Notes under the pieces: generated by a model
Seen by the model: only the letters and a program-made list of their open reading frames with translations
Databases searched by the model: none
Told to the model about the DNA's origin: nothing
Assembly: GCF_000325665.1 (NCBI RefSeq)
Contig: NC_019908.1
Location: 2,418,001 to 2,482,000 of the forward strand
DNA from: Brachyspira pilosicoli P43/6/78
Lineage (GTDB): Bacteria; Spirochaetota; Brachyspiria; Brachyspirales; Brachyspiraceae
Direction: 5' to 3'
Length of the DNA: 64,000 nt
Position numbers and translations under genes: made by a program
Shown here: one piece after another, positions 1 to 64,000 of the stretch
Layout: each line of letters starts with the position of its first letter
Position numbering within the stretch: the stretch's first letter is position 1

Positions 1-756
1 GGCTCAACAGAAACAAGATTAAAAAACATTCAAGCTGAAGGAGCTACTGCTACAATAGAAGAATATAACTATGATGAATGTGTTAGAAAAGCTGCTGCAG
101 AAGCTGCAAAGGTTCCTAATGGAGTAGTTGTACAAGATACTGCTTGGGAAGGCTATGAAGAGATACCTGCTTGGATTATGCAAGGTTATGGTACTATGGC
201 TTTAGAAGCTGATGAGCAATTTGGCGAAAGACCTACACATGTATTTGTACAGGCTGGTGTTGGTTCTTTAGCTGGTGCTATGGTTGGATATTTTGCTAAC
301 AAATATAAAGATAATCCTCCTGTAATGGTTGTAGTAGAAGCTGAAGCTGCTGCTTGTTTATATAAAGGTGCTGTAGCAGGAGACGGAAAAATAAGAATAG
401 TTGAAGGCGATTTAAATACTATTATGGCTGGACTTGCTTGCGGTGAGCCTAATATTACTTCTTGGGATATACTTAAAAATCATGCTGATTGTTTTATAGC
501 TGCTGAAGATGTAGTTGCTGCAAGAGGTATGAGAATGCTTTCTGCTCCATTAAAAGGAGACCCTCAAGTGGTATCTGGTGAATCTGGTGCTGCTCCTTTC
601 GGTGCTTTGGCTACTATAATGCTTAATGATGAATATACTGAATTAAGAAAAAAATTAAAACTTGATTCTAATTCTAAAGTATTATTATTCAGCACAGAAG
701 GCGATACTGACCCAATTAGATGGAAAAATATTATTTGGGAAGCAAAAGAGAGATAA
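1..756 (+). CDS. ygeX: Diaminopropionate ammonia-lyase YgeX/DpaL, 5'-truncated by window edge
   Basis: Frame 1 is open from the first base, so the gene starts upstream; 251 residues are visible of a family usually near 400. The family is PLP-dependent (fold type II) and converts 2,3-diaminopropionate to pyruvate and ammonia. Visible are the WEGYEEIPAWIMQGYGTMA stretch typical of YgeX and the glycine-rich cofactor phosphate loop (QAGVGSLAGAMVGYF, about nt 262-300). The PLP lysine lies upstream of the window. It is followed after 39 bp by ygeY and then ygeW and carbamate kinase, the order known from purine-degradation islands, which supports a role in breaking down purine-ring fragments rather than free diaminopropionate. 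The product name is firm; the in vivo substrate is inferred from context. Confidence 0.9.
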   Translation, partial: GSTETRLKNIQAEGATATIEEYNYDECVRKAAAEAAKVPNGVVVQDTAWEGYEEIPAWIMQGYGTMALEADEQFGERPTHVFVQAGVGSLAGAMVGYFANKYKDNPPVMVVVEAEAAACLYKGAVAGDGKIRIVEGDLNTIMAGLACGEPNITSWDILKNHADCFIAAEDVVAARGMRMLSAPLKGDPQVVSGESGAAPFGALATIMLNDEYTELRKKLKLDSNSKVLLFSTEGDTDPIRWKNIIWEAKER

Positions 757-795
757 TAATTTTTTATATATATATAATTTTAGGGAGAAATAAAA

Positions 796-2127
796 ATGAG
801 TGCTATTTCAAAAGAACAATTTGAACAAATAAAAGCAAAAGCAGAAGGCTATAAAGCTGATATGACTAAGTTTTTAAGAGATTTGGTAGCAATTCCTAGT
901 GAATCTTGTGAAGAAAAAGGTGTAATTGAAAGAATTGCTGAAGAAATGAAAAAAGTAGGATTTGACAAAGTTGATATCGATCCTATGGGTAACGTTTTAG
1001 GTTATATGGGTACTGGTAAAACTTTAATAGGTATAGATGCTCATATAGACACAGTTGGTATAGGTAACAAAGACAACTGGAAATTTGACCCTTATCAAGG
1101 TTATGAAAACGATATCGAAATAGGCGGTAGAGGAACTTCTGACCAAGAGGGCGGTATAGTTTCTGGTGTTTACGGTGCTAAAATAATGAAAGATTTAGGT
1201 CTTTTAAGCGACAAATATCAAGTTGTTGTTGTTGGTACTGTACAAGAAGAAGACTGCGATGGTTTATGCTGGGAATACATCTGTAAAGAAAGCAAAATTA
1301 AACCTGAGTTTGTAATTTCTACTGAGCCTACTGACGGCGGTATCTACAGAGGTCAAAGAGGTAGAATGGAAATTAGAGTAGATGTTAAAGGTATTTCTTG
1401 TCACGGTTCTGCTCCAGAGAGAGGAGATAACGCTATTTACAAAATGGCTGATATACTTCAAGACATCAGAAGCCTTAACGAAAATGATGCTAAAGATTCT
1501 ACACCTATCAAAGGTTTAGTAAAAATGTTAGAAGAAAAATACAATCCTCAATACAAAGAAGCTAACTTCTTAGGAAGAGGTACTGTAACTGTTTCTCAAA
1601 TATTCTACACTTCTCCAAGCAGATGTGCTGTTGCTGACTCTTGTTCTATTTCATTAGACAGAAGAATGACAGCTGGCGAAACTTGGGAAAGCTGCTTAGA
1701 AGAAATAAGAAACCTTCCTAATGTAAAAAAATATGGTGCTGAAGTATCTATGTATAATTATGAAAGACCATCTTGGAAAGGTTTAGTTTATCCAATAGAA
1801 TGTTACTTCCCAACTTGGGTAATACCTGAAGACCATGCTGTAACTAAAGCTTTAGAAGAGGCTTATAAAGGTCTTTATGGTACTGAAAGAATTGGACCTA
1901 CTCCAGAAATAGAAAAAGAAAGAAAAGCTCGTCCGCTTACTGACAAATGGACATTCTCTACTAATGGTGTATCTATAATGGGAAGAAATGGAATACCTTG
2001 TATAGGTTTTGGTCCTGGTGCTGAAGCTCAAGCTCATGCTCCTAATGAAATTACTTGGAAACAAGATTTAGTTGTATGTGCTGCTATGTATGCTGCTGTA
2101 CCTACTATATATTGTGCTAATAAATAA
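796..2127 (+). CDS. ygeY: YgeY-family M20 metallohydrolase
   Basis: A 443-residue M20-type zinc hydrolase, full length for the YgeY family linked to selenium/purine metabolism. Metal-site motifs are in order: DAHIDT (His83, Asp85), the bridging Asp in GTSDQEGG (about residue 116) and the EED pair (residues 151-153). A C-terminal histidine follows in AQAHAPNE. No signal peptide, so cytosolic. A GGGAGA-type ribosome site lies just before the ATG. It sits between ygeX and ygeW with short gaps, so one operon is likely. M20 enzymes hydrolyse amide bonds; in purine-degradation clusters this one is expected to act on a ureido or amide intermediate. The exact substrate cannot be read from sequence. 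Confidence 0.9.
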
Positions 2128-2173
2128 TAAAAATATTAATTAAATAAAAATAAAAATAAAAGGATAGAAAAAT

Positions 2174-3367
2174 ATGGGTATACAAAAATATATTTCAAAA
2201 CTCGATAGCCTTGAATTTGGAAAAATGTATAAAAATGACTTTTTCCTTACTTGGGACAAAACTTTTGATGAATTACAAGCTGTTTGGACTGTTGCTGATG
2301 CTTTAAGATTTTTAAGAGAAAGCAACATATCTACTAAAGTTTTTGATTCTGGTTTAGGTATTTCTTTATTCAGAGATAACTCTACTAGGACTCGTTTCTC
2401 TTTTGCTTCTGCTTGTAACCTTTTAGGTTTAGAAGTACAAGACTTAGACGAAGGTAAAAGCCAAATCGCTCATGGTGAAACTGTTAGAGAAACTGCTAAC
2501 ATGGTATCTTTCATGGCTGATGTTATAGGTATCAGAGATGATATGTATATTGGTAAAGGTCATGAATATATGAAAGAAGTTTCTGAGTCTGTAAGACAAG
2601 GTTACAATGATGGTATATTAGAGCAAATTCCTACTCTAGTTAACTTACAGTGTGACAGAGACCACCCAACTCAAATGATGGCTGACTCTTTACACTTTAT
2701 CCACGAATTAGGCGGATTAGAAAACTTAAGAGGTAAAAAAGTTGCTATGACTTGGGCTTATTCACCTTCTTACGGTAAACCTCTTTCTGTACCTCAAGGT
2801 GCTGCTGGTTTATTCACTAGATTAGGTATGGACGTTGCTTTAGCTTATCCAAAAGGTTATGAGCTTATGCCTGAAGTTGAAGCTATTGCTAAGAAAAATG
2901 CTGAAGCTGCTGGCGTTAAATTAACTATCACTAATGATATGGACGAAGCTTTTGAAAATGCTGATGTTGTTTATCCTAAATCTTGGGCTCCATTTGCTGC
3001 TATGCAAGAGAGAACAGACCTTTATGGTAAAGGCGACACTGACGGAATAAAAGCTCTTGAAAAGAGATTATTAGAGCAAAATGCTAAACATAAAGATTGG
3101 TGCTGTACTGAAGAAAAAATGAAGAAAACTAAAGACGGAAAAGCATTATACTTACACTGCTTACCTGCTGACATTAATGATGTTAGCTGTAAAGATGGTG
3201 AGGTTGCTGCTTCTGTATTTGACAGATATAGAGTACCTCTTTACAAACAAGCTAGCTACAAACCATATGTTATAGCTGCTATGATTTTCTTATCTAAATT
3301 CAGAGACCCTCAAGCTATATTAAGCAAATTAGCTTCTGACGGCAAACCAAGAGTATTTGGTTATTAA
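2174..3367 (+). CDS. ygeW: Knotted carbamoyltransferase YgeW
   Basis: A 397-residue aspartate/ornithine carbamoyltransferase-fold protein. The carbamoyl-phosphate loop is seen as RDNSTRTRFSFA, the second-domain motif as DHPTQMMADSLHF, and the HCLPAD motif near the C-terminus. Length and the inserted segments match YgeW rather than ArcB or PyrB. In the forward direction the family carbamoylates an amine; in this gene order the likely direction is phosphorolysis of a ureido compound to give carbamoyl phosphate for the downstream carbamate kinase. The natural substrate of YgeW is not settled to my knowledge. AAGGAT precedes the ATG, and a hairpin follows the stop. Confidence 0.92.
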   Translation: MGIQKYISKLDSLEFGKMYKNDFFLTWDKTFDELQAVWTVADALRFLRESNISTKVFDSGLGISLFRDNSTRTRFSFASACNLLGLEVQDLDEGKSQIAHGETVRETANMVSFMADVIGIRDDMYIGKGHEYMKEVSESVRQGYNDGILEQIPTLVNLQCDRDHPTQMMADSLHFIHELGGLENLRGKKVAMTWAYSPSYGKPLSVPQGAAGLFTRLGMDVALAYPKGYELMPEVEAIAKKNAEAAGVKLTITNDMDEAFENADVVYPKSWAPFAAMQERTDLYGKGDTDGIKALEKRLLEQNAKHKDWCCTEEKMKKTKDGKALYLHCLPADINDVSCKDGEVAASVFDRYRVPLYKQASYKPYVIAAMIFLSKFRDPQAILSKLASDGKPRVFGY

Positions 3368-3381
3368 TAATTAAAAAATAT

Positions 3382-3420
3382 AATGGTAAGTGTCTATAAA
3401 TAATAGTGCTTACCATTTTA
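3382..3420 (+). terminator. Hairpin after ygeW
   Basis: AATGGTAAG (3382-3390) pairs with CTTACCATT (3409-3417), followed by TTTA. It lies between the ygeW stop and carbamate kinase, so it may partly end ygeXYW transcription. The U tract is short, so read-through into the kinase gene is plausible. Confidence 0.6.
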
Positions 3421-3496
3421 TATCTTTAATATTGTGAAAAAAGGAACTTTTTTGATAATATTAAAATTAAATTAATTTTGTTTTTAGGATATAAAA

Positions 3497-4438
3497 ATGG
3501 AAAATAAAAAAAGAATAGTTATTGCTTTAGGCGGTAATGCTTTGGGAGATACTCTTGCAGAGCAAATGGAAGCTGTAAAAATAACTGCTAAAAACATAGT
3601 AGATTTAGTTGAAAATGGCTGTGAAGTAATAGTAGCACATGGTAATGGTCCTCAAGTTGGATTTATCAATAATGCTATGAATGAATATACTAATAATCAT
3701 AATACTGGAAATCCTATACCTTTATCAGTATGTGTTGCTATGAGTCAGGCTTATATTGGTTATGATTTACAGAATGCTATTATGGAAGAGTTTTCTAATA
3801 GAAATATTACTGTTCCGCCAATAGCTACATTAATTACACAAGTAGTAGTTGATGAGAATGACCCTGCTTTCAAAAACCCTACAAAACCTATAGGTCAATT
3901 TATGACTAAAGAAGAGGGTGAGGCTAAGGCTAAAGAATTGGGCTGGACAGTAAAAGAAGATGCAGGAAGAGGATACAGAAGAGTTGTTGCTTCTCCTAAA
4001 CCTGTTGCAATTGCAGAAAGCACTGCTATTAAAGCTATGCTTAATGAAAAGGCTTTAGTAATTTGCTGCGGAGGAGGCGGTATACCTGTTGTAAAAAGAG
4101 GCAATCATTTAAAGGGTATGGCTGCTGTTATAGATAAAGACTTTGCTTCTGCTGTACTTGCTAAAGAACTTGATGCTGATATGCTTATCATTTTAACAGC
4201 TGTAGAAAAAGTTGCTATTAACTTTGGTAAACCTGATGTTAAATGGCTTGATTCTATGACTATAGAAGAAGCTAAAAAACATTGCGATGACGGTCAATTT
4301 GCTCCTGGTTCTATGCTTCCAAAAGTACAAGCTTGTATGCAGTTTGTTGAAGCTACTGGAAAAGAAGCTATGATTACTTTGCTTGAAAAAGCTAAAGATG
4401 CTATTAATGGAAAAACTGGTACTAGAGTAAGAAAATAA
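3497..4438 (+). CDS. arcC: Carbamate kinase
   Basis: A 313-residue amino-acid-kinase-fold enzyme, normal length for ArcC/YqeA. It makes ATP from ADP and carbamoyl phosphate, releasing carbamate (CO2 and ammonia). Motifs seen: ALGGNALG at the N-terminus, VAHGNGPQVG, the CCGGGGIPV loop, and KDFASAVLAKELDAD ahead of the conserved LTAVEKV strand. It is cytosolic. Placed directly after ygeX-ygeY-ygeW and before the xanthine dehydrogenase genes, it is the energy-conserving last step of the pathway. No arginine deiminase or ornithine carbamoyltransferase gene is next to it, which argues against a classical arginine deiminase operon. Confidence 0.95.
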   Translation: MENKKRIVIALGGNALGDTLAEQMEAVKITAKNIVDLVENGCEVIVAHGNGPQVGFINNAMNEYTNNHNTGNPIPLSVCVAMSQAYIGYDLQNAIMEEFSNRNITVPPIATLITQVVVDENDPAFKNPTKPIGQFMTKEEGEAKAKELGWTVKEDAGRGYRRVVASPKPVAIAESTAIKAMLNEKALVICCGGGGIPVVKRGNHLKGMAAVIDKDFASAVLAKELDADMLIILTAVEKVAINFGKPDVKWLDSMTIEEAKKHCDDGQFAPGSMLPKVQACMQFVEATGKEAMITLLEKAKDAINGKTGTRVRK

Positions 4439-4446
4439 TTTTTTTG

Positions 4447-4496
4447 TTAATTAAACTAGGTTTCTTATTTAATTATATGTAACCTAGTTTAATTAA
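4447..4496 (+). terminator. Long perfect inverted repeat after carbamate kinase
   Basis: TTAATTAAACTAGGTT (4447-4462) is exactly repeated in inverse as AACCTAGTTTAATTAA (4481-4496) with an 18-nt loop. It is placed where a terminator is expected, before the xdh promoter. The following U tract is weak, so a regulatory role is not excluded. Confidence 0.6.
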
Positions 4497-4541
4497 ATAA
4501 TTTGATTTCCTTTGATATGATTGTTATAAATAAATTTGATA

Positions 4542-4569
4542 TTGAAAAATTTTTTTTATATACTATAAA
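4542..4569 (+). promoter_or_regulatory. Probable sigma70 promoter of the xdh operon
   Basis: TTGAAA at 4542-4547 and TATAAA at 4564-4569 with a 16-bp spacer, 52 bp before the xdhA start, just after the terminator-like repeat. In AT-rich DNA such matches occur by chance, so position is the main support. Confidence 0.4.
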
Positions 4570-4621
4570 AGGCTATTTAAAAAAATAGTTAATACTCTTT
4601 ATTAAAGGATAATTTTTATTT

Positions 4622-6751
4622 ATGAAAACTTTTATTAAAGAATTAAAAACATCTGTTCCTAGGGTAGACGCATTAGATAAAATAACAGGAAAGACTAAAT
4701 ATTTAAATGATATTGATTTTGGAAATGAAGTTCTATATGCCAAAATTGTGCATTCCACAAAGGCTAGAGCTAAAATATTAAAAATCAATATACCAGAGCT
4801 TCCTGATGGTTATTTTACTGTTGATTATAAAGATGTTCCTGGTAAAAATGCTGCTACTATGATTATATCTGACTGGAAACCATTTGCTGAGGATACTGTA
4901 AGATATATTGGAGAGACGATACTTCTCATTGTAGGGCCTGACAAGAATATAGTATATGATATAGCTGAAAAAGTAAAAATAGAATATCAAGATTTAGAGC
5001 CTGTATTGAATATTGAAGATTCCAAGAAACTGCTTGGAGGTGCAATATACGGTGATAACAACATATTTATTTCATTCAATGCGGGATATGGTGATGTTGA
5101 TGAGGCATTTAAAAAAGCAAAGACTATAATAGAAGAAACTTATTATACACCATATCAAGAACACTTATATATGGAAGTTAATGGTGCTGTTGGAGTATGG
5201 GAAAACGGTAAAGTATCAATTTACTCTTCAACACAATGTCCATATTATGTACAAAAGGCTGCTTCTCCTGTGCTTGGCGTTGAAGATGTGAGGGTAGTAG
5301 CTCCGCCTATTGGGGGAGGATTTGGAGGAAAAGAACATTATCCAGATGTTTTAGCTTCAGTAGTTGCCGTTGCTGCTAACAAAGCCAAAAAAACTGTAAA
5401 ACTTATATTAGACAGACAATTTGACATGGCTTATAGTGTAAAAAGACAGCCTGCTCAAATAAAAACAAAAATAGCTCTTGATGAAAATAATAATATTACT
5501 GCTCTTGATGTTGTATCAGACATGGACGCTGGTGCTTATGAATCAAGCTCAAGGGTTATTATGCAAAGATGTACTTATACTGCTGCCAATGTATATCATT
5601 TTCCTAATGTTAGAGTTGTAGGAACATTATATGCTACCAACAATGTACCTAGCTGTGCATTCAGAGGATTTGGCGGACCTCAGGCTATATTTGCCATAGA
5701 AAGAACTATGGATAATATTGCAAAAAAAATAAATGTTGATCCTATAGAACTTAAAAAGAAATATTTCGTTAAACAAAATGACCCAACAATAACAGGAGGT
5801 ATATTCCACGATAATATAATACTTCCTAAAATGCTTGATTTAGCTTTAAAAGAATCTGATTATGAGAGAAAATCCAAAGAGTATAAAAACTCTATGTATA
5901 AAGGAATAGGAATATCTTGTTTCTTGCATGGATGTGCTTTTACTGGAAGCGGTGAAAGAGATATAATAAAAGCTAAATTAAAATTAAAGAAAAAAGGAAA
6001 TAAAGTAACAATACTTACTTCAAATACAGAAATAGGTCAGGGTCTTCATACTACATTTAGAAAAATAGCTTCATACAATTTAAATATTCCATTAGAAGAT
6101 ATTGACATAGCTGAATATGATACTGACATTGTTCCAAATACTGGTCCTACTGTAGCTTCACGTTCTGTGATGATAGTAGGATATTTGATACAAGAGGCTT
6201 CTAAAAAATTAAAAGAAAGATGGAACGAGTCTGATGAAATAGAAATAACAGAAGATTATAAACACCCTACGCATTTAGTAGATTGGGATACTAATACTTT
6301 AAGGGGAGATGCTTATCCGAGCTATGGACTTGGAATAAATGTTGTTGAAGTGGAAATAGATAAATACACATTAGAAGTAAAGATTGTAGGAGTATGGGCG
6401 GTATTTGACTGCGGATATCCTATAGATGAAAAGATTGTTGAGGGGCAGATAAAAGGAGGAGTTGCTCAGGCACTTGGCTGGGGAGCTTTAGAGAAGATAG
6501 TAAATAAAGATGGAAAATTCCTTCAAGTAAAGATGTCAGATTATATGATACCTACTTCTTTGGATTTGCCTGAAATAAAAACTTATATAATGTGCGAACC
6601 TTATCAATATGGACCATTGGGTGCTAAGGGAATAGGGGAGATAACTTTTGACGGTGCTGCTAGTGCTTATGCTTCTGCTATGGAAAATGCTTTGAAACAT
6701 CATTTTACAAGCATACCTATATTACCAGAAAATATTGCGGAGGTGTTGTGA
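4622..6751 (+). CDS. xdhA: Xanthine dehydrogenase, molybdopterin-binding subunit XdhA
   Basis: A 709-residue large subunit of the xanthine oxidase family, a little shorter than E. coli XdhA (about 750). It binds the molybdenum cofactor and hydroxylates hypoxanthine/xanthine toward urate, or runs in reverse on urate in anaerobes. Motifs seen: GGGFGGKEHYPDV (cofactor-binding loop), AFRGFGGPQA with the substrate-orienting Arg, EIGQGLHT, and near the C-terminus GAKGIGE carrying the catalytic base Glu. N-terminal hammerhead domain (about 1-140) and large Mo-binding domain follow the family order. The stop ends one base before the start of the iron-sulphur subunit, so the subunits are translationally coupled. 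Related Se-dependent hydroxylases exist; accessory genes nearby fit a labile-selenium enzyme but do not prove it. Confidence 0.93.
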   Translation: MKTFIKELKTSVPRVDALDKITGKTKYLNDIDFGNEVLYAKIVHSTKARAKILKINIPELPDGYFTVDYKDVPGKNAATMIISDWKPFAEDTVRYIGETILLIVGPDKNIVYDIAEKVKIEYQDLEPVLNIEDSKKLLGGAIYGDNNIFISFNAGYGDVDEAFKKAKTIIEETYYTPYQEHLYMEVNGAVGVWENGKVSIYSSTQCPYYVQKAASPVLGVEDVRVVAPPIGGGFGGKEHYPDVLASVVAVAANKAKKTVKLILDRQFDMAYSVKRQPAQIKTKIALDENNNITALDVVSDMDAGAYESSSRVIMQRCTYTAANVYHFPNVRVVGTLYATNNVPSCAFRGFGGPQAIFAIERTMDNIAKKINVDPIELKKKYFVKQNDPTITGGIFHDNIILPKMLDLALKESDYERKSKEYKNSMYKGIGISCFLHGCAFTGSGERDIIKAKLKLKKKGNKVTILTSNTEIGQGLHTTFRKIASYNLNIPLEDIDIAEYDTDIVPNTGPTVASRSVMIVGYLIQEASKKLKERWNESDEIEITEDYKHPTHLVDWDTNTLRGDAYPSYGLGINVVEVEIDKYTLEVKIVGVWAVFDCGYPIDEKIVEGQIKGGVAQALGWGALEKIVNKDGKFLQVKMSDYMIPTSLDLPEIKTYIMCEPYQYGPLGAKGIGEITFDGAASAYASAMENALKHHFTSIPILPENIAEVL

Positions 6752-6752
6752 T

Positions 6753-7238
6753 ATGGCTATAAGTTTTACTGTTAATAATAAAAAAATTAATACAGAATTA
6801 AATCCGCTTACTAGATTAATAGATTTTTTGAGAGATGAATTAAAACTTACAGGTACTAAAGAAGGCTGCGGAGAGGGTGAATGCGGTGCTTGTGCTGTTT
6901 TGATGAACGGCAAGGTTGTTAATTCTTGTTTAATTCCTATAGCTTTATGCGAGGGAAAAGAAATTTTAACTATAGAAGGTTATACAGAAACAGAGAAAGG
7001 AAAAATAGTAACAAAAGCTTTTATTGATGAGGGCGCTGTGCAATGCGGTTTTTGTACTCCTGGAATGGTGATGTCAACAGAGGCTATTTTGAATGATACA
7101 AAAGGAAATCCTACTGAAGAAGAAGTTAGAAGAGGGCTTTCTGGAAACTTATGCAGATGTACTGGTTATGACCATATAGTTAATGCTGTATTAAGAGCTT
7201 CTGAAATGGCTTCAAAGGAGGGTAAAAAATTATGGTAA
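6753..7238 (+). CDS. xdhC: Xanthine dehydrogenase, 2Fe-2S subunit
   Basis: A 161-residue two-cluster ferredoxin-like subunit. First cluster (plant-type): CGEGECGACAVLMNG and NSCLIP. Second cluster: QCGFCTPGMVM and LCRCTGYDHIV. I start it at ATG 6753 because GGAGG at 6739-6743 lies 9 nt upstream; a longer TTG reading from 6735 would place the start before that site. It relays electrons from the molybdenum centre in XdhA to FAD in XdhB. Its end overlaps the XdhB start by 7 bp, confirming one operon. This is the E. coli-style XdhC subunit, not the unrelated maturation factor of the same name at 10739-11605. Confidence 0.93.
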   Translation: MAISFTVNNKKINTELNPLTRLIDFLRDELKLTGTKEGCGEGECGACAVLMNGKVVNSCLIPIALCEGKEILTIEGYTETEKGKIVTKAFIDEGAVQCGFCTPGMVMSTEAILNDTKGNPTEEEVRRGLSGNLCRCTGYDHIVNAVLRASEMASKEGKKLW

Positions 7239-8083
7239 ATACTTTGACAGCTAAAAATATTAATGAGGCTTTGGAATTAAAACTAAAGCATAATGCGATA
7301 ATTTTTGCAGGCGGCACTGATTTAATGGTAGAGCATTTAAGAGGAAGCAATTTAATAGCTAAATTTGAAAGACCTGTGTTATTCATAAATGAAATAGATG
7401 AATTAAAAGGCATAAAAGAAGATGAGAATAATATCATAATAGGGACATTAACTACATTTGATGAAATAATAAAATCTCCTCTAATTCCTCAAGTATTAAA
7501 AGATAGTGCTTTGGGTATAGCAGGACCTCCTATTAGAAATATTGCTACTATTGGAGGAAATATTTGCAATGCTTCGCCTTCTGCTGATAGTTTGCCTTCG
7601 CTTTATGCAATGGATTCAGTTTTAATATTAAAAAGTAAAGACTCACAAAGAGAAGTAAAAATAAAAGATTTTATCACTGGTGTAAGTAAAACTACAATAA
7701 AAGATGATGAAATACTTACTCATATTGTAATACCTAAAAAAAATTATGAATATTCTTTTTACAAAAAAATAGGCACAAGAAAAGCTAATGCATTATCTAA
7801 ACTTGCTATATGTGCTTTAGTTTGCAAAGAGAATAATAAATATAGATTTAAAATAAGTTTTTGTACTTTAGGAATTACAGTTACAAGAGATGAAAGTATA
7901 GAAGAGAAGTTTGCTGTTTCAGATATCAGTGAATGGAAAAATAAAATAAAAGATATACAGGAAGCGTATTCTTCTATTATGAAACCAAGAGATAGTGCAA
8001 GATCAACTGCTTTATATAGAAAAAAATGTGCTTTAAATTTAATAGAATATTTTTTGGAGGAAGCACTAAAAAATATCTGTTAA
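7232..8083 (+). CDS. xdhB: Xanthine dehydrogenase, FAD-binding subunit XdhB
   Basis: A 283-residue CO dehydrogenase flavoprotein-type subunit, typical length. The FAD-binding loop is AGGTDLMVE near residue 30, and the second flavin motif is TIGGNICNASPSAD near residue 110; the C-terminal CODH flavoprotein C domain follows. It passes electrons from the 2Fe-2S subunit to NAD+ or another acceptor. The start overlaps the preceding gene, GGAGGG lies upstream, and the gene is followed by a purine permease, which supports a purine substrate for the whole complex. Confidence 0.93.
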   Translation: MVNTLTAKNINEALELKLKHNAIIFAGGTDLMVEHLRGSNLIAKFERPVLFINEIDELKGIKEDENNIIIGTLTTFDEIIKSPLIPQVLKDSALGIAGPPIRNIATIGGNICNASPSADSLPSLYAMDSVLILKSKDSQREVKIKDFITGVSKTTIKDDEILTHIVIPKKNYEYSFYKKIGTRKANALSKLAICALVCKENNKYRFKISFCTLGITVTRDESIEEKFAVSDISEWKNKIKDIQEAYSSIMKPRDSARSTALYRKKCALNLIEYFLEEALKNIC

Positions 8084-8122
8084 TTTAAAAGATAAAAACA
8101 ATTTAACAAATGGAGAAGAAAT

Positions 8123-9502
8123 ATGAGTATGAATGAAAAAACTCAAAGCGCCTTGTTTGAATATGAAGGCGTTCCAAAAATGACTCAAGCTTTCCCGCTA
8201 GCTATTCAACACGTAGTTGCTATGATTGTTGGTTGTGTAACTCCTGCTCTTATAGTATCATCTGCAGCTGGTCTTAAAAGCGGAAGTCCAGAGCAAATAT
8301 TATTAGTTCAATCTTCATTAGTATTTGCTGCTATTTCTACAATAATTATGGTTTTTCCTATACCTATAACTAAGAATTATCATATAGGTGCTAGACTTCC
8401 TATGATTATTGGAGTTAGTTTTGCTTATGTATCTACTATGCAGTCTATTGCTAGAGGTCCTGAAGGCACTGGTCTTGGTGTTAGAGGTCTTGCAATCATT
8501 TTTGGTGCTCAAGTAGTAGGCGGTATTGTAGCTATAATATTTGGTTTAGCTGTTGAAAAAATTAGAAAACTATTTCCTCCTTTAATTGCTGGTACAGTAG
8601 TATTTACAGTTGGTCTTTCATTATATCCTACAGCTGTTAGATATATGGCTGGCGGAAGTACTTTATATAGCATAAACGGTGAAGTTGTTCCTTTTGGTTC
8701 TTGGCAGTATTGGACTGTTGCTTTCATTACTCTTATCGCTGTTATTTTCTTCAACCAATTTACTAAAGGATTTTTAAAATTAGCTTCTATACTTATGGGA
8801 TTAATTATTGGTTATATAGCAGCATTTTTCTTTGGTATGATTAATTTTACAAGTGTTATTAATGCTGGTATTTTCCAAGCTCCTAAACTTATACCTTTTG
8901 GAATAGAGTTTGACCCTTCTGCTGCTATTGCTATAGCACTTTTATTTGCTGTTAACTCTGTTCAAGCTATTGGAGACTTCTCTGCTACTACTTCAGGCGG
9001 TATGGGAAGAATGCCTACTGATAAAGAATTAAAATGCGGTATCACTGCTTATGGTATTACTAATATATTATCTTCTGTATTTGGTTGTTTGCCAACTGCT
9101 ACTTACAGCCAAAACGTTGGTATAGTTGCTACTACTAAAGTTGTTAATAGAATAGTATTTTTAATTGCTGCTATTATAATATTAGTTGCTGGTTTATTCC
9201 CTAAATTCTCAGCTTTACTTACTACTATACCTTCTTGTGTACTTGGCGGTGCTACTATAATGGTATTTGCTTCTATTGCTATGACTGGTATTAAATTGGT
9301 ATTTACTGAAAATATGGGTCCTAGAAATACTTTAATAGTAGGTCTTGCTGTTGCTTTAGGTATGGGTACTGTTCAAGTTGGAGGAGCTTTAGATACTTTC
9401 CCTGCTTGGGCTAAAACTGTATTTGGAAGCAGCCCTGTTGTTATAGCTACTTGTGTTGCTATTATATTAAATGTTATTCTTCCTAAAGAAGAAAAAAAAT
9501 AA
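8123..9502 (+). CDS. Purine permease, NCS2 (nucleobase:cation symporter-2) family
   Basis: A 459-residue integral membrane protein with about 14 hydrophobic segments, the length of xanthine/urate permeases (XanQ, UacT, PbuX). The family signature region is seen as QAIGDFSATTSGGMGR (about residues 280-300), followed by GCLPTATYSQNVGIV, the second conserved substrate/cation loop. It would import xanthine, urate or another purine by proton or sodium symport. The gene lies directly after xdhB with GGAGAAG before its ATG and is closed by a strong terminator, so it is the last gene of the purine catabolic operon. The exact substrate within NCS2 cannot be assigned by eye. Confidence 0.88.
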   Translation: MSMNEKTQSALFEYEGVPKMTQAFPLAIQHVVAMIVGCVTPALIVSSAAGLKSGSPEQILLVQSSLVFAAISTIIMVFPIPITKNYHIGARLPMIIGVSFAYVSTMQSIARGPEGTGLGVRGLAIIFGAQVVGGIVAIIFGLAVEKIRKLFPPLIAGTVVFTVGLSLYPTAVRYMAGGSTLYSINGEVVPFGSWQYWTVAFITLIAVIFFNQFTKGFLKLASILMGLIIGYIAAFFFGMINFTSVINAGIFQAPKLIPFGIEFDPSAAIAIALLFAVNSVQAIGDFSATTSGGMGRMPTDKELKCGITAYGITNILSSVFGCLPTATYSQNVGIVATTKVVNRIVFLIAAIIILVAGLFPKFSALLTTIPSCVLGGATIMVFASIAMTGIKLVFTENMGPRNTLIVGLAVALGMGTVQVGGALDTFPAWAKTVFGSSPVVIATCVAIILNVILPKEEKK

Positions 9503-9514
9503 TTATATAATTTT

Positions 9515-9550
9515 AGACAATGGGATTTAAAGCCCATTGTCTTTTATTTT
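9515..9550 (+). terminator. Strong terminator between convergent operons
   Basis: AGACAATGGG (9515-9524) pairs perfectly with CCCATTGTCT (9533-9542), followed by TTTTATTTT. It ends the permease transcript; the minus-strand gene stops at 9544. Confidence 0.85.
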
Positions 9551-10737
9551 AAATCTTCTCTTTTATCTATATCTATTAACTTCATTTCATCTATTGTATA
9601 TAAAAAAGTATCATTAATATTTTTCTTTATAATTTTTGATGCTCCTTCATCATTTTCTAGTTTTAGAATATCATCAATATATTTAGAAGAAAAAATTGCA
9701 GGGTTAGAAACTCTGTCTTTTGTAAACATAGCTCCTATATTTTTTTGACTAAAATAAAAATACTTTATCATATTAAATATATCATCACTTCCTAAAAAAG
9801 GCATGTCGCATACAAAAAAAGCAAAACTGTCAGAGCCTTCTTTTATTGCTTCTTTAAGTCCGAGTTTTATTGATGAGCTTATTCCAGCATTATGATTGTT
9901 ATTATAGATAACAGAATAATATTTATTTTCAAACTCTTTATTTATTATTTCATCATATATGCTTACAACAATTATAGAAGTTTCTAAGTTTTTTAACTTT
10001 TTATATTTTTTTAATAATTTTACTACATTAGATATTTTATCAATTGTGTTTTCAAACAATGTTTTATTATTAAGAGAATTAAATTTATGAAGTAATTTGT
10101 TGCCGTTAAAACGTTTGCTATTTCCAGAAGCAAGAATTATAAATGCAGTTTTTTTATAATTAATATTTTTATCTTGTGTAAAATCATTTAAGTATAATTG
10201 AATATTACTGCATTTATTTTTTAATTTGTTAATGTAGTATTTGTTTGCAATAAATTTGATAGTTTCAATATCTACAATTTTATTTTTATCTATTTCCTTG
10301 CATAAATTGTATCTAAAACAAACTTCGTAAAATTTTCTATTTAAAGCATGAAGCCCCATTATTATAACTATTTTAGAAATTTGTCCTAATAATACATCAG
10401 GTATAACAGGCTCATTTTCATTAGGTATTTTTATAGGATAATGTTTTGCTCCATCAGCTTCTATTAATATTATGTCAGCATATTTGATAGCATTATTTAA
10501 TTCATCATCTCCAGCATACATTAGCTTTTTTTCATCATATTCTTTACCAAGTACTATTATATTTTTCTTGTCAAATGAATGAGAATTAATACTGTCAGTA
10601 TATTCATTTGGTTTATAAATTTTGTTGTGGTTGTTATAATAACTTTTTTGTCTTTTTTATTTTTTGCAACTTTTTGATAAGTTTTCTATATATGTAGTCT
10701 TTCCTCCAGCACCGCATACTAATATTATTTCAGGCAT
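9544..10737 (-). pseudogene. YqeC-MocA-like fusion (Se/Mo-hydroxylase accessory plus NTP-transferase), frame disrupted
   Basis: Read on the minus strand from ATG 10737, one base after the upstream xdhC-like stop, the product opens MPEIILVCGAGGKTTYIENL, a YqeC-type P-loop. In that frame a TAA occurs at codon 27 (10659-10657). The conserved YqeC strand VIITTTTK is instead in the +1 frame between about 10671 and 10620, after which the original frame resumes and stays open to 9544. Two compensating one-base changes, at an A5 run (10671-10675) and an A4 run (10620-10623), would explain this. The C-terminal half (ILASGNSKRFNGNKLLHKF, FFVCDMPFLG) is a MobA/MocA-like molybdenum cofactor nucleotidyltransferase. 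Such proteins mature selenium- or molybdenum-dependent hydroxylases, matching the neighbouring xdh genes. A shorter start at 10521 would lack the P-loop. Confidence 0.75.
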
Positions 10738-10738
10738 A

Positions 10739-11605
10739 TTATTTTTTTATTTTCCTTCTATTTTCAAATATTGCTCTTTTTAATATTAGCTCTGCTGCTA
10801 TGCTTACAGCTATCTCTTCTGTAGATTCTGCTCCTATTTGCATACCTATTGGAGCATGAACTTTTTTTATCATTTCATCTGTATATTTTTCTTCTTCTTT
10901 TAATCTATTATGTAGTGCAGCTATTTTTTTACTGCTTCCTATCATTCCAATATAATAAGCATTTGTTTTTAGAGCATTTTTTTCTACTATATAATCATAA
11001 CTATGTCCTCTAGTTACTATAATTATATAATCTTTTTCTGTGATATTTATTTTATTAAATACATTCTCATAATCATCTACTATAATTTTGTATGCATTAT
11101 AAAATCTCTCTTTATTTGCAAACTCTTCTCTGTCATCAATTACAATACAATTAAATGATAACTTGTTAAGTATATCAACTAAGTCTAATGAGACATGCCC
11201 AGCTCCAAATATATATACATTACTGTTTTTTTTATTTTCTTCTTCTATTAATTTTTCTATAATTTCTTTGTTATTTTTATTTATATATTTAAAATCAATT
11301 TCTACATTTCCTCCGCAAAGCATGCCAACTCCGCCAGATTCTTCATTAGTGAGAGAATAATTTTTTTTGTCATTTGATTTTGTTTCTAGTAGGGTGAAAG
11401 CATCATTTAAAACTTTAAACTCTAATATTCCTCCTCCTATAGTAGATAGAGTTTTTTTATTATTGTTTTCATCAAAATATGCAATCATCATAGCATCAGA
11501 AGTTCTAGGTGATGAACCGCTAGATTTTATTATATTTATTAGTATTATTTCTCTATTTAGTTCTAATAATTTAATAGCTTCATTTAAAGTATTTTTTAGT
11601 GTCAT
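10739..11605 (-). CDS. XdhC/CoxI-family molybdenum hydroxylase maturation factor
   Basis: A 288-residue protein with the XdhC/CoxI N-terminal domain (SSGSSPRTSDAMMIAYFD, TIGGGILEFKV, with MLCGGNVEI) and a C-terminal Rossmann domain (VYIFGAGHVSLDLVDILN; VTRGHSYDY; YYIGMIGSSKK). The family binds molybdenum cofactor and inserts it, sulphurated, into xanthine dehydrogenase-type apoenzymes. It is read away from the xdh subunits and is the first gene of a two-gene unit with the YqeC-MocA-like gene, one base apart. Cytosolic. It is not an electron-transfer subunit despite sharing the XdhC name with one. Confidence 0.88.
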   Translation of the reverse strand: MTLKNTLNEAIKLLELNREIILINIIKSSGSSPRTSDAMMIAYFDENNNKKTLSTIGGGILEFKVLNDAFTLLETKSNDKKNYSLTNEESGGVGMLCGGNVEIDFKYINKNNKEIIEKLIEEENKKNSNVYIFGAGHVSLDLVDILNKLSFNCIVIDDREEFANKERFYNAYKIIVDDYENVFNKINITEKDYIIIVTRGHSYDYIVEKNALKTNAYYIGMIGSSKKIAALHNRLKEEEKYTDEMIKKVHAPIGMQIGAESTEEIAVSIAAELILKRAIFENRRKIKK

Positions 11606-11659
11606 ATTATATTATCTCTTTTGTTTAAATTATTTTTCATTATATATGTAAACAATAAA

Positions 11660-11690
11660 AAAGTCGACCGCAATAATTACGGCCGACTTT
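11660..11690 (-). terminator. Terminator of the CoA-transferase / dehydrogenase / flavodiiron operon
   Basis: Arms at 11660-11670 and 11680-11690 pair with one mismatch; on the minus strand the hairpin is followed by a run of T (ACTTTTTT). It lies 25 bp past the flavodiiron stop. It is notably GC-rich for this genome. Confidence 0.85.
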
Positions 11691-11715
11691 ATATGCTTTT
11701 TAAGTGTTTTTAATC

Positions 11716-12927
11716 TTATTTCATAGATTCAACTATAGCATCAACTAAAGAATCAATCTCACCAATATTAGCATCTTTCATAGAAGAAGAAACAGATACT
11801 TGAGGGTCGATGATTTCACATTGTTTTAAGTTGTTTTCAATGAACTCTTGCATCAAAGCACCAGATTTAGGAGCCCAAGAACCATTTTCTATGATAGCGA
11901 ACTTACGTTTTTGAACATTAAGAGCTCTCATATCATCTAAATAATTATGCATAGGAGGATAAATATTCAAGTTGTAAGTAACAGAAGCAAGAATAACATG
12001 GCTATATTTGAAAGTTTCAGAAATCAAATAAGAAACATGAGTGCTTGAAACATCATACATAACAGTGTTAGTAACACCTTTTTCAGCCAATTTAGAAGCA
12101 ACAACACCAGCCATAGCTTCAGTATTACCATACATAGAAGCATAAACGATTAATACACCTTTAGTTTCAGGCTCATAAGTGCTCCATTTGTTGTATTTTT
12201 CAAGAATGTAACCTAAATCTTTTCTCCAAACTGGTCCATGTAAAGGACAAAGCATTTTAATTTTGTCTATTATACCGCCAGCTTTTTTAAGTAGATGCTG
12301 TACATGAGGACCATATTTACCAACGATGTTAGTATAATATCTTCTAGCTTCATCAAGCCATTCTCTGTCGAAGTTAACTTCATCAGCAAACAATCTTCCG
12401 TCTATAGCAATGAAAGAACCGAAAGCATCAGCAGAGAATAAAACACCATTAGTGCTATCGAAACTAACCATAGCTTCAGGCCAGTGAACCATTTGAGCAG
12501 CAATGAAGTGAATTTCATGCTTACCAAATTTTCTAGAATCACCTTCTTTTACTTGAATTTTTTTGTCATCAGTAATAGTGAAACCAAATTGATCCATAAA
12601 CATGAATGCTTTTTCAGTAGCAATAACTTGAGTTTCAGGGTGACGAATCAATACTTCTTCAATAGAAGCAGCATGGTCAGGTTCCATGTGGTTGATTATC
12701 ATATAATCAAGTTTTTTACCGTTTAAAACATATTCTATATTATCTAAGAATTGTCTGCAAACTGCCCAATCAACAGTATCAAAAAGAACAGTTTTTTCAT
12801 CTAATAAAAGATAAGAGTTATAAGAAACCCCTCTAGTTAAAGGGTGAACATTTTCAAATAGAGCCAAACGATGTTCATTAGCTCCAACCCAATATAAATC
12901 TTCAGTAACTTTTCTAACGCAATGCAT
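11716..12927 (-). CDS. fprA: Flavodiiron protein (rubredoxin:oxygen/NO oxidoreductase type)
   Basis: A 403-residue two-domain enzyme: metallo-beta-lactamase-like diiron domain (about 1-250) and a flavodoxin domain (about 255-400, VYASMYGNTEAMA). Diiron ligands are present: HMEPDH, MVHWPEA, SADAFGSF and CPLHGPVWR. There is no rubredoxin tail, so it is a class A enzyme, which takes electrons from a separate rubredoxin and reduces O2 to water or NO to N2O. The upstream gene ends in a rubredoxin domain and shares its operon, offering an electron donor. An AGGAGG site precedes the ATG. Cytosolic. Confidence 0.92.
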   Translation of the reverse strand: MHCVRKVTEDLYWVGANEHRLALFENVHPLTRGVSYNSYLLLDEKTVLFDTVDWAVCRQFLDNIEYVLNGKKLDYMIINHMEPDHAASIEEVLIRHPETQVIATEKAFMFMDQFGFTITDDKKIQVKEGDSRKFGKHEIHFIAAQMVHWPEAMVSFDSTNGVLFSADAFGSFIAIDGRLFADEVNFDREWLDEARRYYTNIVGKYGPHVQHLLKKAGGIIDKIKMLCPLHGPVWRKDLGYILEKYNKWSTYEPETKGVLIVYASMYGNTEAMAGVVASKLAEKGVTNTVMYDVSSTHVSYLISETFKYSHVILASVTYNLNIYPPMHNYLDDMRALNVQKRKFAIIENGSWAPKSGALMQEFIENNLKQCEIIDPQVSVSSSMKDANIGEIDSLVDAIVESMK

Positions 12928-12981
12928 TAAATTTCCTCCTTTGTTAGTTTATCAAAATTAAGCATTTTACTTAATTATTAT

Positions 12982-14907
12982 TTATGCCTTAATGAAGTTA
13001 GCTTTTTCTTCACTACATTCAGGACATACCCACTCTTCTGGAAGAGCAGTAAAGTCTGTACCTGGAGCTATTTCAGCTTCTGGGTCTCCAACGAATGGAT
13101 TATACTCATAACCACAACCAGAACAAACATATATTTTTGGCATTTCCATAACTTTCTTAGGTACGATTCTTTTAATTTTCTTGTAAGGTACTTCAGCAGG
13201 TTTTTTAGCAGCATCGCCACCTAAAGCAGCAGTAAGTAAAGGAAGTATCTCAGTAACATCACCAACAATACCATAGTCAGCATTTTTGAATATTTTAGCA
13301 GAAGCTTTCATATTGATAGCAACTATGATAGAAGCGTTTTTAATACCTTTCAAGTGTTGGTTAGCACCAGAAATACCGCAAGCAATATACAAGTTACCGT
13401 TGAATTTTTGACCAGACATACCAACATATCTATTGATAGGTAAGTATCTCAATTCTTCAGCAACAGGACGAGAACAACCAATAGCAGCACCAGCAGCTTT
13501 AGCTAAGTTCTCAACAAGTTTCATATTTTCTTTACCGCCAATACCTTTACCAGCAGAAACAACTCTTTCAGCATCAACTATAGGAGTATTAATGTCAATA
13601 CCAACAGAGAAGTCGATTCCATCTTTCTGTAAAGCAGCAACAAGAGCATTAACTTTGTCTTGAGCAGAACCTTCTTTGAAGATGATATTTCTTCTTTCAC
13701 CAGTGATAGGACCTTTTTTAGCCATAGGACCAGCAACAGCAGCTGCAGGAGATTTAGGCATTTTACCAAGTATAGCAGCAGAAATAACAACTCTCTGAAT
13801 TTCGTTAGTACCTTCATAGATTGTACAAATCTTAGCATCGCGGTAAGCTCTCTCAACCATGTAAGCACCTTTAATATAACCGTTACCGCCATGGATTTGA
13901 AGAGCATCATTAACAACTTCCAAACCTATATCAGAAGCATACTGTTTAGCCATAGCAGCTTCCATACCATAAGGTTCATGTTTTTCTTTAAGATAAGCAG
14001 CACTGTAAACAAGTAATCTTGCAGCACGTAATTTAGTAGCCATATCAGAAAGTTTGAAAGCAATAGCTTGTTGTTGAGCGATAGGGCGACCAAACTGTAT
14101 TCTGTCTTTAGCATATTCTAAAGCAGCCTCATAAGCTCCTTGAGCTATACCTAAAGCTTGAGCAGCAATACCTATACGACCGCCGTCAAGAGTTTGCATA
14201 GCAATTTTGAAACCTTGTCCTTCTTTACCAAGTAAGTTTTCTTTAGGAACTTTAACGTCAGAGAAAAGTAATTGAGCAGTAGAAGATGAACGTATACCAA
14301 GTTTGTTATAATGTTCACCAAACTCAAAACCTTCCCAACCTTTTTCTACTATGAAAGCACTAATACCTTTAGTACCGATACCAGGAGTAGTAACAGCGAA
14401 TACTACATAAGTATCAGCTTTAGGAGCATTAGTGATGAATATTTTTTCACCGTTTAATATGTAGTGGTCACCATTTAATACAGCAGTAGTTTCTGTACCG
14501 CCTGCATCAGAACCAGCTTCAGGCTCAGTTAAACCGAAAGCACCTATTTTTTCTCCTTTAGCTAGAGGAGTTAAATATTTTTTCTTTTGTTCTTCAGTAC
14601 CGAAAGCAGCGATAGGGTAAGAACCTAAAGAAGTGTGAGCTGATAAAATTACACCAACACCACCATCAACTCTTGAAAGCTCTTCTACAGCTATAGCATA
14701 ACTAATAACATCTAGTCCAGCACCGCCGTATTCTTTACCATATGGTATACCCATAATATCTAATTTCTTTTTACCCATTTCTTTTACAGCTTCATCTGGG
14801 AATTTATTATCAAGGTCAAGCTCTACAGCTATAGGTTTTACTACTTCTTCAGCCCAAGCTCTGACCTTAGCACGAAACTCTTCGTGTTGTTCAGTTGTTT
14901 TAAACAT
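12982..14907 (-). CDS. Acyl-CoA dehydrogenase / ETF-alpha FAD domain / rubredoxin three-domain fusion
   Basis: A 641-residue fusion. Residues 1 to about 380 are a short-chain acyl-CoA dehydrogenase (FGLTEPEAGSDAGG; IQFGRPIAQQQA; ICTIYEGTNEIQR with the catalytic Glu). Residues about 400-570 match only the C-terminal FAD domain of ETF-alpha (SAGKGIGG, GCSRPVAEE, YVGMSGQ, GISGANQH). The last 55 residues are a rubredoxin with two pairs of cysteines (CSGCGYEYNP and WVCPEC). Such a protein could carry electrons from an acyl-CoA flavin through the ETF flavin to iron and on to the downstream flavodiiron protein, or the reverse toward crotonyl-CoA. The ETF-alpha N-terminal domain and an etfB gene are not seen here. 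AAAGGAG precedes the ATG. Confidence 0.93.
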   Translation of the reverse strand: MFKTTEQHEEFRAKVRAWAEEVVKPIAVELDLDNKFPDEAVKEMGKKKLDIMGIPYGKEYGGAGLDVISYAIAVEELSRVDGGVGVILSAHTSLGSYPIAAFGTEEQKKKYLTPLAKGEKIGAFGLTEPEAGSDAGGTETTAVLNGDHYILNGEKIFITNAPKADTYVVFAVTTPGIGTKGISAFIVEKGWEGFEFGEHYNKLGIRSSSTAQLLFSDVKVPKENLLGKEGQGFKIAMQTLDGGRIGIAAQALGIAQGAYEAALEYAKDRIQFGRPIAQQQAIAFKLSDMATKLRAARLLVYSAAYLKEKHEPYGMEAAMAKQYASDIGLEVVNDALQIHGGNGYIKGAYMVERAYRDAKICTIYEGTNEIQRVVISAAILGKMPKSPAAAVAGPMAKKGPITGERRNIIFKEGSAQDKVNALVAALQKDGIDFSVGIDINTPIVDAERVVSAGKGIGGKENMKLVENLAKAAGAAIGCSRPVAEELRYLPINRYVGMSGQKFNGNLYIACGISGANQHLKGIKNASIIVAINMKASAKIFKNADYGIVGDVTEILPLLTAALGGDAAKKPAEVPYKKIKRIVPKKVMEMPKIYVCSGCGYEYNPFVGDPEAEIAPGTDFTALPEEWVCPECSEEKANFIKA

Positions 14908-14959
14908 TTGCTTCTCCTTTTTTAATTAATTTGTTTTATTATGAATTAAACTAACTTTC

Positions 14960-16309
14960 TTATTTATTACTGTTTCTCCAGATATTGCATTCTTGAGCTT
15001 TTTTGATTAAATCTTCTCTAAAGTCTGGATGAGCTATAGAGATTAAAGCTTCAGCTCTTTGCCAAGTGCTTAAACCTTTTAAGTTTACTTTACCATACTC
15101 TGTAACAACATAATGAGTATTAGCTCTTGTATCTGTAATAATAGTGCCATTAGCAAAACTTGGAACTATTCTTGATTGTAATGTACCATCTTTACCTTTT
15201 ACAGTTGATGATAAACAAATAAAGCTTTTACCGCCTTTTGAAAGATAAGCACCTAATACAAAGTCTAATTGTCCGCCAGCACCGCTTATATGTTTAGTAC
15301 CAGTAGATTCAGCACTTACTTGACCGAATAAATCTATTTCAACAGCATTGTTTATAGACATAAAATTATCTATAGAAGATATTACTCTTACATCATTAGT
15401 ATAATCTACAGGAGCAGACAAACATTGAGGGTTATTATGAAGGAAATCATATAACTTTTTAGTACCAGCACCAAAAGCATAAGTTTGTCTTCCTCTGTCT
15501 ATATTCTTTTTATTTCCAGTGATTTTACCAGCTAATGATATATCAACAAAAGCATCAACATACATCTCTGTGTGTACGCCTAAATCTTTAAGGTCAGATT
15601 CTGCTATTAAAGAACCTACAGCATTAGGCATACCTCCAATACCTAACTGTATACAAGCACCATTAGGTATTTCTTCTACTATAAGTTTAGCTACAGTTTT
15701 ATCTACCTCAGTAGCAGCACCGCCGCCTCCTAATTCTACTATAGAAGGATTATCTCCCTCTACTATCATATCAACTTGATTAATATGTACAGATTCTCCG
15801 CCGATATGGTCAGCACCCAAACAGCGAGGCATATTTTCATTTACTTCAACTATAACACATTTTGATCTTTCTATAACAGCCTGCATATGTGAAGCATTAG
15901 GACCAAAACTGAAATAACCATTCTCGTCCATAGGTCCAACTTGGAACATTGCTACATCTATACCGCGAGGCAAGTCTCTATAATATCTAGGCATTTCAGA
16001 ATAACGAATAGGGTCATAAAAACAAAATCCTCTTGCTATTGCTTTTCTTTCTATACCAGACATATGCCAAGAGTTCCAAGTAAAATGTTTTTCTGGATTA
16101 AGAATTTTAAATATTTGAGGCTCCCAACATAATATACCGCCTCTGATGTTTATATCTGTTAAATCAGGCATTCTCTCTGCTAATGCTTTATCTAACTCTA
16201 TTGGAGTAGCTGTTACCCAGCCATAATCTATCCAATCACCAGATTTTACAACCTTAACGGCTTCATATGGTGAGGTTAATTTTTGATTATAAAGTTTACT
16301 ATAATCCAT
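14960..16309 (-). CDS. Acetyl-CoA hydrolase/transferase family, probable butyryl- or 4-hydroxybutyrate-type CoA-transferase
   Basis: A 449-residue family I CoA-transferase. Motifs: [12 protein letters not shown], the [18 protein letters not shown] stretch near the active-site glutamate, [14 protein letters not shown] and [12 protein letters not shown] start at ATG 16309, since GGGAG at 16319-16315 precedes it; the longer GTG at 16321 would lie inside that site. It moves CoA between acyl groups, most likely butyryl-CoA and acetate in this context, although 4-hydroxybutyrate or other acyl groups are possible. First gene of the operon with the dehydrogenase fusion and the flavodiiron protein. 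Confidence 0.88.
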
Positions 16310-16345
16310 AAGTTCTCCCACTTAAATGATTTTTTGATATACTCT

Positions 16346-16383
16346 AGTATAGTAAAATAAATTTTGATTGTCAATCAAAATTT
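16346..16383 (-). promoter_or_regulatory. Promoter with overlapping 25-bp palindromic operator, CoA-transferase operon
   Basis: On the minus strand TTGACA (16374-16369), a 17-bp spacer and TATACT (16351-16346) form a near-consensus promoter 37 bp before the ATG. The -35 lies inside a perfect palindrome, arms 16359-16370 and 16372-16383 around a single T. A dimeric repressor bound there would block RNA polymerase. Half site TTGATT resembles MarR- and FNR-type sites, but the 5-bp TTGAT spacing is not the FNR one. Regulator unknown. Confidence 0.7.
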
Positions 16384-16554
16384 ACAAGATATTATTTTTA
16401 AATTTTATTTATCTATATATATTATGTTTGTTTTATATTTTTTTATTTCACAAAAACTACATTTTTATTTTTTATTTTTATCTTTTACTTGACTTATAGA
16501 TATTTATTTACATAATTATTATATAATAGATAAAAGTACTACGGGGGGTATATT

Positions 16555-17386
16555 ATGATAGTAAAAAAAGTCTATGCCGTATATTACAGTGCTACTGGTA
16601 CTACTCAAAAAATAGCTTCTTTTATAGCAGAAAACGTTGCTAAAAAACTTAATGTTGAATGCGAAAAATATAATTATAGCTTACCTAAAAGAAGAGAAAA
16701 AGTTCTTGAGTTTAAAGAAAATGATTTAGTAATATGTGGAACTCCTACTTATGCCGGAAGAGTGCCAAATATAATGCTTCCATATTTAAAAAACAATATT
16801 AAAGGTAATGGAGCTTTGGCTATACCTGTTGTACTTTTTGGTAATAGAAACTTTGATGATGCTTTAATTGAACTTAGAAATATATTAGAAGATAATGGGT
16901 TTCATACTATAGCTGGTGCTGGTTTTGTTGGGGAGCATGCTTTCTCTTATACTTTGGGGGCTAATAGGCCTGATGAAAAGGATATGCAAATTGCTTCAGA
17001 TTTCGTAGAAAAAATAGTAGAGAAAATAAGAACTGTGGAAAATATACCTGCTGAACCTATTAAAGTGAGAGGAAATGAACCTATTCGTCCTTATTATACA
17101 CCAAGAGACAGACATGAACATGCTATTGATATATTGAAAGTAAAACCTAAAGTCAATTTGTCAAAATGTACTGATTGTAAAATATGTGCCCATGTTTGCC
17201 CTATGGGGTCTATTGATTTTAATGATGTGAGCAAATATGTTGGTATATGTACAAAATGTGGTGCTTGCATCAAAAAAATGCCCAGAAAAATGCAGATATT
17301 ATGACGATGAGGGCTATTTATATCATCAACATGAGTTGGAAGAACAGTTCGAAAGAAGGGCTGAACCTGAAATATTCTATATGTGA
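16555..17386 (+). CDS. EFR1-type flavodoxin plus two 4Fe-4S ferredoxin protein, frameshifted near the end
   Basis: Flavodoxin-like domain at the start (YYSATGTTQKIASFIAENV) followed by a ferredoxin domain. Cluster 1 is CTDCKICAHVCP. Cluster 2 opens CTKCGACIKK and then the frame runs to an early stop at 17304. In the +1 frame after the A7 run 17272-17278 the expected CPEKCRYYDDEGYLY continues and ends at 17386, so one extra A breaks the gene. Restored length is about 276 residues, usual for EFR1 family ferrodoxins. These are thought to move low-potential electrons; no partner is defined. GGGGGG-type ribosome site before ATG. Without the restored end the second cluster has lost its last cysteines. 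Confidence 0.8.
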
Positions 17387-17398
17387 TTTTTTGTTTTT

Positions 17399-17440
17399 TA
17401 TAACTTATCATTTAAATATATATTTTAATGATAAGTTATA
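17399..17440. terminator. Bidirectional terminator between convergent genes
   Basis: TATAACTTATCATT (17399-17412) pairs with AATGATAAGTTATA (17427-17440), flanked by T/A runs on both sides. It serves the EFR1 gene on the plus strand and the cyclase-like gene on the minus strand. Confidence 0.8.
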
Positions 17441-18098
17441 ATTTTATTAACTTCTTAATATAACAATTTCCAATACCAGGAAAATCGCAAGTTTGTGAGG
17501 CAATAGACCAAGAAGCTCTTAATTCTTTATCAGCATAAACCATATGGCTTATATTTTCTGGAATCAATATTTCATTAACAGTTGACATATTTATTAATTC
17601 ATTTGCAAGAAGCATAGGCTCTCCCATGCATACTACTTCATCAAACAATACTTCGGTGTTTGATACCTGACAGAAACATAAATCTCCCATAGCTATAGAA
17701 ATGCTTACACTGTATCTATTAGCTTTTAATGTTGACATTAGTTCTTTGGCACAGCTATATGCATCTTTTAAGATATCGCTGTAAGTTGTATTTCTAAATT
17801 TAAAATTGTCTGAAAATACTGCTACTATATATTGAGCCGATATTTGATCAACTTTTCCGCCGTATTTATTGCTTATTATAGGCAATGATTTACTGTAAAA
17901 GTCTTTTAGATATGAGTTGAGTTTTTTTTGTTTTAATGTGTTTAGAGCTCCGTATAGATTGCATAGTTTTAATGATAATACCACAGAAGAAGCATTAGTA
18001 TTTTTTATATAATTTTCTCCTTCGTTTATGCTAAAAAATACTTTTTTGTCTGTAAAATTTGATATGTACTCTTCGTATTGTGCTTTTCCTATTATCAT
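17436..18098 (-). CDS. Degenerate class III nucleotide cyclase-like protein
   Basis: A 220-residue protein covering a class III adenylate/guanylate cyclase homology domain. The order of motifs is kept: SVVLSLKLCNLY where the first metal-binding strand should be, KYGGKVDQISAQYIVAVFS for the usual GGxxxKxxGDxxxAxF segment, AMGDLCFCQVS, and the C-terminal CMGEPMLLANEL helix. Both metal-binding aspartates appear replaced (Leu/Ser in the first strand, Gln in the second), so it is probably not an active cyclase. A regulatory or nucleotide-sensing role is only a guess. It is divergent from the thiolase gene across a 344-bp region with tandem palindromes. Confidence 0.6.
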   Translation of the reverse strand: MIIGKAQYEEYISNFTDKKVFFSINEGENYIKNTNASSVVLSLKLCNLYGALNTLKQKKLNSYLKDFYSKSLPIISNKYGGKVDQISAQYIVAVFSDNFKFRNTTYSDILKDAYSCAKELMSTLKANRYSVSISIAMGDLCFCQVSNTEVLFDEVVCMGEPMLLANELINMSTVNEILIPENISHMVYADKELRASWSIASQTCDFPGIGNCYIKKLIKL

Positions 18099-18221
18099 AA
18101 AACTTCTCCCAAATGAACTATTAATTTTATATTTTAATAATATATAAATAATATTTTATATGTCAATAATAAAATACAAATTTAATAATATTTTATTATT
18201 TTATAATGACATTATATCTCG

Positions 18222-18254
18222 TTATGTTAACATTATTTTTGATTATGTTAACAT
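18222..18254. promoter_or_regulatory. Two identical TTATGTTAACAT palindromic sites 21 bp apart
   Basis: TTATGTTAACAT occurs at 18222-18233 and 18243-18254. Each contains the perfect palindrome ATGTTAACAT and the repeat distance is 21 bp, two helical turns, as expected for two dimers bound on one DNA face. They lie in the intergenic region (18099-18442) between the cyclase-like gene and the thiolase. Bound protein unknown. Apart from these sites and the thiolase promoter, I see only AT-rich DNA in this stretch. Confidence 0.55.
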
Positions 18255-18342
18255 AAATATTATTTTAAAATTATATTAATATATATGTTTTGTAAACAAT
18301 ATTATACTACATAAGGGTATAATAAAAATTTTGTTTATTTTA

Positions 18343-18371
18343 TTGAATTAAGAATAAAAATGTACTATACT
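18343..18371 (+). promoter_or_regulatory. Probable promoter of the thiolase gene
   Basis: TTGAAT (18343-18348), 17-bp spacer, TATACT (18366-18371), 71 bp before the ATG and downstream of the tandem palindromes. Confidence 0.5.
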
Positions 18372-18442
18372 TAAAAAGCATATTATAAAAAATTAAAATA
18401 TATAAGATGTAAATAAATTATTTTTTGGGGAGATTTTTTATT

Positions 18443-19628
18443 ATGGCTAAGAAAGTAGTAATAGCTAGTGCTTGCCGTACAGCTATAGGAAGTATGGGCG
18501 GCTCATTAAGTACTGTTCCTGCTGCAGAGTTAGGAGCTGTAGTTATTAAAGAAGCTTTAAAAAGAGCTAAAGTAGAACCTAATCAAGTTGATATGGTTTA
18601 TATGGGTTGTGTAATACAAGCTTCACAAGGACAAAACGTTGCTCGTCAATGTTCTATTAAAGCTGGTTTGCCAGTAGAAGTTCCTGCTATGACTCTTAAT
18701 GTTGTTTGCGGTTCTGGACTTGATGCTGTTAATATAGCTGCTAATATGATACTTGCTGGTAATGCTGATATAGTTGTTGCTGGTGGTACCGAAAACATGA
18801 GTATGGCTCCTTATGCTTTAAAAAATGCTCGTTATGGTTATAGAATGGGAAATAACACTATTGTAGATACTATGGTTAACGATGCTTTAACTGATGCTTT
18901 CCATAACTATCATATGGGTATTACAGCAGAAAATATTTGTGATGATTGGAAAATTACTCGTGAGGAATTAGATGAGTTTGCTGCTAAATCTCAGCAAAAA
19001 GCTGTTCAGGCTCAAGATTTAGGTAACTTTACAAGAGAAATTGTACCTGTTACAATAAAAACTAAAAAAGGACGATGTAGTATTTGATAAAGATGAAGGT
19101 CCTAGAGCTGGTACAACAGTTGAGAGTTTGGCTAAATTAAAACCTGCTTTCAAACCAGATGGCGGTAGAGTTACTGCTGGTAATTCTTCTAGCATTAATG
19201 ACGGTGCTGCTGCTGTAGTAGTAATGAGCGAAGATAAGGCTAAAGAATTAGGAATTAAACCTATGGCTACTTGGGTTACTGGTGCTTTAGGCGGTGTTGA
19301 ACCTAGAATCATGGGTATAGGACCTGTTGCTGCTACTAAAAAAGTATTGGCTCGTACTGGTTTAACTATTAAAGATTTTGATATTATTGAATCTAACGAA
19401 GCTTTTGCTGCTCAATCTATTGCTGTGGGCAGAGAGCTTGGAATAGATGTTGAAAGACAACTTAACCCTAATGGCGGAGCTATAGCTTTAGGTCACCCAG
19501 TAGGTGCTTCTGGTTGTAGAATACTTGTTACTTTACTTCATGAGATGGATGCTAAAGGAGCTAAGAGAGGACTTGCTACTTTGTGTATCGGTGGTGGTAT
19601 GGGTTGTGCTACCATTGTAGAGATGTAA
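18443..19628 (+). pseudogene. thl: Acetyl-CoA acetyltransferase (thiolase), one-base frameshift
   Basis: Two adjacent reading frames together make one complete thiolase of about 394 residues. The first part has the nucleophile cysteine in [12 protein letters not shown] and runs to KTKKGRCSI, stopping at 19087. The second frame is open from about 19074 ([15 protein letters not shown]) and holds [15 protein letters not shown] with the catalytic His and CIGGGMGCA with the second Cys. Removing one base in 19064-19072, most simply one A of the A6 run 19064-19069, restores the frame. The enzyme condenses two acetyl-CoA to acetoacetyl-CoA, first step toward butyryl-CoA with the crt and hbd genes that follow. 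ATG 18443 is chosen because GGGGAG precedes it. Confidence 0.85.
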
Positions 19629-19640
19629 TAATTTTGTCGG

Positions 19641-19680
19641 CAGGTTTAGAGAGTATATTTTTCTAAACCTGTTTTTAATT
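19641..19680 (+). terminator. Terminator after thiolase
   Basis: CAGGTTTAGA (19641-19650) pairs with TCTAAACCTG (19662-19671), followed by TTTTTAATTT. It separates the thiolase transcript from the crotonase gene. Confidence 0.85.
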
Positions 19681-19718
19681 TATTACAAGATAATGATATT
19701 TTATTTAAGGAGAAATTG

Positions 19719-20495
19719 ATGGATTTTGTAAAGTATGAAGAGAAGGGTATGATTGGTGTTATCACTATCAGCAGAGAAAAAGCTCTTAATGCCCTTAACT
19801 CTCAAGTTTTAGATGAACTTGATAAAACTTTAGATGCTGTTGATATAAATAATATTAGATGTTTGATATTAACTGGTGCGGGAGAGAAATCTTTTGTTGC
19901 TGGTGCTGATATATCTGAGATGAGTAAGGCAAGCAAGATAGAGGGAGAGGCTTTTGGTAAAAAGGGTAATGATGTATTTAGAAAGATAGAAACTTTCCCT
20001 ATACCTGTTATTGCTGCTGTTAATGGTTTTGCTTTGGGGGGCGGTTGTGAAATAGCTATGAGCTGCGATATACGTATTTGTTCTGATAATGCTATATTTG
20101 GTCAGCCTGAAGTTGGACTTGGTATTACTCCTGGTTTTGGCGGTACTCAGAGACTTCCTAGATTAGTGGGAGCTGGTATGGCTAAACAGTTAATATATTC
20201 TGCTAAAAACATTAAGGCTGATGAGGCTTATAGGATTGGTTTGGTTAATGCTGTTTATACTCAATCTGAACTTATGCCTCAGGCTGAAAAATTAGCTCAA
20301 ACTATTGCTAACAATGCTCCTATTGCTGTTCGTAATTGTAAGAGGGCTATTAATAGGGGACTTGATGTTGAGATGGATATGGCTATTATTATAGAAGAAA
20401 AGTTATTTGGGGATTGTTTTGAAAGCGAAGACCAGAGAGAGGGTATGGCTGCTTTCTTAGAAAAGAGAAAAGTTGAAAAATTTGTTAATAGATAA
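19719..20495 (+). CDS. crt: Enoyl-CoA hydratase (crotonase)
   Basis: A 258-residue crotonase-fold enzyme, normal length. Oxyanion-hole region AGADISEM and NGFALGGGCEIAMSCD are present, with the catalytic glutamates in GGGCEIA and GQPEVGLGITPGFGGTQRL. It interconverts 3-hydroxybutyryl-CoA and crotonyl-CoA. AAGGAG at 19707-19712 sits 6 nt before ATG 19719, so the upstream TTG at 19716 is not used. It is followed by hbd after 61 bp and lies next to the thiolase, forming the standard beta-oxidation-like C4 set with the dehydrogenase fusion at 12982-14907. Confidence 0.93.
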   Translation: MDFVKYEEKGMIGVITISREKALNALNSQVLDELDKTLDAVDINNIRCLILTGAGEKSFVAGADISEMSKASKIEGEAFGKKGNDVFRKIETFPIPVIAAVNGFALGGGCEIAMSCDIRICSDNAIFGQPEVGLGITPGFGGTQRLPRLVGAGMAKQLIYSAKNIKADEAYRIGLVNAVYTQSELMPQAEKLAQTIANNAPIAVRNCKRAINRGLDVEMDMAIIIEEKLFGDCFESEDQREGMAAFLEKRKVEKFVNR

Positions 20496-20556
20496 TAAAT
20501 TTTTCTTATTTAAATTTAATAAAACTACAAAATTTTTATAAAAAGGAGAAATTAAA

Positions 20557-21396
20557 ATGAAAGTTGGTGTTATAGGTGCTGGAGCTATGGGCTCTGGTAT
20601 TGCTCAAGCTTTTGCTCAAACTGAAGGTTATGAAGTTTGTTTATGTGATATTAAAGAAGAATTTGCTGCTAGCGGTAAGGCTAGAATTGCTAAAAGTTTT
20701 GACGGAAGAATTGCTAAGGGTAAAATGGAAAAAGCTGATGCTGATAAAATTTTATCTAAAATATCTATTGGTTTAAAAGATATTTGTAAAGACTGCGATT
20801 TAATCGTTGAGGCTGCTTTTGAAAATATGGAAGTTAAAAAAACTACTTTCAAAGAATTACATGAAATTTGTAAGCCTGATTGTATTTTCTCTTCTAACAC
20901 TTCTTCACTTTCTATTACTGAAATAGGTGTTGGTATTGGAAGACCTGTTGTTGGTATGCACTTCTTTAACCCTGCTCCTGTTATGAAATTGGTTGAAGTT
21001 ATTTCTGGTATCAATACTCCTAGAGATGTTGTTGAAAAAATAATCAAAATATCTGAAGAAATTGGAAAAACTCCTGTTGAAGTTAATGAGACTGCTGGTT
21101 TCGTTGTTAACCGTATATTAGTACCTATGATTAATGAAGCTATAGAGTTATATTCTATGGGAGTTGCTTCTGTTGAGGGTATAGATAATGCTATGAAACT
21201 TGGTGCTAATCACCCTATGGGTCCTTTAGCTTTAGGTGATTTAATTGGTCTTGATATTGTACTTGCTATTATGGAAGTACTTCAAAGAGAAACTGGAGAC
21301 CCTAAATATAGACCTAGTGCTTTACTTAGAAAAATGGTTCGCGGCGGTTTACTCGGACAAAAAACTGGTAAAGGTTTCTATGAATATTCTAAATAA
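20557..21396 (+). CDS. hbd: 3-hydroxybutyryl-CoA dehydrogenase
   Basis: A 279-residue NAD(P)-dependent enzyme of the 3-hydroxyacyl-CoA dehydrogenase family, the short monofunctional form. The Rossmann motif [17 protein letters not shown] is at the N-terminus; the catalytic His is in [15 protein letters not shown] and its Glu partner follows; [12 protein letters not shown] and [16 protein letters not shown] are the family signatures. It reduces acetoacetyl-CoA to 3-hydroxybutyryl-CoA. AAAAGGAG precedes the ATG. Likely co-transcribed with crt and closed by the hairpin at 21422. Confidence 0.95.
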
Positions 21397-21421
21397 TTAA
21401 TATATAGTTTGTTTGTTGTTT

Positions 21422-21459
21422 GCGAAGGGGTTAATTTTAATCTCTTCGCTTTTTTTTTA
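21422..21459 (+). terminator. Terminator after hbd
   Basis: GCGAAGGGG (21422-21430) pairs with TCTCTTCGC (21441-21449), two wobble pairs, followed by a run of nine or more T. Confidence 0.85.
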
Positions 21460-21512
21460 TTTTAAAATATAGTATACTATTTTTATATTATAGAATAAGG
21501 ATATATATAGTT

Positions 21513-21887
21513 ATGAAATATGGTGAAATTAATAATGAAGGTATAGAAAAGTTGATGGATATTTTTTATGCTAAAATTAGGGTGCATAAAGAATTGGGAC
21601 CTATATTTAATGAGCATGTTGGAATTGATGATGAGTCTTGGGAGAGACATAAAGAAAAGATTGCTAAGTTTTGGAAAACTATGCTTTTAAATCAAAGACT
21701 TTATATGGGTAACCCTGTTCAGCCACATATTAATCTTATGCCTTTCGATATGAACTTATTTGACACTTGGCTTAATCTATTTAAAGAGTGTCTTGATGAA
21801 GTATTTGAAGAAGAGCCTTCTAATCATTATTATGAAGTAGCATGCAATATTGCTAAAAACTTTAAGGCGGTATTATTTAATCAGTAA
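21513..21887 (+). CDS. Group III truncated haemoglobin
   Basis: A 124-residue single-domain globin. The N-terminal helix, DIFYAKIRVHKELGPIFNEHVG, and the ERHKEKIAKFWKTMLL helix match group III (Ctb-like) truncated haemoglobins. The proximal His is probably that in NPVQPHINLMP. The family binds O2 or NO and is linked to microaerobic or nitrosative stress in other bacteria. No export signal, so cytosolic. The gene has its own terminator and is convergent with a MarR regulator. Together with the flavodiiron protein it suggests handling of O2/NO at the mucosal surface; that link is inference. Confidence 0.85.
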   Translation: MKYGEINNEGIEKLMDIFYAKIRVHKELGPIFNEHVGIDDESWERHKEKIAKFWKTMLLNQRLYMGNPVQPHINLMPFDMNLFDTWLNLFKECLDEVFEEEPSNHYYEVACNIAKNFKAVLFNQ

Positions 21888-21896
21888 TAATTTAAT

Positions 21897-21933
21897 GGCA
21901 GGAGATAAAGTTTTTATAATTTTATCTTTTGCC
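21897..21933. terminator. Bidirectional terminator between haemoglobin and MarR genes
   Basis: Arms 21897-21909 and 21921-21933 pair with two G-U pairs; A/T-rich flanks. It overlaps the end of the MarR gene. Confidence 0.65.
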
Positions 21934-22371
21934 TTATATTTCTGATATATTGCTTCTAATTTTCTTTAATGTATTTTTTATTATTTCAGCATCATTTGGA
22001 TTGAGTTCTTTTACTATTGTATCTAAAACTTGATTTTCATAATTTTCTATAATAGGTAATTCTTTTTTAGCCTTTTCTGTGAGATATAATGAAAAAGCTC
22101 TTTTATCGAGTTTATTTTCTTTTCTTTTTATAAATGATTTAACTTCTAATTTATCTATCATAGCTTTTACAGTATTTTGGTCTTTATCTAGTCTTATAGA
22201 TAATTCTTTTTGAGATATGCCTTCTTCTTTTGCAAGTTCTTTTAATACAATTAATTGCTCTGGTGTGATATCGAAATTAATTATTTGTTTTCCTATATAC
22301 TGATATATTTTTCTTGCGGTATAGCATATATCATAGCCTATGTTATTAATAATAATAAACTCCTTATACAA
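21934..22371 (-). CDS. MarR-family transcriptional regulator, unusual start
   Basis: A 145-residue (or slightly shorter) winged-helix protein: dimer helix, then ITPEQLIVLKELAKEEGISQKELSIRL with recognition helix DQNTVKAMIDKLE and wing KRKENKLDKRAFSLYLT. The only usual start codon in frame is TTG at 22371, but an AAGGAG ribosome site (22365-22360) lies inside that reading, 3 codons later. Three ATT codons follow the AAGGAG (22356-22348), so initiation at ATT is possible. Upstream is a terminator-type hairpin. Targets unknown; the palindrome in the CoA-transferase promoter is one candidate. Confidence 0.8.
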   Translation of the reverse strand: MYKEFIIINNIGYDICYTARKIYQYIGKQIINFDITPEQLIVLKELAKEEGISQKELSIRLDKDQNTVKAMIDKLEVKSFIKRKENKLDKRAFSLYLTEKAKKELPIIENYENQVLDTIVKELNPNDAEIIKNTLKKIRSNISEI

Positions 22372-22377
22372 TAAAAA

Positions 22378-22408
22378 ATGCTATCATAATTTTTGACTAT
22401 GATAGCAT
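22378..22408 (-). terminator. Hairpin just upstream of the MarR ribosome site
   Basis: ATGCTATCATA (22378-22388) and TATGATAGCAT (22398-22408) pair perfectly; on the minus strand TTTTTT follows. It would end the metallo-beta-lactamase-fold transcript, but it lies only 12 nt before the MarR AAGGAG, so it may also be an attenuator or operator for marR. Confidence 0.75.
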
Positions 22409-22451
22409 ATAATTTATTTTTTGTTAATATCTAGTATATATCTTTAATTTA

Positions 22452-23282
22452 TTATTTAGCTCTTTCTATTAGGGAGTTCAAATATTTTTCCATTTGTGCT
22501 TTTGTCATAATAAATGGATTTGCTTCTCCTTCTTTTAGATTAGCAACTTTTTCTAAATTAGCGTATCCATTATCTGCAAACAGATGTGCTGTTAATGATA
22601 CTAATGCATTTCTTGAGAGGGCTTCTTTTTTGAAATACTCTGCTGACTCTTTATATTTTGCTACTAATTCTTTTTCTTTTGGAAGTCCTGTTCCGCCCCA
22701 AAGTACAGCAGTGTATTCTTTTCCTTTATATTTTACAGGGAATATAAAAGAGCTGCATCCAGCAGTGTGTCCCGGAGTTTCTAATATGGTTATGCTTGTA
22801 TCTCCAAGTTTTATTACATCTTTATCTTTTGAATATATATCAACTTTTGTTTTTGGAGAGCGTGGAGAGTTTGCTCCAGTATTTAAGTTGTACATCAAGT
22901 CTGTATCTGTTTTTGTTAGTACAACTTTAGCAGCATATTTATTTCTTAAATAATTAGCTCCGCCGTAATGGTCTCCATGTCCATGGCTTAATATTATATA
23001 TTTTAAGTCTTTAGGGTCTAAGCCAAAGCCTTTAATACCTTCTTCTATGAGTTTAGCATCTCTGTCGTCCCACATAGAATCTATTAAAATAAGTCCGTCA
23101 GAAGTCTCAATTACCCAAGCAACAACACTTACACTTCCTATGCAGTATACATTATCGAATACTTTAGTAGGTTTTAGGGGTGTGTTGTCATTTAGGTAAT
23201 CCATAGGTGTTTTCTCAGCAGCAAATACTGAAAAAACTAGCATTAAAAAAATGAAAAAAGTTTTTTGTAATAAATTAATCAA
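22452..23282 (-). CDS. Exported metallo-beta-lactamase-fold hydrolase (subclass B3-like)
   Basis: A 276-residue protein with an N-terminal signal peptide (hydrophobic core to about residue 21, AAEKTP after cleavage). The zinc motif is SHGHGDHYGGANYL, with further ligands GHTAGCSS and LTAHLFADNG. The arrangement resembles subclass B3 or B3-like proteins, with Gly in place of Ala in HAHADH-like motifs. It is periplasmic. It could be a beta-lactamase or another exported hydrolase; sequence alone does not decide. Translation starts at TTG 23282, preceded by TAGGAG at proper distance. A terminator follows, then the MarR gene on the same strand. Confidence 0.8.
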   Translation of the reverse strand: MINLLQKTFFIFLMLVFSVFAAEKTPMDYLNDNTPLKPTKVFDNVYCIGSVSVVAWVIETSDGLILIDSMWDDRDAKLIEEGIKGFGLDPKDLKYIILSHGHGDHYGGANYLRNKYAAKVVLTKTDTDLMYNLNTGANSPRSPKTKVDIYSKDKDVIKLGDTSITILETPGHTAGCSSFIFPVKYKGKEYTAVLWGGTGLPKEKELVAKYKESAEYFKKEALSRNALVSLTAHLFADNGYANLEKVANLKEGEANPFIMTKAQMEKYLNSLIERAK

Positions 23283-23461
23283 GTTTCTATCTCCTATTAA
23301 TTATTTATTTTAAATATAGTATGTATACGTATTATTTTCAATATGAAAAATATAATTTTTTGACTTTTTATATATGATTAAAATAAAAAAAATTATAAAT
23401 GAATGGCTATAATAATATTTTATATATGTTATAATTAATAATATTTTATTTTGGATTAATT

Positions 23462-24628
23462 ATGTTAAAGAGATTAATATTTATAATTTTATCTTTAAAT
23501 ATTTTGTGTTTAAATAATTTATATTCTCAGGACTATAATGAAGAAGAGCAAAATCCTCCTATAGATATTCCTATTATTAAGGCTATTGCTGAAGATGATA
23601 TTAATACTTTAAAAAATATTATAAATAGCGGTGAAGATTTAGAGATTAGAGATGAGCAGGGCAATACTCCTTTAATATGGGCGGCACTTTATGGAAATGT
23701 TGATATAGTAAGAGAGCTTATTAATGCTAATGTAAATATTAATAATACTAACAATTTTGGAAATACTGCTTTGATGGGTGCTGTGCTTGAGGGGCATTAT
23801 TCTACAATTAAACTTTTATTAGATAATAAAGCAAACATTAATACAACAAACAATGATGGCTGGTCTGCTTTAATGTGGTCTTCTGTGAGGGGGAATATTG
23901 ATATTTTTAATTTGCTTATAGAATATGGTGCTGATATTAATGTTGCTGATAAGAATGGTAATACTCCTTTGATGATAGCTTCTGATTCTGCTTATATAGA
24001 GATTGTTGAAAGGCTTATAATGTTAAAAGTTGATGTGAATCAGGCAAATGGTTTGGGAGATAATGCTTTACTTATGGCTTCTATATCTGGAAATGTTGAT
24101 ATTGTGAGGAAGTTAATTGCTGCTGGGGCTAATGTTCATTTTAGAGGTTCTAATGGAATTACTGCTATAATTTATGCTTCTAGGTTTGGAAGATTAGACA
24201 TAGTAAAAGAGCTTATAAAAAGTAAAAGTGATGTAAATGTTGCTGCTTCTGACGGTACTACTCCTTTAATTGCTGCTTCTATAGACGGATATACTGATGT
24301 AATAAAAGAACTATTAAGAAAAAAAGCTGATGTTAATAAAACTAACAATTCTGGATATAATGCTTTAATTATAGCTTCAATAGAAAATCATATTGATATA
24401 GTAAAAGAGCTTTTAGTATACAAAGCTGATATTAATGCTGTTACAGAAGAGGGTTATACTGCTTTGATGGGGGCTTCTGCTGCAGGAAATTTGGATATTG
24501 TTAAGATATTAGTTGATTCTGGTGCTGATATTAATTACAAATCAAAGGCAGGAGAGACTGCTTCAGATATTGCTAAGAGGAAGAGTCATTTAGAAGTATA
24601 TGAGTTTTTAAGCAATATTTCTAAATAA
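23462..24628 (+). CDS. Exported ankyrin-repeat protein
   Basis: A 388-residue protein with a signal peptide (MLKRLIFIILSLNILC..., about 22 residues) and about ten ankyrin repeats filling the rest, each with the GNTPLIWAALYGNVDIVREL-type pattern and the DIN/DVN turn. Ankyrin stacks bind other proteins; nothing indicates a catalytic activity. Exported ankyrin proteins are numerous in Brachyspira, to my knowledge. It stands alone, with a GGAT-type ribosome site before ATG and divergent from the metallo-beta-lactamase-fold gene. A strong promoter for the next gene follows. Confidence 0.88.
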   Translation: MLKRLIFIILSLNILCLNNLYSQDYNEEEQNPPIDIPIIKAIAEDDINTLKNIINSGEDLEIRDEQGNTPLIWAALYGNVDIVRELINANVNINNTNNFGNTALMGAVLEGHYSTIKLLLDNKANINTTNNDGWSALMWSSVRGNIDIFNLLIEYGADINVADKNGNTPLMIASDSAYIEIVERLIMLKVDVNQANGLGDNALLMASISGNVDIVRKLIAAGANVHFRGSNGITAIIYASRFGRLDIVKELIKSKSDVNVAASDGTTPLIAASIDGYTDVIKELLRKKADVNKTNNSGYNALIIASIENHIDIVKELLVYKADINAVTEEGYTALMGASAAGNLDIVKILVDSGADINYKSKAGETASDIAKRKSHLEVYEFLSNISK

Positions 24629-24681
24629 AATTAAAAAAACTTTACTTTTATTTGTTTTTAGTAAAAAATATTTACTTTTAC

Positions 24682-24710
24682 TTGACATTTAATTTACAAT
24701 TTGCTATAAT
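24682..24710 (+). promoter_or_regulatory. Consensus sigma70 promoter for the beta-barrel protein gene
   Basis: TTGACA (24682-24687), 17-bp spacer, TATAAT (24705-24710): both hexamers perfect. It lies 48 bp before the ATG at 24759, and TTTACTTTTA is repeated just upstream. Confidence 0.75.
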
Positions 24711-24758
24711 AAATAATGTCCTTCATTGATATACATAATTAAAAAAAGGAGATTATTT

Positions 24759-25481
24759 ATGAAAAAGCTATTTCTTCTAATTTTTTCATTATTTTTAATT
24801 GGTTCATATAGTATTTTTGCTGCCGATTTTGGAATTGGTATAGTAGTTCCTCTTGGGGCTTCTATATCACAAAGTTCAATAACTCATAAAGCGGGTGTTG
24901 ATACTAAAAATGGTGCTTTAAGTACATCTGGTGCTTTTGAATGGGGGCTTGGTATTACTCCTGGTTTTTATAAGGATTTTGATGATTATATGGGCTTTTC
25001 TTTGGCATTAGATTTAGCTTATCATAGAGATGTTTTTGCATACAAAGAAAGTGTGGCTACAGGAAATAATTCTTATTCTACTGTTAATACTTCTTATAAT
25101 TTTGATACTATATCTATTGGACTTCTTCCTAAGTTTAATATAGCAAGATTTTTTATAGGGATTGGAGGAGGAGTTAAGATTCCTCTTGCTTCGAGTGAAA
25201 CTACTAAAACATATAACGAACAAACTCAGCAATTAGTAGATGCCAATAATAAATATAATTTTGATAGTACAAAAAATAAATTTGATATGTTTGTAATACC
25301 TTATATAAAGCTTACTGTTGATTATTTATTTTTCTTTAATAAAGAAGCTGCATTCGGACTTGGAATATATGCAGGATATGATTTTGGTCCTTCATTTAAG
25401 GCAGATGATAGATTTAGCAAAAAGTCTTTGGGTGCTTTTGATATAGGTGCACAAATAAGTCTTTATTTTGTAGATAATTAA
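24759..25481 (+). CDS. Outer-membrane beta-barrel protein
   Basis: A 240-residue protein with a signal peptide (MKKLFLLIFSLFLIGSYSIFA) and alternating hydrophobic strands ending in an aromatic-rich final strand (GAQISLYFVDN). Start ATG 24759 is chosen because AAAAGGAG precedes it. The strand pattern and motifs such as FDTISIGLLPKFNIARFFIGIGGGVKIP match the protein at 53851-54519 (ENILVGVLPKFIIDNFSIGFGIGVKMP), so the two are paralogues. The perfect promoter suggests high expression. Function unknown; a surface or porin-like role is inferred only. Confidence 0.8.
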   Translation: MKKLFLLIFSLFLIGSYSIFAADFGIGIVVPLGASISQSSITHKAGVDTKNGALSTSGAFEWGLGITPGFYKDFDDYMGFSLALDLAYHRDVFAYKESVATGNNSYSTVNTSYNFDTISIGLLPKFNIARFFIGIGGGVKIPLASSETTKTYNEQTQQLVDANNKYNFDSTKNKFDMFVIPYIKLTVDYLFFFNKEAAFGLGIYAGYDFGPSFKADDRFSKKSLGAFDIGAQISLYFVDN

Positions 25482-25523
25482 TCCCCTCTATATAAAATTT
25501 TATAAAAAATGATTTAATGTTTT

Positions 25524-25556
25524 AAGGTGTGTGCAATAAAAATGCATGCACCTTTT
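25524..25556 (+). terminator. Terminator after the beta-barrel gene
   Basis: AAGGTGTGTGCA (25524-25535) pairs with TGCATGCACCTT (25543-25554), one mismatch, followed by TTTTATT. This hairpin covers the apparent GTG start of a longer downstream reading, so that start is not real. Confidence 0.8.
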
Positions 25557-25621
25557 TATTGATATTTATTAATTTTTATATTATTATATTTTATAATTTA
25601 ATAGTGTTTAGCTGTGTAATA

Positions 25622-26959
25622 ATGAAAAATTATAATGTAAATAATTTAATATATTTTGTTAATAGTTCTTTCAAAAATAAATCATATAATTTAACACTAA
25701 AACTATTAGAAGAATTAATTAAGAGAGATAAAACTTTTTATAAAGCATATTGTTTATTAGGATATATTATTTTTATAAAGTCAGAAAATAATAAAAAAAA
25801 ATTAAAACAAGCAATTAAGTATTTTGATATATCTATAAAGCTTCAGAAATATTATCCATTATCATATTATTATAAAATTAAGTCAAAAAAGAAATTAATG
25901 AAAATTAATGGTAAAGAAGTTTCTAAAATTAAAAAAGAAATAAAATCAGATATTGCTCAATTAAAAAAACTTGCAAATAATTATTTAATAAAAAATTTAA
26001 TAAAAAATTTCTTAAAAAATCCATTATATTATCAAAATAAAAAAACTTTAATATTAAAAAATATTGAAGAGATAAAAGATTATATGATAGATTTTAATAA
26101 TCAAAAAGTTAAATATGATTATTCTGATATTATAGAAAATTATAATTATTTTATAGAAACAAACAATAATATGGAATATGATTTATATAATTTGAGAGGT
26201 TTTATTAAATTCAATTTAAATATATATGATGAAGCTTTAGAAGATTTCAATATTTCAATAAGTAAATATTCGTATGGCTATTATAATAGGGCAAAACTTA
26301 AATACAGATTAAAAGAATATAATGAAGCTTTAAATGATTTTAAAGAAGCTAAAAAAATATTTATGAGAGAATCTTCTTCAGATGTTGTAGATAGAATAAA
26401 ATGCGACCACTATATTGCTTGGTGTAATTATGAATTAAATAATACGGATATTCTTTTTGATGATATAGAAGTTGATTATAAAGATGATTCTTTAGCTTAT
26501 TATAACATAGCAAAATTAAAACTTCAGTTAAATAAATATGATGAGGCTTATAAATATTTTTCTAAAATAGATGAAAATTGCAAAAATTACAAAAAAGTAA
26601 AATATTATATTGCAGTGTGTAAATATAAAATTGATAATAATTATGATGATATAGACTTTTTAGAAAATATTTTAAAATTAATCTCTATTTATAAAAAAGA
26701 GAACGATTTTGGGAGTGTGAAGAATTTTAGCAATGAAATTTTAGAGCATATTGAAAGATTTGATAAAAACTCTTTTAATTATAATTATTATAAGGTTTTA
26801 GCATTATATCATATTTATGAAATTGGAAATTATAATAAAAAATTAAAAAAGCAATTAACGGATATTTTAAAAAGTATACTTATGATGATAAAAGATAAAA
26901 AAAGAGAATATTATATAATAAAAAAAATGTTGACGGATTTACAAAGATATGGCATCTGA
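25622..26959 (+). CDS. TPR-like repeat protein of unknown function
   Basis: About 445 residues, lysine-, asparagine- and tyrosine-rich. TPR-like helix pairs are seen around KAYCLLGYIIFIKS...AIKYFDISIKL, YDLYNLRGFIKFNLNIYDEALEDF, YGYYNRAKLKYRLKEYNEALNDF and LAYYNIAKLKLQLNKYDEAYKYF. I start at ATG 25622; the longer GTG reading begins inside a terminator. No clear ribosome site precedes it. Its end overlaps the next gene by 11 bp, so the two are probably co-transcribed. TPR proteins bind other proteins; no activity is predicted. Base composition is even more AT-rich than the neighbours. Confidence 0.65.
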   Translation: MKNYNVNNLIYFVNSSFKNKSYNLTLKLLEELIKRDKTFYKAYCLLGYIIFIKSENNKKKLKQAIKYFDISIKLQKYYPLSYYYKIKSKKKLMKINGKEVSKIKKEIKSDIAQLKKLANNYLIKNLIKNFLKNPLYYQNKKTLILKNIEEIKDYMIDFNNQKVKYDYSDIIENYNYFIETNNNMEYDLYNLRGFIKFNLNIYDEALEDFNISISKYSYGYYNRAKLKYRLKEYNEALNDFKEAKKIFMRESSSDVVDRIKCDHYIAWCNYELNNTDILFDDIEVDYKDDSLAYYNIAKLKLQLNKYDEAYKYFSKIDENCKNYKKVKYYIAVCKYKIDNNYDDIDFLENILKLISIYKKENDFGSVKNFSNEILEHIERFDKNSFNYNYYKVLALYHIYEIGNYNKKLKKQLTDILKSILMMIKDKKREYYIIKKMLTDLQRYGI

Positions 26960-28177
26960 AAATAAAGATATTAGTTATAATAGTTTAAAATACAATAAAA
27001 AAATATTATACCTTCATTAGATAATATAAAAAATAGTAATAAAAATATTTATATTGTAGAAAGTATTTCTGGAAGGGAAAAAGAAAAAAATAAAGATTAT
27101 AAGATAAGAAAAATATTATTAAAAGATATAGATACATTTGATTATGATATAAAAAATACAAATAAAAAAGAAACTAAAATAGATAAAAAAGCTATTTACG
27201 ATACTATTTCAAATATTAAAGGATTTTATTTTTTGAGTTTAGATGCTTTTATAGAATATTATAATTTTACTACAAATAAAAAGATAGAAACACAAAATGA
27301 TATAAATAAAATAAAAGGCTATCTTAAGCAAAAAGCTTATAGAAAAAAAATACTTCCTGCATATAAATTAAAGAGTAAAGAAAATGATAATTACTCTTAT
27401 TTTTATATACTTGAAGAATTGGATATACTTGATTTTTTAGTTGATAATCTTGAGTTTGGTACAGATATAAGAGAGATATTGTATGATATAGATTTAGATT
27501 ATGTTGATTTTATAGAGAAGAAAATTAAAGCTTTAGTTAAACAGATAAAAAAAATTAATAAAAAGTATAATGATAAAATATATTATGATTATAAATTGTA
27601 TTATATGCCATTTTTTATCTATGATTATTTTAAACAAAAAAAGATTAACCAAAAAGACTATTGTAAACTTTTAGAGATTTATAAAAAAGAATATGAATCT
27701 TTAATAAAAAAAGAAGATGAAAAATATTTTTATTATGATGAGGAAGTAGAAAATAAAAAAAGTTATTATGATATAGATTTATTGAAAAGATATGATGGTT
27801 TTGTATATGATTATGATTTTAAAGAGTATATTAATTTACATTATAAACTTATAGATTATCAAATAGAATATAAAAGATATTTAAAAAATTATACTGATTT
27901 TTTTAGCAGTCAAATAATAGTATTTTTATATTTTTTAGGACATATTTCTAGGGCTGATTTTTTGGGTTTAAGAAAAAAGATAAAAGATTTAGAATATATG
28001 AGTTTGCCTTTAAAAAAAGATAATATATATTTAGAAGAAGATGAAGAGAATATAATATTTGAAGTATCATCTGATAATAATTTTAATAGAGTTTTAGTAG
28101 ATTATATAGAGCTATATAATTTTACAAAACTTTATTATAATGAAGATATAAAACTTTCATATGATAAAAACAATTAA
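26949..28177 (+). pseudogene. MerR-like helix-turn-helix protein, frameshifted at an A7 run
   Basis: ATG 26949 overlaps the preceding stop and opens MASENKDISYNSLKYNKK. It meets a stop at 27021, but the frame one base over is open from the A7 run (26997-27003) through IIPSLDNIKNSNKNIYIVES to 28177. One base change in that run would give a protein of about 409 residues. The region KGYLKQKAYRKKILPAYKL...YFYILEELDILDFLVDNLEFGTDIREIL resembles a MerR winged-helix domain and is paralogous to the protein at 28881-29633. The rest is Lys/Tyr-rich and unrecognised. A shorter TTG start at 27233 is possible but has no ribosome site. Confidence 0.6.
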
Positions 28178-28302
28178 ATTAATCTTAAAGTCCAGCAAAT
28201 TTAAAAAAATTTTGAAGTATTAAAATAAAAATTATACTCCAAATGCTAAATATTTGTCATGTGTTATTATCTAACCATACTGATATATAAAGGAGTATAA
28301 AT

Positions 28303-28431
28303 ATGAGCAAAAAACCAAATCATAATGCGGATATTTCAAATCCAAACAAAGGTACACCTGGAACCAATATTACTTATGACAAAAATCAGGGTAATAGAGG
28401 AAAACAGATGAACCCTAATCAGAAGAAATAA
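28303..28431 (+). CDS. 42-residue basic, Asn/Gly-rich small protein
   Basis: ATG 28303 with AGGAG at 28291-28295 and a hairpin 23 bp after the stop: a complete small gene unit. The product begins MSKKPNHNADISNPNKGTPG and ends with QMNPNQKK; it has no hydrophobic segment or cysteine and is probably disordered. Small proteins with a similar N-P-N-K/R-G-T-x-G...YD...GNRGxQxNPN pattern occur in other bacteria as far as I recall, without known function. The good ribosome site and terminator make it likely real. Confidence 0.6.
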   Translation: MSKKPNHNADISNPNKGTPGTNITYDKNQGNRGKQMNPNQKK

Positions 28432-28454
28432 TTAAGTAAAATTTATTTCTTCAG

Positions 28455-28487
28455 GCTGCCTCAAATTACTTATTAGTTTGGGGCGGC
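28455..28487 (+). terminator. Hairpin after the 42-residue protein gene
   Basis: GCTGCCTCAAA (28455-28465) pairs with TTTGGGGCGGC (28477-28487) through 11 pairs, two of them G-U. The U tract is absent, so termination may be weak. Confidence 0.55.
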
Positions 28488-28578
28488 TTAAAGTTTAGAA
28501 ATTATTATGTAAAAAATTTATATGTAATGATGGTTAGGTGAAAAGAAAAATTAATATTTATAATAAGGAGATTATATA

Positions 28579-28854
28579 ATGAATTTATTTATTGATTTAC
28601 ATAGAAAAAGTGCAAAAGAAGCTAGAAGGTATTTCACAAGTTTATTAATGATGTTATGTATATTAAAACTATTATTTGGTGATAATTTAAGCATTAATAT
28701 AGAAATAGTATTTGGAAGGGGGCTTCACAGTGAAAATAAAAGACCTGTTTTGAAATATGTTATTTTAAGACAAGCTGAAAAATATAAATATTTCGGATAT
28801 GAGTACAAACTAAATAAAAAAACAGCTAATGGTTCTATGATTATAACTTTTTAA
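28579..28854 (+). CDS. Stand-alone Smr-domain protein
   Basis: A 91-residue protein matching an Smr domain: opening FIDLHRKSAKEARRYF (the LDLHG-type motif with the His kept and Gly changed to Arg), then IEIVFGRGLHSENKRPVLK where the usual HGxGxHS motif reads FGRGLHS, and a final YEYKLNKKTANGSMIITF strand pair as in Smr (GxTxV). Smr domains can nick or bind nucleic acids. AAGGAG lies before the ATG. It sits between the two MerR-like genes. The first motif His of HGxG is replaced by Phe, so activity is uncertain. Confidence 0.65.
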   Translation: MNLFIDLHRKSAKEARRYFTSLLMMLCILKLLFGDNLSINIEIVFGRGLHSENKRPVLKYVILRQAEKYKYFGYEYKLNKKTANGSMIITF

Positions 28855-28880
28855 TTTTGTGCGAATAAGGTAAGTGTAAA

Positions 28881-29633
28881 ATGGCAAGAAGAGATGAAAA
28901 CAATAATATAGATAAAAATGCCAAAAGAAATATAAATGCTTTTGATGTGTATTATTTTATAAAGAATAAAAAATATGCTTTGCCAAAATATTCATTTATT
29001 TTGAAAAGCAAAAAAAGATTAATATCTATAGGAGAATTTTTAAAACTTTTAGAAAATAACAATATAAAAAATATGAGTATTAATTTACTTAGGGAATGGG
29101 ACAATAAAGAGCTTCTTCCTGCATATAGAGTTGAGAGGGGAATGATTAGAACAGAAAGCAGATACTACATAATGGAGCATCTTGATATTGTAAAAGAAAT
29201 AGTGAAATTAAAATCTTATGGGCTTGAAATAAGAGAGATAGAAAAGGTTGTTTTTGAAAATAAATCTTTTGAAATACTTTTCTTGTCAAAATTAATAAAA
29301 AATAAGGAGCTGCTTATGAAGATGAAATACATTGTAAAAAACATAAAACATATAGAAGATGAATTAGTAAGTTCTATATGCAATGAAGTAAAAAATATAT
29401 TTAACATTAATGATGATGATTTTAAAGAAACTTTTAATGATAAGTATTTAAACACTATATTAAATGATTATAAAAGCAGCAATTTAAATTCTGATGAATT
29501 AAGTGTATTGTTATTATCTTTAATACTTTTGAGTTTATACAATTCTTATGACAATAATTCTTTTGACAGGAAAAAATTCTCCAAACAATTTTACAGCATC
29601 ATAAGTGGAAATAAAACTAATACCTCACCATAG
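28881..29633 (+). CDS. MerR-like winged-helix protein
   Basis: A 250-residue protein. Residues about 47-120 look like a MerR DNA-binding domain: LISIGEFLKLL, then MSINLLREWDNKELLPAYRVERG (LRYYE..GLLxPxR equivalent), and YYIMEHLDIVKEIVKLKSYGLEIREIEKV. The C-terminal half is helical and unrecognised. Paralogue of the frameshifted gene at 26949-28177. AAGGT precedes the ATG, 26 bp after the Smr gene, so an operon is likely. Regulatory targets unknown. Confidence 0.6.
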   Translation: MARRDENNNIDKNAKRNINAFDVYYFIKNKKYALPKYSFILKSKKRLISIGEFLKLLENNNIKNMSINLLREWDNKELLPAYRVERGMIRTESRYYIMEHLDIVKEIVKLKSYGLEIREIEKVVFENKSFEILFLSKLIKNKELLMKMKYIVKNIKHIEDELVSSICNEVKNIFNINDDDFKETFNDKYLNTILNDYKSSNLNSDELSVLLLSLILLSLYNSYDNNSFDRKKFSKQFYSIISGNKTNTSP

Positions 29634-29774
29634 TGATATATGTGCTTTATATATCATTTATGTTGATTAAAGTATGAAAGTGAATATATTATTTTTTAAA
29701 AAATCTATTTTGGCATAATATTAGGAAAATCTAAATTCCTATTATTTATAAATTTTATTTTAAGGAGATAAAAA

Positions 29775-30065
29775 ATGAAAAAGTTTATTGTTCTCATGTT
29801 TGTTGTGGCATTATTTGCTACTTCATGTATATCACAGCATAGACACGTAGTTGGTAATGGACCTCAAACTGGTGTAAAAGTAGAGAGAAAGCAGTGGTAT
29901 GCTTTATGGGGATTAGTTCCTGTTGGTTTTGTAGACACTAAAGAATTGGCAGGCGATGCAAAAGATTATGAGATATATACTAGACAAAATGCTGGAGACT
30001 TTTTCTTAAATCTTTTAACAGGTATAGTTACTTTCCAAAGCAGAACAGTAACAGTTACTAAATAA
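29775..30065 (+). CDS. Small lipoprotein, possibly Bor-like
   Basis: A 96-residue lipoprotein precursor: MKKFIVLMFVVALFATSC gives a lipobox with Cys18. The body (QWYALWGLVPVGFVDTKELAG ... GDFFLNLLTGIVTFQSRTVTV) has the pattern of the Bor/Bor-like lipoprotein family, in which a central W-G-x-x-P and a final F-x-x-x-L-x-G-x-x-T segment recur. That assignment is by eye only. TAAGGAG precedes the ATG and a hairpin follows the stop, so it is a single-gene unit. Confidence 0.7.
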   Translation: MKKFIVLMFVVALFATSCISQHRHVVGNGPQTGVKVERKQWYALWGLVPVGFVDTKELAGDAKDYEIYTRQNAGDFFLNLLTGIVTFQSRTVTVTK

Positions 30066-30081
30066 AATTTAATTATTCATG

Positions 30082-30111
30082 GACTATTATAAAAAAAATT
30101 ATGATAGTCCT
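30082..30111 (+). terminator. Hairpin after the small lipoprotein gene
   Basis: GGACTATTAT (30082-30091) pairs with ATGATAGTCC (30102-30111), one G-U pair; weak T tract. Confidence 0.55.
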
Positions 30112-30135
30112 AATTATTGATTTAGGTAAGTATTT

Positions 30136-30759
30136 ATGAGAAAAAATATTTTTTATTTATTATTAATATTGTTATTATTAAGCTGCAATAAAAAAGAGAA
30201 TATAAACGAGTCTTATAATAATGATGCAGTAAGTGATGCAGATTTCTTTTCTAACAAAGAAATTAATTTTAAGAAATTAGAGTTAGGAAGTGATATTTCT
30301 ACTAATGAAATATATTTTATTACAAATGCTTCTGTAAGTTTTATTCCTCCAATAAACTCTATTAAATTGACAGATAAAGATAGAGATGATATAATCTCCA
30401 AAACAGGTTATGGAAAAGGTTATTTTGATGTTGATAGTATGTTTATAGATGAGAAAGTAAAAATAACATGTTTAGCAGGCTATACTAAAAAAGAAGGAGG
30501 TAATATCAATTCTTTAATTTCTTTTATAAGAAAGATGAATAATGGAGATAATTTTACAGAAGAATATTATACTATTAATGGCAAAAAAAATATTCAGTTT
30601 AAAATTAACATGAACAATGCTACTAGCATACTTTATATAATCTTTGAATCTAATAATGGCTATTATTTCATATTAAATTATACGTTTCCTGTTTCCTATT
30701 TGGAAGATTCTTTAATTAGAATAGCAAATTCTCTAAATAGTGTTAATTTCAGTTTTTAA
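30136..30759 (+). CDS. Lipoprotein of unknown function
   Basis: A 207-residue protein with a lipoprotein signal (MRKNIFYLLLILLLLSC, Cys17). The mature part has a short acidic/Asn-rich linker and then a beta-rich domain with alternating strands (VKITCLAGYTKKEG, YYTINGKKNIQFKINMNN, GYYFILNYTFP), and ends SVNFSF. I recognise no family. The layout, an about 180-residue domain with ligand-like strands, resembles small spirochaetal lipoproteins. The next gene begins 14 bp downstream. Confidence 0.7.
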   Translation: MRKNIFYLLLILLLLSCNKKENINESYNNDAVSDADFFSNKEINFKKLELGSDISTNEIYFITNASVSFIPPINSIKLTDKDRDDIISKTGYGKGYFDVDSMFIDEKVKITCLAGYTKKEGGNINSLISFIRKMNNGDNFTEEYYTINGKKNIQFKINMNNATSILYIIFESNNGYYFILNYTFPVSYLEDSLIRIANSLNSVNFSF

Positions 30760-30773
30760 GAGTTATATTTTTT

Positions 30774-31756
30774 ATGAGATTAAAATTCTTTTTTTAATAT
30801 TTTTATTTCTTTCATTATCTTTGTATACTCAAGATAATGAAGCCATGGATTTAAATACAAAGGAGGTAAAATCTAAATGGTCATTTAATCCTTTTAGGCT
30901 TTATGATACTGATAAATATTTATATGGTTGGTTAGACCCTTATGTTTATAATAGTAAATATTGGTTGGGGGATATATTTAATATAGAGGCTATGTATGAA
31001 AACCCTAATTATCATTTTGAGAATATGGCTTTTTTTCATCAGCCTACTTTAGGTTCAGAAATATATCCAATAGCATTCAATTATAAAGATAAACATAGAT
31101 TTAGAATTGGTGTTGGTTTTCTTACACAGTTTTTTTTATCTGTTTATAAACCTTATAGCAGTGTTTTGTATGGAGAGAGTTTGTTCTTTGGTACATATAT
31201 GCAAGTAGAGCTATATTTTGATTATATATATAATGATACATTAAGATTTAGGTTTACTCCTGTTCGTCATATATGCACTCATATAGCTGGAGATATACTT
31301 GGAGATGATAAACTTTATAATAGAGATAAAGAAGAGTTTAGAGATTCTAGTATAGAGCTTATGAATTTTTCTCTTAACTATAAATATGGATATTTTAGTT
31401 TTTATGGCGGATTTTCTTTTGCTATGACAGGTTTTTATGAATCAAACTTTATAAATCTATTTAGTATATATTATGGTACTGACTTTAGATATCCTTTGTG
31501 GGGTGAGATAAGTTTAATAACTGGTTTTTATTTGGGTCTTGATTATGATAGAATCAATACTGTTGAAAGAACAATAAATGGTTATAATATTTTAGATAGC
31601 TATGATAAATTATATCCGTCTATAGTTTTAGGTATTGGAGTTGAAATTTATAGATTTACCATAGGGTTAAAATATGAGTATATGCGTTCTAGGCAATTAT
31701 ATGCCTACAGAAGCATGGAAAGTAAATTAGGTATTGAGGTTACATTGTTTTTTTAA
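30774..31756 (+). CDS. Outer-membrane beta-barrel protein (DUF1207-like), signal peptide frame interrupted
   Basis: The mature part is a beta-barrel of about 310 residues with many aromatic strand ends and terminal ESKLGIEVTLFF. The segment RFRFTPVRHICTHIAGDILGD resembles the R-x-x-x-x-H-x-S-x-H-x-G-D motif of DUF1207 proteins. ATG 30774 opens MRLKFFF, then meets a stop in its own frame; the long frame is open from further upstream (GTG 30740, without ribosome site). Adding one T to the T7 run 30789-30795 would give a normal signal peptide MRLKFFFLIFLFLSLSLYTQ. So either a read error or a length-variable tract. Confidence 0.65.
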
Positions 31757-31923
31757 TCGATAATAAAGATTAGAATAGATAAAACTAAAAATAAATTTGA
31801 TTTTTTATAAAAAAGTATGGAAATTATTTTTTAAATAGTTGATTTTTATTTTGTTATAATATAAAATATACGCGTAAAATTTGATATCAGATTTTTACCA
31901 AATTATAAAGATTGGAGAAATCT

Positions 31924-33513
31924 ATGATTCAATTATTACCTATTCTTCTTTTATCCGCATTTTTTATCGGATGCGGTCAACAGCCTTACACTAATTTAGA
32001 AAACACCCCAAAAGCTAAAAACGTTATAGTACTAATTGCAGACGGACAAAGCTCTGATGTAATCACATACTCAAGATGGTTTAAAGGCGGCGATTCATTA
32101 GCAATAGATGAGATGTTAAGCGGAGCAGTGAGAACTCATAATGCTGATTCTCCTATAGCCGATTCAGCACCTGCAGGTACAGCTTTAGCTACAGGCTATA
32201 AATCATCTTATCAGCAGTTTATAGGTATACTTCCAGATGAAGCTATACTTCCTAATTCATCAATACCTACAGAAGCAAGAGCTCCTATAGCAAATGTGTT
32301 GGAGGCAGCTCAGCTTCTTGGTAAATCTACAGGAGTAATTTCTACTTCAGAAATTATGCATGCCACTCCTGCAGCTTTTTCTGCTCATGACATCACTAGA
32401 AAAGATTATGACGACTTAAGCGAACAGCAAGTGTTTCAAGATATAGATGTTATATTAGGAGGAGGGTATAAGTTTTTTACTAAAGAGGCTAGAAAAGACG
32501 GAAAAGATCTAATATCAGAAATAACTAATTTAGGCTATTCTCTAATTAGAACTTCAGATGAATTGGATTCTTTTAGAGGTGATAAAGTTGTAGGACTTTT
32601 TGCTGATGCAGATTTAGCTTATGAGATAGACAGAGAAGAGACAACTCAGCCTTCATTAGCTCAAATGACTTCAAAGGCTATAGATATACTTTCTAAAAAT
32701 GACAAAGGTTTCTTCTTGATTGTAGAGGCTTCAAAAGTTGACTGGGCAGCTCATGCTAATGACCCTGTTGGATTAGTTTCTGATACTTTAGCTTATGTTG
32801 ATGCTGTAAAAGCTGCATTAGATTTTGCTAAAAAAGATAATAATACTATGGTTATAGCTGTAACTGACCATGGAAACAGCGGTTTTACTATGGGTAATTA
32901 TGATACTTCTTCAGATTATCACAAAAGAACATTAGAAAGTTTTATAGAGCCTGTAAAAAAAGCTTCTCGTTCTGCTGAGTATGTGGCAAGAAAAATAGAA
33001 GCTGGAGAAGATATAAAAATAGCTATGCAAAAATATTATGCTATAGATGATATGACAGAAGAAGAGGTTAATTCTCTTAGAGGAAAAACAGGCGATGATT
33101 TACATTATGCTATAGGACCAATATTAGCAAAAAGAGCTTATTTAGGTTTCAGCACACATGGTCATACTGGAGAAGATGTTCCTCTATATACATATTTGCC
33201 AAACAACAAAAGAATTATAGGACTTATAGATAATACTGATATAGCTAAAAATATTGCCTCTGCTATGGAAATAAATTTAGATGAATCTACAAAAAAATTA
33301 TTTATGAGTGAAGATGAATTAAAAAAGGCAGGTGTGGAATTAACATCAGACGGTAATATACTTACTATGCATATTGGAGATAAAACTGCTCAAATAATGA
33401 AAAATAGAAATATAATAATTGTAAATGGAGAGAGAAAAACTTTAGACGGTGTAGTTGTTTACAATGAATCTAAATGGTATTTCCCTTCTCAGGTTTTAGA
33501 TATATTAAAATAA
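31924..33513 (+). CDS. phoA: Alkaline phosphatase, lipoprotein form
   Basis: A 529-residue alkaline phosphatase-family enzyme anchored as a lipoprotein (MIQLLPILLLSAFFIGC). Metal and catalytic motifs: VLIADGQSSD, nucleophile serine in ADSAPAGTALATG, EASKVDWAAHANDP, VTDHGNSG and STHGHTGEDVPLY. ATG 31924 is chosen because TTGGAG precedes it; the TTG 4 codons earlier overlaps that site. It would hydrolyse phosphate monoesters in the periplasm. The C-terminal 100 residues (TIHIGDKTAQIMKN...) are an added small domain, maybe for copper/amine-oxidase-type fold binding; I cannot name it. Confidence 0.9.
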   Translation: MIQLLPILLLSAFFIGCGQQPYTNLENTPKAKNVIVLIADGQSSDVITYSRWFKGGDSLAIDEMLSGAVRTHNADSPIADSAPAGTALATGYKSSYQQFIGILPDEAILPNSSIPTEARAPIANVLEAAQLLGKSTGVISTSEIMHATPAAFSAHDITRKDYDDLSEQQVFQDIDVILGGGYKFFTKEARKDGKDLISEITNLGYSLIRTSDELDSFRGDKVVGLFADADLAYEIDREETTQPSLAQMTSKAIDILSKNDKGFFLIVEASKVDWAAHANDPVGLVSDTLAYVDAVKAALDFAKKDNNTMVIAVTDHGNSGFTMGNYDTSSDYHKRTLESFIEPVKKASRSAEYVARKIEAGEDIKIAMQKYYAIDDMTEEEVNSLRGKTGDDLHYAIGPILAKRAYLGFSTHGHTGEDVPLYTYLPNNKRIIGLIDNTDIAKNIASAMEINLDESTKKLFMSEDELKKAGVELTSDGNILTMHIGDKTAQIMKNRNIIIVNGERKTLDGVVVYNESKWYFPSQVLDILK

Positions 33514-33535
33514 TATTATTTAATGTTTTAGAGAG

Positions 33536-33569
33536 CGTAGGTATTTTTTAATGCTTACGCTTTTTTTAA
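33536..33569. terminator. Terminator between convergent phosphatase and transporter genes
   Basis: AGCGTAG (33536-33542) pairs with TTACGCT (33557-33563) with one wobble pair, followed by TTTTTTT. It abuts the stop of the minus-strand transporter gene. Confidence 0.75.
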
Positions 33570-34877
33570 TTATATTTCATTATTCTTTAATTTTCTTATC
33601 ATAGTGAAATAAATTAGATATATTATCACAGTTGATATTAATATATCTAAGCCAAATATCAATGTTATATTTAATAATGTTATTTCATATACACCTTTTA
33701 AATATAAAATAAAATATGGAATATTAAAGAAAGTATTAACTAAAAAAGATTGTAATAGCATATATTTTATTTGACCTATTGCATATAATAAACTTGAAAT
33801 GATGGTGTAGTATGCATAGCATATATAAAAAGGAAAAAGTATCATAATCAAGTTCATAACCGATTCAAGATTTTGAGCATTCATTATATATTTTATAAAA
33901 TATTTATAAGTTGGTATTAAAGCAATCCATATTAACACAAATATAGTAGTTAATAATACATAAGGTTTTAAGCTTCTATTATGCTTTTTTGATAGGTCTG
34001 TTTTTATGAGTGTGCCTATTTGATTTATTGGTATTAATAGCCAAGCCCAGTAAAAAGAATTAGCAATCCAATAATTTCCTTGCTCTCCTATAATATTTAT
34101 CATTCTCACAAGCACTATACTATAAATTAAGTTTCTATAAAAAGATTCAAGCCCAGATATAACATTTAGAGAAGTAATTTTTTTATTCCATAGAAAAGTT
34201 AATTTGGTTTTAGATAAAATATTATATCCGCATTTATTCAATAGAAATATAGCAATTATAACAGCTATTAAATTAGATATTATATTATTATAAGCTATGC
34301 CATTAACACCCAAGTTTAATGATATGCTATATTGAGAAACAAAGAGTATATCAAGAATAATAGTTAGAAACATTTTTATTGTAGTTATTGCAAATATTGA
34401 TTTATAATTTTCTAAAGAAGTATGAGCTACAATCATTAAATGAAATAACACTATAGCAATATTAGCAAAAGATTCTAATTTTATATATGTTGTTGTTTGA
34501 GCATATAAATCAGTTTGCTGTTTCATTGCAGTAACTAGGTTTCCTGCAAATATATTTATAATTAAAGCCATTATAATATAAATAAAAATTATTATTATAA
34601 TAGAACTTCTTAATTTATTTATAAAAACTTCTTTATGATTATTAATATCATCATCTTTTATATTTCCTAAAAAGAAAAACAGTGGAGCTATTATTGCTTC
34701 TTCAAAGACTTCGTATATGATTCCAAGCCACATTTGTTGTGATGCTATATTTATAGCACTTGCATCAGGGTAGCTGTCTAACAAATATATTCTAAAAGTT
34801 GAATAAATAGAAGGTATTAAAGCTTGTATGATTAAAACTATAAATAATTTAAAATTAATTTTTCTAAGCAAATTCAT
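33570..34877 (-). CDS. MATE-like multidrug/flippase membrane protein
   Basis: A 435-residue polytopic protein with about 12 hydrophobic segments arranged in two similar halves, as in the MATE/MOP exporter superfamily. Loosely conserved elements include YEVFEEAIIAPLFFFLGN in the first half and NSFYWAWLLIPINQIGTLIKTDLSKK in the second. Substrate is not predictable. No ribosome site of note. It is transcribed toward the alkaline phosphatase and away from the EF-G-like gene. Confidence 0.65.
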   Translation of the reverse strand: MNLLRKINFKLFIVLIIQALIPSIYSTFRIYLLDSYPDASAINIASQQMWLGIIYEVFEEAIIAPLFFFLGNIKDDDINNHKEVFINKLRSSIIIIIFIYIIMALIINIFAGNLVTAMKQQTDLYAQTTTYIKLESFANIAIVLFHLMIVAHTSLENYKSIFAITTIKMFLTIILDILFVSQYSISLNLGVNGIAYNNIISNLIAVIIAIFLLNKCGYNILSKTKLTFLWNKKITSLNVISGLESFYRNLIYSIVLVRMINIIGEQGNYWIANSFYWAWLLIPINQIGTLIKTDLSKKHNRSLKPYVLLTTIFVLIWIALIPTYKYFIKYIMNAQNLESVMNLIMILFPFYICYAYYTIISSLLYAIGQIKYMLLQSFLVNTFFNIPYFILYLKGVYEITLLNITLIFGLDILISTVIIYLIYFTMIRKLKNNEI

Positions 34878-35013
34878 GAATATATCACTCTATACACTCA
34901 AAAAATAATACGTATCATATATTAATATGAATATTTTATCAATAAATTCTAATAATATAATTGTTGTTTCATAAATAAATATTAATTTTTGCATTAAAAA
35001 TATATAGTAGAAT

Positions 35014-35042
35014 TTGATTTTTGATATTTTTTTTACTATACT
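35014..35042 (+). promoter_or_regulatory. Probable promoter of the EF-G-like gene
   Basis: TTGATT (35014-35019), 17-bp spacer, TATACT (35037-35042), leaving a leader of about 115 nt. The leader holds no riboswitch that I recognise. Confidence 0.5.
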
Positions 35043-35164
35043 TGAGTTAACATGCAGTATTTAGCTTTCTATGAACCTGCTTATCTTCTAAGCAATCACA
35101 AGTCAATAGAAAATCATAAAAACATTAATAATAAAAATAACCGCCATCATAAGGAGGAATGTTT

Positions 35165-37255
35165 ATGGGAAAAATTTACAACCCAGAAAGTATTCGTAAT
35201 GTAGCCCTATTAGGGCATGTTGGAAGTGGTAAAACTTCTTTAAATGAAGCACTTCTTTTTAGGGCCAAGTGTATTGACAAAAAAGGAGAAGTGGCAAGAG
35301 GTACTACAGTAAGCGATTATACAGACGAAGAAATTAAGCAGAAAATGTCGATTCGTACTTCTATAAGCTTTATAGAGTGGAAAGACCATAAGATTAATTT
35401 GCTGGATATTCCTGGTTCGGGTGATTTTAGCGGCGATATTAACCCAGCTTTAAGAGTTGCAGAATCATGCATTGTTGTAATAGATGCTGAGTTCGGCATA
35501 CAAATAGAAACAGAAAAGCATTGGCAGATGGCTAATAATTTCAAAAGACCAAGAATTGTATTTATTAATAAAATTGATAAAGATATGGTTGATCATAAGA
35601 CTTTATTAGAAAAGATAGAAAATAACTTCAAAGAGCCTCCTGTCGTGCCTATACAAATACCTATGGGTAATGGTAAAGATTTCAAAGGTATTATAGATGT
35701 TATTTATCATAAGGCTTATTTTAGAGATGAAGAGGGTAAAATAGTAGAGGCAGAAATACCAGAAGAATATTATGATGAATATAGAGCTACAAGAGACAGA
35801 TTAAAAGAGCTTGTATGTGAAGTAGATGATACTCTAACAGAAAAGTTCTTAGATGGCGGTAAGTTTACCGATGAAGAATATATAGAAGCTTTAACAAAAT
35901 CTATTCTTCAATACAAGGTAGTACCTATTCTTTTTGGTACATCTATTAGAGATATAGGAATGGGTGCTGTACTTGATACTATAATAAGATATATGCCTTC
36001 GCCTTCTTATGTACCTGTTACAGACGGTACTGACCTTTTAACTAATGAGCCAGCTACAAGGTCTATATTAGGCGATAATAATCCATTTGCAGCTTTTGTA
36101 TTTAAAACTACAATAGACCAATATGCAGGACGTATTTCTTTCTTTAAAGTTCGTTCTGGAAGTATAAAAAGCGGAGATGAAATATATAATTCTAGAACAG
36201 GCAAAAAAGAAAAAGTTTCACACATATATATAGCAAGAGGAAAAAAACAAATAGAGGCAGATACAATCACAGCAGGTGATATTGGAGTATTAGCAAAACT
36301 TTCTGATTGTAGAACAGGTGATACTATAAGCGTGCCTTCTTCACCTTTCCAATTCTTAGCTCTTAAAGTTCCTCAGCCAATATATTTTACAGCAATTAAA
36401 ATACTTAAAAATGATGTAAAAGCATTGGAGGTATTAGATACTATTAGCCAAGAAGATTTGACTTTCCACGTAGAGTTTGATAGCGAAACAAAAGAAACTA
36501 TCATAAAAGCTATGGGAGATTTGCAAGTAAAATTGGCATTAGATAGAGTTATTGCTCTTACAAAAGCAGAAATAGAGCAAAGTGTTCCAAGAGTTGCATA
36601 TAGAGAGACAATAAGAAAACAAGCACAAGCACAATACAGACATAAAAAACAATCAGGCGGAAGCGGACAATTTGGAGAGGTTCATTTAGAGGTTTCACCA
36701 CTTCCACGTGATGGCGGTTATGAATTTGTAAACGATATATTTGGAGGTGCTATACCTAAACAATATATACCTGGTGTAGAAAAGGGTATACAAGATGCTT
36801 TAGCACAAGGACCTTTAGGAAGATATCCTATGGTAGATGTTAAAGTGAGAGTTTATGATGGTAAGTACCATGATGTGGATTCTAATGAATTATCATTTAG
36901 AATAGCTGCATCTATGGCTGCTAAGGAGGCTTTTAAAAATGCTTCACCTGTGTTGCTTGAACCTGTTATGAAGGTTACAGTTTATGTGCCTGAAGAGTTT
37001 ACTGGTTCTATAATGAATGAGCTTACAGGTAAAAGAGGCAAAATTTTAGGAATGGAGGCTGCATCAAACACTGTACAAATGATTAAGGCAGAAGTTCCGC
37101 TTTCAGAGATGCTTACTTATTCTATAGAAATGAAGGCTTCTACTTCTGGAAGGGGTACTTTTGAGATGGAACATTCACATTATCAAGAGCTTACTGGTCC
37201 TTTGGCTGATAAGGTTATTGAAGAGCGTAAGGCTTTGCTTGGAAATGCTGAATAG
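35165..37255 (+). CDS. EF-G-like translational GTPase (EF-G2/FusA2 type)
   Basis: A 696-residue protein with the full EF-G domain order. ATG 35165 is chosen since GGAGG (35153-35157) is 7 nt upstream; ATG 35159 would be too close. G1 is GHVGSGKTSL (rather than GHIDAGKTT), G3 is LDIPGSGDF, G4 NKID. The histidine of the usual DTPGH motif, which activates GTP hydrolysis, is absent, as in the EF-G2 class. Domain IV and V are present (GGSGQFGEVHLEV, GGAIPKQYIPGVEKG). EF-G2 paralogues have unclear roles; a canonical EF-G gene presumably exists elsewhere. Confidence 0.88.
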   Translation: MGKIYNPESIRNVALLGHVGSGKTSLNEALLFRAKCIDKKGEVARGTTVSDYTDEEIKQKMSIRTSISFIEWKDHKINLLDIPGSGDFSGDINPALRVAESCIVVIDAEFGIQIETEKHWQMANNFKRPRIVFINKIDKDMVDHKTLLEKIENNFKEPPVVPIQIPMGNGKDFKGIIDVIYHKAYFRDEEGKIVEAEIPEEYYDEYRATRDRLKELVCEVDDTLTEKFLDGGKFTDEEYIEALTKSILQYKVVPILFGTSIRDIGMGAVLDTIIRYMPSPSYVPVTDGTDLLTNEPATRSILGDNNPFAAFVFKTTIDQYAGRISFFKVRSGSIKSGDEIYNSRTGKKEKVSHIYIARGKKQIEADTITAGDIGVLAKLSDCRTGDTISVPSSPFQFLALKVPQPIYFTAIKILKNDVKALEVLDTISQEDLTFHVEFDSETKETIIKAMGDLQVKLALDRVIALTKAEIEQSVPRVAYRETIRKQAQAQYRHKKQSGGSGQFGEVHLEVSPLPRDGGYEFVNDIFGGAIPKQYIPGVEKGIQDALAQGPLGRYPMVDVKVRVYDGKYHDVDSNELSFRIAASMAAKEAFKNASPVLLEPVMKVTVYVPEEFTGSIMNELTGKRGKILGMEAASNTVQMIKAEVPLSEMLTYSIEMKASTSGRGTFEMEHSHYQELTGPLADKVIEERKALLGNAE

Positions 37256-37334
37256 GGTTAAAATGTATATAAATATAAGTTGATATTTTTTATATACTAT
37301 AATATAATATTTTAATAATAAATTAGGAGATTAT

Positions 37335-38153
37335 ATGCTCAAGATTATTGACAAAATAAAAAAAGAACATGTATTTGAAGGCTTAGAATCAAAAGATAAG
37401 GATTCTCTTTTCAAAGCTTTAAGTGAAAAAATAGCTTCTGTTTCTTCACTTTCTACTGATTCTATATTTGATGCTTTGAAAAAGAGAGAAGATGAGTACA
37501 CAACTAATATTGGTAATGGCGTTGCAGTTCCGCATGGTAGAATTCAGGGTTATGGTAAAACTGACATATTTGTAGGTTTCCTAAAAAATGAGATAAACTA
37601 TGACTCAGATTCTGATGAAAAGAGTCCTGTTAAACTCGTATTTGCTATACTTTCTGATCTTGAAAACCCTCAAGATTATCTTTTAAATCTTTCTCAAATA
37701 TTCTTTTTAGTTAACCAAAAAGAAATATTAGATAAAATAATAGCTACTAAGAATTTTGAAGAGTTAGAAACTGTATTAGAATCTTTCAAAAAATTAGATG
37801 AAAAATTTGAAGCAGAAAAACAAATTAAATTCCTTATAGAACTTGAAAGAGCTGAAATACAAATTAAAGCTTATGAACTTTATAGTTCTACTCACTCTCA
37901 GCAAAAATCAGATTTAGTTTTAGAAGAGTACAAAAAATATAAAGATACTATTCTTAGCAAAATTGATGTTGCTGTATTAGAAAACTATAAGAGAATTAAA
38001 GAAAATAAAGGTGAAGCTCTTGCAAAAATTGAAAATTATAAATGCAGTGCTTGTAATGTAGCTATACCTAAAATGACTGTTAATGAAGTTAGAAGACAGA
38101 ATCAGATTATTATGTGCTTCCACTGCGGAAGAATATTATTCACTACTGACTAA
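37335..38153 (+). CDS. PtsN-like EIIA domain fused to a coiled coil and C4 zinc ribbon
   Basis: A 272-residue protein. Residues 1 to about 150 are a PTS EIIA type-2 (nitrogen PTS-like) domain with the phospho-His motif NGVAVPHGRIQ. Residues about 155-235 are charged and helical. The end has a zinc ribbon, CSACNVAIPKMTVNEVRRQNQIIMCFHCGRILF, like the C-terminal ribbon of DUF164/CdsZ-type proteins. A ribbon of this kind could bind nucleic acid or protein, with the EIIA domain as a phosphorylation switch. No other PTS gene is near. AGGAG before the ATG; next gene 3 bp downstream. Confidence 0.8.
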   Translation: MLKIIDKIKKEHVFEGLESKDKDSLFKALSEKIASVSSLSTDSIFDALKKREDEYTTNIGNGVAVPHGRIQGYGKTDIFVGFLKNEINYDSDSDEKSPVKLVFAILSDLENPQDYLLNLSQIFFLVNQKEILDKIIATKNFEELETVLESFKKLDEKFEAEKQIKFLIELERAEIQIKAYELYSSTHSQQKSDLVLEEYKKYKDTILSKIDVAVLENYKRIKENKGEALAKIENYKCSACNVAIPKMTVNEVRRQNQIIMCFHCGRILFTTD

Positions 38154-38156
38154 TTA

Positions 38157-38558
38157 ATGAAAAATAATATTTTTAAAAGAATAGCTAAGGTATTTTTAAT
38201 AACTTCTTTAGCTATTCTTTATATATCTTGTTCCGCAAATAAACCTAGCTCTAACATTAAAGAGTTTTTTAATTATCCTAATCCTTTTAATCCTAAAGAA
38301 ACATATACTACTTTTAAAGTTTCTATAGATACTGGAGAGATAATAGAAGCTAAGCTTTATATTTATTCTCAAGAGGGTAGTTTGGTAGATGAAAAAACTA
38401 TGACTATATCTGCCGATAAAAAAGAAGCTAGTGCAATATGGTCTGCTATAGACAAAAACGGTAATTATTTACCTCCTTCAATATACACTTCAAAAGTTAT
38501 TTTAAAAGACAATCAAGACTCCACATTTGTTAGCGAGTTCAAAACTTCTGTAATATAG
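38157..38558 (+). CDS. Lipoprotein with FlgD-like Ig domain
   Basis: A 133-residue lipoprotein: signal to LYISC (Cys near residue 23), then NYPNPFNPKETYTTFKVS and VEAKLYIYSQEGSLVDE-type strands, the pattern of the FlgD-like Ig-fold (NYPNPFNP) domain used in surface and secretion-anchor proteins. It follows the PtsN-like gene by 3 bp and is likely co-transcribed. Function unknown; the Ig-like fold assignment is moderately sure. Confidence 0.75.
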   Translation: MKNNIFKRIAKVFLITSLAILYISCSANKPSSNIKEFFNYPNPFNPKETYTTFKVSIDTGEIIEAKLYIYSQEGSLVDEKTMTISADKKEASAIWSAIDKNGNYLPPSIYTSKVILKDNQDSTFVSEFKTSVI

Positions 38559-38615
38559 TTGTTGATTTATATACTAAGAAATTTTAGTTCATCAAAAAAC
38601 ATATTTTAATTTTTT

Positions 38616-38795
38616 ATTTGCAGGGCTTTGCCCCGCACCCCACTTCTTTTATTGGTATAAAAGAAGCAAAAGAACTGCATTTTTGGCTAAAATACATAGT
38701 AAATATCATTAGCATTGTTCTTTTACTTGCACTTTTTGCAACTTTTTGCGGCGGGAAAAAGTTGAATAAAAAACTTATATGTCAAAATATAGTTA
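38616..38795 (+). repeat. GC-rich mosaic hairpin repeat, copy A
   Basis: Begins ATTTGCAGGGCTTTGCCCC and a CGCACCCCA tail, then the hairpin CTTCTTTTAT-TGGT-ATAAAAGAAG, an AGAACTGCATTTTTGGCT segment, and ends with GCACTTTTTGCAACTTTTTG, CGGCGGGAAAAAGTTG and CAAAATATAGT. Copy B (39962-40192) carries the same ends in inverse orientation on the other side of the dGTPase gene. The intergenic region 38559-38841 holds nothing else that I recognise. Confidence 0.8.
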
Positions 38796-38841
38796 TTTCA
38801 CAAAAAATCAAGAAAATATATTTCTTTCCTTATAACTATTT

Positions 38842-39873
38842 TTAAATAGAATTAAGTTTGCCGTAGGTAATAGACTTATGAAGTTTAATAGCTTCAGAGT
38901 CTGTAAGATGTGCTACATAATCTTTTACCAACTCTTCATCGCTGTTATAAGGAATATCTGCTTTTTTAAATAATTTATCTTCTTCTATAATTTCTAAATG
39001 TTTTAATAAATATTCAAATATAGTAGATATTATTCTGTTTACCCTATCAACATCTTCCAATATTTCTTTACTTTCATAAACCTTTTTAAACATAAAAGCC
39101 CTTAAATCATTAATAGCCTTTAATACTTCTTTATCTATATCTATTTCCATTTTCTCCATACTAGCATTAATTACACCCATTATCATAGTATCAGCCCTCT
39201 CTCCGTAACTCTTACCAAGAACATTTATTATATCTTTTGGTATATCATGATAATTTAAAAGTCCATATCTTATAGCATCATCAACATCATGATTAGCATA
39301 GGCTATAGTATCAGCAATTCTCACAATCATACCCTCATTAGTGGAAGGTCCTGATGAGTCTGTAAGTAATTTTCCTGTTTTTCCTTTAGTGTGTTTTAAT
39401 ATACCATCTCTTACTTCAAATGTAAGGTTTAATCCTTTGCCTTTTTCTAAATGTTCTACTACTCTTAAAGATTGCACAGAATGATGAAAGCCTTTGAAAT
39501 ATTTTGATATAGCTCTCTCTCCGGCATGTCCAAATGGTGAATGTCCCAAATCATGTCCTAATGCTATTGCTTCTGTTAAATCTTCATTAAGCCTCAATGC
39601 TCTTGCTATGCTTCTTGCTATTTGCATAACTTCTAATGTATGTGTGAGTCTTGTTCTAAAATCACCAACAGAAAGCATTATTACTTGTGCTTTGTCTTTT
39701 AATCTTCTAAAATATTCGCTATGTATGATTCTGTCTCTGTCTTGCATATAAAGAGTTCTTATATCATCTTCTTCTCTTGGTTGTTGGCAGCCTTTACTGT
39801 TTGAAGAAAATGATGCTGCAGGCGACAAAAAACTTTTTTCTCTTGTTTCTATATCTAATCTTATTGTTCTCAA
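38842..39873 (-). CDS. dgt: dGTP triphosphohydrolase-like HD-domain protein
   Basis: A 343-residue protein of the short dGTPase family, which hydrolyses dGTP (and other dNTPs) to the nucleoside and triphosphate. HD metal motifs are present: RLTHTLEVMQIARSIARAL, GHDLGHSPFGHAGERA, and IVRIADTIAYANHDVDDAI. Translation begins at TTG 39873 with AAGGAT 7 nt upstream. It is the only gene between the inverted repeats A and B. Homologues are often monofunctional nucleotide-pool enzymes; dGTPases can also restrict phage, but nothing here shows that. Confidence 0.9.
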   Translation of the reverse strand: MRTIRLDIETREKSFLSPAASFSSNSKGCQQPREEDDIRTLYMQDRDRIIHSEYFRRLKDKAQVIMLSVGDFRTRLTHTLEVMQIARSIARALRLNEDLTEAIALGHDLGHSPFGHAGERAISKYFKGFHHSVQSLRVVEHLEKGKGLNLTFEVRDGILKHTKGKTGKLLTDSSGPSTNEGMIVRIADTIAYANHDVDDAIRYGLLNYHDIPKDIINVLGKSYGERADTMIMGVINASMEKMEIDIDKEVLKAINDLRAFMFKKVYESKEILEDVDRVNRIISTIFEYLLKHLEIIEEDKLFKKADIPYNSDEELVKDYVAHLTDSEAIKLHKSITYGKLNSI

Positions 39874-39961
39874 AATTAATATCCTTTTTATATATTATGT
39901 TAATATTACATTATAATAAAAAAAATACAATTACATAAAATATTGTGTGTATTGTTTATTT

Positions 39962-40192
39962 AGTATATAAACGACTATATTTTGTTATATAAGTTTTTGT
40001 TTTATTCAACTTTTTCCCGCCGCAAAAAGTTGCAAAAAGTGCATATACTATGGCTAATATTTTATAAATATGTGTTAAATGTTGGATAAAACATAAATTC
40101 AGCTTACACGCTATGGACTTCGTCAAATGCAGTCTTTTTGGTTCTTTTGGTCACAAAAAGAACTGGGGTGCGGGGCGAAGCCCTGCAAATAA
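39962..40192 (-). repeat. GC-rich mosaic hairpin repeat, copy B
   Basis: Minus-strand orientation relative to copy A: ends CAGGGCTTCGCCCCGCACCCCA (40192 side), hairpin GTTCTTTT/AAAAGAAC with variant loop, an added module GACGAAGTCCATAGCGTGTAAG not seen in A, then the shared GCACTTTTTGCAACTTTTTG and CGGCGGGAAAAAGTTG block and CAAAATATAGTCG. It fills most of the 433-bp gap before the next gene; the rest is AT-rich and empty. Confidence 0.8.
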
Positions 40193-40306
40193 TTTAAATT
40201 TAAAAAACTAAATTTTGACAAACTTAAAAATTTTCAGTATATATTAAATATTGGCTTACAATATTTGTGTTTTTCATTAAGCGTACCCATAGAGTAAAAA
40301 TTTTTG

Positions 40307-40699
40307 ATGAAGTCAGTAGAGAATGCACGAAAAAAATTTGATAACATCTATATAAAAATACAACCATATAAAATATTTGACATAATACATATATATATTA
40401 TAATTTTAGCTATGAGTAAATATATTGTTATACATAAGATAATCAATGCTTCTATATTTATGCTTTTTCCTATAGCAGCATTTATAATACTAGCACACAA
40501 GAATATCACTTCTGGATTTAATTTAGTAATGCTGATTTTATTAAATGTTATAGAGATAGGTATTTTTATTTCTTTTATAGCAGTATCTGCAAGATGCGAT
40601 TGGGGTACTAGAAAACAGCATGCCATAGTAAAGGCTGTAATTTCTTTACTTATATATGTTTTAATAATATTATTTACACTGATGATTATTATTTTCTAA
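40307..40699 (+). CDS. Small four-helix membrane protein, unknown
   Basis: A 130-residue protein with four predicted membrane segments (HIYIIILAMSKYIVI, FMLFPIAAFIILA, LVMLILLNVIEIGIFISFIAV, ISLLIYVLIILFTLMIIIF) and a short Lys/Arg-rich start. No family recognised. ATG 40307 is taken; TTG 40304 is in frame directly before it. It abuts the Kdo transferase gene, so co-transcription is likely. Confidence 0.6.
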   Translation: MKSVENARKKFDNIYIKIQPYKIFDIIHIYIIILAMSKYIVIHKIINASIFMLFPIAAFIILAHKNITSGFNLVMLILLNVIEIGIFISFIAVSARCDWGTRKQHAIVKAVISLLIYVLIILFTLMIIIF

Positions 40700-40717
40700 T
40701 TGTTGGAAAGTTTTATA

Positions 40718-41980
40718 ATGCAGTTATTTCTTCTTTATATATATTTTCTTTTTGGGTATATTGCTTATCCTTTTATTTTTATAGCTTTTTCTATTATGAT
40801 GTTTTTTAATAAACCTATAAGAAAGGGTGCTTTATCTAGATTAGGTTTTATTTATCCTAAAGAAAATAATAAAAATGCTGTATGGATTCATGCTGTTAGT
40901 GTTGGTGAGATAGTTGCTGTTAGAGAGATGGTGTTTAATTTAATTGAGAGAGGATATACTGTTTATTTATCTACAACTACTGTAGGCGGATATGATATTG
41001 CTAAAAAAAATTATGGTGATAAAGTAGAGCTTTTTTATTTAACTTTAGATTATCCTCATATGATTAACAAGCTTATAAATCTAATATCTCCGGAATATGT
41101 GATGATAGCTGAAATTGAAATATGGCCTACTATGATATATATGCTTCATAAGAGACTTATACCTATATTTTTAATCAATGGTAGAATTGGCAAAAAAGAA
41201 CTTAAAGGATATAAAAACTTTCAATTTTTCTTTAAGCCTTATTTTAATATGTATGCAAAAATACTTGCACAAAGTAGTATTGATATGGAAAATATGATTA
41301 CTATAGGTATGCCTAAAAAATTAATATCTGTTACTGGTAATTTGAAATATGATATTAATTATAGTGTAGATGAAAAAAAGATAGACAGTTTAGAGAGTAT
41401 GATACCTGTAAATAAATTTGTAATAGTTGCAGGAAGTACTCATAGTAACGAAGAAGAAATAATATTAAAAGCTATAGATAAAATAGGCATAAAAGATGAT
41501 ATATATATTGTAATAGTGCCAAGAAACATAGAGAGAGGAGAAGATATCAAAAACACAGCTTCAAAGTTGGGATATAATTTGCCTCTTTACACTGATTATG
41601 ATAGAAGTTCTGAAGATGGTATTATTATAAACACAATAGGAGAGCTTCTTAATTGGTATAAACTTTCTGACCTTGTTATAATGGGTGGAACTTTTATTGG
41701 AAATATGGGCGGTCATAATATACTTGAGGCTATTTATTTCAAAAAGGCTGTGATAGTTGGAAGGTATATGTATAACTTTATAGAGATTTACGAATATATG
41801 AAAGAGAGTGTATTTAATTGTAAAGAAAAAGAAAATCTTCCGGAAGTTATAAAACTTGCTTATGAGAATAAAGAGCTTAGAGAAAAGTTAGCAAATAGTG
41901 CTTATGAGCTTCTTATACAAAATAATGGTGCTAGTAAAAAGACTATGGAGTTTATAGATAAATATATTGGTATAGTTTAA
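40718..41980 (+). CDS. waaA: 3-deoxy-D-manno-octulosonic acid (Kdo) transferase WaaA-like
   Basis: A 420-residue glycosyltransferase, family GT30, full length. It has an N-terminal membrane anchor, WIHAVSVGE (with the conserved catalytic acid region), STTTVGGYDIAKK, VMIAEIEIWPTMIY, AGSTHSNEEEI, and the donor-binding GTFIGNMGGHNILE. It adds Kdo to lipid A precursor at the inner membrane. ATG 40718 is selected because GGAAAG lies 8 nt upstream; a TTG at 40700 is in frame. With the heptosyltransferase at 56022-56990 it shows a lipooligosaccharide pathway. Confidence 0.9.
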   Translation: MQLFLLYIYFLFGYIAYPFIFIAFSIMMFFNKPIRKGALSRLGFIYPKENNKNAVWIHAVSVGEIVAVREMVFNLIERGYTVYLSTTTVGGYDIAKKNYGDKVELFYLTLDYPHMINKLINLISPEYVMIAEIEIWPTMIYMLHKRLIPIFLINGRIGKKELKGYKNFQFFFKPYFNMYAKILAQSSIDMENMITIGMPKKLISVTGNLKYDINYSVDEKKIDSLESMIPVNKFVIVAGSTHSNEEEIILKAIDKIGIKDDIYIVIVPRNIERGEDIKNTASKLGYNLPLYTDYDRSSEDGIIINTIGELLNWYKLSDLVIMGGTFIGNMGGHNILEAIYFKKAVIVGRYMYNFIEIYEYMKESVFNCKEKENLPEVIKLAYENKELREKLANSAYELLIQNNGASKKTMEFIDKYIGIV

Positions 41981-43114
41981 TTAGGCTTTAACTTTCTTAT
42001 AATATAATAAAGCTATAAATGCACATATTACAGCACTGGCAGTTAAAAATATATATGCCATCTCTATAGAATACATCTCTACTATTTTACCTGTTATTAT
42101 AGGGTAAATAAATATTCCTATTGAATAAGCAGTTTGATAAAATCCCATAGCAGAAGATTTTTTATCTCTGTCTATTTCTATGAGTGCCTCGCTTGTAAGA
42201 TATGATGCAAGCATTCCTATTGATAAACCTGAAAGTATTTGAGAAGCTACTATTACAAATATATTTTTTGTGAGTATTACAGCTACACAATATAACCCTA
42301 AAAGCACAAAAGAAAATGGAACATAAAATTTAGAGCCTCTTTTGCTTGCAAATGAAGTGCTTGCTATATATGCACTCACTATTGCAAAAAACATATTAAG
42401 CAGTGATGCTATTCCAACAAGGTATGATGCCCCTCCAAGTTCTTTTATTCTGTTTAGAGTAAAAGAGACTGATGCAGCCATATGTATGCCTTGTTCTATT
42501 ATACTTAATACAGAGAAAAATAATAATCTTTTGTTTTTTATAACTAATATTAAATCTTTTATATTGTTTTTTTTCTCTCTCTTCTCTTCTTTTAAGAAAA
42601 GTGCCAATATAGTTGCAGCAAAAGCAGCAAAAGCAGCAGCAATAAGCATAAGATTCATTCCAAACTTTTGATAAAATATAGTAGCAAACAAAAATCCTAA
42701 AAACATTCCTATAACATTAGCAACCAAACATTTACTAGCAGCCATATGTTCTTTGCTTCTGTCGAAATAAGAATAATATAAAACCATATACATAAGCCAA
42801 GTAGAAGCAGCAACACCTGTTAATATATTGCCGACTAAAAATCCATTAGCACTAGGATAAACTATTTTTATAATACAAGAAACAGCAGAAAGTAATGAAC
42901 CTAATACTATAAAGATTTTATATTTTCCAAAATAATCACTTATTATACCGAAAGGAAATCTAAGTATCATCTGTGAAGCACCGTAAAGCCCAAGTATTAT
43001 ACCAACTATGGAAGGTGTTACATTTAAAGCATATAAATATGGTACTTGAAAAGGTATATAAGTGTATAAAGAAAACCAGTATAGTATCATTATTATAAAA
43101 AGAGTATTAGGCAT
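41981..43114 (-). CDS. Major facilitator superfamily transporter
   Basis: A 377-residue membrane protein with 12 hydrophobic segments, standard MFS length. The loop motif after segment 2 is MILRFPFGIISDYFGKYKI, an MFS motif A variant. Substrate unknown. It is convergent with the Kdo transferase (stops adjoin at 41980/41981) and lies 15 bp upstream of ruvA on the same strand, which may be a chance operon. AAGGAT precedes the ATG. Confidence 0.82.
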   Translation of the reverse strand: MPNTLFIIMILYWFSLYTYIPFQVPYLYALNVTPSIVGIILGLYGASQMILRFPFGIISDYFGKYKIFIVLGSLLSAVSCIIKIVYPSANGFLVGNILTGVAASTWLMYMVLYYSYFDRSKEHMAASKCLVANVIGMFLGFLFATIFYQKFGMNLMLIAAAFAAFAATILALFLKEEKREKKNNIKDLILVIKNKRLLFFSVLSIIEQGIHMAASVSFTLNRIKELGGASYLVGIASLLNMFFAIVSAYIASTSFASKRGSKFYVPFSFVLLGLYCVAVILTKNIFVIVASQILSGLSIGMLASYLTSEALIEIDRDKKSSAMGFYQTAYSIGIFIYPIITGKIVEMYSIEMAYIFLTASAVICAFIALLYYKKVKA

Positions 43115-43129
43115 TTTTTATTATCCTTT

Positions 43130-43714
43130 TTATATGCTGCTTAAGTTTCTTAATGCTAAGCTAATTAAATCTTCTGTTGTTTTATTTTCTTTATTTTCTA
43201 TGTTTGATAATGCTTTTACAGCTTCATTATTTGAAAAGCCTAATGATATAAGAGCCTTTATTACATCGCTTTCATTTTCATTATATGATATTTTAGAAGA
43301 AGAAATATTTATGTCTATCTTTTCTATTTTATCTCTAATTTCAAACAAAAGTTTTTCAGCCTTTTTTACGCCCATTCCCTGAACTTTTTTAAGCATATTA
43401 ATATCTTTATTAAAGAGTATATGCATTATTTCATCTATTGAATATGTGGAGAGAACTTCCATTGCAAGTTTTGCCCCAACACCAGAGGCAGACATTAAAG
43501 TATTAAACATCTTTTTCTCTTCTCTTGTTTTAAAACCATAAAGCGTCATAGAATCTTCTTTATGTATTAATTGAGTGTATAGCCTTATATTATCATCATT
43601 ATTAACATTTAACTTTTTTGATACTATAATCTCGTAAGCGACCCCATTAGAACATAAAAGAGCAATGATTCCCTCTGATATTGTGCAAACTTTACCTTCT
43701 ATAAAAGCAAACAT
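43130..43714 (-). CDS. ruvA: Holliday junction helicase subunit RuvA
   Basis: A 194-residue protein, normal for RuvA. N-terminal OB-fold domain (MFAFIEGKVCTISEGIIALLCSNGVAYEI), then tandem helix-hairpin-helix elements ending GVGAKLAMEVLSTY and VQGMGVKKAEKLLFEI, and the C-terminal RuvB-contacting domain (DVIKALISLGFSNNEAVKAL). It binds four-way DNA junctions and drives branch migration with RuvB, which is not in this window. The gene starts 4 bp after the copper-chaperone-like gene. Confidence 0.93.
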   Translation of the reverse strand: MFAFIEGKVCTISEGIIALLCSNGVAYEIIVSKKLNVNNDDNIRLYTQLIHKEDSMTLYGFKTREEKKMFNTLMSASGVGAKLAMEVLSTYSIDEIMHILFNKDINMLKKVQGMGVKKAEKLLFEIRDKIEKIDINISSSKISYNENESDVIKALISLGFSNNEAVKALSNIENKENKTTEDLISLALRNLSSI

Positions 43715-43718
43715 ATTA

Positions 43719-43928
43719 TTATAAACTAGGCTCGTATTCTAATTCTTTAATTACTTCAAGCATTTTATCTGTAGTAACTTTGCTTTCATCATATTCCACT
43801 TCAGCACAAGCATTTTCTAAACTAACATTAACTTTGCTTATACCCTCTAAAGCAGTAAGCTCTTCAGTAACAGCTTTAACGCAATTTTGACAGCCCATTC
43901 CTTTAATTTTGATAGTAATATTTTTCAT
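43719..43928 (-). CDS. Heavy-metal-associated (CopZ-like) chaperone
   Basis: A 69-residue single HMA domain with the ferredoxin-like fold and metal motif GMGCQNCVKAV (CxxC). Such proteins deliver Cu(I) (or other soft metals) to P-type ATPases. No ATPase gene is close. AAGGAG precedes the ATG. It lies 82 bp from the NhaC gene, and 4 bp before ruvA. Confidence 0.88.
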   Translation of the reverse strand: MKNITIKIKGMGCQNCVKAVTEELTALEGISKVNVSLENACAEVEYDESKVTTDKMLEVIKELEYEPSL

Positions 43929-44010
43929 TTATATCTCCTTAATAAAAAATGTTTTAGTATTATAACAAATAATTATATACTAATTGGGAGTATTTTTCAA
44001 TAAGATAGTT

Positions 44011-45435
44011 TTATATATTTTTATTAATACCCACAGCGAATTTCGGGAGTGTAAGCATATAGATAAATGATATACATATACTTATAAGGTTAAAAAACGA
44101 ATAAGGCATATATTCTAAAGTGTGTACTCCAAGTATAGAAGTCATATAAACACCTGTGATTGTCCAAGGGAGTAAAACTTCAGTAAGTGTTCCTCCTTCT
44201 TCCATAGTTCTTGAGAGGACTCCTCTGTTGATATTATATTTATCATATACTGTTTGAAGTACGTTTCCTAAAGTTAAGAAAGTAAATTGTAAGCTGCTTA
44301 ATGCTGAGTTTATAGTGAATGTTGTAAGCCATGTGATAAATATTAAACTTCTTCTTCCTTTAGTTATTTTTATTAATAATGTTATCAATGTTTCAAAAGT
44401 ACCCAAAAGTTCAAGCATAGCTCCGTAGGTAAGTGCTAGTATCAAAAACAATACACTTGGCATCATACTCATCATACCGCCTCTGTTTAATAATGAATGC
44501 AAATTTAATGGTATTTCAGCTTCATTAATTGTAGGAGACATTGATATATTAAAACCAGTTACAAATGATTTCATAGAATTTATAATACCAAAGTTTTGAA
44601 ATATGTTTCCTAATATTATAGCAATCAAACTTCCTATAAACATTGTTATTACAGGATTAACACCTCTTACACTTGCTATAAGTACAAATATTGGAGGAAT
44701 TAGTAATAATATATTGAAGTTAAATATATTATCTAATGAAGTTAATATCTCACTTGCTTCTTTTAAGTTTAGAATATCAGAATTCATTGGAGCAGCATTA
44801 AAACCCAATACTGTAAAAACTATAGCAGCAAGTATTGCAGATGGAATAGTGTTTACAAGCATAGTTTTTATGTGATTTTGTAATGTAGTGCCTGCACCGA
44901 TAGCAGCCAAAACAGTGGTGTCTGATATTGGAGAGTTTTTATCGCCAAGATATGCACCGCTTATAACAGCACCGGCTATAAGAGGAAGAGGCGTATTTGT
45001 AGCCTGAGCAATACCAATGAATGCAACTCCAGCAGTGGAAGCAGAACCCCAAGAAGTACCAGTAAATATAGAAAGAAATGATGTTACAATAAAAGCTGTT
45101 ACAGGTATAAATGAAGGGTGAATAAGTTTTATGCCGTAATATATTAACATAGGTACAGTGCCTGAGTACATCCAAGAACCTACTACTATGCCTATTAATA
45201 TAAATATCAAAACACCAATCCAAGTATCAACAATTTTTTTAATGAAAGCATTTTCCATGTCTTTCCATTTATATCCTGCAAAATATGCTATTATGCATGC
45301 TATTAATGTTCCTATTGTAAGTAAAAACTCTATTGGAACTCCATATTTTATAGTAAATATTAAAACTGTGATGAGTATAAAAATAAGAGGAAATAGTTTC
45401 CAGAAGGTTGGTATATTTTTTATTTTACTATTCAT
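44011..45435 (-). CDS. nhaC: NhaC-family Na+/H+ antiporter
   Basis: A 474-residue transporter with about 12 membrane segments. The NhaC signature GTSWGSASTAGVAFIGIA and GAVISGAYLGDKNSPISDTTVLAA, including the D-K-x-S-P-x-S-D motif, is complete. Relatives include arginine/ornithine and malate/lactate exchangers, so the cation role is likely but not certain. AAAGGG precedes the ATG. Upstream (45436-45620) is AT-rich with no feature that I recognise. Confidence 0.85.
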   Translation of the reverse strand: MNSKIKNIPTFWKLFPLIFILITVLIFTIKYGVPIEFLLTIGTLIACIIAYFAGYKWKDMENAFIKKIVDTWIGVLIFILIGIVVGSWMYSGTVPMLIYYGIKLIHPSFIPVTAFIVTSFLSIFTGTSWGSASTAGVAFIGIAQATNTPLPLIAGAVISGAYLGDKNSPISDTTVLAAIGAGTTLQNHIKTMLVNTIPSAILAAIVFTVLGFNAAPMNSDILNLKEASEILTSLDNIFNFNILLLIPPIFVLIASVRGVNPVITMFIGSLIAIILGNIFQNFGIINSMKSFVTGFNISMSPTINEAEIPLNLHSLLNRGGMMSMMPSVLFLILALTYGAMLELLGTFETLITLLIKITKGRRSLIFITWLTTFTINSALSSLQFTFLTLGNVLQTVYDKYNINRGVLSRTMEEGGTLTEVLLPWTITGVYMTSILGVHTLEYMPYSFFNLISICISFIYMLTLPKFAVGINKNI

Positions 45436-45620
45436 TTTTATTGACCCTTTTATTATATAGTATAATTAAGTAGTTTTTTAGTCAATAATGTTTAATTTGA
45501 CTTTTTTTAAAATTTTATTATTTAATAATTATGATGTTTAAATGTTTATAAATTATTATTGCTTGAAAAAATAAGACTTTGATTATAATATATATTTATT
45601 AGAAAATATTTTTTAGGTTT

Positions 45621-46853
45621 ATGAGTTTTATGAAGAAATTATATAAATTATTTTTAGCAATGTTTTTAATCTTGTTTTTTATATCATGTGCAACCACTTC
45701 AAAGAGTACACAAAGCGGAGTGCTTGTAGGCGAGGATACTGGTGAGATAGGTGTTATTAATAATTGGAAGAACCCAGATTTTAAAGGCGGTAAAACTACA
45801 AAGATAGTAGCTGAGGGGTTTGCTTCTTCTGATAATAGAGGCGAGGCTAATGCTATAGACAGGGCTTTAGAAAGTGCTAAAAGAAATGCTGTTGAGCAGG
45901 CTGTTGGCTCTATAGTTAATGGTACTACTTTAGTTGAAAATAGCAGACTTATAAGCTCTAAAATATATGAAAACACTACTGGATATATTTCTTCTTATAA
46001 AGTGCTTTCTATTACAAAAAGCTCATCTGTATGGTATGCAAAAATAGAGGCTGTTGTTGGAGTTGACATGCTTCAGGATAATTTGCAGGCTATGGGTATA
46101 TTGCTAGACAGAAAAAATATGCCTTTGATAGTTATGCTTGTTACTGATGATAATGGAGAATTAAGCGATGCATTTAATGTGGAACTTGAAAAAAATATGA
46201 GCGATAAGGGTTTTAAATTTGTAAGTGCTAGTTCTTTAAGAAGTGTTGTAAGAAGTGAAAATATTAGCTATTCTGACAATTCATCTTCTACTGTAAAAAA
46301 AATAGCAGAAGCTACAGGTGCTCAGATTGCTATACTTGGAAAGGCTGATGCTGCTTATTTTACTACTATACAGGGTACTGCTTTAAAAAGTTTTAGAAGC
46401 GATGTTGCTATTACTGCTGTGAATGTATCTGATTACAGTACTATAGCTCGTGCTACTCATCAGGCTGGAGGGGTAGGCGGAAGCGAAAAAGATGCTCATT
46501 CTATTGCTTTGGTAAAATCAGCTGATTCTATTTCTGAAGATTTTATTAATCAAATAGTAACTAAATGGCAGAGCGAAGTTCAAAATGGTACAGAATATAC
46601 TATATATGTTACAGGTCTTGATTTTACTGATTCTATAGGTTTTGAAGAGGCTCTTAAGAAAAATATAGAAAATCTTAAAAGTGTTTATAACAGAGGTATA
46701 AGCGGAGATTCATCAAGATATGTTGTGCAGTATGTTGGAAGCAGCAGAGATTTAGCTGTTGATATTAATGCTAAGGCTAAAAATATGGGCTATCAAATAA
46801 TTATAAACAGTTTTGATGATAAGACTATTAATTTAAAAGCCAACAAAAGATAG
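45621..46853 (+). CDS. Lipoprotein with FlgT-like N-terminal domain
   Basis: A 410-residue lipoprotein (LFFISCATTSK, lipobox Cys near residue 23). Residues about 55-155 (VAEGFASSDNRGEANAIDRALESAKRNAVEQAVGS ... SRLISSKIYENTTGYISSYKVLS) closely follow the FlgT N-terminal domain pattern, and LIVMLVTDDNGELSDAFNVELEKNMSDKGF resembles its middle domain. FlgT supports flagellar basal-body stability in Vibrio, but similar lipoproteins exist in non-Vibrio bacteria. A role in periplasmic flagella is possible, not shown. Confidence 0.75.
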   Translation: MSFMKKLYKLFLAMFLILFFISCATTSKSTQSGVLVGEDTGEIGVINNWKNPDFKGGKTTKIVAEGFASSDNRGEANAIDRALESAKRNAVEQAVGSIVNGTTLVENSRLISSKIYENTTGYISSYKVLSITKSSSVWYAKIEAVVGVDMLQDNLQAMGILLDRKNMPLIVMLVTDDNGELSDAFNVELEKNMSDKGFKFVSASSLRSVVRSENISYSDNSSSTVKKIAEATGAQIAILGKADAAYFTTIQGTALKSFRSDVAITAVNVSDYSTIARATHQAGGVGGSEKDAHSIALVKSADSISEDFINQIVTKWQSEVQNGTEYTIYVTGLDFTDSIGFEEALKKNIENLKSVYNRGISGDSSRYVVQYVGSSRDLAVDINAKAKNMGYQIIINSFDDKTINLKANKR

Positions 46854-46900
46854 AAGTATTATATAAAAAATTATAATAAAAAAAATAATTGAGTTGTTTG

Positions 46901-47443
46901 ATGAAAGAGAAATTAGTTGTTCATACATGCTGTGCTGTTTGTATGTGTTATCCTAGAACTTTGCTTGAAGATTATGACACTATTTTTTATTTTTATAATC
47001 CGAATATTTATCCTATAGAGGAGTATAACAGACGAAGAGACGAGTTTATAAAGTTCACTAAGGATAATAATATAGAGATACATATAGAAGAAAATGAAGA
47101 GTATATAAAAGATTGGTATAATGATATAAAGGGTTTTGAGAATGAGCCTGAAAAAGGGGCAAGGTGCAATATTTGTTTTAAGCATAGAATAGCTAAGGCT
47201 TTTGAATATGCCGATAGTATTAATGCAAAATATGTTACTACAGTTATGAGTGTGAGCCCTCATAAAAACAGCAAGGCTATAGAGATGATAGGTAGTAGCA
47301 TTGCTTCTAAATATGATAATATAGAATATTTGCATATAGATTTCAAGAAAAAAGACGGATTTAAAAAGACTAATATAATAGCTAATGAGGCAGGACTTTA
47401 TAGACAGCATTACTGCGGATGCGAGTTTAGCATAAGAAATTGA
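46901..47443 (+). CDS. queH: Epoxyqueuosine reductase QueH
   Basis: A 180-residue protein of the QueH (DUF208) family, which reduces epoxyqueuosine to queuosine in tRNA. Cysteine motifs are complete: HTCCAVCMCYPR, GARCNICFKHRI and HYCGCEFS, expected to hold iron-sulphur and metal sites. Length fits the family. ATG 46901 is chosen over in-frame TTGs at 46889 and 46898. Stands alone; the next 335 bp (47444-47778) hold repeat C. Confidence 0.88.
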   Translation: MKEKLVVHTCCAVCMCYPRTLLEDYDTIFYFYNPNIYPIEEYNRRRDEFIKFTKDNNIEIHIEENEEYIKDWYNDIKGFENEPEKGARCNICFKHRIAKAFEYADSINAKYVTTVMSVSPHKNSKAIEMIGSSIASKYDNIEYLHIDFKKKDGFKKTNIIANEAGLYRQHYCGCEFSIRN

Positions 47444-47500
47444 AACTCTAATTTAATATATTGGCAAAATATAATTGTCTAAGTGTATATGTATACCTAA

Positions 47501-47757
47501 ACAACTATATTTTGTCAATTTTTATATTTGTGAAAAAATATTATCAACTTTTTTGTCGCTCAAAAAAGTTGCAAAAAACGCACATACTATAGCTAATATT
47601 TTAGGAATATGTATTAAATATATTATGAAACTTAAATTTGAGATTAAAAATATAGTCTTTTTGCTTCTTTGGGTCACCACCGAGTAGGTGCCTAATCGGC
47701 AAAAGAAGTGGGGGTGTGTACCCTAAGGGCACGCTTCGCAGGGGCTAGTCCCCACAA
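47501..47757 (-). repeat. GC-rich mosaic hairpin repeat, copy C
   Basis: Same orientation as copy B. Shares the CTATATTTTGT start, the AAAAAAGTTGCAAAAAACGCA block with ACTATAGCTAATATTTTA, and CTTCTTTGGGTCACC...AAAAGAAG, here with an inserted CGAGTAGGTGCCTAATCG segment in the loop. It ends with GTGTGTACCCTAAGGGCACG, CTTCGCAGGGG and CTAGTCCCC. A short reading frame inside it has no ribosome site and is not a gene. Confidence 0.75.
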
Positions 47758-47778
47758 AAATTAAAAATTTCACTATAA

Positions 47779-49470
47779 TTATAATTTTACTAATATGTTG
47801 TTTTTATTCTCTTCTGATATCTCTGAATGTGATATATTATAAACTATTCTCTTTTTTATTTTGTCTATATATATTATATCATCAAGTTTATAATATGATA
47901 TGATGTTTAATATTTCATTTGTAATATCAACTATATATTCATTAGACCTCTTTGAACATAGCCTTGTATATATTGTTAGTATATGATTTGAAAAATATTT
48001 TATTAGTTTTTTATCGTTTATAAGTATTGCATTTTTTAAGTGCGATAAATATATTTTTAAAGCTTCTATATTATTTTCTTTTATATGCTTATTTAAAAAC
48101 TCTGAAAACAATTTTATATATTCCAATGATTTATTTTTTAATGTTTGGCATATTTCTTCTTGATTTATTATATGTGTTGTATATTCTAATTTTAATATAA
48201 TATTTCCTTCTTTTCTATTTTCAAACACTAAATTATCTTTTATTGTGTCTACAGGGTTATTTAATTTTAATCTTATATTTTCAATGTATTTTATATTATT
48301 ATTTTTGCTGTTTGTATTATTTTTTTTAGTGTCAACTATAAATAAATATTCTACATTTTTAGTTTTATTTATTACAGAGCGTTTTGCTCCTCTATATTTT
48401 GTATATTCTGAAGTTACTATTTTTAATTTGCCCTTACTTTCTAATATTGAAATTAAATCATCATAGTCTATTATGCCGTCTGTAGAATAACTCATTACTA
48501 TATGACTTGCATTTATATTATCTATTAGATTTTTAAATGCATCTTTGGCTGTTTTTTTGTAGCAGTAATCAGATTTTGTTTTAACCCAATCTTTTCTTAT
48601 ACCGCCTTTATCTGTTTTTTTGCCGTTTATATATATTTCTCTATTTATTTCAGGTTTGTCCCATAATGCTATTGTGTTTAATAAATGATAATTGCTTCCA
48701 TATTGATGCTGATTGTAAGGCGGGTCTAAATATACCAAATCAAAATGCTTATCTTTATTTTTTAATACATATTCATTTGCATCAAGCATACTTACTTCGC
48801 CTTTAATTCCGTCGTATAGAGAAAGCTCTTTTAATGAGATTGGTGAAAGTATTCTTTTTAGAGCGTCTTTATTTCTTCCGCCAAAACCAGAGTGAAAAGC
48901 TTTGAATACGCCTGATGTGTTTGTATGTGTTGCTCCTTCATATATTATAGAGGCTAATAGATAATAATATTCTTTTTTATTTATTGCTTTATTTTTGTAA
49001 AGTTCTTCTATGTTGTGTCTTATTATATCTATTCTTGTGGCATTATATTGAGTGTAGAATAATCTTTCGTTTTTTAAATCTGGATTATTGTCATCTAAAG
49101 GAGCATAATATTTTGAAATGTATCTGTCTTTATCGTTGATAGTTTCTATATTATTTATTATGTTAATAGTGTTTTCAACGCCTCCTGTATGCTTAAACAT
49201 ATTCTTTACATCTTTTTCGTTTATGCATATATGTGCGTAGTTTAATATGTAAGAATAATACTCCCAATCATTTGAATATACTTTAAGATTAAGAGTTTTT
49301 AAAAGTCTTGATACACTACCGCTTCCAGCGAATAAGTCTAATGCCGTTTTTATATTTTTATCTTCTTCTAAAATATTTAGAAATGCATTTTCTATAAAGG
49401 GCAGAAGTCTTCTTTTATTACCGATATAGGCTATCAGGTTATTTTTAAGGTAGTTATCTTTAGTTATCAT
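47779..49470 (-). CDS. Orphan D12-class DNA adenine-N6 methyltransferase with long C-terminal extension
   Basis: A 563-residue protein. Residues 1 to about 370 are a D12-class adenine methyltransferase: YIGNKRRLLPFIEN, SAM motif LDLFAGSGSVSRLL, catalytic DPPYNQHQYGSNYHLLNT, and a target-recognition region between them. Residues about 380-563 are Lys/Asn-rich and helical, with no family that I recognise. No restriction enzyme gene is nearby, so an orphan regulatory or type IIG-like role without nuclease is possible. No ribosome site precedes ATG 49470; a tandem 14-bp repeat does. It is flanked by mosaic repeats on both sides of the methylase-galM pair. Confidence 0.8.
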   Translation of the reverse strand: MITKDNYLKNNLIAYIGNKRRLLPFIENAFLNILEEDKNIKTALDLFAGSGSVSRLLKTLNLKVYSNDWEYYSYILNYAHICINEKDVKNMFKHTGGVENTINIINNIETINDKDRYISKYYAPLDDNNPDLKNERLFYTQYNATRIDIIRHNIEELYKNKAINKKEYYYLLASIIYEGATHTNTSGVFKAFHSGFGGRNKDALKRILSPISLKELSLYDGIKGEVSMLDANEYVLKNKDKHFDLVYLDPPYNQHQYGSNYHLLNTIALWDKPEINREIYINGKKTDKGGIRKDWVKTKSDYCYKKTAKDAFKNLIDNINASHIVMSYSTDGIIDYDDLISILESKGKLKIVTSEYTKYRGAKRSVINKTKNVEYLFIVDTKKNNTNSKNNNIKYIENIRLKLNNPVDTIKDNLVFENRKEGNIILKLEYTTHIINQEEICQTLKNKSLEYIKLFSEFLNKHIKENNIEALKIYLSHLKNAILINDKKLIKYFSNHILTIYTRLCSKRSNEYIVDITNEILNIISYYKLDDIIYIDKIKKRIVYNISHSEISEENKNNILVKL

Positions 49471-49498
49471 AATTATATTAACATAATTATATTAACAT
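49471..49498. repeat. Two perfect 14-bp tandem repeats directly upstream of the methyltransferase start
   Basis: AATTATATTAACAT occurs at 49471-49484 and again at 49485-49498, immediately before the minus-strand ATG. It replaces the usual ribosome-site position. Copy number change would alter spacing of the promoter/leader. Confidence 0.65.
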
Positions 49499-49644
49499 AA
49501 TATATATAAATAATCAATAACTATTTTTGCAGTTTTATTTGGTTGATATATAATAAAGAGACATAAGTTTTTATGAATATAATTATTAAAACTTATATAT
49601 TTAATTTTTGCAATATTATATTTAATATATTAGGAGAATTTTTT

Positions 49645-50643
49645 ATGACAAAAGAAAAGTTTGGAGAAAACGGATTTGTATATACATTAGAAAACAAGAA
49701 CGGCTTAAAATTAAAACTAGGAGATGTTGGAGCTTCTATAACAGGAATATTTTTTAAAAATAAAAAAGGAGAGAGTATTGAAGTAGCTTTTGGTTCTGAT
49801 GATGTTAGCTTTTACAGTGCCAAGGCAAAAAATGGTCATATGGGTGCTACTGTTGGAAGAGTGGCTGGTAAAACTTTGAACTCTAGTTTTAAAATAGGAG
49901 ATAAAGAATATAAATTAAATCCAAACAAAGCACCTCATCATACACATGGCGGAGTAGATGGTCTTTCTTATGTGTTTTTTACTTCAAAACAAATTGCTGA
50001 TAACAAAATAGAGTTTCATTATTTATCAAAAGACGGCGAAGAAGGATACCCTGGTAATTTAGATTTAACTGTTACATATACACTTACAGAAAACAACGAA
50101 ATTATAATTGATTATAAAGCAACAACTGATAAACCAACTCCAGTAAACATAATGAATCATTCTTATTTTAATTTGAATGGAAAGGGTAAAATTAATAGTC
50201 ATAAAATATCAATAGATGCTAATTATTATTTACCTGAAAATGAAAATGGAGACAGCTCCGGAGAGATTTTTAAAGTTGATAACACTCCTTATGATTTTAG
50301 AAACATGAAAGAGATTGACACTATAATAAAATCTAAAGGCGGATGCGATAACTGTTTTCTATTTGATGATAATGATATAAAAAAATCTAGAGTAAAAGTT
50401 GTTTCAGAAGAGAGTTTAATATCTTTAGAAGTGTTTACAGACATGCCTTCAGTTTTACTATATACTGCTAATTCTCTAAATAATTTACAAGTGAGAGGAC
50501 AAGTATTAAATAAACATGAGGCTTTTTGTTTGGAAACACAATATTTTACTTTGGCACTAAACTATAATCATTTTCCAAGTATAATACTTTATCCAGACAG
50601 GGAGTTTAAGCATAGAACCATTTATAAGTTTGCTACTTTGTAA
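49645..50643 (+). CDS. galM: Galactose mutarotase (aldose 1-epimerase)
   Basis: A 332-residue GalM-type enzyme that interconverts alpha and beta aldose anomers. Motifs: GATVGRVAGK, catalytic His in APHHTHGG and NIMNHSYFNLNG, and catalytic Glu in EAFCLETQYF near the C-terminus. ATG 49645 is used because TAGGAG is 8-9 nt upstream; the longer reading from 49573 has no ribosome site. Cytosolic. No galactose operon genes follow. Confidence 0.9.
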   Translation: MTKEKFGENGFVYTLENKNGLKLKLGDVGASITGIFFKNKKGESIEVAFGSDDVSFYSAKAKNGHMGATVGRVAGKTLNSSFKIGDKEYKLNPNKAPHHTHGGVDGLSYVFFTSKQIADNKIEFHYLSKDGEEGYPGNLDLTVTYTLTENNEIIIDYKATTDKPTPVNIMNHSYFNLNGKGKINSHKISIDANYYLPENENGDSSGEIFKVDNTPYDFRNMKEIDTIIKSKGGCDNCFLFDDNDIKKSRVKVVSEESLISLEVFTDMPSVLLYTANSLNNLQVRGQVLNKHEAFCLETQYFTLALNYNHFPSIILYPDREFKHRTIYKFATL

Positions 50644-50699
50644 TGGGTTTGGTTAAAAATTAAATTAGTAAATATTTAAGTTTTATATAAGATAATACC

Positions 50700-50900
50700 G
50701 TATGTTTTTGGCTATACTTGATAGAAATGCAGTTCTTTTGCTTCTTTGGGTCACCAAAAGAAGTAGGGGGTTGGGGACTAGTCCCCAAAAAATAAAAACT
50801 AATTTTTTGTAAAAAATTATTGTTTTTTTCCGCCTTACACGGTGTGGACTTCGTCAAAGTTTTCGCCCTTCGGGCACGCTTCGCAAAAAGTGCAAGTATT
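50700..50900 (-). repeat. GC-rich mosaic hairpin repeat, copy D (two partial blocks)
   Basis: 50700-50790 has TTTTTGGCTATACTT, GCAGTTCTTTTG, hairpin CTTCTTTGG/CCAAAAGAAG, then the perfect palindrome GGGGACTAGTCCCC. 50830-50900 has the second block: CCGCCTTACACGGTGTGGAC, TTCGTCAAA, then GCCCTTCGGGCACGCTTCGC. Each block matches pieces of copies B, C and E. Confidence 0.75.
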
Positions 50901-50984
50901 TAAGTTATTTATCTACGTTTAGCGAAAGTGCAAATATTTCAGTTTTATTATATATAATAAACATATATGTAAAATAATATTATA

Positions 50985-51097
50985 TATTTTTGGCTATAAT
51001 TCATAAAAATGCAGTTCTTTTGGTTCTTTTATACCAATAAAAGAACTAGGGGTGCGTACCCTAATGGCACGCTTCGCAGGGGGGCTAGCCCCCGAGA
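50985..51097 (-). repeat. GC-rich mosaic hairpin repeat, copy E
   Basis: TTTTTGGCTATAATT, GCAGTTCTTTTG, the perfect hairpin GTTCTTTTAT-ACCA-ATAAAAGAAC, then GGGGTGCGTACCCTAATG, GCACGCTTCGCAGG and the palindromic GGGGGGCTAGCCCCC. The gap 50644-51120 between galM and the transporter gene is made up of copies D and E plus plain AT-rich DNA. Confidence 0.75.
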
Positions 51098-51120
51098 ATA
51101 AAAAAACATAAAATTATTTT

Positions 51121-51630
51121 TTATTCTCTGTTAAAAATAATAGTAAATATTCCTATTATGCTACCCGTTATTAATGATATTATTAACACAGGAAGTATTA
51201 AAAATTTTATATCTGGTAAATTAAAAAGATATTGAGAAAGTATTGCCTGTGATAAATTACTTACTAATGCTCCAGCAATACTTACACCCAAAAGCGAAAA
51301 AATGTTTCTAAAATTTCTCATTAACTTCATTACTATAACAGACATAATCCCCCCAGTTATTCCAAGATAAAATGGAGGAGTGAGAATATATGCAAATACT
51401 ATAGCAACCGATATGTTTTTTATAGCTATCATAAGAAGAAGCTCTTTGAAATTAAATGAATCTAAAACCATTAATATAATAATAAAAGAAAATCCTATCC
51501 TAAAATATGGTATAGGCCTCGGAAACATATTCTCTATTGCCGCAATAAATGAAGATAAAAAAGCAAAAAATATTATATCATAAACTCTTCTTTTTCCGGT
51601 ATGTGTTTTAATTTCTTCAAAAAGTGTCAT
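51121..51630 (-). CDS. Gx transporter family membrane protein (EetB-like)
   Basis: A 169-residue polytopic protein of the Gx transporter / heptaprenyl diphosphate synthase component I family: MFPRPIPYFRIGFSFIIILMVLD, YILTPPFYLGITGGIMSVIVM, and GALVSNLSQAILSQYLF. Proteins of this family occur next to NusG-domain-II proteins, including the EetB/EetA pair of the Gram-positive extracellular electron transfer system. Here too the NusG-II gene is the immediate upstream neighbour. Role here is unknown; a transport function for quinone or flavin precursors is only inferred. Confidence 0.75.
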   Translation of the reverse strand: MTLFEEIKTHTGKRRVYDIIFFAFLSSFIAAIENMFPRPIPYFRIGFSFIIILMVLDSFNFKELLLMIAIKNISVAIVFAYILTPPFYLGITGGIMSVIVMKLMRNFRNIFSLLGVSIAGALVSNLSQAILSQYLFNLPDIKFLILPVLIISLITGSIIGIFTIIFNRE

Positions 51631-51656
51631 ATATTAAAAACCTTTATTTATAACAT

Positions 51657-52034
51657 TTATTGTACAACAGAATCTATTGTTATATCGTTTTCAGTATTTT
51701 TTTCAAATCTTATTAAAACCCCATTTGGCATGCATATTATAGGGGCATTTTTTAATTCTCCTGCTTTTATGCAAAGCTTATCCCGGCATGGAGAATATTC
51801 AAATTTTACTTTTTTGTCTTTTATAATAATAGTAGTCTCACCAATAAGACCTTCTATTTTTATTTCTCTGTCTGTATTTAAATCATACCTTAAAGATTTT
51901 GACGGAGTATCTATTATAATTTTATTTCCTTTATTTTCCATTAAGTTCTTGGCATAATAAATAATAGATATTACTATAATTAAAATAATAATAATATCTC
52001 CGAACCTAATATTTTTTATTATTGATTTGTCCAT
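51657..52034 (-). CDS. NusG domain II-containing membrane protein (EetA-like)
   Basis: A 125-residue protein: one N-terminal membrane segment (IRFGDIIIILIIVISIIYYA) and a NusG-II domain with SPCRDKLCIKAGELKNAPIICMPNGVLI, which carries the typical three cysteines. The domain faces outward from the inner membrane in homologues. It overlaps the YbbR gene by 16 bp and precedes the Gx transporter gene, so the three are translationally linked. Confidence 0.78.
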   Translation of the reverse strand: MDKSIIKNIRFGDIIIILIIVISIIYYAKNLMENKGNKIIIDTPSKSLRYDLNTDREIKIEGLIGETTIIIKDKKVKFEYSPCRDKLCIKAGELKNAPIICMPNGVLIRFEKNTENDITIDSVVQ

Positions 52035-52987
52035 ATCTTTTCTACTTCTATATTGAAAAATGAAGGCTCTATATATGATAATTTGGCATAATCTGGAATA
52101 TTTGCTTCTATTGATATATTAGAGTATATACCTTCATTTGTTATATTTATTAAATTTAATGAAAGGAGTATATCTTCTTTTTTTAAGTTTTCTATTAAGT
52201 TTTTATTCATTTCTAATACAATCTTTTTTACAATTAAAGGTTCATTATATTTTATATTAAATCTGCTATTTAAATTATTAATATTTAATTCTATATTTTC
52301 AAATGTTACTATTTCTATATCTTTATCAAAAATTATACTAGCATCTACTCTAGAAGTATCAGATTTAACATTTGGCGGTATGTTTAAACTAAGCTTAGTA
52401 TTATAATCTAAATATTTATCATCAAGGTCTATAGTTCTTGTATATAATTTATCTATTTGAGATATTAAGGTTTTAGGTCCAGATATTATAGTATTTGAAG
52501 GATTAATAATAATATTTTCAATTTCAAGTCCTAATGATGCTTTTCCTACAGTTTGCACTTCTATAGGAACGGTTTTGTATGCTAATTGGTCTAACACTAC
52601 AGGTATTTTATTTGGATTTATACTTATATTAAGTGATGAATAATCGGCATCATTTTCTAAATATATTTTATACATATTGCTTCCAATTTGTGCATTAGTT
52701 AAATCTATATATGCAGAAAAATCTCTTGGAAGTTCATATATATTATCTTTAAATCCTTTTACACTAACTGTTATATTTTCTTTAATGTTATTAGCAATTA
52801 AAAGTTTTGCTGGAAGGTTTTTTATATTTAATTTTGTAGTATATTCTTTATTGTATTCCTGCTGATATCTCACATATAAAAAGAGCATAAAAGACATAGT
52901 TAAACATAAAGCTTTAATCCAAAATCTATTTGTTATATAGGATAACAATTTTTTATGTTTAAATTTTTTTATTATAATATCTTTCAT
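52019..52987 (-). CDS. YbbR-domain protein (CdaR-like)
   Basis: A 322-residue protein with one N-terminal membrane helix (FWIKALCLTMSFMLFLYVRY) and three YbbR-like beta-rich repeats (NLPAKLLIANNIKENITVSVKG; KTVPIEVQTVGKAS; FENIELNINNLNS). CdaR-type YbbR proteins sit with the diadenylate cyclase CdaA and modulate it. The gene starts one base after cdaA on the same strand. No glmM follows, unlike in Firmicutes. Confidence 0.85.
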   Translation of the reverse strand: MKDIIIKKFKHKKLLSYITNRFWIKALCLTMSFMLFLYVRYQQEYNKEYTTKLNIKNLPAKLLIANNIKENITVSVKGFKDNIYELPRDFSAYIDLTNAQIGSNMYKIYLENDADYSSLNISINPNKIPVVLDQLAYKTVPIEVQTVGKASLGLEIENIIINPSNTIISGPKTLISQIDKLYTRTIDLDDKYLDYNTKLSLNIPPNVKSDTSRVDASIIFDKDIEIVTFENIELNINNLNSRFNIKYNEPLIVKKIVLEMNKNLIENLKKEDILLSLNLINITNEGIYSNISIEANIPDYAKLSYIEPSFFNIEVEKIWTNQ

Positions 52988-52988
52988 T

Positions 52989-53774
52989 TTAATCTACTTT
53001 TACCTCTAAAAGCTCTCCAAGTCTTTTATATAATTCATCTCTGCTTAAATTATATTCCAATATTCCGCCATGAACAATAGAAACGCATTGAGTCTCTTCT
53101 GATACCACCACTACAACAGCATCAGTCTGTTCAGATATACCAAGTGCCGCCCTATGCCTAGTGCCTAATCTTCTATTTTTTATTTGAGGCTCTGTTTCTG
53201 TGAGCGGTAAATATGCACTTGCAGCAGCTATTCTGTTTTCCATTATAATTGCAGCACCATCGTGTATTGGGTTATTTTTAAAAAATATAGATTCTAATAA
53301 TTCTATAGATATGTCGGCATTTAGTCTAACAGCCTTGTCTACTAAAGAATGCAGAGATATATTTCTCTGAAAGACTATCAAAGCACCATAACCTTTATAA
53401 GACAAATTAAAAGTTGCACTCATAATTTTTTGTATCTGGTCTTCATTGTATCCGAATGATTTTTTAAATAACGCCCTTCCGCCTAATATTCTTAGACCAT
53501 GTTTTATTTCCGCCTGAAAGAGTACTACTATTGCAATAAGACCTACTTGGAAAAACTTATCGAATAACCATGAGAGGGTAGTGAGGCCGAAGATTTTAGC
53601 TATTAATGTGATAAAGAAAAGTATTATAAAACCTAGGGCTATGCTGTATGCTCTAGTATTATACATAAGCATGTAAAAAATGTAAAATAATATTGCTACG
53701 AGTATTATATCAAGACTATAAAAGAGATAACGCCAATTTGAAGTTGATATAAAATTATTGATGTTATACAGCAT
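52989..53774 (-). CDS. cdaA: Diadenylate cyclase CdaA (c-di-AMP synthase)
   Basis: A 261-residue protein: three N-terminal membrane helices (about 1-90) and a DAC domain. The catalytic motifs are complete: HDGAAIIMENRIAAASAYLP (DGA) and GTRHRAALGISEQTDAV (RHR). It makes the second messenger c-di-AMP from two ATP at the inner membrane. It is first of a four-gene run: cdaA, YbbR, NusG-II, Gx transporter. The start lies 76 bp from the divergent beta-barrel protein gene. Confidence 0.92.
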   Translation of the reverse strand: MLYNINNFISTSNWRYLFYSLDIILVAILFYIFYMLMYNTRAYSIALGFIILFFITLIAKIFGLTTLSWLFDKFFQVGLIAIVVLFQAEIKHGLRILGGRALFKKSFGYNEDQIQKIMSATFNLSYKGYGALIVFQRNISLHSLVDKAVRLNADISIELLESIFFKNNPIHDGAAIIMENRIAAASAYLPLTETEPQIKNRRLGTRHRAALGISEQTDAVVVVVSEETQCVSIVHGGILEYNLSRDELYKRLGELLEVKVD

Positions 53775-53850
53775 TTACTTATTATATCATATATCTGTAT
53801 ATTTGCAAATAATAAGAAATATTATAATATTAAAAAACGAGGTGTTTTTA

Positions 53851-54519
53851 ATGTGTTTTTTTAAAAAGGTATTTTTAATATTATTTTTTGTTTTTAGTTT
53901 AAGTTTTAATGTATTTGCCCAAAAAAATAGATTTGAAGTATTATTAAATGTGCCTTTTGGAATGAGCATTGGTTTTTCAGATTCCAAGCTTATTAATAAC
54001 CCTACTGTTTTAGGAATGAAGAGTTTTGTAGATTTTGAGATTGGTGCTTCTTTACAATTTGGATATATGTATTTAATATCTGAGAGAATGGCTTTGAGTA
54101 TATTGGCTGAGTTTGGATATAGTCATGACAGTTATTCTTATAGGTCTAAAGATTTGAAAACTACTTATTCTTATTACTTTGAAAATATTCTTGTTGGAGT
54201 TTTGCCGAAGTTTATAATTGATAACTTTTCTATTGGTTTTGGAATTGGTGTAAAGATGCCTACAATAGTAAATTATATAGAAAAAGTTAATAATAAAAAT
54301 ATTTACAATACAAGTTTATATTACAGTGAAGCTGCTCCTGTTACTTTTATTAAATTAACTTTTGATTATTCTTTTCCTATCAATAAATACTTAAATATTA
54401 ATTTGGGAAGCTATGTTCTTTATGATGTGTTTGTGCGGGTTAATAATCCTAATTATCAGTATCATAATATTAGTGCTCTTAGCATTGGTATGGAATTAGC
54501 TTTAAGATTTGTTATATAA
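53851..54519 (+). CDS. Outer-membrane beta-barrel protein, paralogue of 24759-25481
   Basis: A 222-residue protein with a signal peptide (FFKKVFLILFFVFSLSFNVFA) and about ten alternating strands, ending SIGMELALRFVI. ENILVGVLPKFIIDNFSIGFGIGVKMPT matches the corresponding strand pair of the other protein. ATG 53851 is chosen since GAGGTG lies upstream and the in-frame extension overlaps the cdaA start region. Function unknown. Confidence 0.78.
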   Translation: MCFFKKVFLILFFVFSLSFNVFAQKNRFEVLLNVPFGMSIGFSDSKLINNPTVLGMKSFVDFEIGASLQFGYMYLISERMALSILAEFGYSHDSYSYRSKDLKTTYSYYFENILVGVLPKFIIDNFSIGFGIGVKMPTIVNYIEKVNNKNIYNTSLYYSEAAPVTFIKLTFDYSFPINKYLNINLGSYVLYDVFVRVNNPNYQYHNISALSIGMELALRFVI

Positions 54520-54541
54520 TAAAAAATTAAGGAGATTATTT

Positions 54542-54937
54542 ATGCATACTATTAATGTAAAAACTAACTCAAGATTTGACATTGTAGATATTACTGAAGA
54601 GGTTAGAAGATGCGTTTTGGAAGAGAAGGCAGAATCTGGAATAGCAGTTATATTTACGCCTCATACTACTGCGGGTGTTGGTATTAATGAAAATGCAGAC
54701 AGCAATGTTTTATTTGATATGAAGAATGCTTTTAATAAAGTAGTAGCTCAACATGATAATTACAGACATGCTGAAGGCAACTCTCAGGCACATGTTTTGT
54801 CTTCTTTGGTTTCACCTAGTTTAACTGTTATAATAGAAAATGGAGATATAGTGTTGGGTGTTTGGCAGGATATATATTTTTTTGAGTTTGATGGGGCAAG
54901 AAATAGAAAGGTGTATGTGCAGGTAATGAAGAAATAA
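54542..54937 (+). CDS. YjbQ family (UPF0047) protein
   Basis: A 131-residue protein, full length for UPF0047. Conserved elements: SGIAVIFTPHTTAGVGINENAD, with His and the later HAEGNSQAHVLSSLVSPSLTVIIENGDIVLGVWQDIYFFEFDGAR motif region carrying the three family His residues. Some members show weak thiamine-phosphate-synthase activity; the true role is open. AAGGAG before ATG 54542. Confidence 0.9.
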   Translation: MHTINVKTNSRFDIVDITEEVRRCVLEEKAESGIAVIFTPHTTAGVGINENADSNVLFDMKNAFNKVVAQHDNYRHAEGNSQAHVLSSLVSPSLTVIIENGDIVLGVWQDIYFFEFDGARNRKVYVQVMKK

Positions 54938-54942
54938 TTAGC

Positions 54943-54980
54943 ATTATTGCACATGGGAGGAGTAGCCCCTGTGCAATAAT
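54943..54980 (+). terminator. 15-bp hairpin after yjbQ
   Basis: ATTATTGCACATGGG (54943-54957) pairs with CCCCTGTGCAATAAT (54966-54980), one mismatch. Only ATTTAGG follows, so it may be a transcript-end or stability hairpin rather than a classical terminator. Confidence 0.6.
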
Positions 54981-55133
54981 ATTTAGGTTAATGTTTGTCT
55001 ATTTTTGAAGTTTCTTTTTTATAAAGTTTATAATTGAACCAATTAAATCTATTAATATTCACATATAAATGCCTTTTATAATAAATATTATATACAAAAA
55101 AAGTTGTTTGTCAATATACATATGGTAGGTATT

Positions 55134-55598
55134 TTAAAAAATCATCGGGTGAAAATGAACACCGTTTTCTACTTTTATATTATCATAAACAGCAACAAAT
55201 CCAAGTTTCTTATAAAACTCTATAGCATAATCGCTAGAGTTAACCGAGTATTTGTCGCTTGGCATCATATCTTTAACTTGTTCAAAAAGCTTTTTAGCTA
55301 TGCCTAGTCTAAAATACTTATCATCAATAAATAAAAGTGATATATGATTATAATTTCTTATTTCTATAAAGCCTATAATAGTATTGTTTTTAATAGCTTT
55401 AAGAATTAGAGAGCCGTCAATATATGTTCTTATTAATATATTATCATGATTAATAAAAGTTAATATATTATTTATGCCTTCATCTGTATCTAATGATGAA
55501 TTGTATTTAAGATATATTCTTTTAGCTAAACTGCTGATTTCTTCTAAATCTTCTAATTGAGCTTTTTTTATTTCAAAATCATTATTGCTGAAACACAT
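55134..55598 (-). CDS. GNAT-family acetyltransferase
   Basis: A 154-residue protein of the GNAT fold: N-terminal helix ISSLAKRIYLKYNS, beta-strand FIEIRNYNHISLLFIDDKYFRLGIAKKLFEQV with the acetyl-CoA loop RxGIxxxL, and YSVNSSDYAIEFYKKLGF before the final strand. Substrate unknown. The start overlaps the thioredoxin-like gene by 17 bp. Confidence 0.85.
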   Translation of the reverse strand: MCFSNNDFEIKKAQLEDLEEISSLAKRIYLKYNSSLDTDEGINNILTFINHDNILIRTYIDGSLILKAIKNNTIIGFIEIRNYNHISLLFIDDKYFRLGIAKKLFEQVKDMMPSDKYSVNSSDYAIEFYKKLGFVAVYDNIKVENGVHFHPMIF

Positions 55599-55944
55599 TC
55601 ATAATTCTTTGAAATGGCAAATGATTAGTATCTTTAATAAAATTGCCGTTTTTATAATATCTCAAATAAGGAATAAGGTCATTTTTCCATTCTTTTTCTT
55701 TGAAGCTCATAAACTCTTCATAAAGACCGCTTTCATTATATATACATATAAATACAGTTAAATCTACATCGCTGTTTTGTTCATTAGCATTTAATTCTCT
55801 TTTTAATCCTCTCCAATCTCCGCACCAATCTTGTGTAAATACGGCAAGCACATTTTCTGAAACATTTTTAACATTGCTGCTTACTTCTTTATTTTCTATA
55901 ATATATTTCATTTCATTATCATCTATTGTTTTAAAAGTAATCAT
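55582..55944 (-). CDS. Thioredoxin-like protein
   Basis: A 120-residue thioredoxin-fold protein with the motif VFTQDWCGDWRGLKREL where the usual CxxC is reduced to a single Cys, so redox activity by a CxxC pair is unlikely. Similar short proteins are seen near GNAT genes. CGGAGAT precedes the ATG. Co-transcribed with the overlapping GNAT gene. Confidence 0.7.
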   Translation of the reverse strand: MITFKTIDDNEMKYIIENKEVSSNVKNVSENVLAVFTQDWCGDWRGLKRELNANEQNSDVDLTVFICIYNESGLYEEFMSFKEKEWKNDLIPYLRYYKNGNFIKDTNHLPFQRIMNVFQQ

Positions 55945-56021
55945 AATATCTCCGTTTATATTTAATTAATTTATATAAAATAATATAGCATAATAATATT
56001 TTTTATCAATATATTATACTT

Positions 56022-56990
56022 TCAAATTTTCTTTATCACTTCATCAGGCTTTATCACCTCTCTGCATTCAAAAGTGTTAAGCGAACATTTTCTGCCGCCG
56101 CAGATGCAGGCTTTATTATCTGGTTTTTTTTCTATTATATGACTATTGCTTCCTATTGGTGAGTTTATACCGGCGGGTGTTGCAAAATATAAGGCCAAAG
56201 TAGGTATCCCAACTATAGAGGCAACATGCATAGCTCCAGAATCATTGCCTATAAAACCATCGCATAAACTTAAAATAGCTGCTATATTGTCTAATGAAGT
56301 ATATGGTATAATTGGCTTTTCATTTAAGATAGAGGATATTTTATCAGATATTTCTTTTTCGTTTGGAGTTGTTATAAATAAAGTTATGGCATTATATTTA
56401 TTTGATAAGTAATTTATAACTTCAGCAAAATATTCCTCTTTCCAAATCTTACCAAAACTATTGGTAGCTCCTATGCCATAGGCAAATATTTTTTTATTTT
56501 CTGGGTTTATAGTTTTAATATATTCTTTAGCATTATTTAGAATATCTTCTTTTATATTAAGCTTTATATTAGGGCGGGGTTTGTTTATATTGATAGCCTT
56601 AAGTAAATTAACATAATAATCAGCAGTATGCCACCACCTTACAGGCTCTCTTTCAATTCTCTCTGTAAGCATAAAACTTCTATAATCTGCCTTATACCCT
56701 ATGCGCCTTTTTATTCCATGACCAAATACTCTAAAAGCACTCTCAAAAGAATTAGGAAAAAGTAAAGCAGCATCAAAATGATATTTTCTCAAAGCAGGAA
56801 ATCTCTTTACCTCTATTACATCATCAACTAATCCGCTTACAGTAAGTATTCCAAACATAGATTTCTTTGCTAATGCAGTTATTTTTATGTCTTTATATTC
56901 TTCTTTTATTAAATGTATAGCAGGCAAAGACATCACTATATCACCAAGCCAGTTTGGAGCATGTATTAATAAGTTTTTTATTTCTTTCAT
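56022..56990 (-). CDS. Lipopolysaccharide heptosyltransferase-like glycosyltransferase (GT9)
   Basis: A 322-residue GT9 protein with HAPNWLGDIVMSLPAIHLIK (ADP-heptose family start), LLFPNSFESAFR, KIFAYGIGATNSFGKIWKEEYFAEVI and the donor motif GNDSGAMHVASIVGIPTLALYF. The C-terminus has a cysteine-rich tail, CICGGRKCSLNTFEC, absent from many relatives. It adds a sugar to the lipid A core. Its ATG overlaps the upstream stop (TAATG), so translation is coupled. Confidence 0.85.
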   Translation of the reverse strand: MKEIKNLLIHAPNWLGDIVMSLPAIHLIKEEYKDIKITALAKKSMFGILTVSGLVDDVIEVKRFPALRKYHFDAALLFPNSFESAFRVFGHGIKRRIGYKADYRSFMLTERIEREPVRWWHTADYYVNLLKAININKPRPNIKLNIKEDILNNAKEYIKTINPENKKIFAYGIGATNSFGKIWKEEYFAEVINYLSNKYNAITLFITTPNEKEISDKISSILNEKPIIPYTSLDNIAAILSLCDGFIGNDSGAMHVASIVGIPTLALYFATPAGINSPIGSNSHIIEKKPDNKACICGGRKCSLNTFECREVIKPDEVIKKI

Positions 56991-57754
56991 TAAGATATAT
57001 CCAGCTGCGAAATAAACTCTTCATATTTAGCTATAATGCTAATACATACATTTCTATTCATAACAAGTTTATTGGTCTTTCTAGTATTAATAAAATAATC
57101 ATAAAGCATAGCAAAATCATTCCCATAAAAAGTGCTAAGCCAAGTATCCCTCGCTTCATCTATAACAGATATGTTTTTACATTTTATTATATAGTAGCTT
57201 AATTTCTCTTCTTTATCTTGAATAGATATAACAATCTCTATCTCATTATCATTTATTAAAGTTATTTGGTCTTGAATATATGTTTTTTCTATTATATTGT
57301 CATCATTTTTTATAATAAACTCTTCTTCATCTATAGTATGATTAGAATAATAATAAACATCTTCAAATATTATTTTTACTATAAATGGTTTTATATCCAA
57401 ATTAATAGCTTTTGTCTCTATTAAAGTTTTAGCTAATTTATCTACGCCAGTATCAAGAAGAGTTAATGTAAGTTTATTATTATTATCTATTTCTATATTC
57501 TTAATAATGCCTCCATGCATCTGATTAAGCCCCAAATAGTTTAAAGATTTTCCAAGCCTATTTGAGTTTGATAAAATAAAGTTTCTATATATTTTCTCAT
57601 CTATATAAACATCATCAAAAACTTTATCATCTAATATAATAGCATTTTTATCAGCCCTTATCTCATACTGATTATAAAATATAGTTTCGTATATACTCGG
57701 AGAAAGCAAAGGTGCTAACTCATATAATTTTTTATTACTATAACAATATTCCAT
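56990..57754 (-). CDS. Conserved hypothetical protein, unrecognised
   Basis: A 254-residue acidic protein, no signal peptide or membrane segment. It opens with an aromatic-rich helix (CYSNKKLYELAPLLSPSIYETIF) and continues with alternating beta strands (KLTLTLLDTGVDKLAKTLIE; YYIIKCKNISVIDEARDTW). No family comes to mind. It lies between a P-loop NTPase gene (8 bp) and a heptosyltransferase (overlap), an apparent operon. Confidence 0.55.
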   Translation of the reverse strand: MEYCYSNKKLYELAPLLSPSIYETIFYNQYEIRADKNAIILDDKVFDDVYIDEKIYRNFILSNSNRLGKSLNYLGLNQMHGGIIKNIEIDNNNKLTLTLLDTGVDKLAKTLIETKAINLDIKPFIVKIIFEDVYYYSNHTIDEEEFIIKNDDNIIEKTYIQDQITLINDNEIEIVISIQDKEEKLSYYIIKCKNISVIDEARDTWLSTFYGNDFAMLYDYFINTRKTNKLVMNRNVCISIIAKYEEFISQLDIS

Positions 57755-57762
57755 ATATTAAC

Positions 57763-58440
57763 TTATATAACGTTTCCTATATTTTTTATATCATATTCTA
57801 TATTAAATAATTCATATTTTGTTTTTATGTTTTGTTTAATTAAATTACTATTAACACAGCTGCATATAACCTCTATATTTTTTTCTTTAGAGATTTTTTC
57901 AGCTATCTCTTCTCCTCTCATAATATCTTCTAAAGTAGTATCATTCATAAGATGAGTATTATTTACTATCCCAGTAACATTTAATGCAAGCGTAGCTTCT
58001 ATTGATATAAGATGACCTAAAGCTAGTTCAAAAGTAGAGTTTTCTTTTCTGTTTGCATTCAAAACAAAAAATACATCAGTTTCATCAGCCTGAACAGATT
58101 CTCTAAAAGTTGCAAAAGATAAACTTCCAACTGAGTTTCCTCCCATATCTATTATTCCTACAATATCTTTGTTGTTAAATACAGAATAAACTTCGGCAGA
58201 TACAGCAGGCAAATCTGAACCAGATTGAGGAAGATATGTTCCTATTATTTTTATATCTTTATCTTTTAGGTTTTGAGCATGCTCTCTTGAGCGAAAATAT
58301 GGATTTACAACGTCCAAGTCTGCTATATATATAGGCTTTTCTGTTTGTTTTCTTAAATAGATAGCATAGTTAATAGAGAATGTTGTTTTCCCCGCTCCAT
58401 AGTGCCCGCATATTATAGTTACTCTATTATTTTTTTTCAT
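57763..58440 (-). CDS. CobQ/MinD-like P-loop ATPase
   Basis: A 225-residue P-loop protein: IICGHYGAGKTTFSINYAIYL (Walker A with an HYG lead), YIADLDVVNPYFRSRE (switch-like), GIIDMGGNSVGSLSFATF, and NVTGIVNNTHLM. This set resembles the CobQ/CobB/MinD family. Role unknown. An in-frame GTG at 58446 and ATG 58440 are both possible; AGGTGG lies just upstream. Confidence 0.7.
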   Translation of the reverse strand: MKKNNRVTIICGHYGAGKTTFSINYAIYLRKQTEKPIYIADLDVVNPYFRSREHAQNLKDKDIKIIGTYLPQSGSDLPAVSAEVYSVFNNKDIVGIIDMGGNSVGSLSFATFRESVQADETDVFFVLNANRKENSTFELALGHLISIEATLALNVTGIVNNTHLMNDTTLEDIMRGEEIAEKISKEKNIEVICSCVNSNLIKQNIKTKYELFNIEYDIKNIGNVI

Positions 58441-58696
58441 AACCACCTACATTAAAAAAATTTCTTACAGAATATTTCATATTATAATATAATATATTTT
58501 AGAATATTTTCAAATTTTAGTATACATAATTATTATAATAAAACTATTTTTATAACTAAAATAATTTTATAATAGATAATTTTACAGGTTTTATTATATA
58601 AATAATATAATATATATTTTTAAGTGTATGTAAAAAAAATAATTAAATTAAAAATATAGTCGATATTATATTATAGTTTAAAGTAGGTAAAGTATT

Positions 58697-59356
58697 ATGA
58701 GATATATATTAGTAATTATGTTTTTGGTTTGTGCCAATTTGTTTAGCCAATACGCGACAAATGATGCCTATACACCTCCGCAAAACAATAATAACAACAA
58801 TACAGCAGCAACAGAAGAAGAAAGCTATATAACTAACGATGCTGTAGTTGGAAGAAAGCCTGCAGTGATTAATATACCTATTACAGGATTTAAAAATATA
58901 AAATTAGGCTCTACTAGAGAAGATACAATTAAAGCAATACTAGAAGATAATACTATGATGCTTCCTAAAGAGTATATGCTTAATACTGATGGGGTTGATT
59001 TGGCTTCTGAGGAGAGTGCTACTTTTTTGTCTTTGGAAGAGAATAAGTTTTATAAGAGCGGATATTTTATTTTTAAAGATGATTCTTTATATTCTATTAC
59101 TATATATTTTCAGCCCAATCAGGTTGATTTTTTAGAGTTGTTATCTTCTCTGTCTGCTAAATACGGCAAGGGAGCTTTTTTGGATGCAGAAACTGTTTCT
59201 TGGCAGAATGGGGATAATAGGATTATATTAGAGCGTCCTAGTATTATTAAATATATAAATATGAATAATATTACAACTACTTCTCAAACTAGAATAAGAG
59301 AAAAAGAATCTATACCTCCTCAAAACAATAGAAAAGAGATATTGGAAGGGCTTTAA
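58697..59356 (+). CDS. Exported protein of unknown function
   Basis: A 219-residue protein with a signal peptide (MRYILVIMFLVCANLFSQYA), an Asn-rich low-complexity linker, then a domain with repeated G-F-x-N-I-x-L-G (ITGFKNIKLGSTREDT) and SATFLSLEENKFYKSGYFIFKDDSLYSITIYF, resembling the small SLATT-like or DUF2148-type lipoprotein domains only vaguely. It lies directly upstream of another exported gene. Confidence 0.6.
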   Translation: MRYILVIMFLVCANLFSQYATNDAYTPPQNNNNNNTAATEEESYITNDAVVGRKPAVINIPITGFKNIKLGSTREDTIKAILEDNTMMLPKEYMLNTDGVDLASEESATFLSLEENKFYKSGYFIFKDDSLYSITIYFQPNQVDFLELLSSLSAKYGKGAFLDAETVSWQNGDNRIILERPSIIKYINMNNITTTSQTRIREKESIPPQNNRKEILEGL

Positions 59357-59361
59357 TTTTT

Positions 59362-59857
59362 ATGAATAATATTTTAACTAATTTTTTTATTTGTTTTATT
59401 TAGTTTATTTGGATTATTTGTTTCTTGCGGTAGCGGGAGTGAGAAAGTAGAAATTGTTTTAAGCGATAATGAAAACAAAGAGGCTGTTGAGATAAAAAAT
59501 TATGATGAGGAGGCATTAAAAACATCTGCCTTAAAATCTTTAGAAGAGTTTTTGTCTTTGCCTTATGATGAAGAGAGCGTAAAGATGGCTTATGATAATT
59601 TTTATTCATCTAGCTATAAAGAGGTTTTAGCTAAGACACGCAATGTAAAAAATGCAGATGAGTATGTTGCTTCTAATCCTTCATTAGATTTTGAGTTTGA
59701 AACAAAGATAGATAAAGTTTACAGCATAGAGTTAAAGGGTAAAAATGCTTATATAGATGTAGGCACTTCTGTTTATGATAGAGTAAATAAATCCACTGCC
59801 AATATGAGACAGACATTCGTTATGGAGCAAGAAAATAATAAATGGGTTATTAATTGA
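59362..59857 (+). pseudogene. Small lipoprotein, frameshifted in its signal peptide
   Basis: ATG 59362 opens MNNILTNFFICF then stops; the frame one base over reads NFLFVLFSLFGLFVSC with a lipobox and continues GSGSEKVEIVL... to 59857. Reducing the T7 run 59382-59388 to T6 restores a lipoprotein of about 165 residues. The mature part (ALKTSALKSLEEFLSLPYDEESVKMAYDNF ... NKWVIN) resembles DUF4878-type domains by its end. ATG is close after the previous gene. Confidence 0.65.
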
Positions 59858-59995
59858 TTTTTTTTATAAACTCTTTATTAATTAAATCATCAATATATTA
59901 AAAATCTATATAAAAAGTATTAATTTAAAAAAATATTAATGAAAATCATAATATTCCGAAAATATTAACATAATATTATATTTAGGAGTTTAACC

Positions 59996-61246
59996 TTGAA
60001 AGAGCCAATAATAGCTGGTGTAGATATCGGCACTTCATCAATAAAAACTGTAATAGCAAGGGTTAATGAGGATAAACTTGATATTATAGGTATAGGGGAG
60101 AGTGAGAGTGACGGCATTAGAAAGGGTATTATAGTAAATATAGATGCTGCTGCTGATGCTATAGAGAAATCTATCAACAAAGCAGAAGATATGGCAGGTC
60201 TTCAGGCTCCTGATGTTATAGCTACTATAGGCGGCGACCATATAAAGGGTATGAATAGTAAAGGGGTTATAGGTGTAAATACAAAAGATAAAGAGATAAC
60301 TCCATTAGAAATAGAGAGAGTATTAGAAAGTGCTAAAAATGTTCGTTTGCCTTCAGATATAGAGATTATAGAGACTATAGAGCAGGAATATTCTTTAGAC
60401 GGTCAAGATGAAATAAAAAACCCTATAGGAATGTCTGGAACAAGATTAGAAACAAAGGTTCATCTTATCACTGGGCTTAAATATGTAAGTGAAAACTTAA
60501 GAAGAACTTTAAATAAAATGAAATTCAGCGGTAAAGATTTTATAGTTAGCGTACGCGGAAGTGCTGAGGCTTGTCTTACAGAAGATGAAAAAGAGCTTGG
60601 AGTAGTTGTGTTTGATATAGGGCATTCTACTACATCATTAATGGTGTTTTTGGAAGGCTCTGTTTGGCATACTGCTGTTATACCTATAGGAAGTCAGCAT
60701 ATTACTAATGACATAGCCGAAGGTTTAAGAGTAACTATTCCTACAGCAGAAAAATTAAAATGTGAATATGGTTTTGCTTTTGTTGATATGGTAGGAGATA
60801 GAGAGATAGTTGAAGTACCTACTACAAATGGTAAAACTAAGGCTATACCTAAGAAGTTTTTAACAGAAATTATACAGGCTAGGGTAGAAGAGATACTTAG
60901 TTTATGCGGCAAAGAGTTATCGAAGATGAAATATATAGATTCATTATCTGCGGGCATGGTATTTACAGGAGGAGGAGCATTGCTTCCTGGTTTGGTGGAA
61001 TTAGCTAAAGCATATCAAAGCACAGTAAAAGGAGCTATGCCTATAACAGCGAGAATTGGTGTTCCTAATAATATTTACGGCATTACAGATATTGCTAATA
61101 ACCCTGCTTATTCAGCAGTTATTGGTATACTTATGATGAGTTTAGATGAGGCTACTAAAGTTAATATACCTAATGCCAAAAAATCAGGAGATAAAAAGAA
61201 GTTTAAATTTAATATAAAAAATCCATTTATGGAGTTTTTTAAATAA
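59996..61246 (+). CDS. ftsA: Cell division protein FtsA
   Basis: A 416-residue actin-fold protein. It matches FtsA throughout: IIAGVDIGTSSIKTVIARV, SDGIRKGIIVNID, GTRLETKVHLITG, VVVFDIGHSTTSLMVFLEG, AGMVFTGGGALLPGLVELA. The C-terminal amphipathic tail (KKFKFNIKNPFMEFF) fits a membrane-targeting sequence. Starts with TTG 59996, AGGAG 7 nt upstream. It tethers FtsZ to the membrane; ftsZ is not adjacent here, which is uncommon. Confidence 0.9.
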   Translation: MKEPIIAGVDIGTSSIKTVIARVNEDKLDIIGIGESESDGIRKGIIVNIDAAADAIEKSINKAEDMAGLQAPDVIATIGGDHIKGMNSKGVIGVNTKDKEITPLEIERVLESAKNVRLPSDIEIIETIEQEYSLDGQDEIKNPIGMSGTRLETKVHLITGLKYVSENLRRTLNKMKFSGKDFIVSVRGSAEACLTEDEKELGVVVFDIGHSTTSLMVFLEGSVWHTAVIPIGSQHITNDIAEGLRVTIPTAEKLKCEYGFAFVDMVGDREIVEVPTTNGKTKAIPKKFLTEIIQARVEEILSLCGKELSKMKYIDSLSAGMVFTGGGALLPGLVELAKAYQSTVKGAMPITARIGVPNNIYGITDIANNPAYSAVIGILMMSLDEATKVNIPNAKKSGDKKKFKFNIKNPFMEFFK

Positions 61247-61376
61247 AATTTTTTATATAAAATTTAATAAAAAATATGATTATTGAATAAGTTCCATTTT
61301 GTATTTTAATTTAAAGATTATGTCAACTAAAATTACACATTATTTTTATAGATTTAGCTATTTTTATTAAATCTAC

Positions 61377-61405
61377 TTGACAAATTGGGTAATTTAGTGT
61401 ATAAA
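61377..61405 (+). promoter_or_regulatory. Probable promoter of flaA
   Basis: TTGACA (61377-61382), 17-bp spacer, TATAAA (61400-61405), with 46 bp to the ATG. This looks like sigma70 rather than sigma28, fitting known sigma70 expression of FlaA in several spirochaetes. Upstream sequence (61247-61376) is AT-rich without a clear feature. Confidence 0.7.
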
Positions 61406-61451
61406 ATAATATTATTATGCTTATTAATTAGTACAAGGAGTGCAATAAATT

Positions 61452-62402
61452 ATGAAAAAGTTATTCGCAGTATTAGCTTCTATTTTTGTTGCTGCATCTG
61501 CTTACGGTGTAACAAATTCAACTTTAATTGATTTTGCTATAACAGGTAATGCTGATAACTTGCAGCCTGCAGGAGATGATACAAATGAAGCAGTTTCTGT
61601 TCAACAAAATCTTTACAATGATAACTGGGTAGTATGGTTAAATGAATCTGCTAGATTAACAGAAAATCGCAGAAATTCATATGTTACTAACGTAGATAGT
61701 AAAGGTAATAACGGTGCTTGGGAAGCAGGAAAAGTTCTTGGTATAAGAGTACATTTCCCTTTACAATCTTGGAATAGCTATGCTTTAGTAAAACCTGCTT
61801 TTCAGCTTGAAATGTATGGTGGAACTGATGGTACAAAATATACAGACGGTAAAGGTGTAATACACAACGTTGGTGAAATTAAATCTATTAGTTCTTGGGT
61901 ATATGGACGTAATTATTTAGTTAGTTACTTTATCAACTTACAAAACGAATTAGGTGAATTAAAATCTTATCCTATGGGTAATGTTTATTTCAGCGGTTGG
62001 AGACAATTAAAATGGGAAAACAGAGAGTATTTAGCTAATGTTCGCGACAGAGTATTAGTAAGAAAACCTCTTTATCCTAAAATGATTCCTTCTGTAAAAT
62101 TAGACTCTTTAGGTTTCTATAGAACTAAAGATACTCAAGGCGGCGATTTCATTACTTATGTTAAAGATATAACTATGGAATATGACGTAGTAGTTGTTGA
62201 TTTCGAAGAAGATATCGACGATGAAGCTACTTGGCAGTTATTAAAAACTGAAAACGAAAGAAAACAAGCTATTGAAAATGCTAGAGTTCGTGAAGCTGCT
62301 GAATTACAACAATTAGAACAAAGAAGAATTAATGGCGGCGATGCTCAGCAAGATGCTGGTGCAGCTCAAAATACACAAACTCAAGAAACTGCTGCTCAAT
62401 AA
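61452..62402 (+). CDS. flaA: Flagellar filament outer layer protein FlaA
   Basis: A 316-residue sheath protein of the periplasmic flagella, exported by a standard signal peptide ([19 protein letters not shown]). Spirochaetal FlaA features: [43 protein letters not shown]-like strand (here [19 protein letters not shown]), [16 protein letters not shown]. The C-terminal 40 residues are low complexity and rich in Gln/Ala. Perfect for a Brachyspira-type genome. Confidence 0.95.
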
Positions 62403-62428
62403 TAATTAAGCGAGTTTTGAAAGTTTTT

Positions 62429-62465
62429 AAGGGGAAGCAAATTTTATGTTGTTTCCCCTTATTTA
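62429..62465 (+). terminator. Terminator after flaA
   Basis: AAGGGGAAGCAA (62429-62440) pairs with TTGTTTCCCCTT (62449-62460), one G-U pair, followed by ATTTATG. It overlaps the beginning of a spurious upstream start of the next gene. Confidence 0.8.
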
Positions 62466-62515
62466 TGTTCTTTGTATTCTTTGATATTTATATAATCTTG
62501 TTTAAGGATTTATTT

Positions 62516-63079
62516 ATGAAATTAATGAATGAACCTATTTTAGATAGAAATAATTCTTTATATATTTGTATAGATTTGCAAGGTAAATTATTGGCGGCAA
62601 TAGATAATTTAGATACACTTATAAAAAAGTCTAATGTATTGCTTAAAACTTCTGAGATATACAATATACCTCTTTTAGTTACTGAGCAGTATCCTAAAGG
62701 TTTAGGACCTACTGATGAGAGGGTAATACTTCCGAAACATCATAAATTATTTGCTAAGACTAATTTTAGTGTATTTGCTAGCGAAGATTTTGTTGAGGAG
62801 TTTAATAATTTAAATAAAAAGAATATTATAGTATTTGGAGCTGAGACACATGTATGCGTATATTATAGTGTTTATCATTTGCTTCAAAATGGATATAATG
62901 TTTATGTGGTTGCTGATGCTTGCGGTTCTAGAACTGATAATGATAAGCAAATTGGTTTAGAACAGATGAGGAAATTGGGGGCTAATATTATAAGTACAGA
63001 GATGGTTCTTTTTGGATTTATAGAGGGTTCAAAAGTGCCTAATTTTAAAGATTTAAGTAATTTATTAAAAAATCAGTAA
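62516..63079 (+). CDS. Isochorismatase/nicotinamidase-family hydrolase
   Basis: A 187-residue cysteine hydrolase: IDLQG with the catalytic Asp, TEQYPKGLG with the catalytic Lys, and AETHVCVYYSVYHLL with the catalytic Cys. ATG 62516 is chosen because AAGGAT lies upstream; the longer reading starts in the flaA terminator. Substrate not assignable: nicotinamide, isochorismate or other ureido amides are possible. It precedes tpiA, likely on its own. Confidence 0.85.
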   Translation: MKLMNEPILDRNNSLYICIDLQGKLLAAIDNLDTLIKKSNVLLKTSEIYNIPLLVTEQYPKGLGPTDERVILPKHHKLFAKTNFSVFASEDFVEEFNNLNKKNIIVFGAETHVCVYYSVYHLLQNGYNVYVVADACGSRTDNDKQIGLEQMRKLGANIISTEMVLFGFIEGSKVPNFKDLSNLLKNQ

Positions 63080-63106
63080 TATTTTATAATAAGGAGAATA
63101 ATTATT

Positions 63107-63865
63107 ATGAGAAGAAAACTTATAGCTGGTAACTGGAAAATGAATAATACTAACAAAGAGGCTTTGGAGTTAGTAAATCAGTTAAAAGATTTAGTAAAAG
63201 ATGTTAAAGACAGAGATATTATGATAGCACCTACTTTTACTTGCTTGAGCGATGTTAATAATGCTATTAAAGGAAGCAATATAAAATTAGGAGCACAGAA
63301 TTTATATTTTGAAGAGAAGGGTGCTTTTACTGGTCAGATTTCTGCTGATATGCTTTTGTCTGTAGGCTGTGAATATGTTATAGTTGGTCACTCTGAATGC
63401 CGTGATATATTTGGTGAAAAAGATGAGCTTATAAACAAAAAAGTAAAAAGAGCTTTAGATAAAAACTTGGTACCTGTTTTATGTGTAGGCGAACATTTAG
63501 AAGAGAGAGAAAAAGGCATTACTTCTGATATAGTAAGCAGTCAAGTAAAAGAGGCTTTCAAGGGTTTAAGTGAAGCTGAGGCTAAAAAGGTTGTAATAGC
63601 TTATGAACCTGTTTGGGCTATTGGTACTGGTAAAACTGCTACTCCTCAAGATGCTGATGATGTACATAAAACTATAAGAGACACATTAAAGTCTATTTAT
63701 AATGAGAGTGTTTCTGAAGGCATGATTATACTTTACGGCGGAAGCGTTAATGAGAAAAATGCTGATGATTTGCTTAATATGCCTAATATAGATGGTGCTT
63801 TAGTTGGCGGTGCTTCATTAGTTGCTGACAAGTTCGCTAGAATAGTTAATTATATAGCTAAGTAA
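63107..63865 (+). CDS. tpiA: Triosephosphate isomerase
   Basis: A 252-residue TIM, normal length. AGNWKMNNTNKEAL carries the catalytic Lys, VIVGHSECRDIFGEKD the catalytic His, VVIAYEPVWAIGTGKTATP the catalytic Glu and the hinged loop, and IILYGGSVNEKNADDL the phosphate loop. Glycolysis, cytosolic. ATAAGGAG precedes the ATG. Confidence 0.97.
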   Translation: MRRKLIAGNWKMNNTNKEALELVNQLKDLVKDVKDRDIMIAPTFTCLSDVNNAIKGSNIKLGAQNLYFEEKGAFTGQISADMLLSVGCEYVIVGHSECRDIFGEKDELINKKVKRALDKNLVPVLCVGEHLEEREKGITSDIVSSQVKEAFKGLSEAEAKKVVIAYEPVWAIGTGKTATPQDADDVHKTIRDTLKSIYNESVSEGMIILYGGSVNEKNADDLLNMPNIDGALVGGASLVADKFARIVNYIAK

Positions 63866-63890
63866 ATTATTAAATAATTTTTATTTGCTT

Positions 63891-63921
63891 AGGGGGGATT
63901 AAGTCCCCCCTTGTTTTATTT
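63891..63921 (+). terminator. Terminator after tpiA
   Basis: AGGGGGGA (63891-63898) pairs with TCCCCCCT (63904-63911), followed by TGTTTTATTTTTT. Strong and GC-rich. Confidence 0.88.
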
Positions 63922-63967
63922 TTTCATTTGTATTATTATAGTGACAATATAATTTATGGGTTTATAA

Positions 63968-64000
63968 ATGAAAAAAGTTATTTATGTTTTTTTGTTATTT
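63968..64000 (+). CDS. Possible start of an exported protein, cut off by the window end
   Basis: ATG 63968 opens MKKVIYVFLLF, the start of a signal peptide-like sequence, open to the window end. No clear ribosome site. Only the first 11 codons are visible. Confidence 0.4.
   Translation, partial: MKKVIYVFLLF

Follow-up and report, generated by a model that had tools for sequence, protein, structure and literature searches.

In the Brachyspiraceae, the genes for a predicted c-di-AMP synthase and its membrane partner are directly followed on the same strand by two genes of the eetA and eetB kind. We propose that this four-gene unit combines a c-di-AMP pair with a flavin-handling pair serving ApbE and the Rnf complex, and that its members are likely to share expression, an explanation to which we assign even chances of being right. 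c-di-AMP has been studied mostly for its control of osmolytes and the cell wall; the proposal, if true, would furnish a conserved genetic tie of c-di-AMP and flavin delivery to the Rnf energy pump, pointing to an energy or redox link. Among the papers searched on c-di-AMP in Brachyspira and on c-di-AMP together with flavinylation, none was found to describe the arrangement, which is apparently a hitherto undescribed, new combination of known parts.

Genes and junctions of the cdaA locus

The window, a 64,000-nucleotide stretch of Brachyspira pilosicoli P43/6/78, belongs to a genome assembled as a single contig of 2.56 Mb. The unit occupies the minus strand from 53774 to 51121 in the order cdaA, ybbR (cdaR), the NusG_II gene (eetA-like) and the PF07456 gene (eetB-like):

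52989..53774, minus strand: cdaA, predicted membrane diadenylate cyclase with CdaA_N and DAC domains, 261 aa (TIGR00159, PF02457, PF19293)
52019..52987, minus strand: ybbR/cdaR-like, N-terminal membrane helix and YbbR domains, 322 aa (PF07949)
51657..52034, minus strand: eetA-like, one membrane helix and a NusG_II domain, 125 aa (PF07009, AlphaFold model, structure matches)
51121..51630, minus strand: eetB-like, PF07456 protein with a predicted ECF S-component (RibU-type) fold, 169 aa (PF07456, AlphaFold model, fold matches)
53781..53809, minus strand: possible but weak cdaA promoter, TTTGCA - 17 - TATAAT with a TG extension (consensus scan)

The first-pass annotation had reported this linkage at 51121-53774, and Pfam, NCBIfam and fold comparison agree that it is real and correctly placed. 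The junctions are tight, with a 1 bp gap between cdaA and ybbR, a 16 bp overlap between ybbR and the NusG_II gene, and a 26 bp gap between the latter and the PF07456 gene, while the flanking genes on both sides lie on the opposite strand. The candidate promoter ends just 7 bp before the cdaA ATG; the consensus scan returned 38 matches versus 30.8 +/- 5.6 in shuffled sequences and gives no evidence of function, and as both promoter and terminator counts are near the shuffled level, neither is counted as evidence here. Some 480 bp with no evident gene lie 3′ of the block, the first gene beyond the PF07456 gene being a convergent aldose epimerase gene. This intergenic stretch (50640-51120) contains a 79-nt unit in two imperfect copies (80%) with GC-rich pieces such as CCCTTCGGGCACGCTTCGCA; a similar stretch is also found behind rnfG (L041 9208-9501), and it looks like a Brachyspira interspersed repeat.

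The cdaA product matches TIGR00159 above the cut-off (E=1.5e-63) as well as the DAC (PF02457, 9.4e-39) and CdaA_N (PF19293, 3e-10) domains, and the DGA and GTRHR motifs are readable in its translation. These family signatures predict a CdaA diadenylate cyclase that synthesizes c-di-AMP. The adjoining gene codes for a protein with two stretches matching PF07949 (E=2.1e-10), as expected of YbbR, which in our proposal would serve CdaA as a membrane-anchored, outward-facing partner.

The absence of glmM was given weight in the first-pass annotation, and the gene directly downstream of ybbR is indeed not glmM: the PF07009 and PF07456 genes are found there instead. Thus, the locus shares with the Firmicute cdaA-cdaR-glmM operon the direct succession of cdaA and cdaR/ybbR but differs in having the eetA/eetB pair in the glmM position. 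The expectation of glmM does not hold for spirochaetes, however, and we dropped it, as acpS is the usual next gene after ybbR in ten other spirochaete DAC loci (acpS-follower loci L141, L143, L144, L146 and L148-L150; the N-terminal AcpS signature is visible in seven of the ten and one call is confirmed by Pfam). The Borrelia genes cdaA, ybbR and acpS are linked in transcription (PMC8316131), and Leptospira likewise lacks glmM (PMC12974146). Hence, the missing glmM is nothing special; the distinctive feature is the flavin pair in the acpS position. The cdaA-ybbR core is thus common to the Borrelia-type operon, where it is co-transcribed with the next gene (PMC8316131), and to the Brachyspiraceae, where eetA/eetB hold the place of acpS. 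In one Brachyspiraceae metagenome-assembled genome of the genus g3, ybbR codes for just 142 aa, under half of what is usual, with the four-gene order intact (L035 1185-1613).

Conservation of the block

We collected the coordinates of PF07009, PF02457, PF07456 and PF02424 across 80 spirochaete genomes and computed the distances between them. In all 17 Brachyspiraceae that have both, spanning three genera, at most 5 kb separates the DAC gene from the PF07456 gene on the same strand, as against 0 of 60 other Spirochaetota. Consequently, the linkage is not the property of one strain, and the conservation of gene order anticipated across spirochaetes is borne out for the whole family Brachyspiraceae but fails outside it. 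A profile HMM search of 16 further Brachyspiraceae loci recovered the same gene order each time with gaps of at most 33 bp, and all nine Brachyspiraceae loci in a separate collection, which partly covers the same genomes, have the four genes (among them B. pilosicoli, B. alvinipulli, B. innocens and B. catarrhinii). A single genome (G088) is without the pair; its contig ends 36 bases beyond ybbR, which explains the absence and led us to reject gene loss. Over the 17 loci the neighbours belong to nine unrelated families upstream and ten downstream with the order within the block unchanged; this persistence amid changing surroundings indicates a maintained unit rather than a one-strain accident. 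Within the genus Brachyspira, purifying selection acts on each of the four genes, most strongly on cdaA (dN/dS 0.02-0.11 against seven Brachyspira) and least on ybbR; the larger dS values are rough owing to high synonymous divergence.

In a phylogenetic tree, the Brachyspiraceae copies of the pair form one clade with 100% support across the three genera, leaving separate gains within the family unsupported. The nearest outside relative is an uncultured metagenome-assembled genome (L124), in which the pair follows metG- and ahcY-like genes; neither DAC nor ApbE was detected near that pair.

The tree bears on a possible, if somewhat doubtful, alternative, namely that the pair landed once behind cdaA-ybbR, came to depend on its promoter and could no longer be separated without loss of expression, with no tie between c-di-AMP and flavin export. 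A single clade means that a single event would suffice. Moreover, outside the Brachyspiraceae the pair never lies close to DAC, and acpS, also without an obvious c-di-AMP tie, sits in the same position in other spirochaetes and, in Borrelia, shares a transcript with cdaA (PMC8316131). What it accommodates less readily is that the four genes have stayed together in three genera despite many changes of neighbours, somewhat beyond what inertia would predict, although the gene overlap explains part of this. Under our preferred explanation of shared expression, the family ancestor would have inserted the pair after cdaA-ybbR, at the site held by acpS in most spirochaetes, with the block retained ever since, so that the flavin supply of Rnf would likely rise and fall with the c-di-AMP synthase. 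The arrangement thereby suggests that the c-di-AMP signal may be coordinated with the delivery of flavin to an electron-transport pump; against this, compact operons can hold unrelated functions.

The EetA-like and EetB-like proteins

Family matches and predicted folds corroborate the first annotation of the two final genes as eetA- and eetB-like. The NusG_II protein, the only copy in the genome, matches PF07009 (E=2.1e-19), and its nearest named counterpart in the scan, from Brachyspira pilosicoli, is 95% identical. Its AlphaFold model (pLDDT 84.7) displays one helix and a small beta domain, with structural matches to NusG domain II and DUF1312 at Z of 11.5-12.7. The model thus has the architecture expected of EetA/NusG_II (DUF1312), in which a single membrane helix precedes a NusG domain II fold. 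Its three cysteines, C83, C88 and C101, in the pattern C-x4-C-x12-C-x-P-N, are near-invariant, being kept in 41/42, 42/42 and 42/42 relatives of a set seeded by a Pfam search; the invariance seen in a further alignment (A6) is biased because its sequences were gathered with a cysteine-containing pattern. These cysteines should lie on the outer face.

The PF07456 protein is likewise the only copy in the genome (E=6.2e-24, 85.1 bits versus a cut-off of 30). Its AlphaFold model is an all-helical membrane protein (pLDDT 89.8) whose best fold matches are the RibU structures 5kc0 (Z 14.8 over 156 residues, rmsd 3.0) and 3p5n (Z 14.2); next come the S-components for folate, thiamine and biotin, and the first 21 rows are all ECF-type S-components. 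Foldseek gave an E-value of only 1.3e-2 but a probability of 1.00. As modeled, the protein is one with a RibU-like ECF-S fold. This bears on the Pfam title of PF07456, 'Heptaprenyl diphosphate synthase component I', which would make the protein a prenyl diphosphate synthase subunit and assign the pair to lipid or quinone synthesis, much as a Lactiplantibacillus paper groups EetB/DmkB with quinone synthesis (PMC9888254). With an all-helical membrane model that matches ECF S-components, RibU first, and a Listeria EetB that binds FAD (PMC9973259), we consider such a role exceedingly improbable and reject it on the basis of the fold.

The two families occur in identical genomes: all 78 with NusG_II have PF07456, and PF07456 is found in none of the 19 without NusG_II. 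As this exact co-occurrence holds even where the genes are unlinked (20 of 61 non-Brachyspiraceae), it supports a joint function of the pair, although in Listeria the deletion of eetA alone gives no EET phenotype (PMC9973259). EetB is required there for flavinylation by an ApbE enzyme (PMC9973259). The Brachyspira pair shares with that of Listeria monocytogenes, which exports FAD for ApbE-type flavinylation (PMC9973259), a PF07456-family EetB, an adjoining eetA-like gene and the RibU-like ECF-S fold. It differs in adjoining cdaA-cdaR outside any EET locus, in a genome without a detected ECF-T and with Rnf, rather than PplA, as the likely recipient. By analogy, the two Brachyspira proteins would together handle flavin, with EetB moving FAD across to the outer side of the inner membrane.

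The predicted topology of the pair also invites a more intimate connection, in which the c-di-AMP module itself senses or controls the flavin or redox state, for example through contact between the outward-facing YbbR and NusG_II domains or between CdaA and EetB in the membrane. The family-wide linkage and tight junctions would fit this, the YbbR and NusG_II proteins each carry a single membrane helix and a domain that should lie beyond the inner membrane, and the three near-invariant cysteines could respond to redox state. Nevertheless, the rate of evolution is higher in ybbR and nusG_II than in cdaA, and Rfam at the gathering threshold has no match in the window, the apbE locus or the rnf loci, leaving these without a c-di-AMP or FMN riboswitch. 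The sole sub-threshold Rfam match, to manA-II (E 0.44), was taken as chance, and riboswitch control was rejected. Accordingly, we regard direct signalling as unlikely, and as the least likely of the three readings that also include regulatory shared transcription and the relic of one rearrangement.

ApbE, Rnf and the ECF-T partner

The genome codes for one ApbE, about 0.4 Mb from the four-gene locus, and one FMN_bind protein, RnfG, which carries an SGAT motif, the type known for flavinylation sites. Rnf is complete with all six subunits in two clusters, rnfCDG and rnfEAB, RnfB being recognized by sequence only. The clusters are about 40 kb apart, with rnfCDG (L041 6255-9227) situated behind plsX/fabH-like genes and rnfEAB at L065 1548-3616. 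Such a repertoire speaks against a Listeria-type locus for flavin-based extracellular electron transfer under c-di-AMP control; the first-pass annotation had connected the pair with electron-transfer loci of this sort and proposed a possible link of c-di-AMP to flavin/quinone or redox transport. The Listeria locus has the same eetA and eetB families (PMC9973259), but with RnfG as the sole FMN_bind protein there is no PplA-like electron carrier. Neither a PplA-type FMN_bind protein nor apbE nor ECF-T is found at the locus; on the FMN_bind count we reject this reading, which is highly unlikely.

Elsewhere, eetB genes are often associated with Rnf and apbE genes (PMC9973259), and each of the six Bacillota loci fetched reads apbE, eetA, eetB, with rnfC and rnfD on the same stretch in four (L123, L125, L127 and L128). 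The pair adjoins apbE in 13 of 56 other spirochaetes, and the sister family within the same taxonomic order (G159) has eetA, then eetB fused to an ECF-T domain, then apbE. This fusion (L032 5883-6977) combines PF07456 and PF02361 with apbE directly after it, and similarly long PF07456 proteins are seen in other spirochaetes (L021, L027, L051). In the Brachyspiraceae, neither apbE nor rnf was found near the pair. Thus, the clostridial apbE-eetA-eetB-rnf clusters (PMC9973259; L125, L127) share with Brachyspira the pair itself and the existence of ApbE and Rnf partners in the genome, whereas in the Brachyspiraceae these partners are unlinked and rnf is split in two. FMN_bind proteins are present in 77 of 80 genomes, mostly with the pair, versus 13 of 19 spirochaetes without it; the co-occurrence is weak as proof of function and was set aside as such, and the latter count implies that the pair is not obligatory for flavinylation. 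From this genomic context, the simplest and more likely reading is that the pair provides ApbE with FAD for the flavinylation of Rnf, in which case the single ApbE would attach FMN to RnfG, and probably to RnfD too, of the Rnf redox pump.

A search for ECF-T (PF02361) in the genome of the window returned no match even at E up to 10, nor did a profile of the EetB-fused T domains, which does recover the G159 fusion. More generally, PF02361 above the cut-off is absent from 13 of 23 Brachyspiraceae tested. With no ECF-T found, the Listeria mechanism cannot be transferred unchanged: Brachyspira EetB may work without the ECF-T subunit needed in Listeria, or with a very divergent T subunit. It therefore offers a natural case for asking whether an ECF-S protein moves FAD alone or with EetA. 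One could go further and view a lone EetA/EetB flavin exporter lacking ECF-T as joined with the c-di-AMP synthase complex in one regulated membrane module, in which c-di-AMP synthesis responds to or sets Rnf flavinylation, a notion that we consider improbable. The Brachyspiraceae ECF-T examples fetched (L151-L153) sit with their own S-component and one or two ATPases. In one Brachyspira (L153 719-7494), such a transporter with its own S-component directly precedes ribD-, ribE- and ribBA-like genes and is possibly a riboflavin importer.
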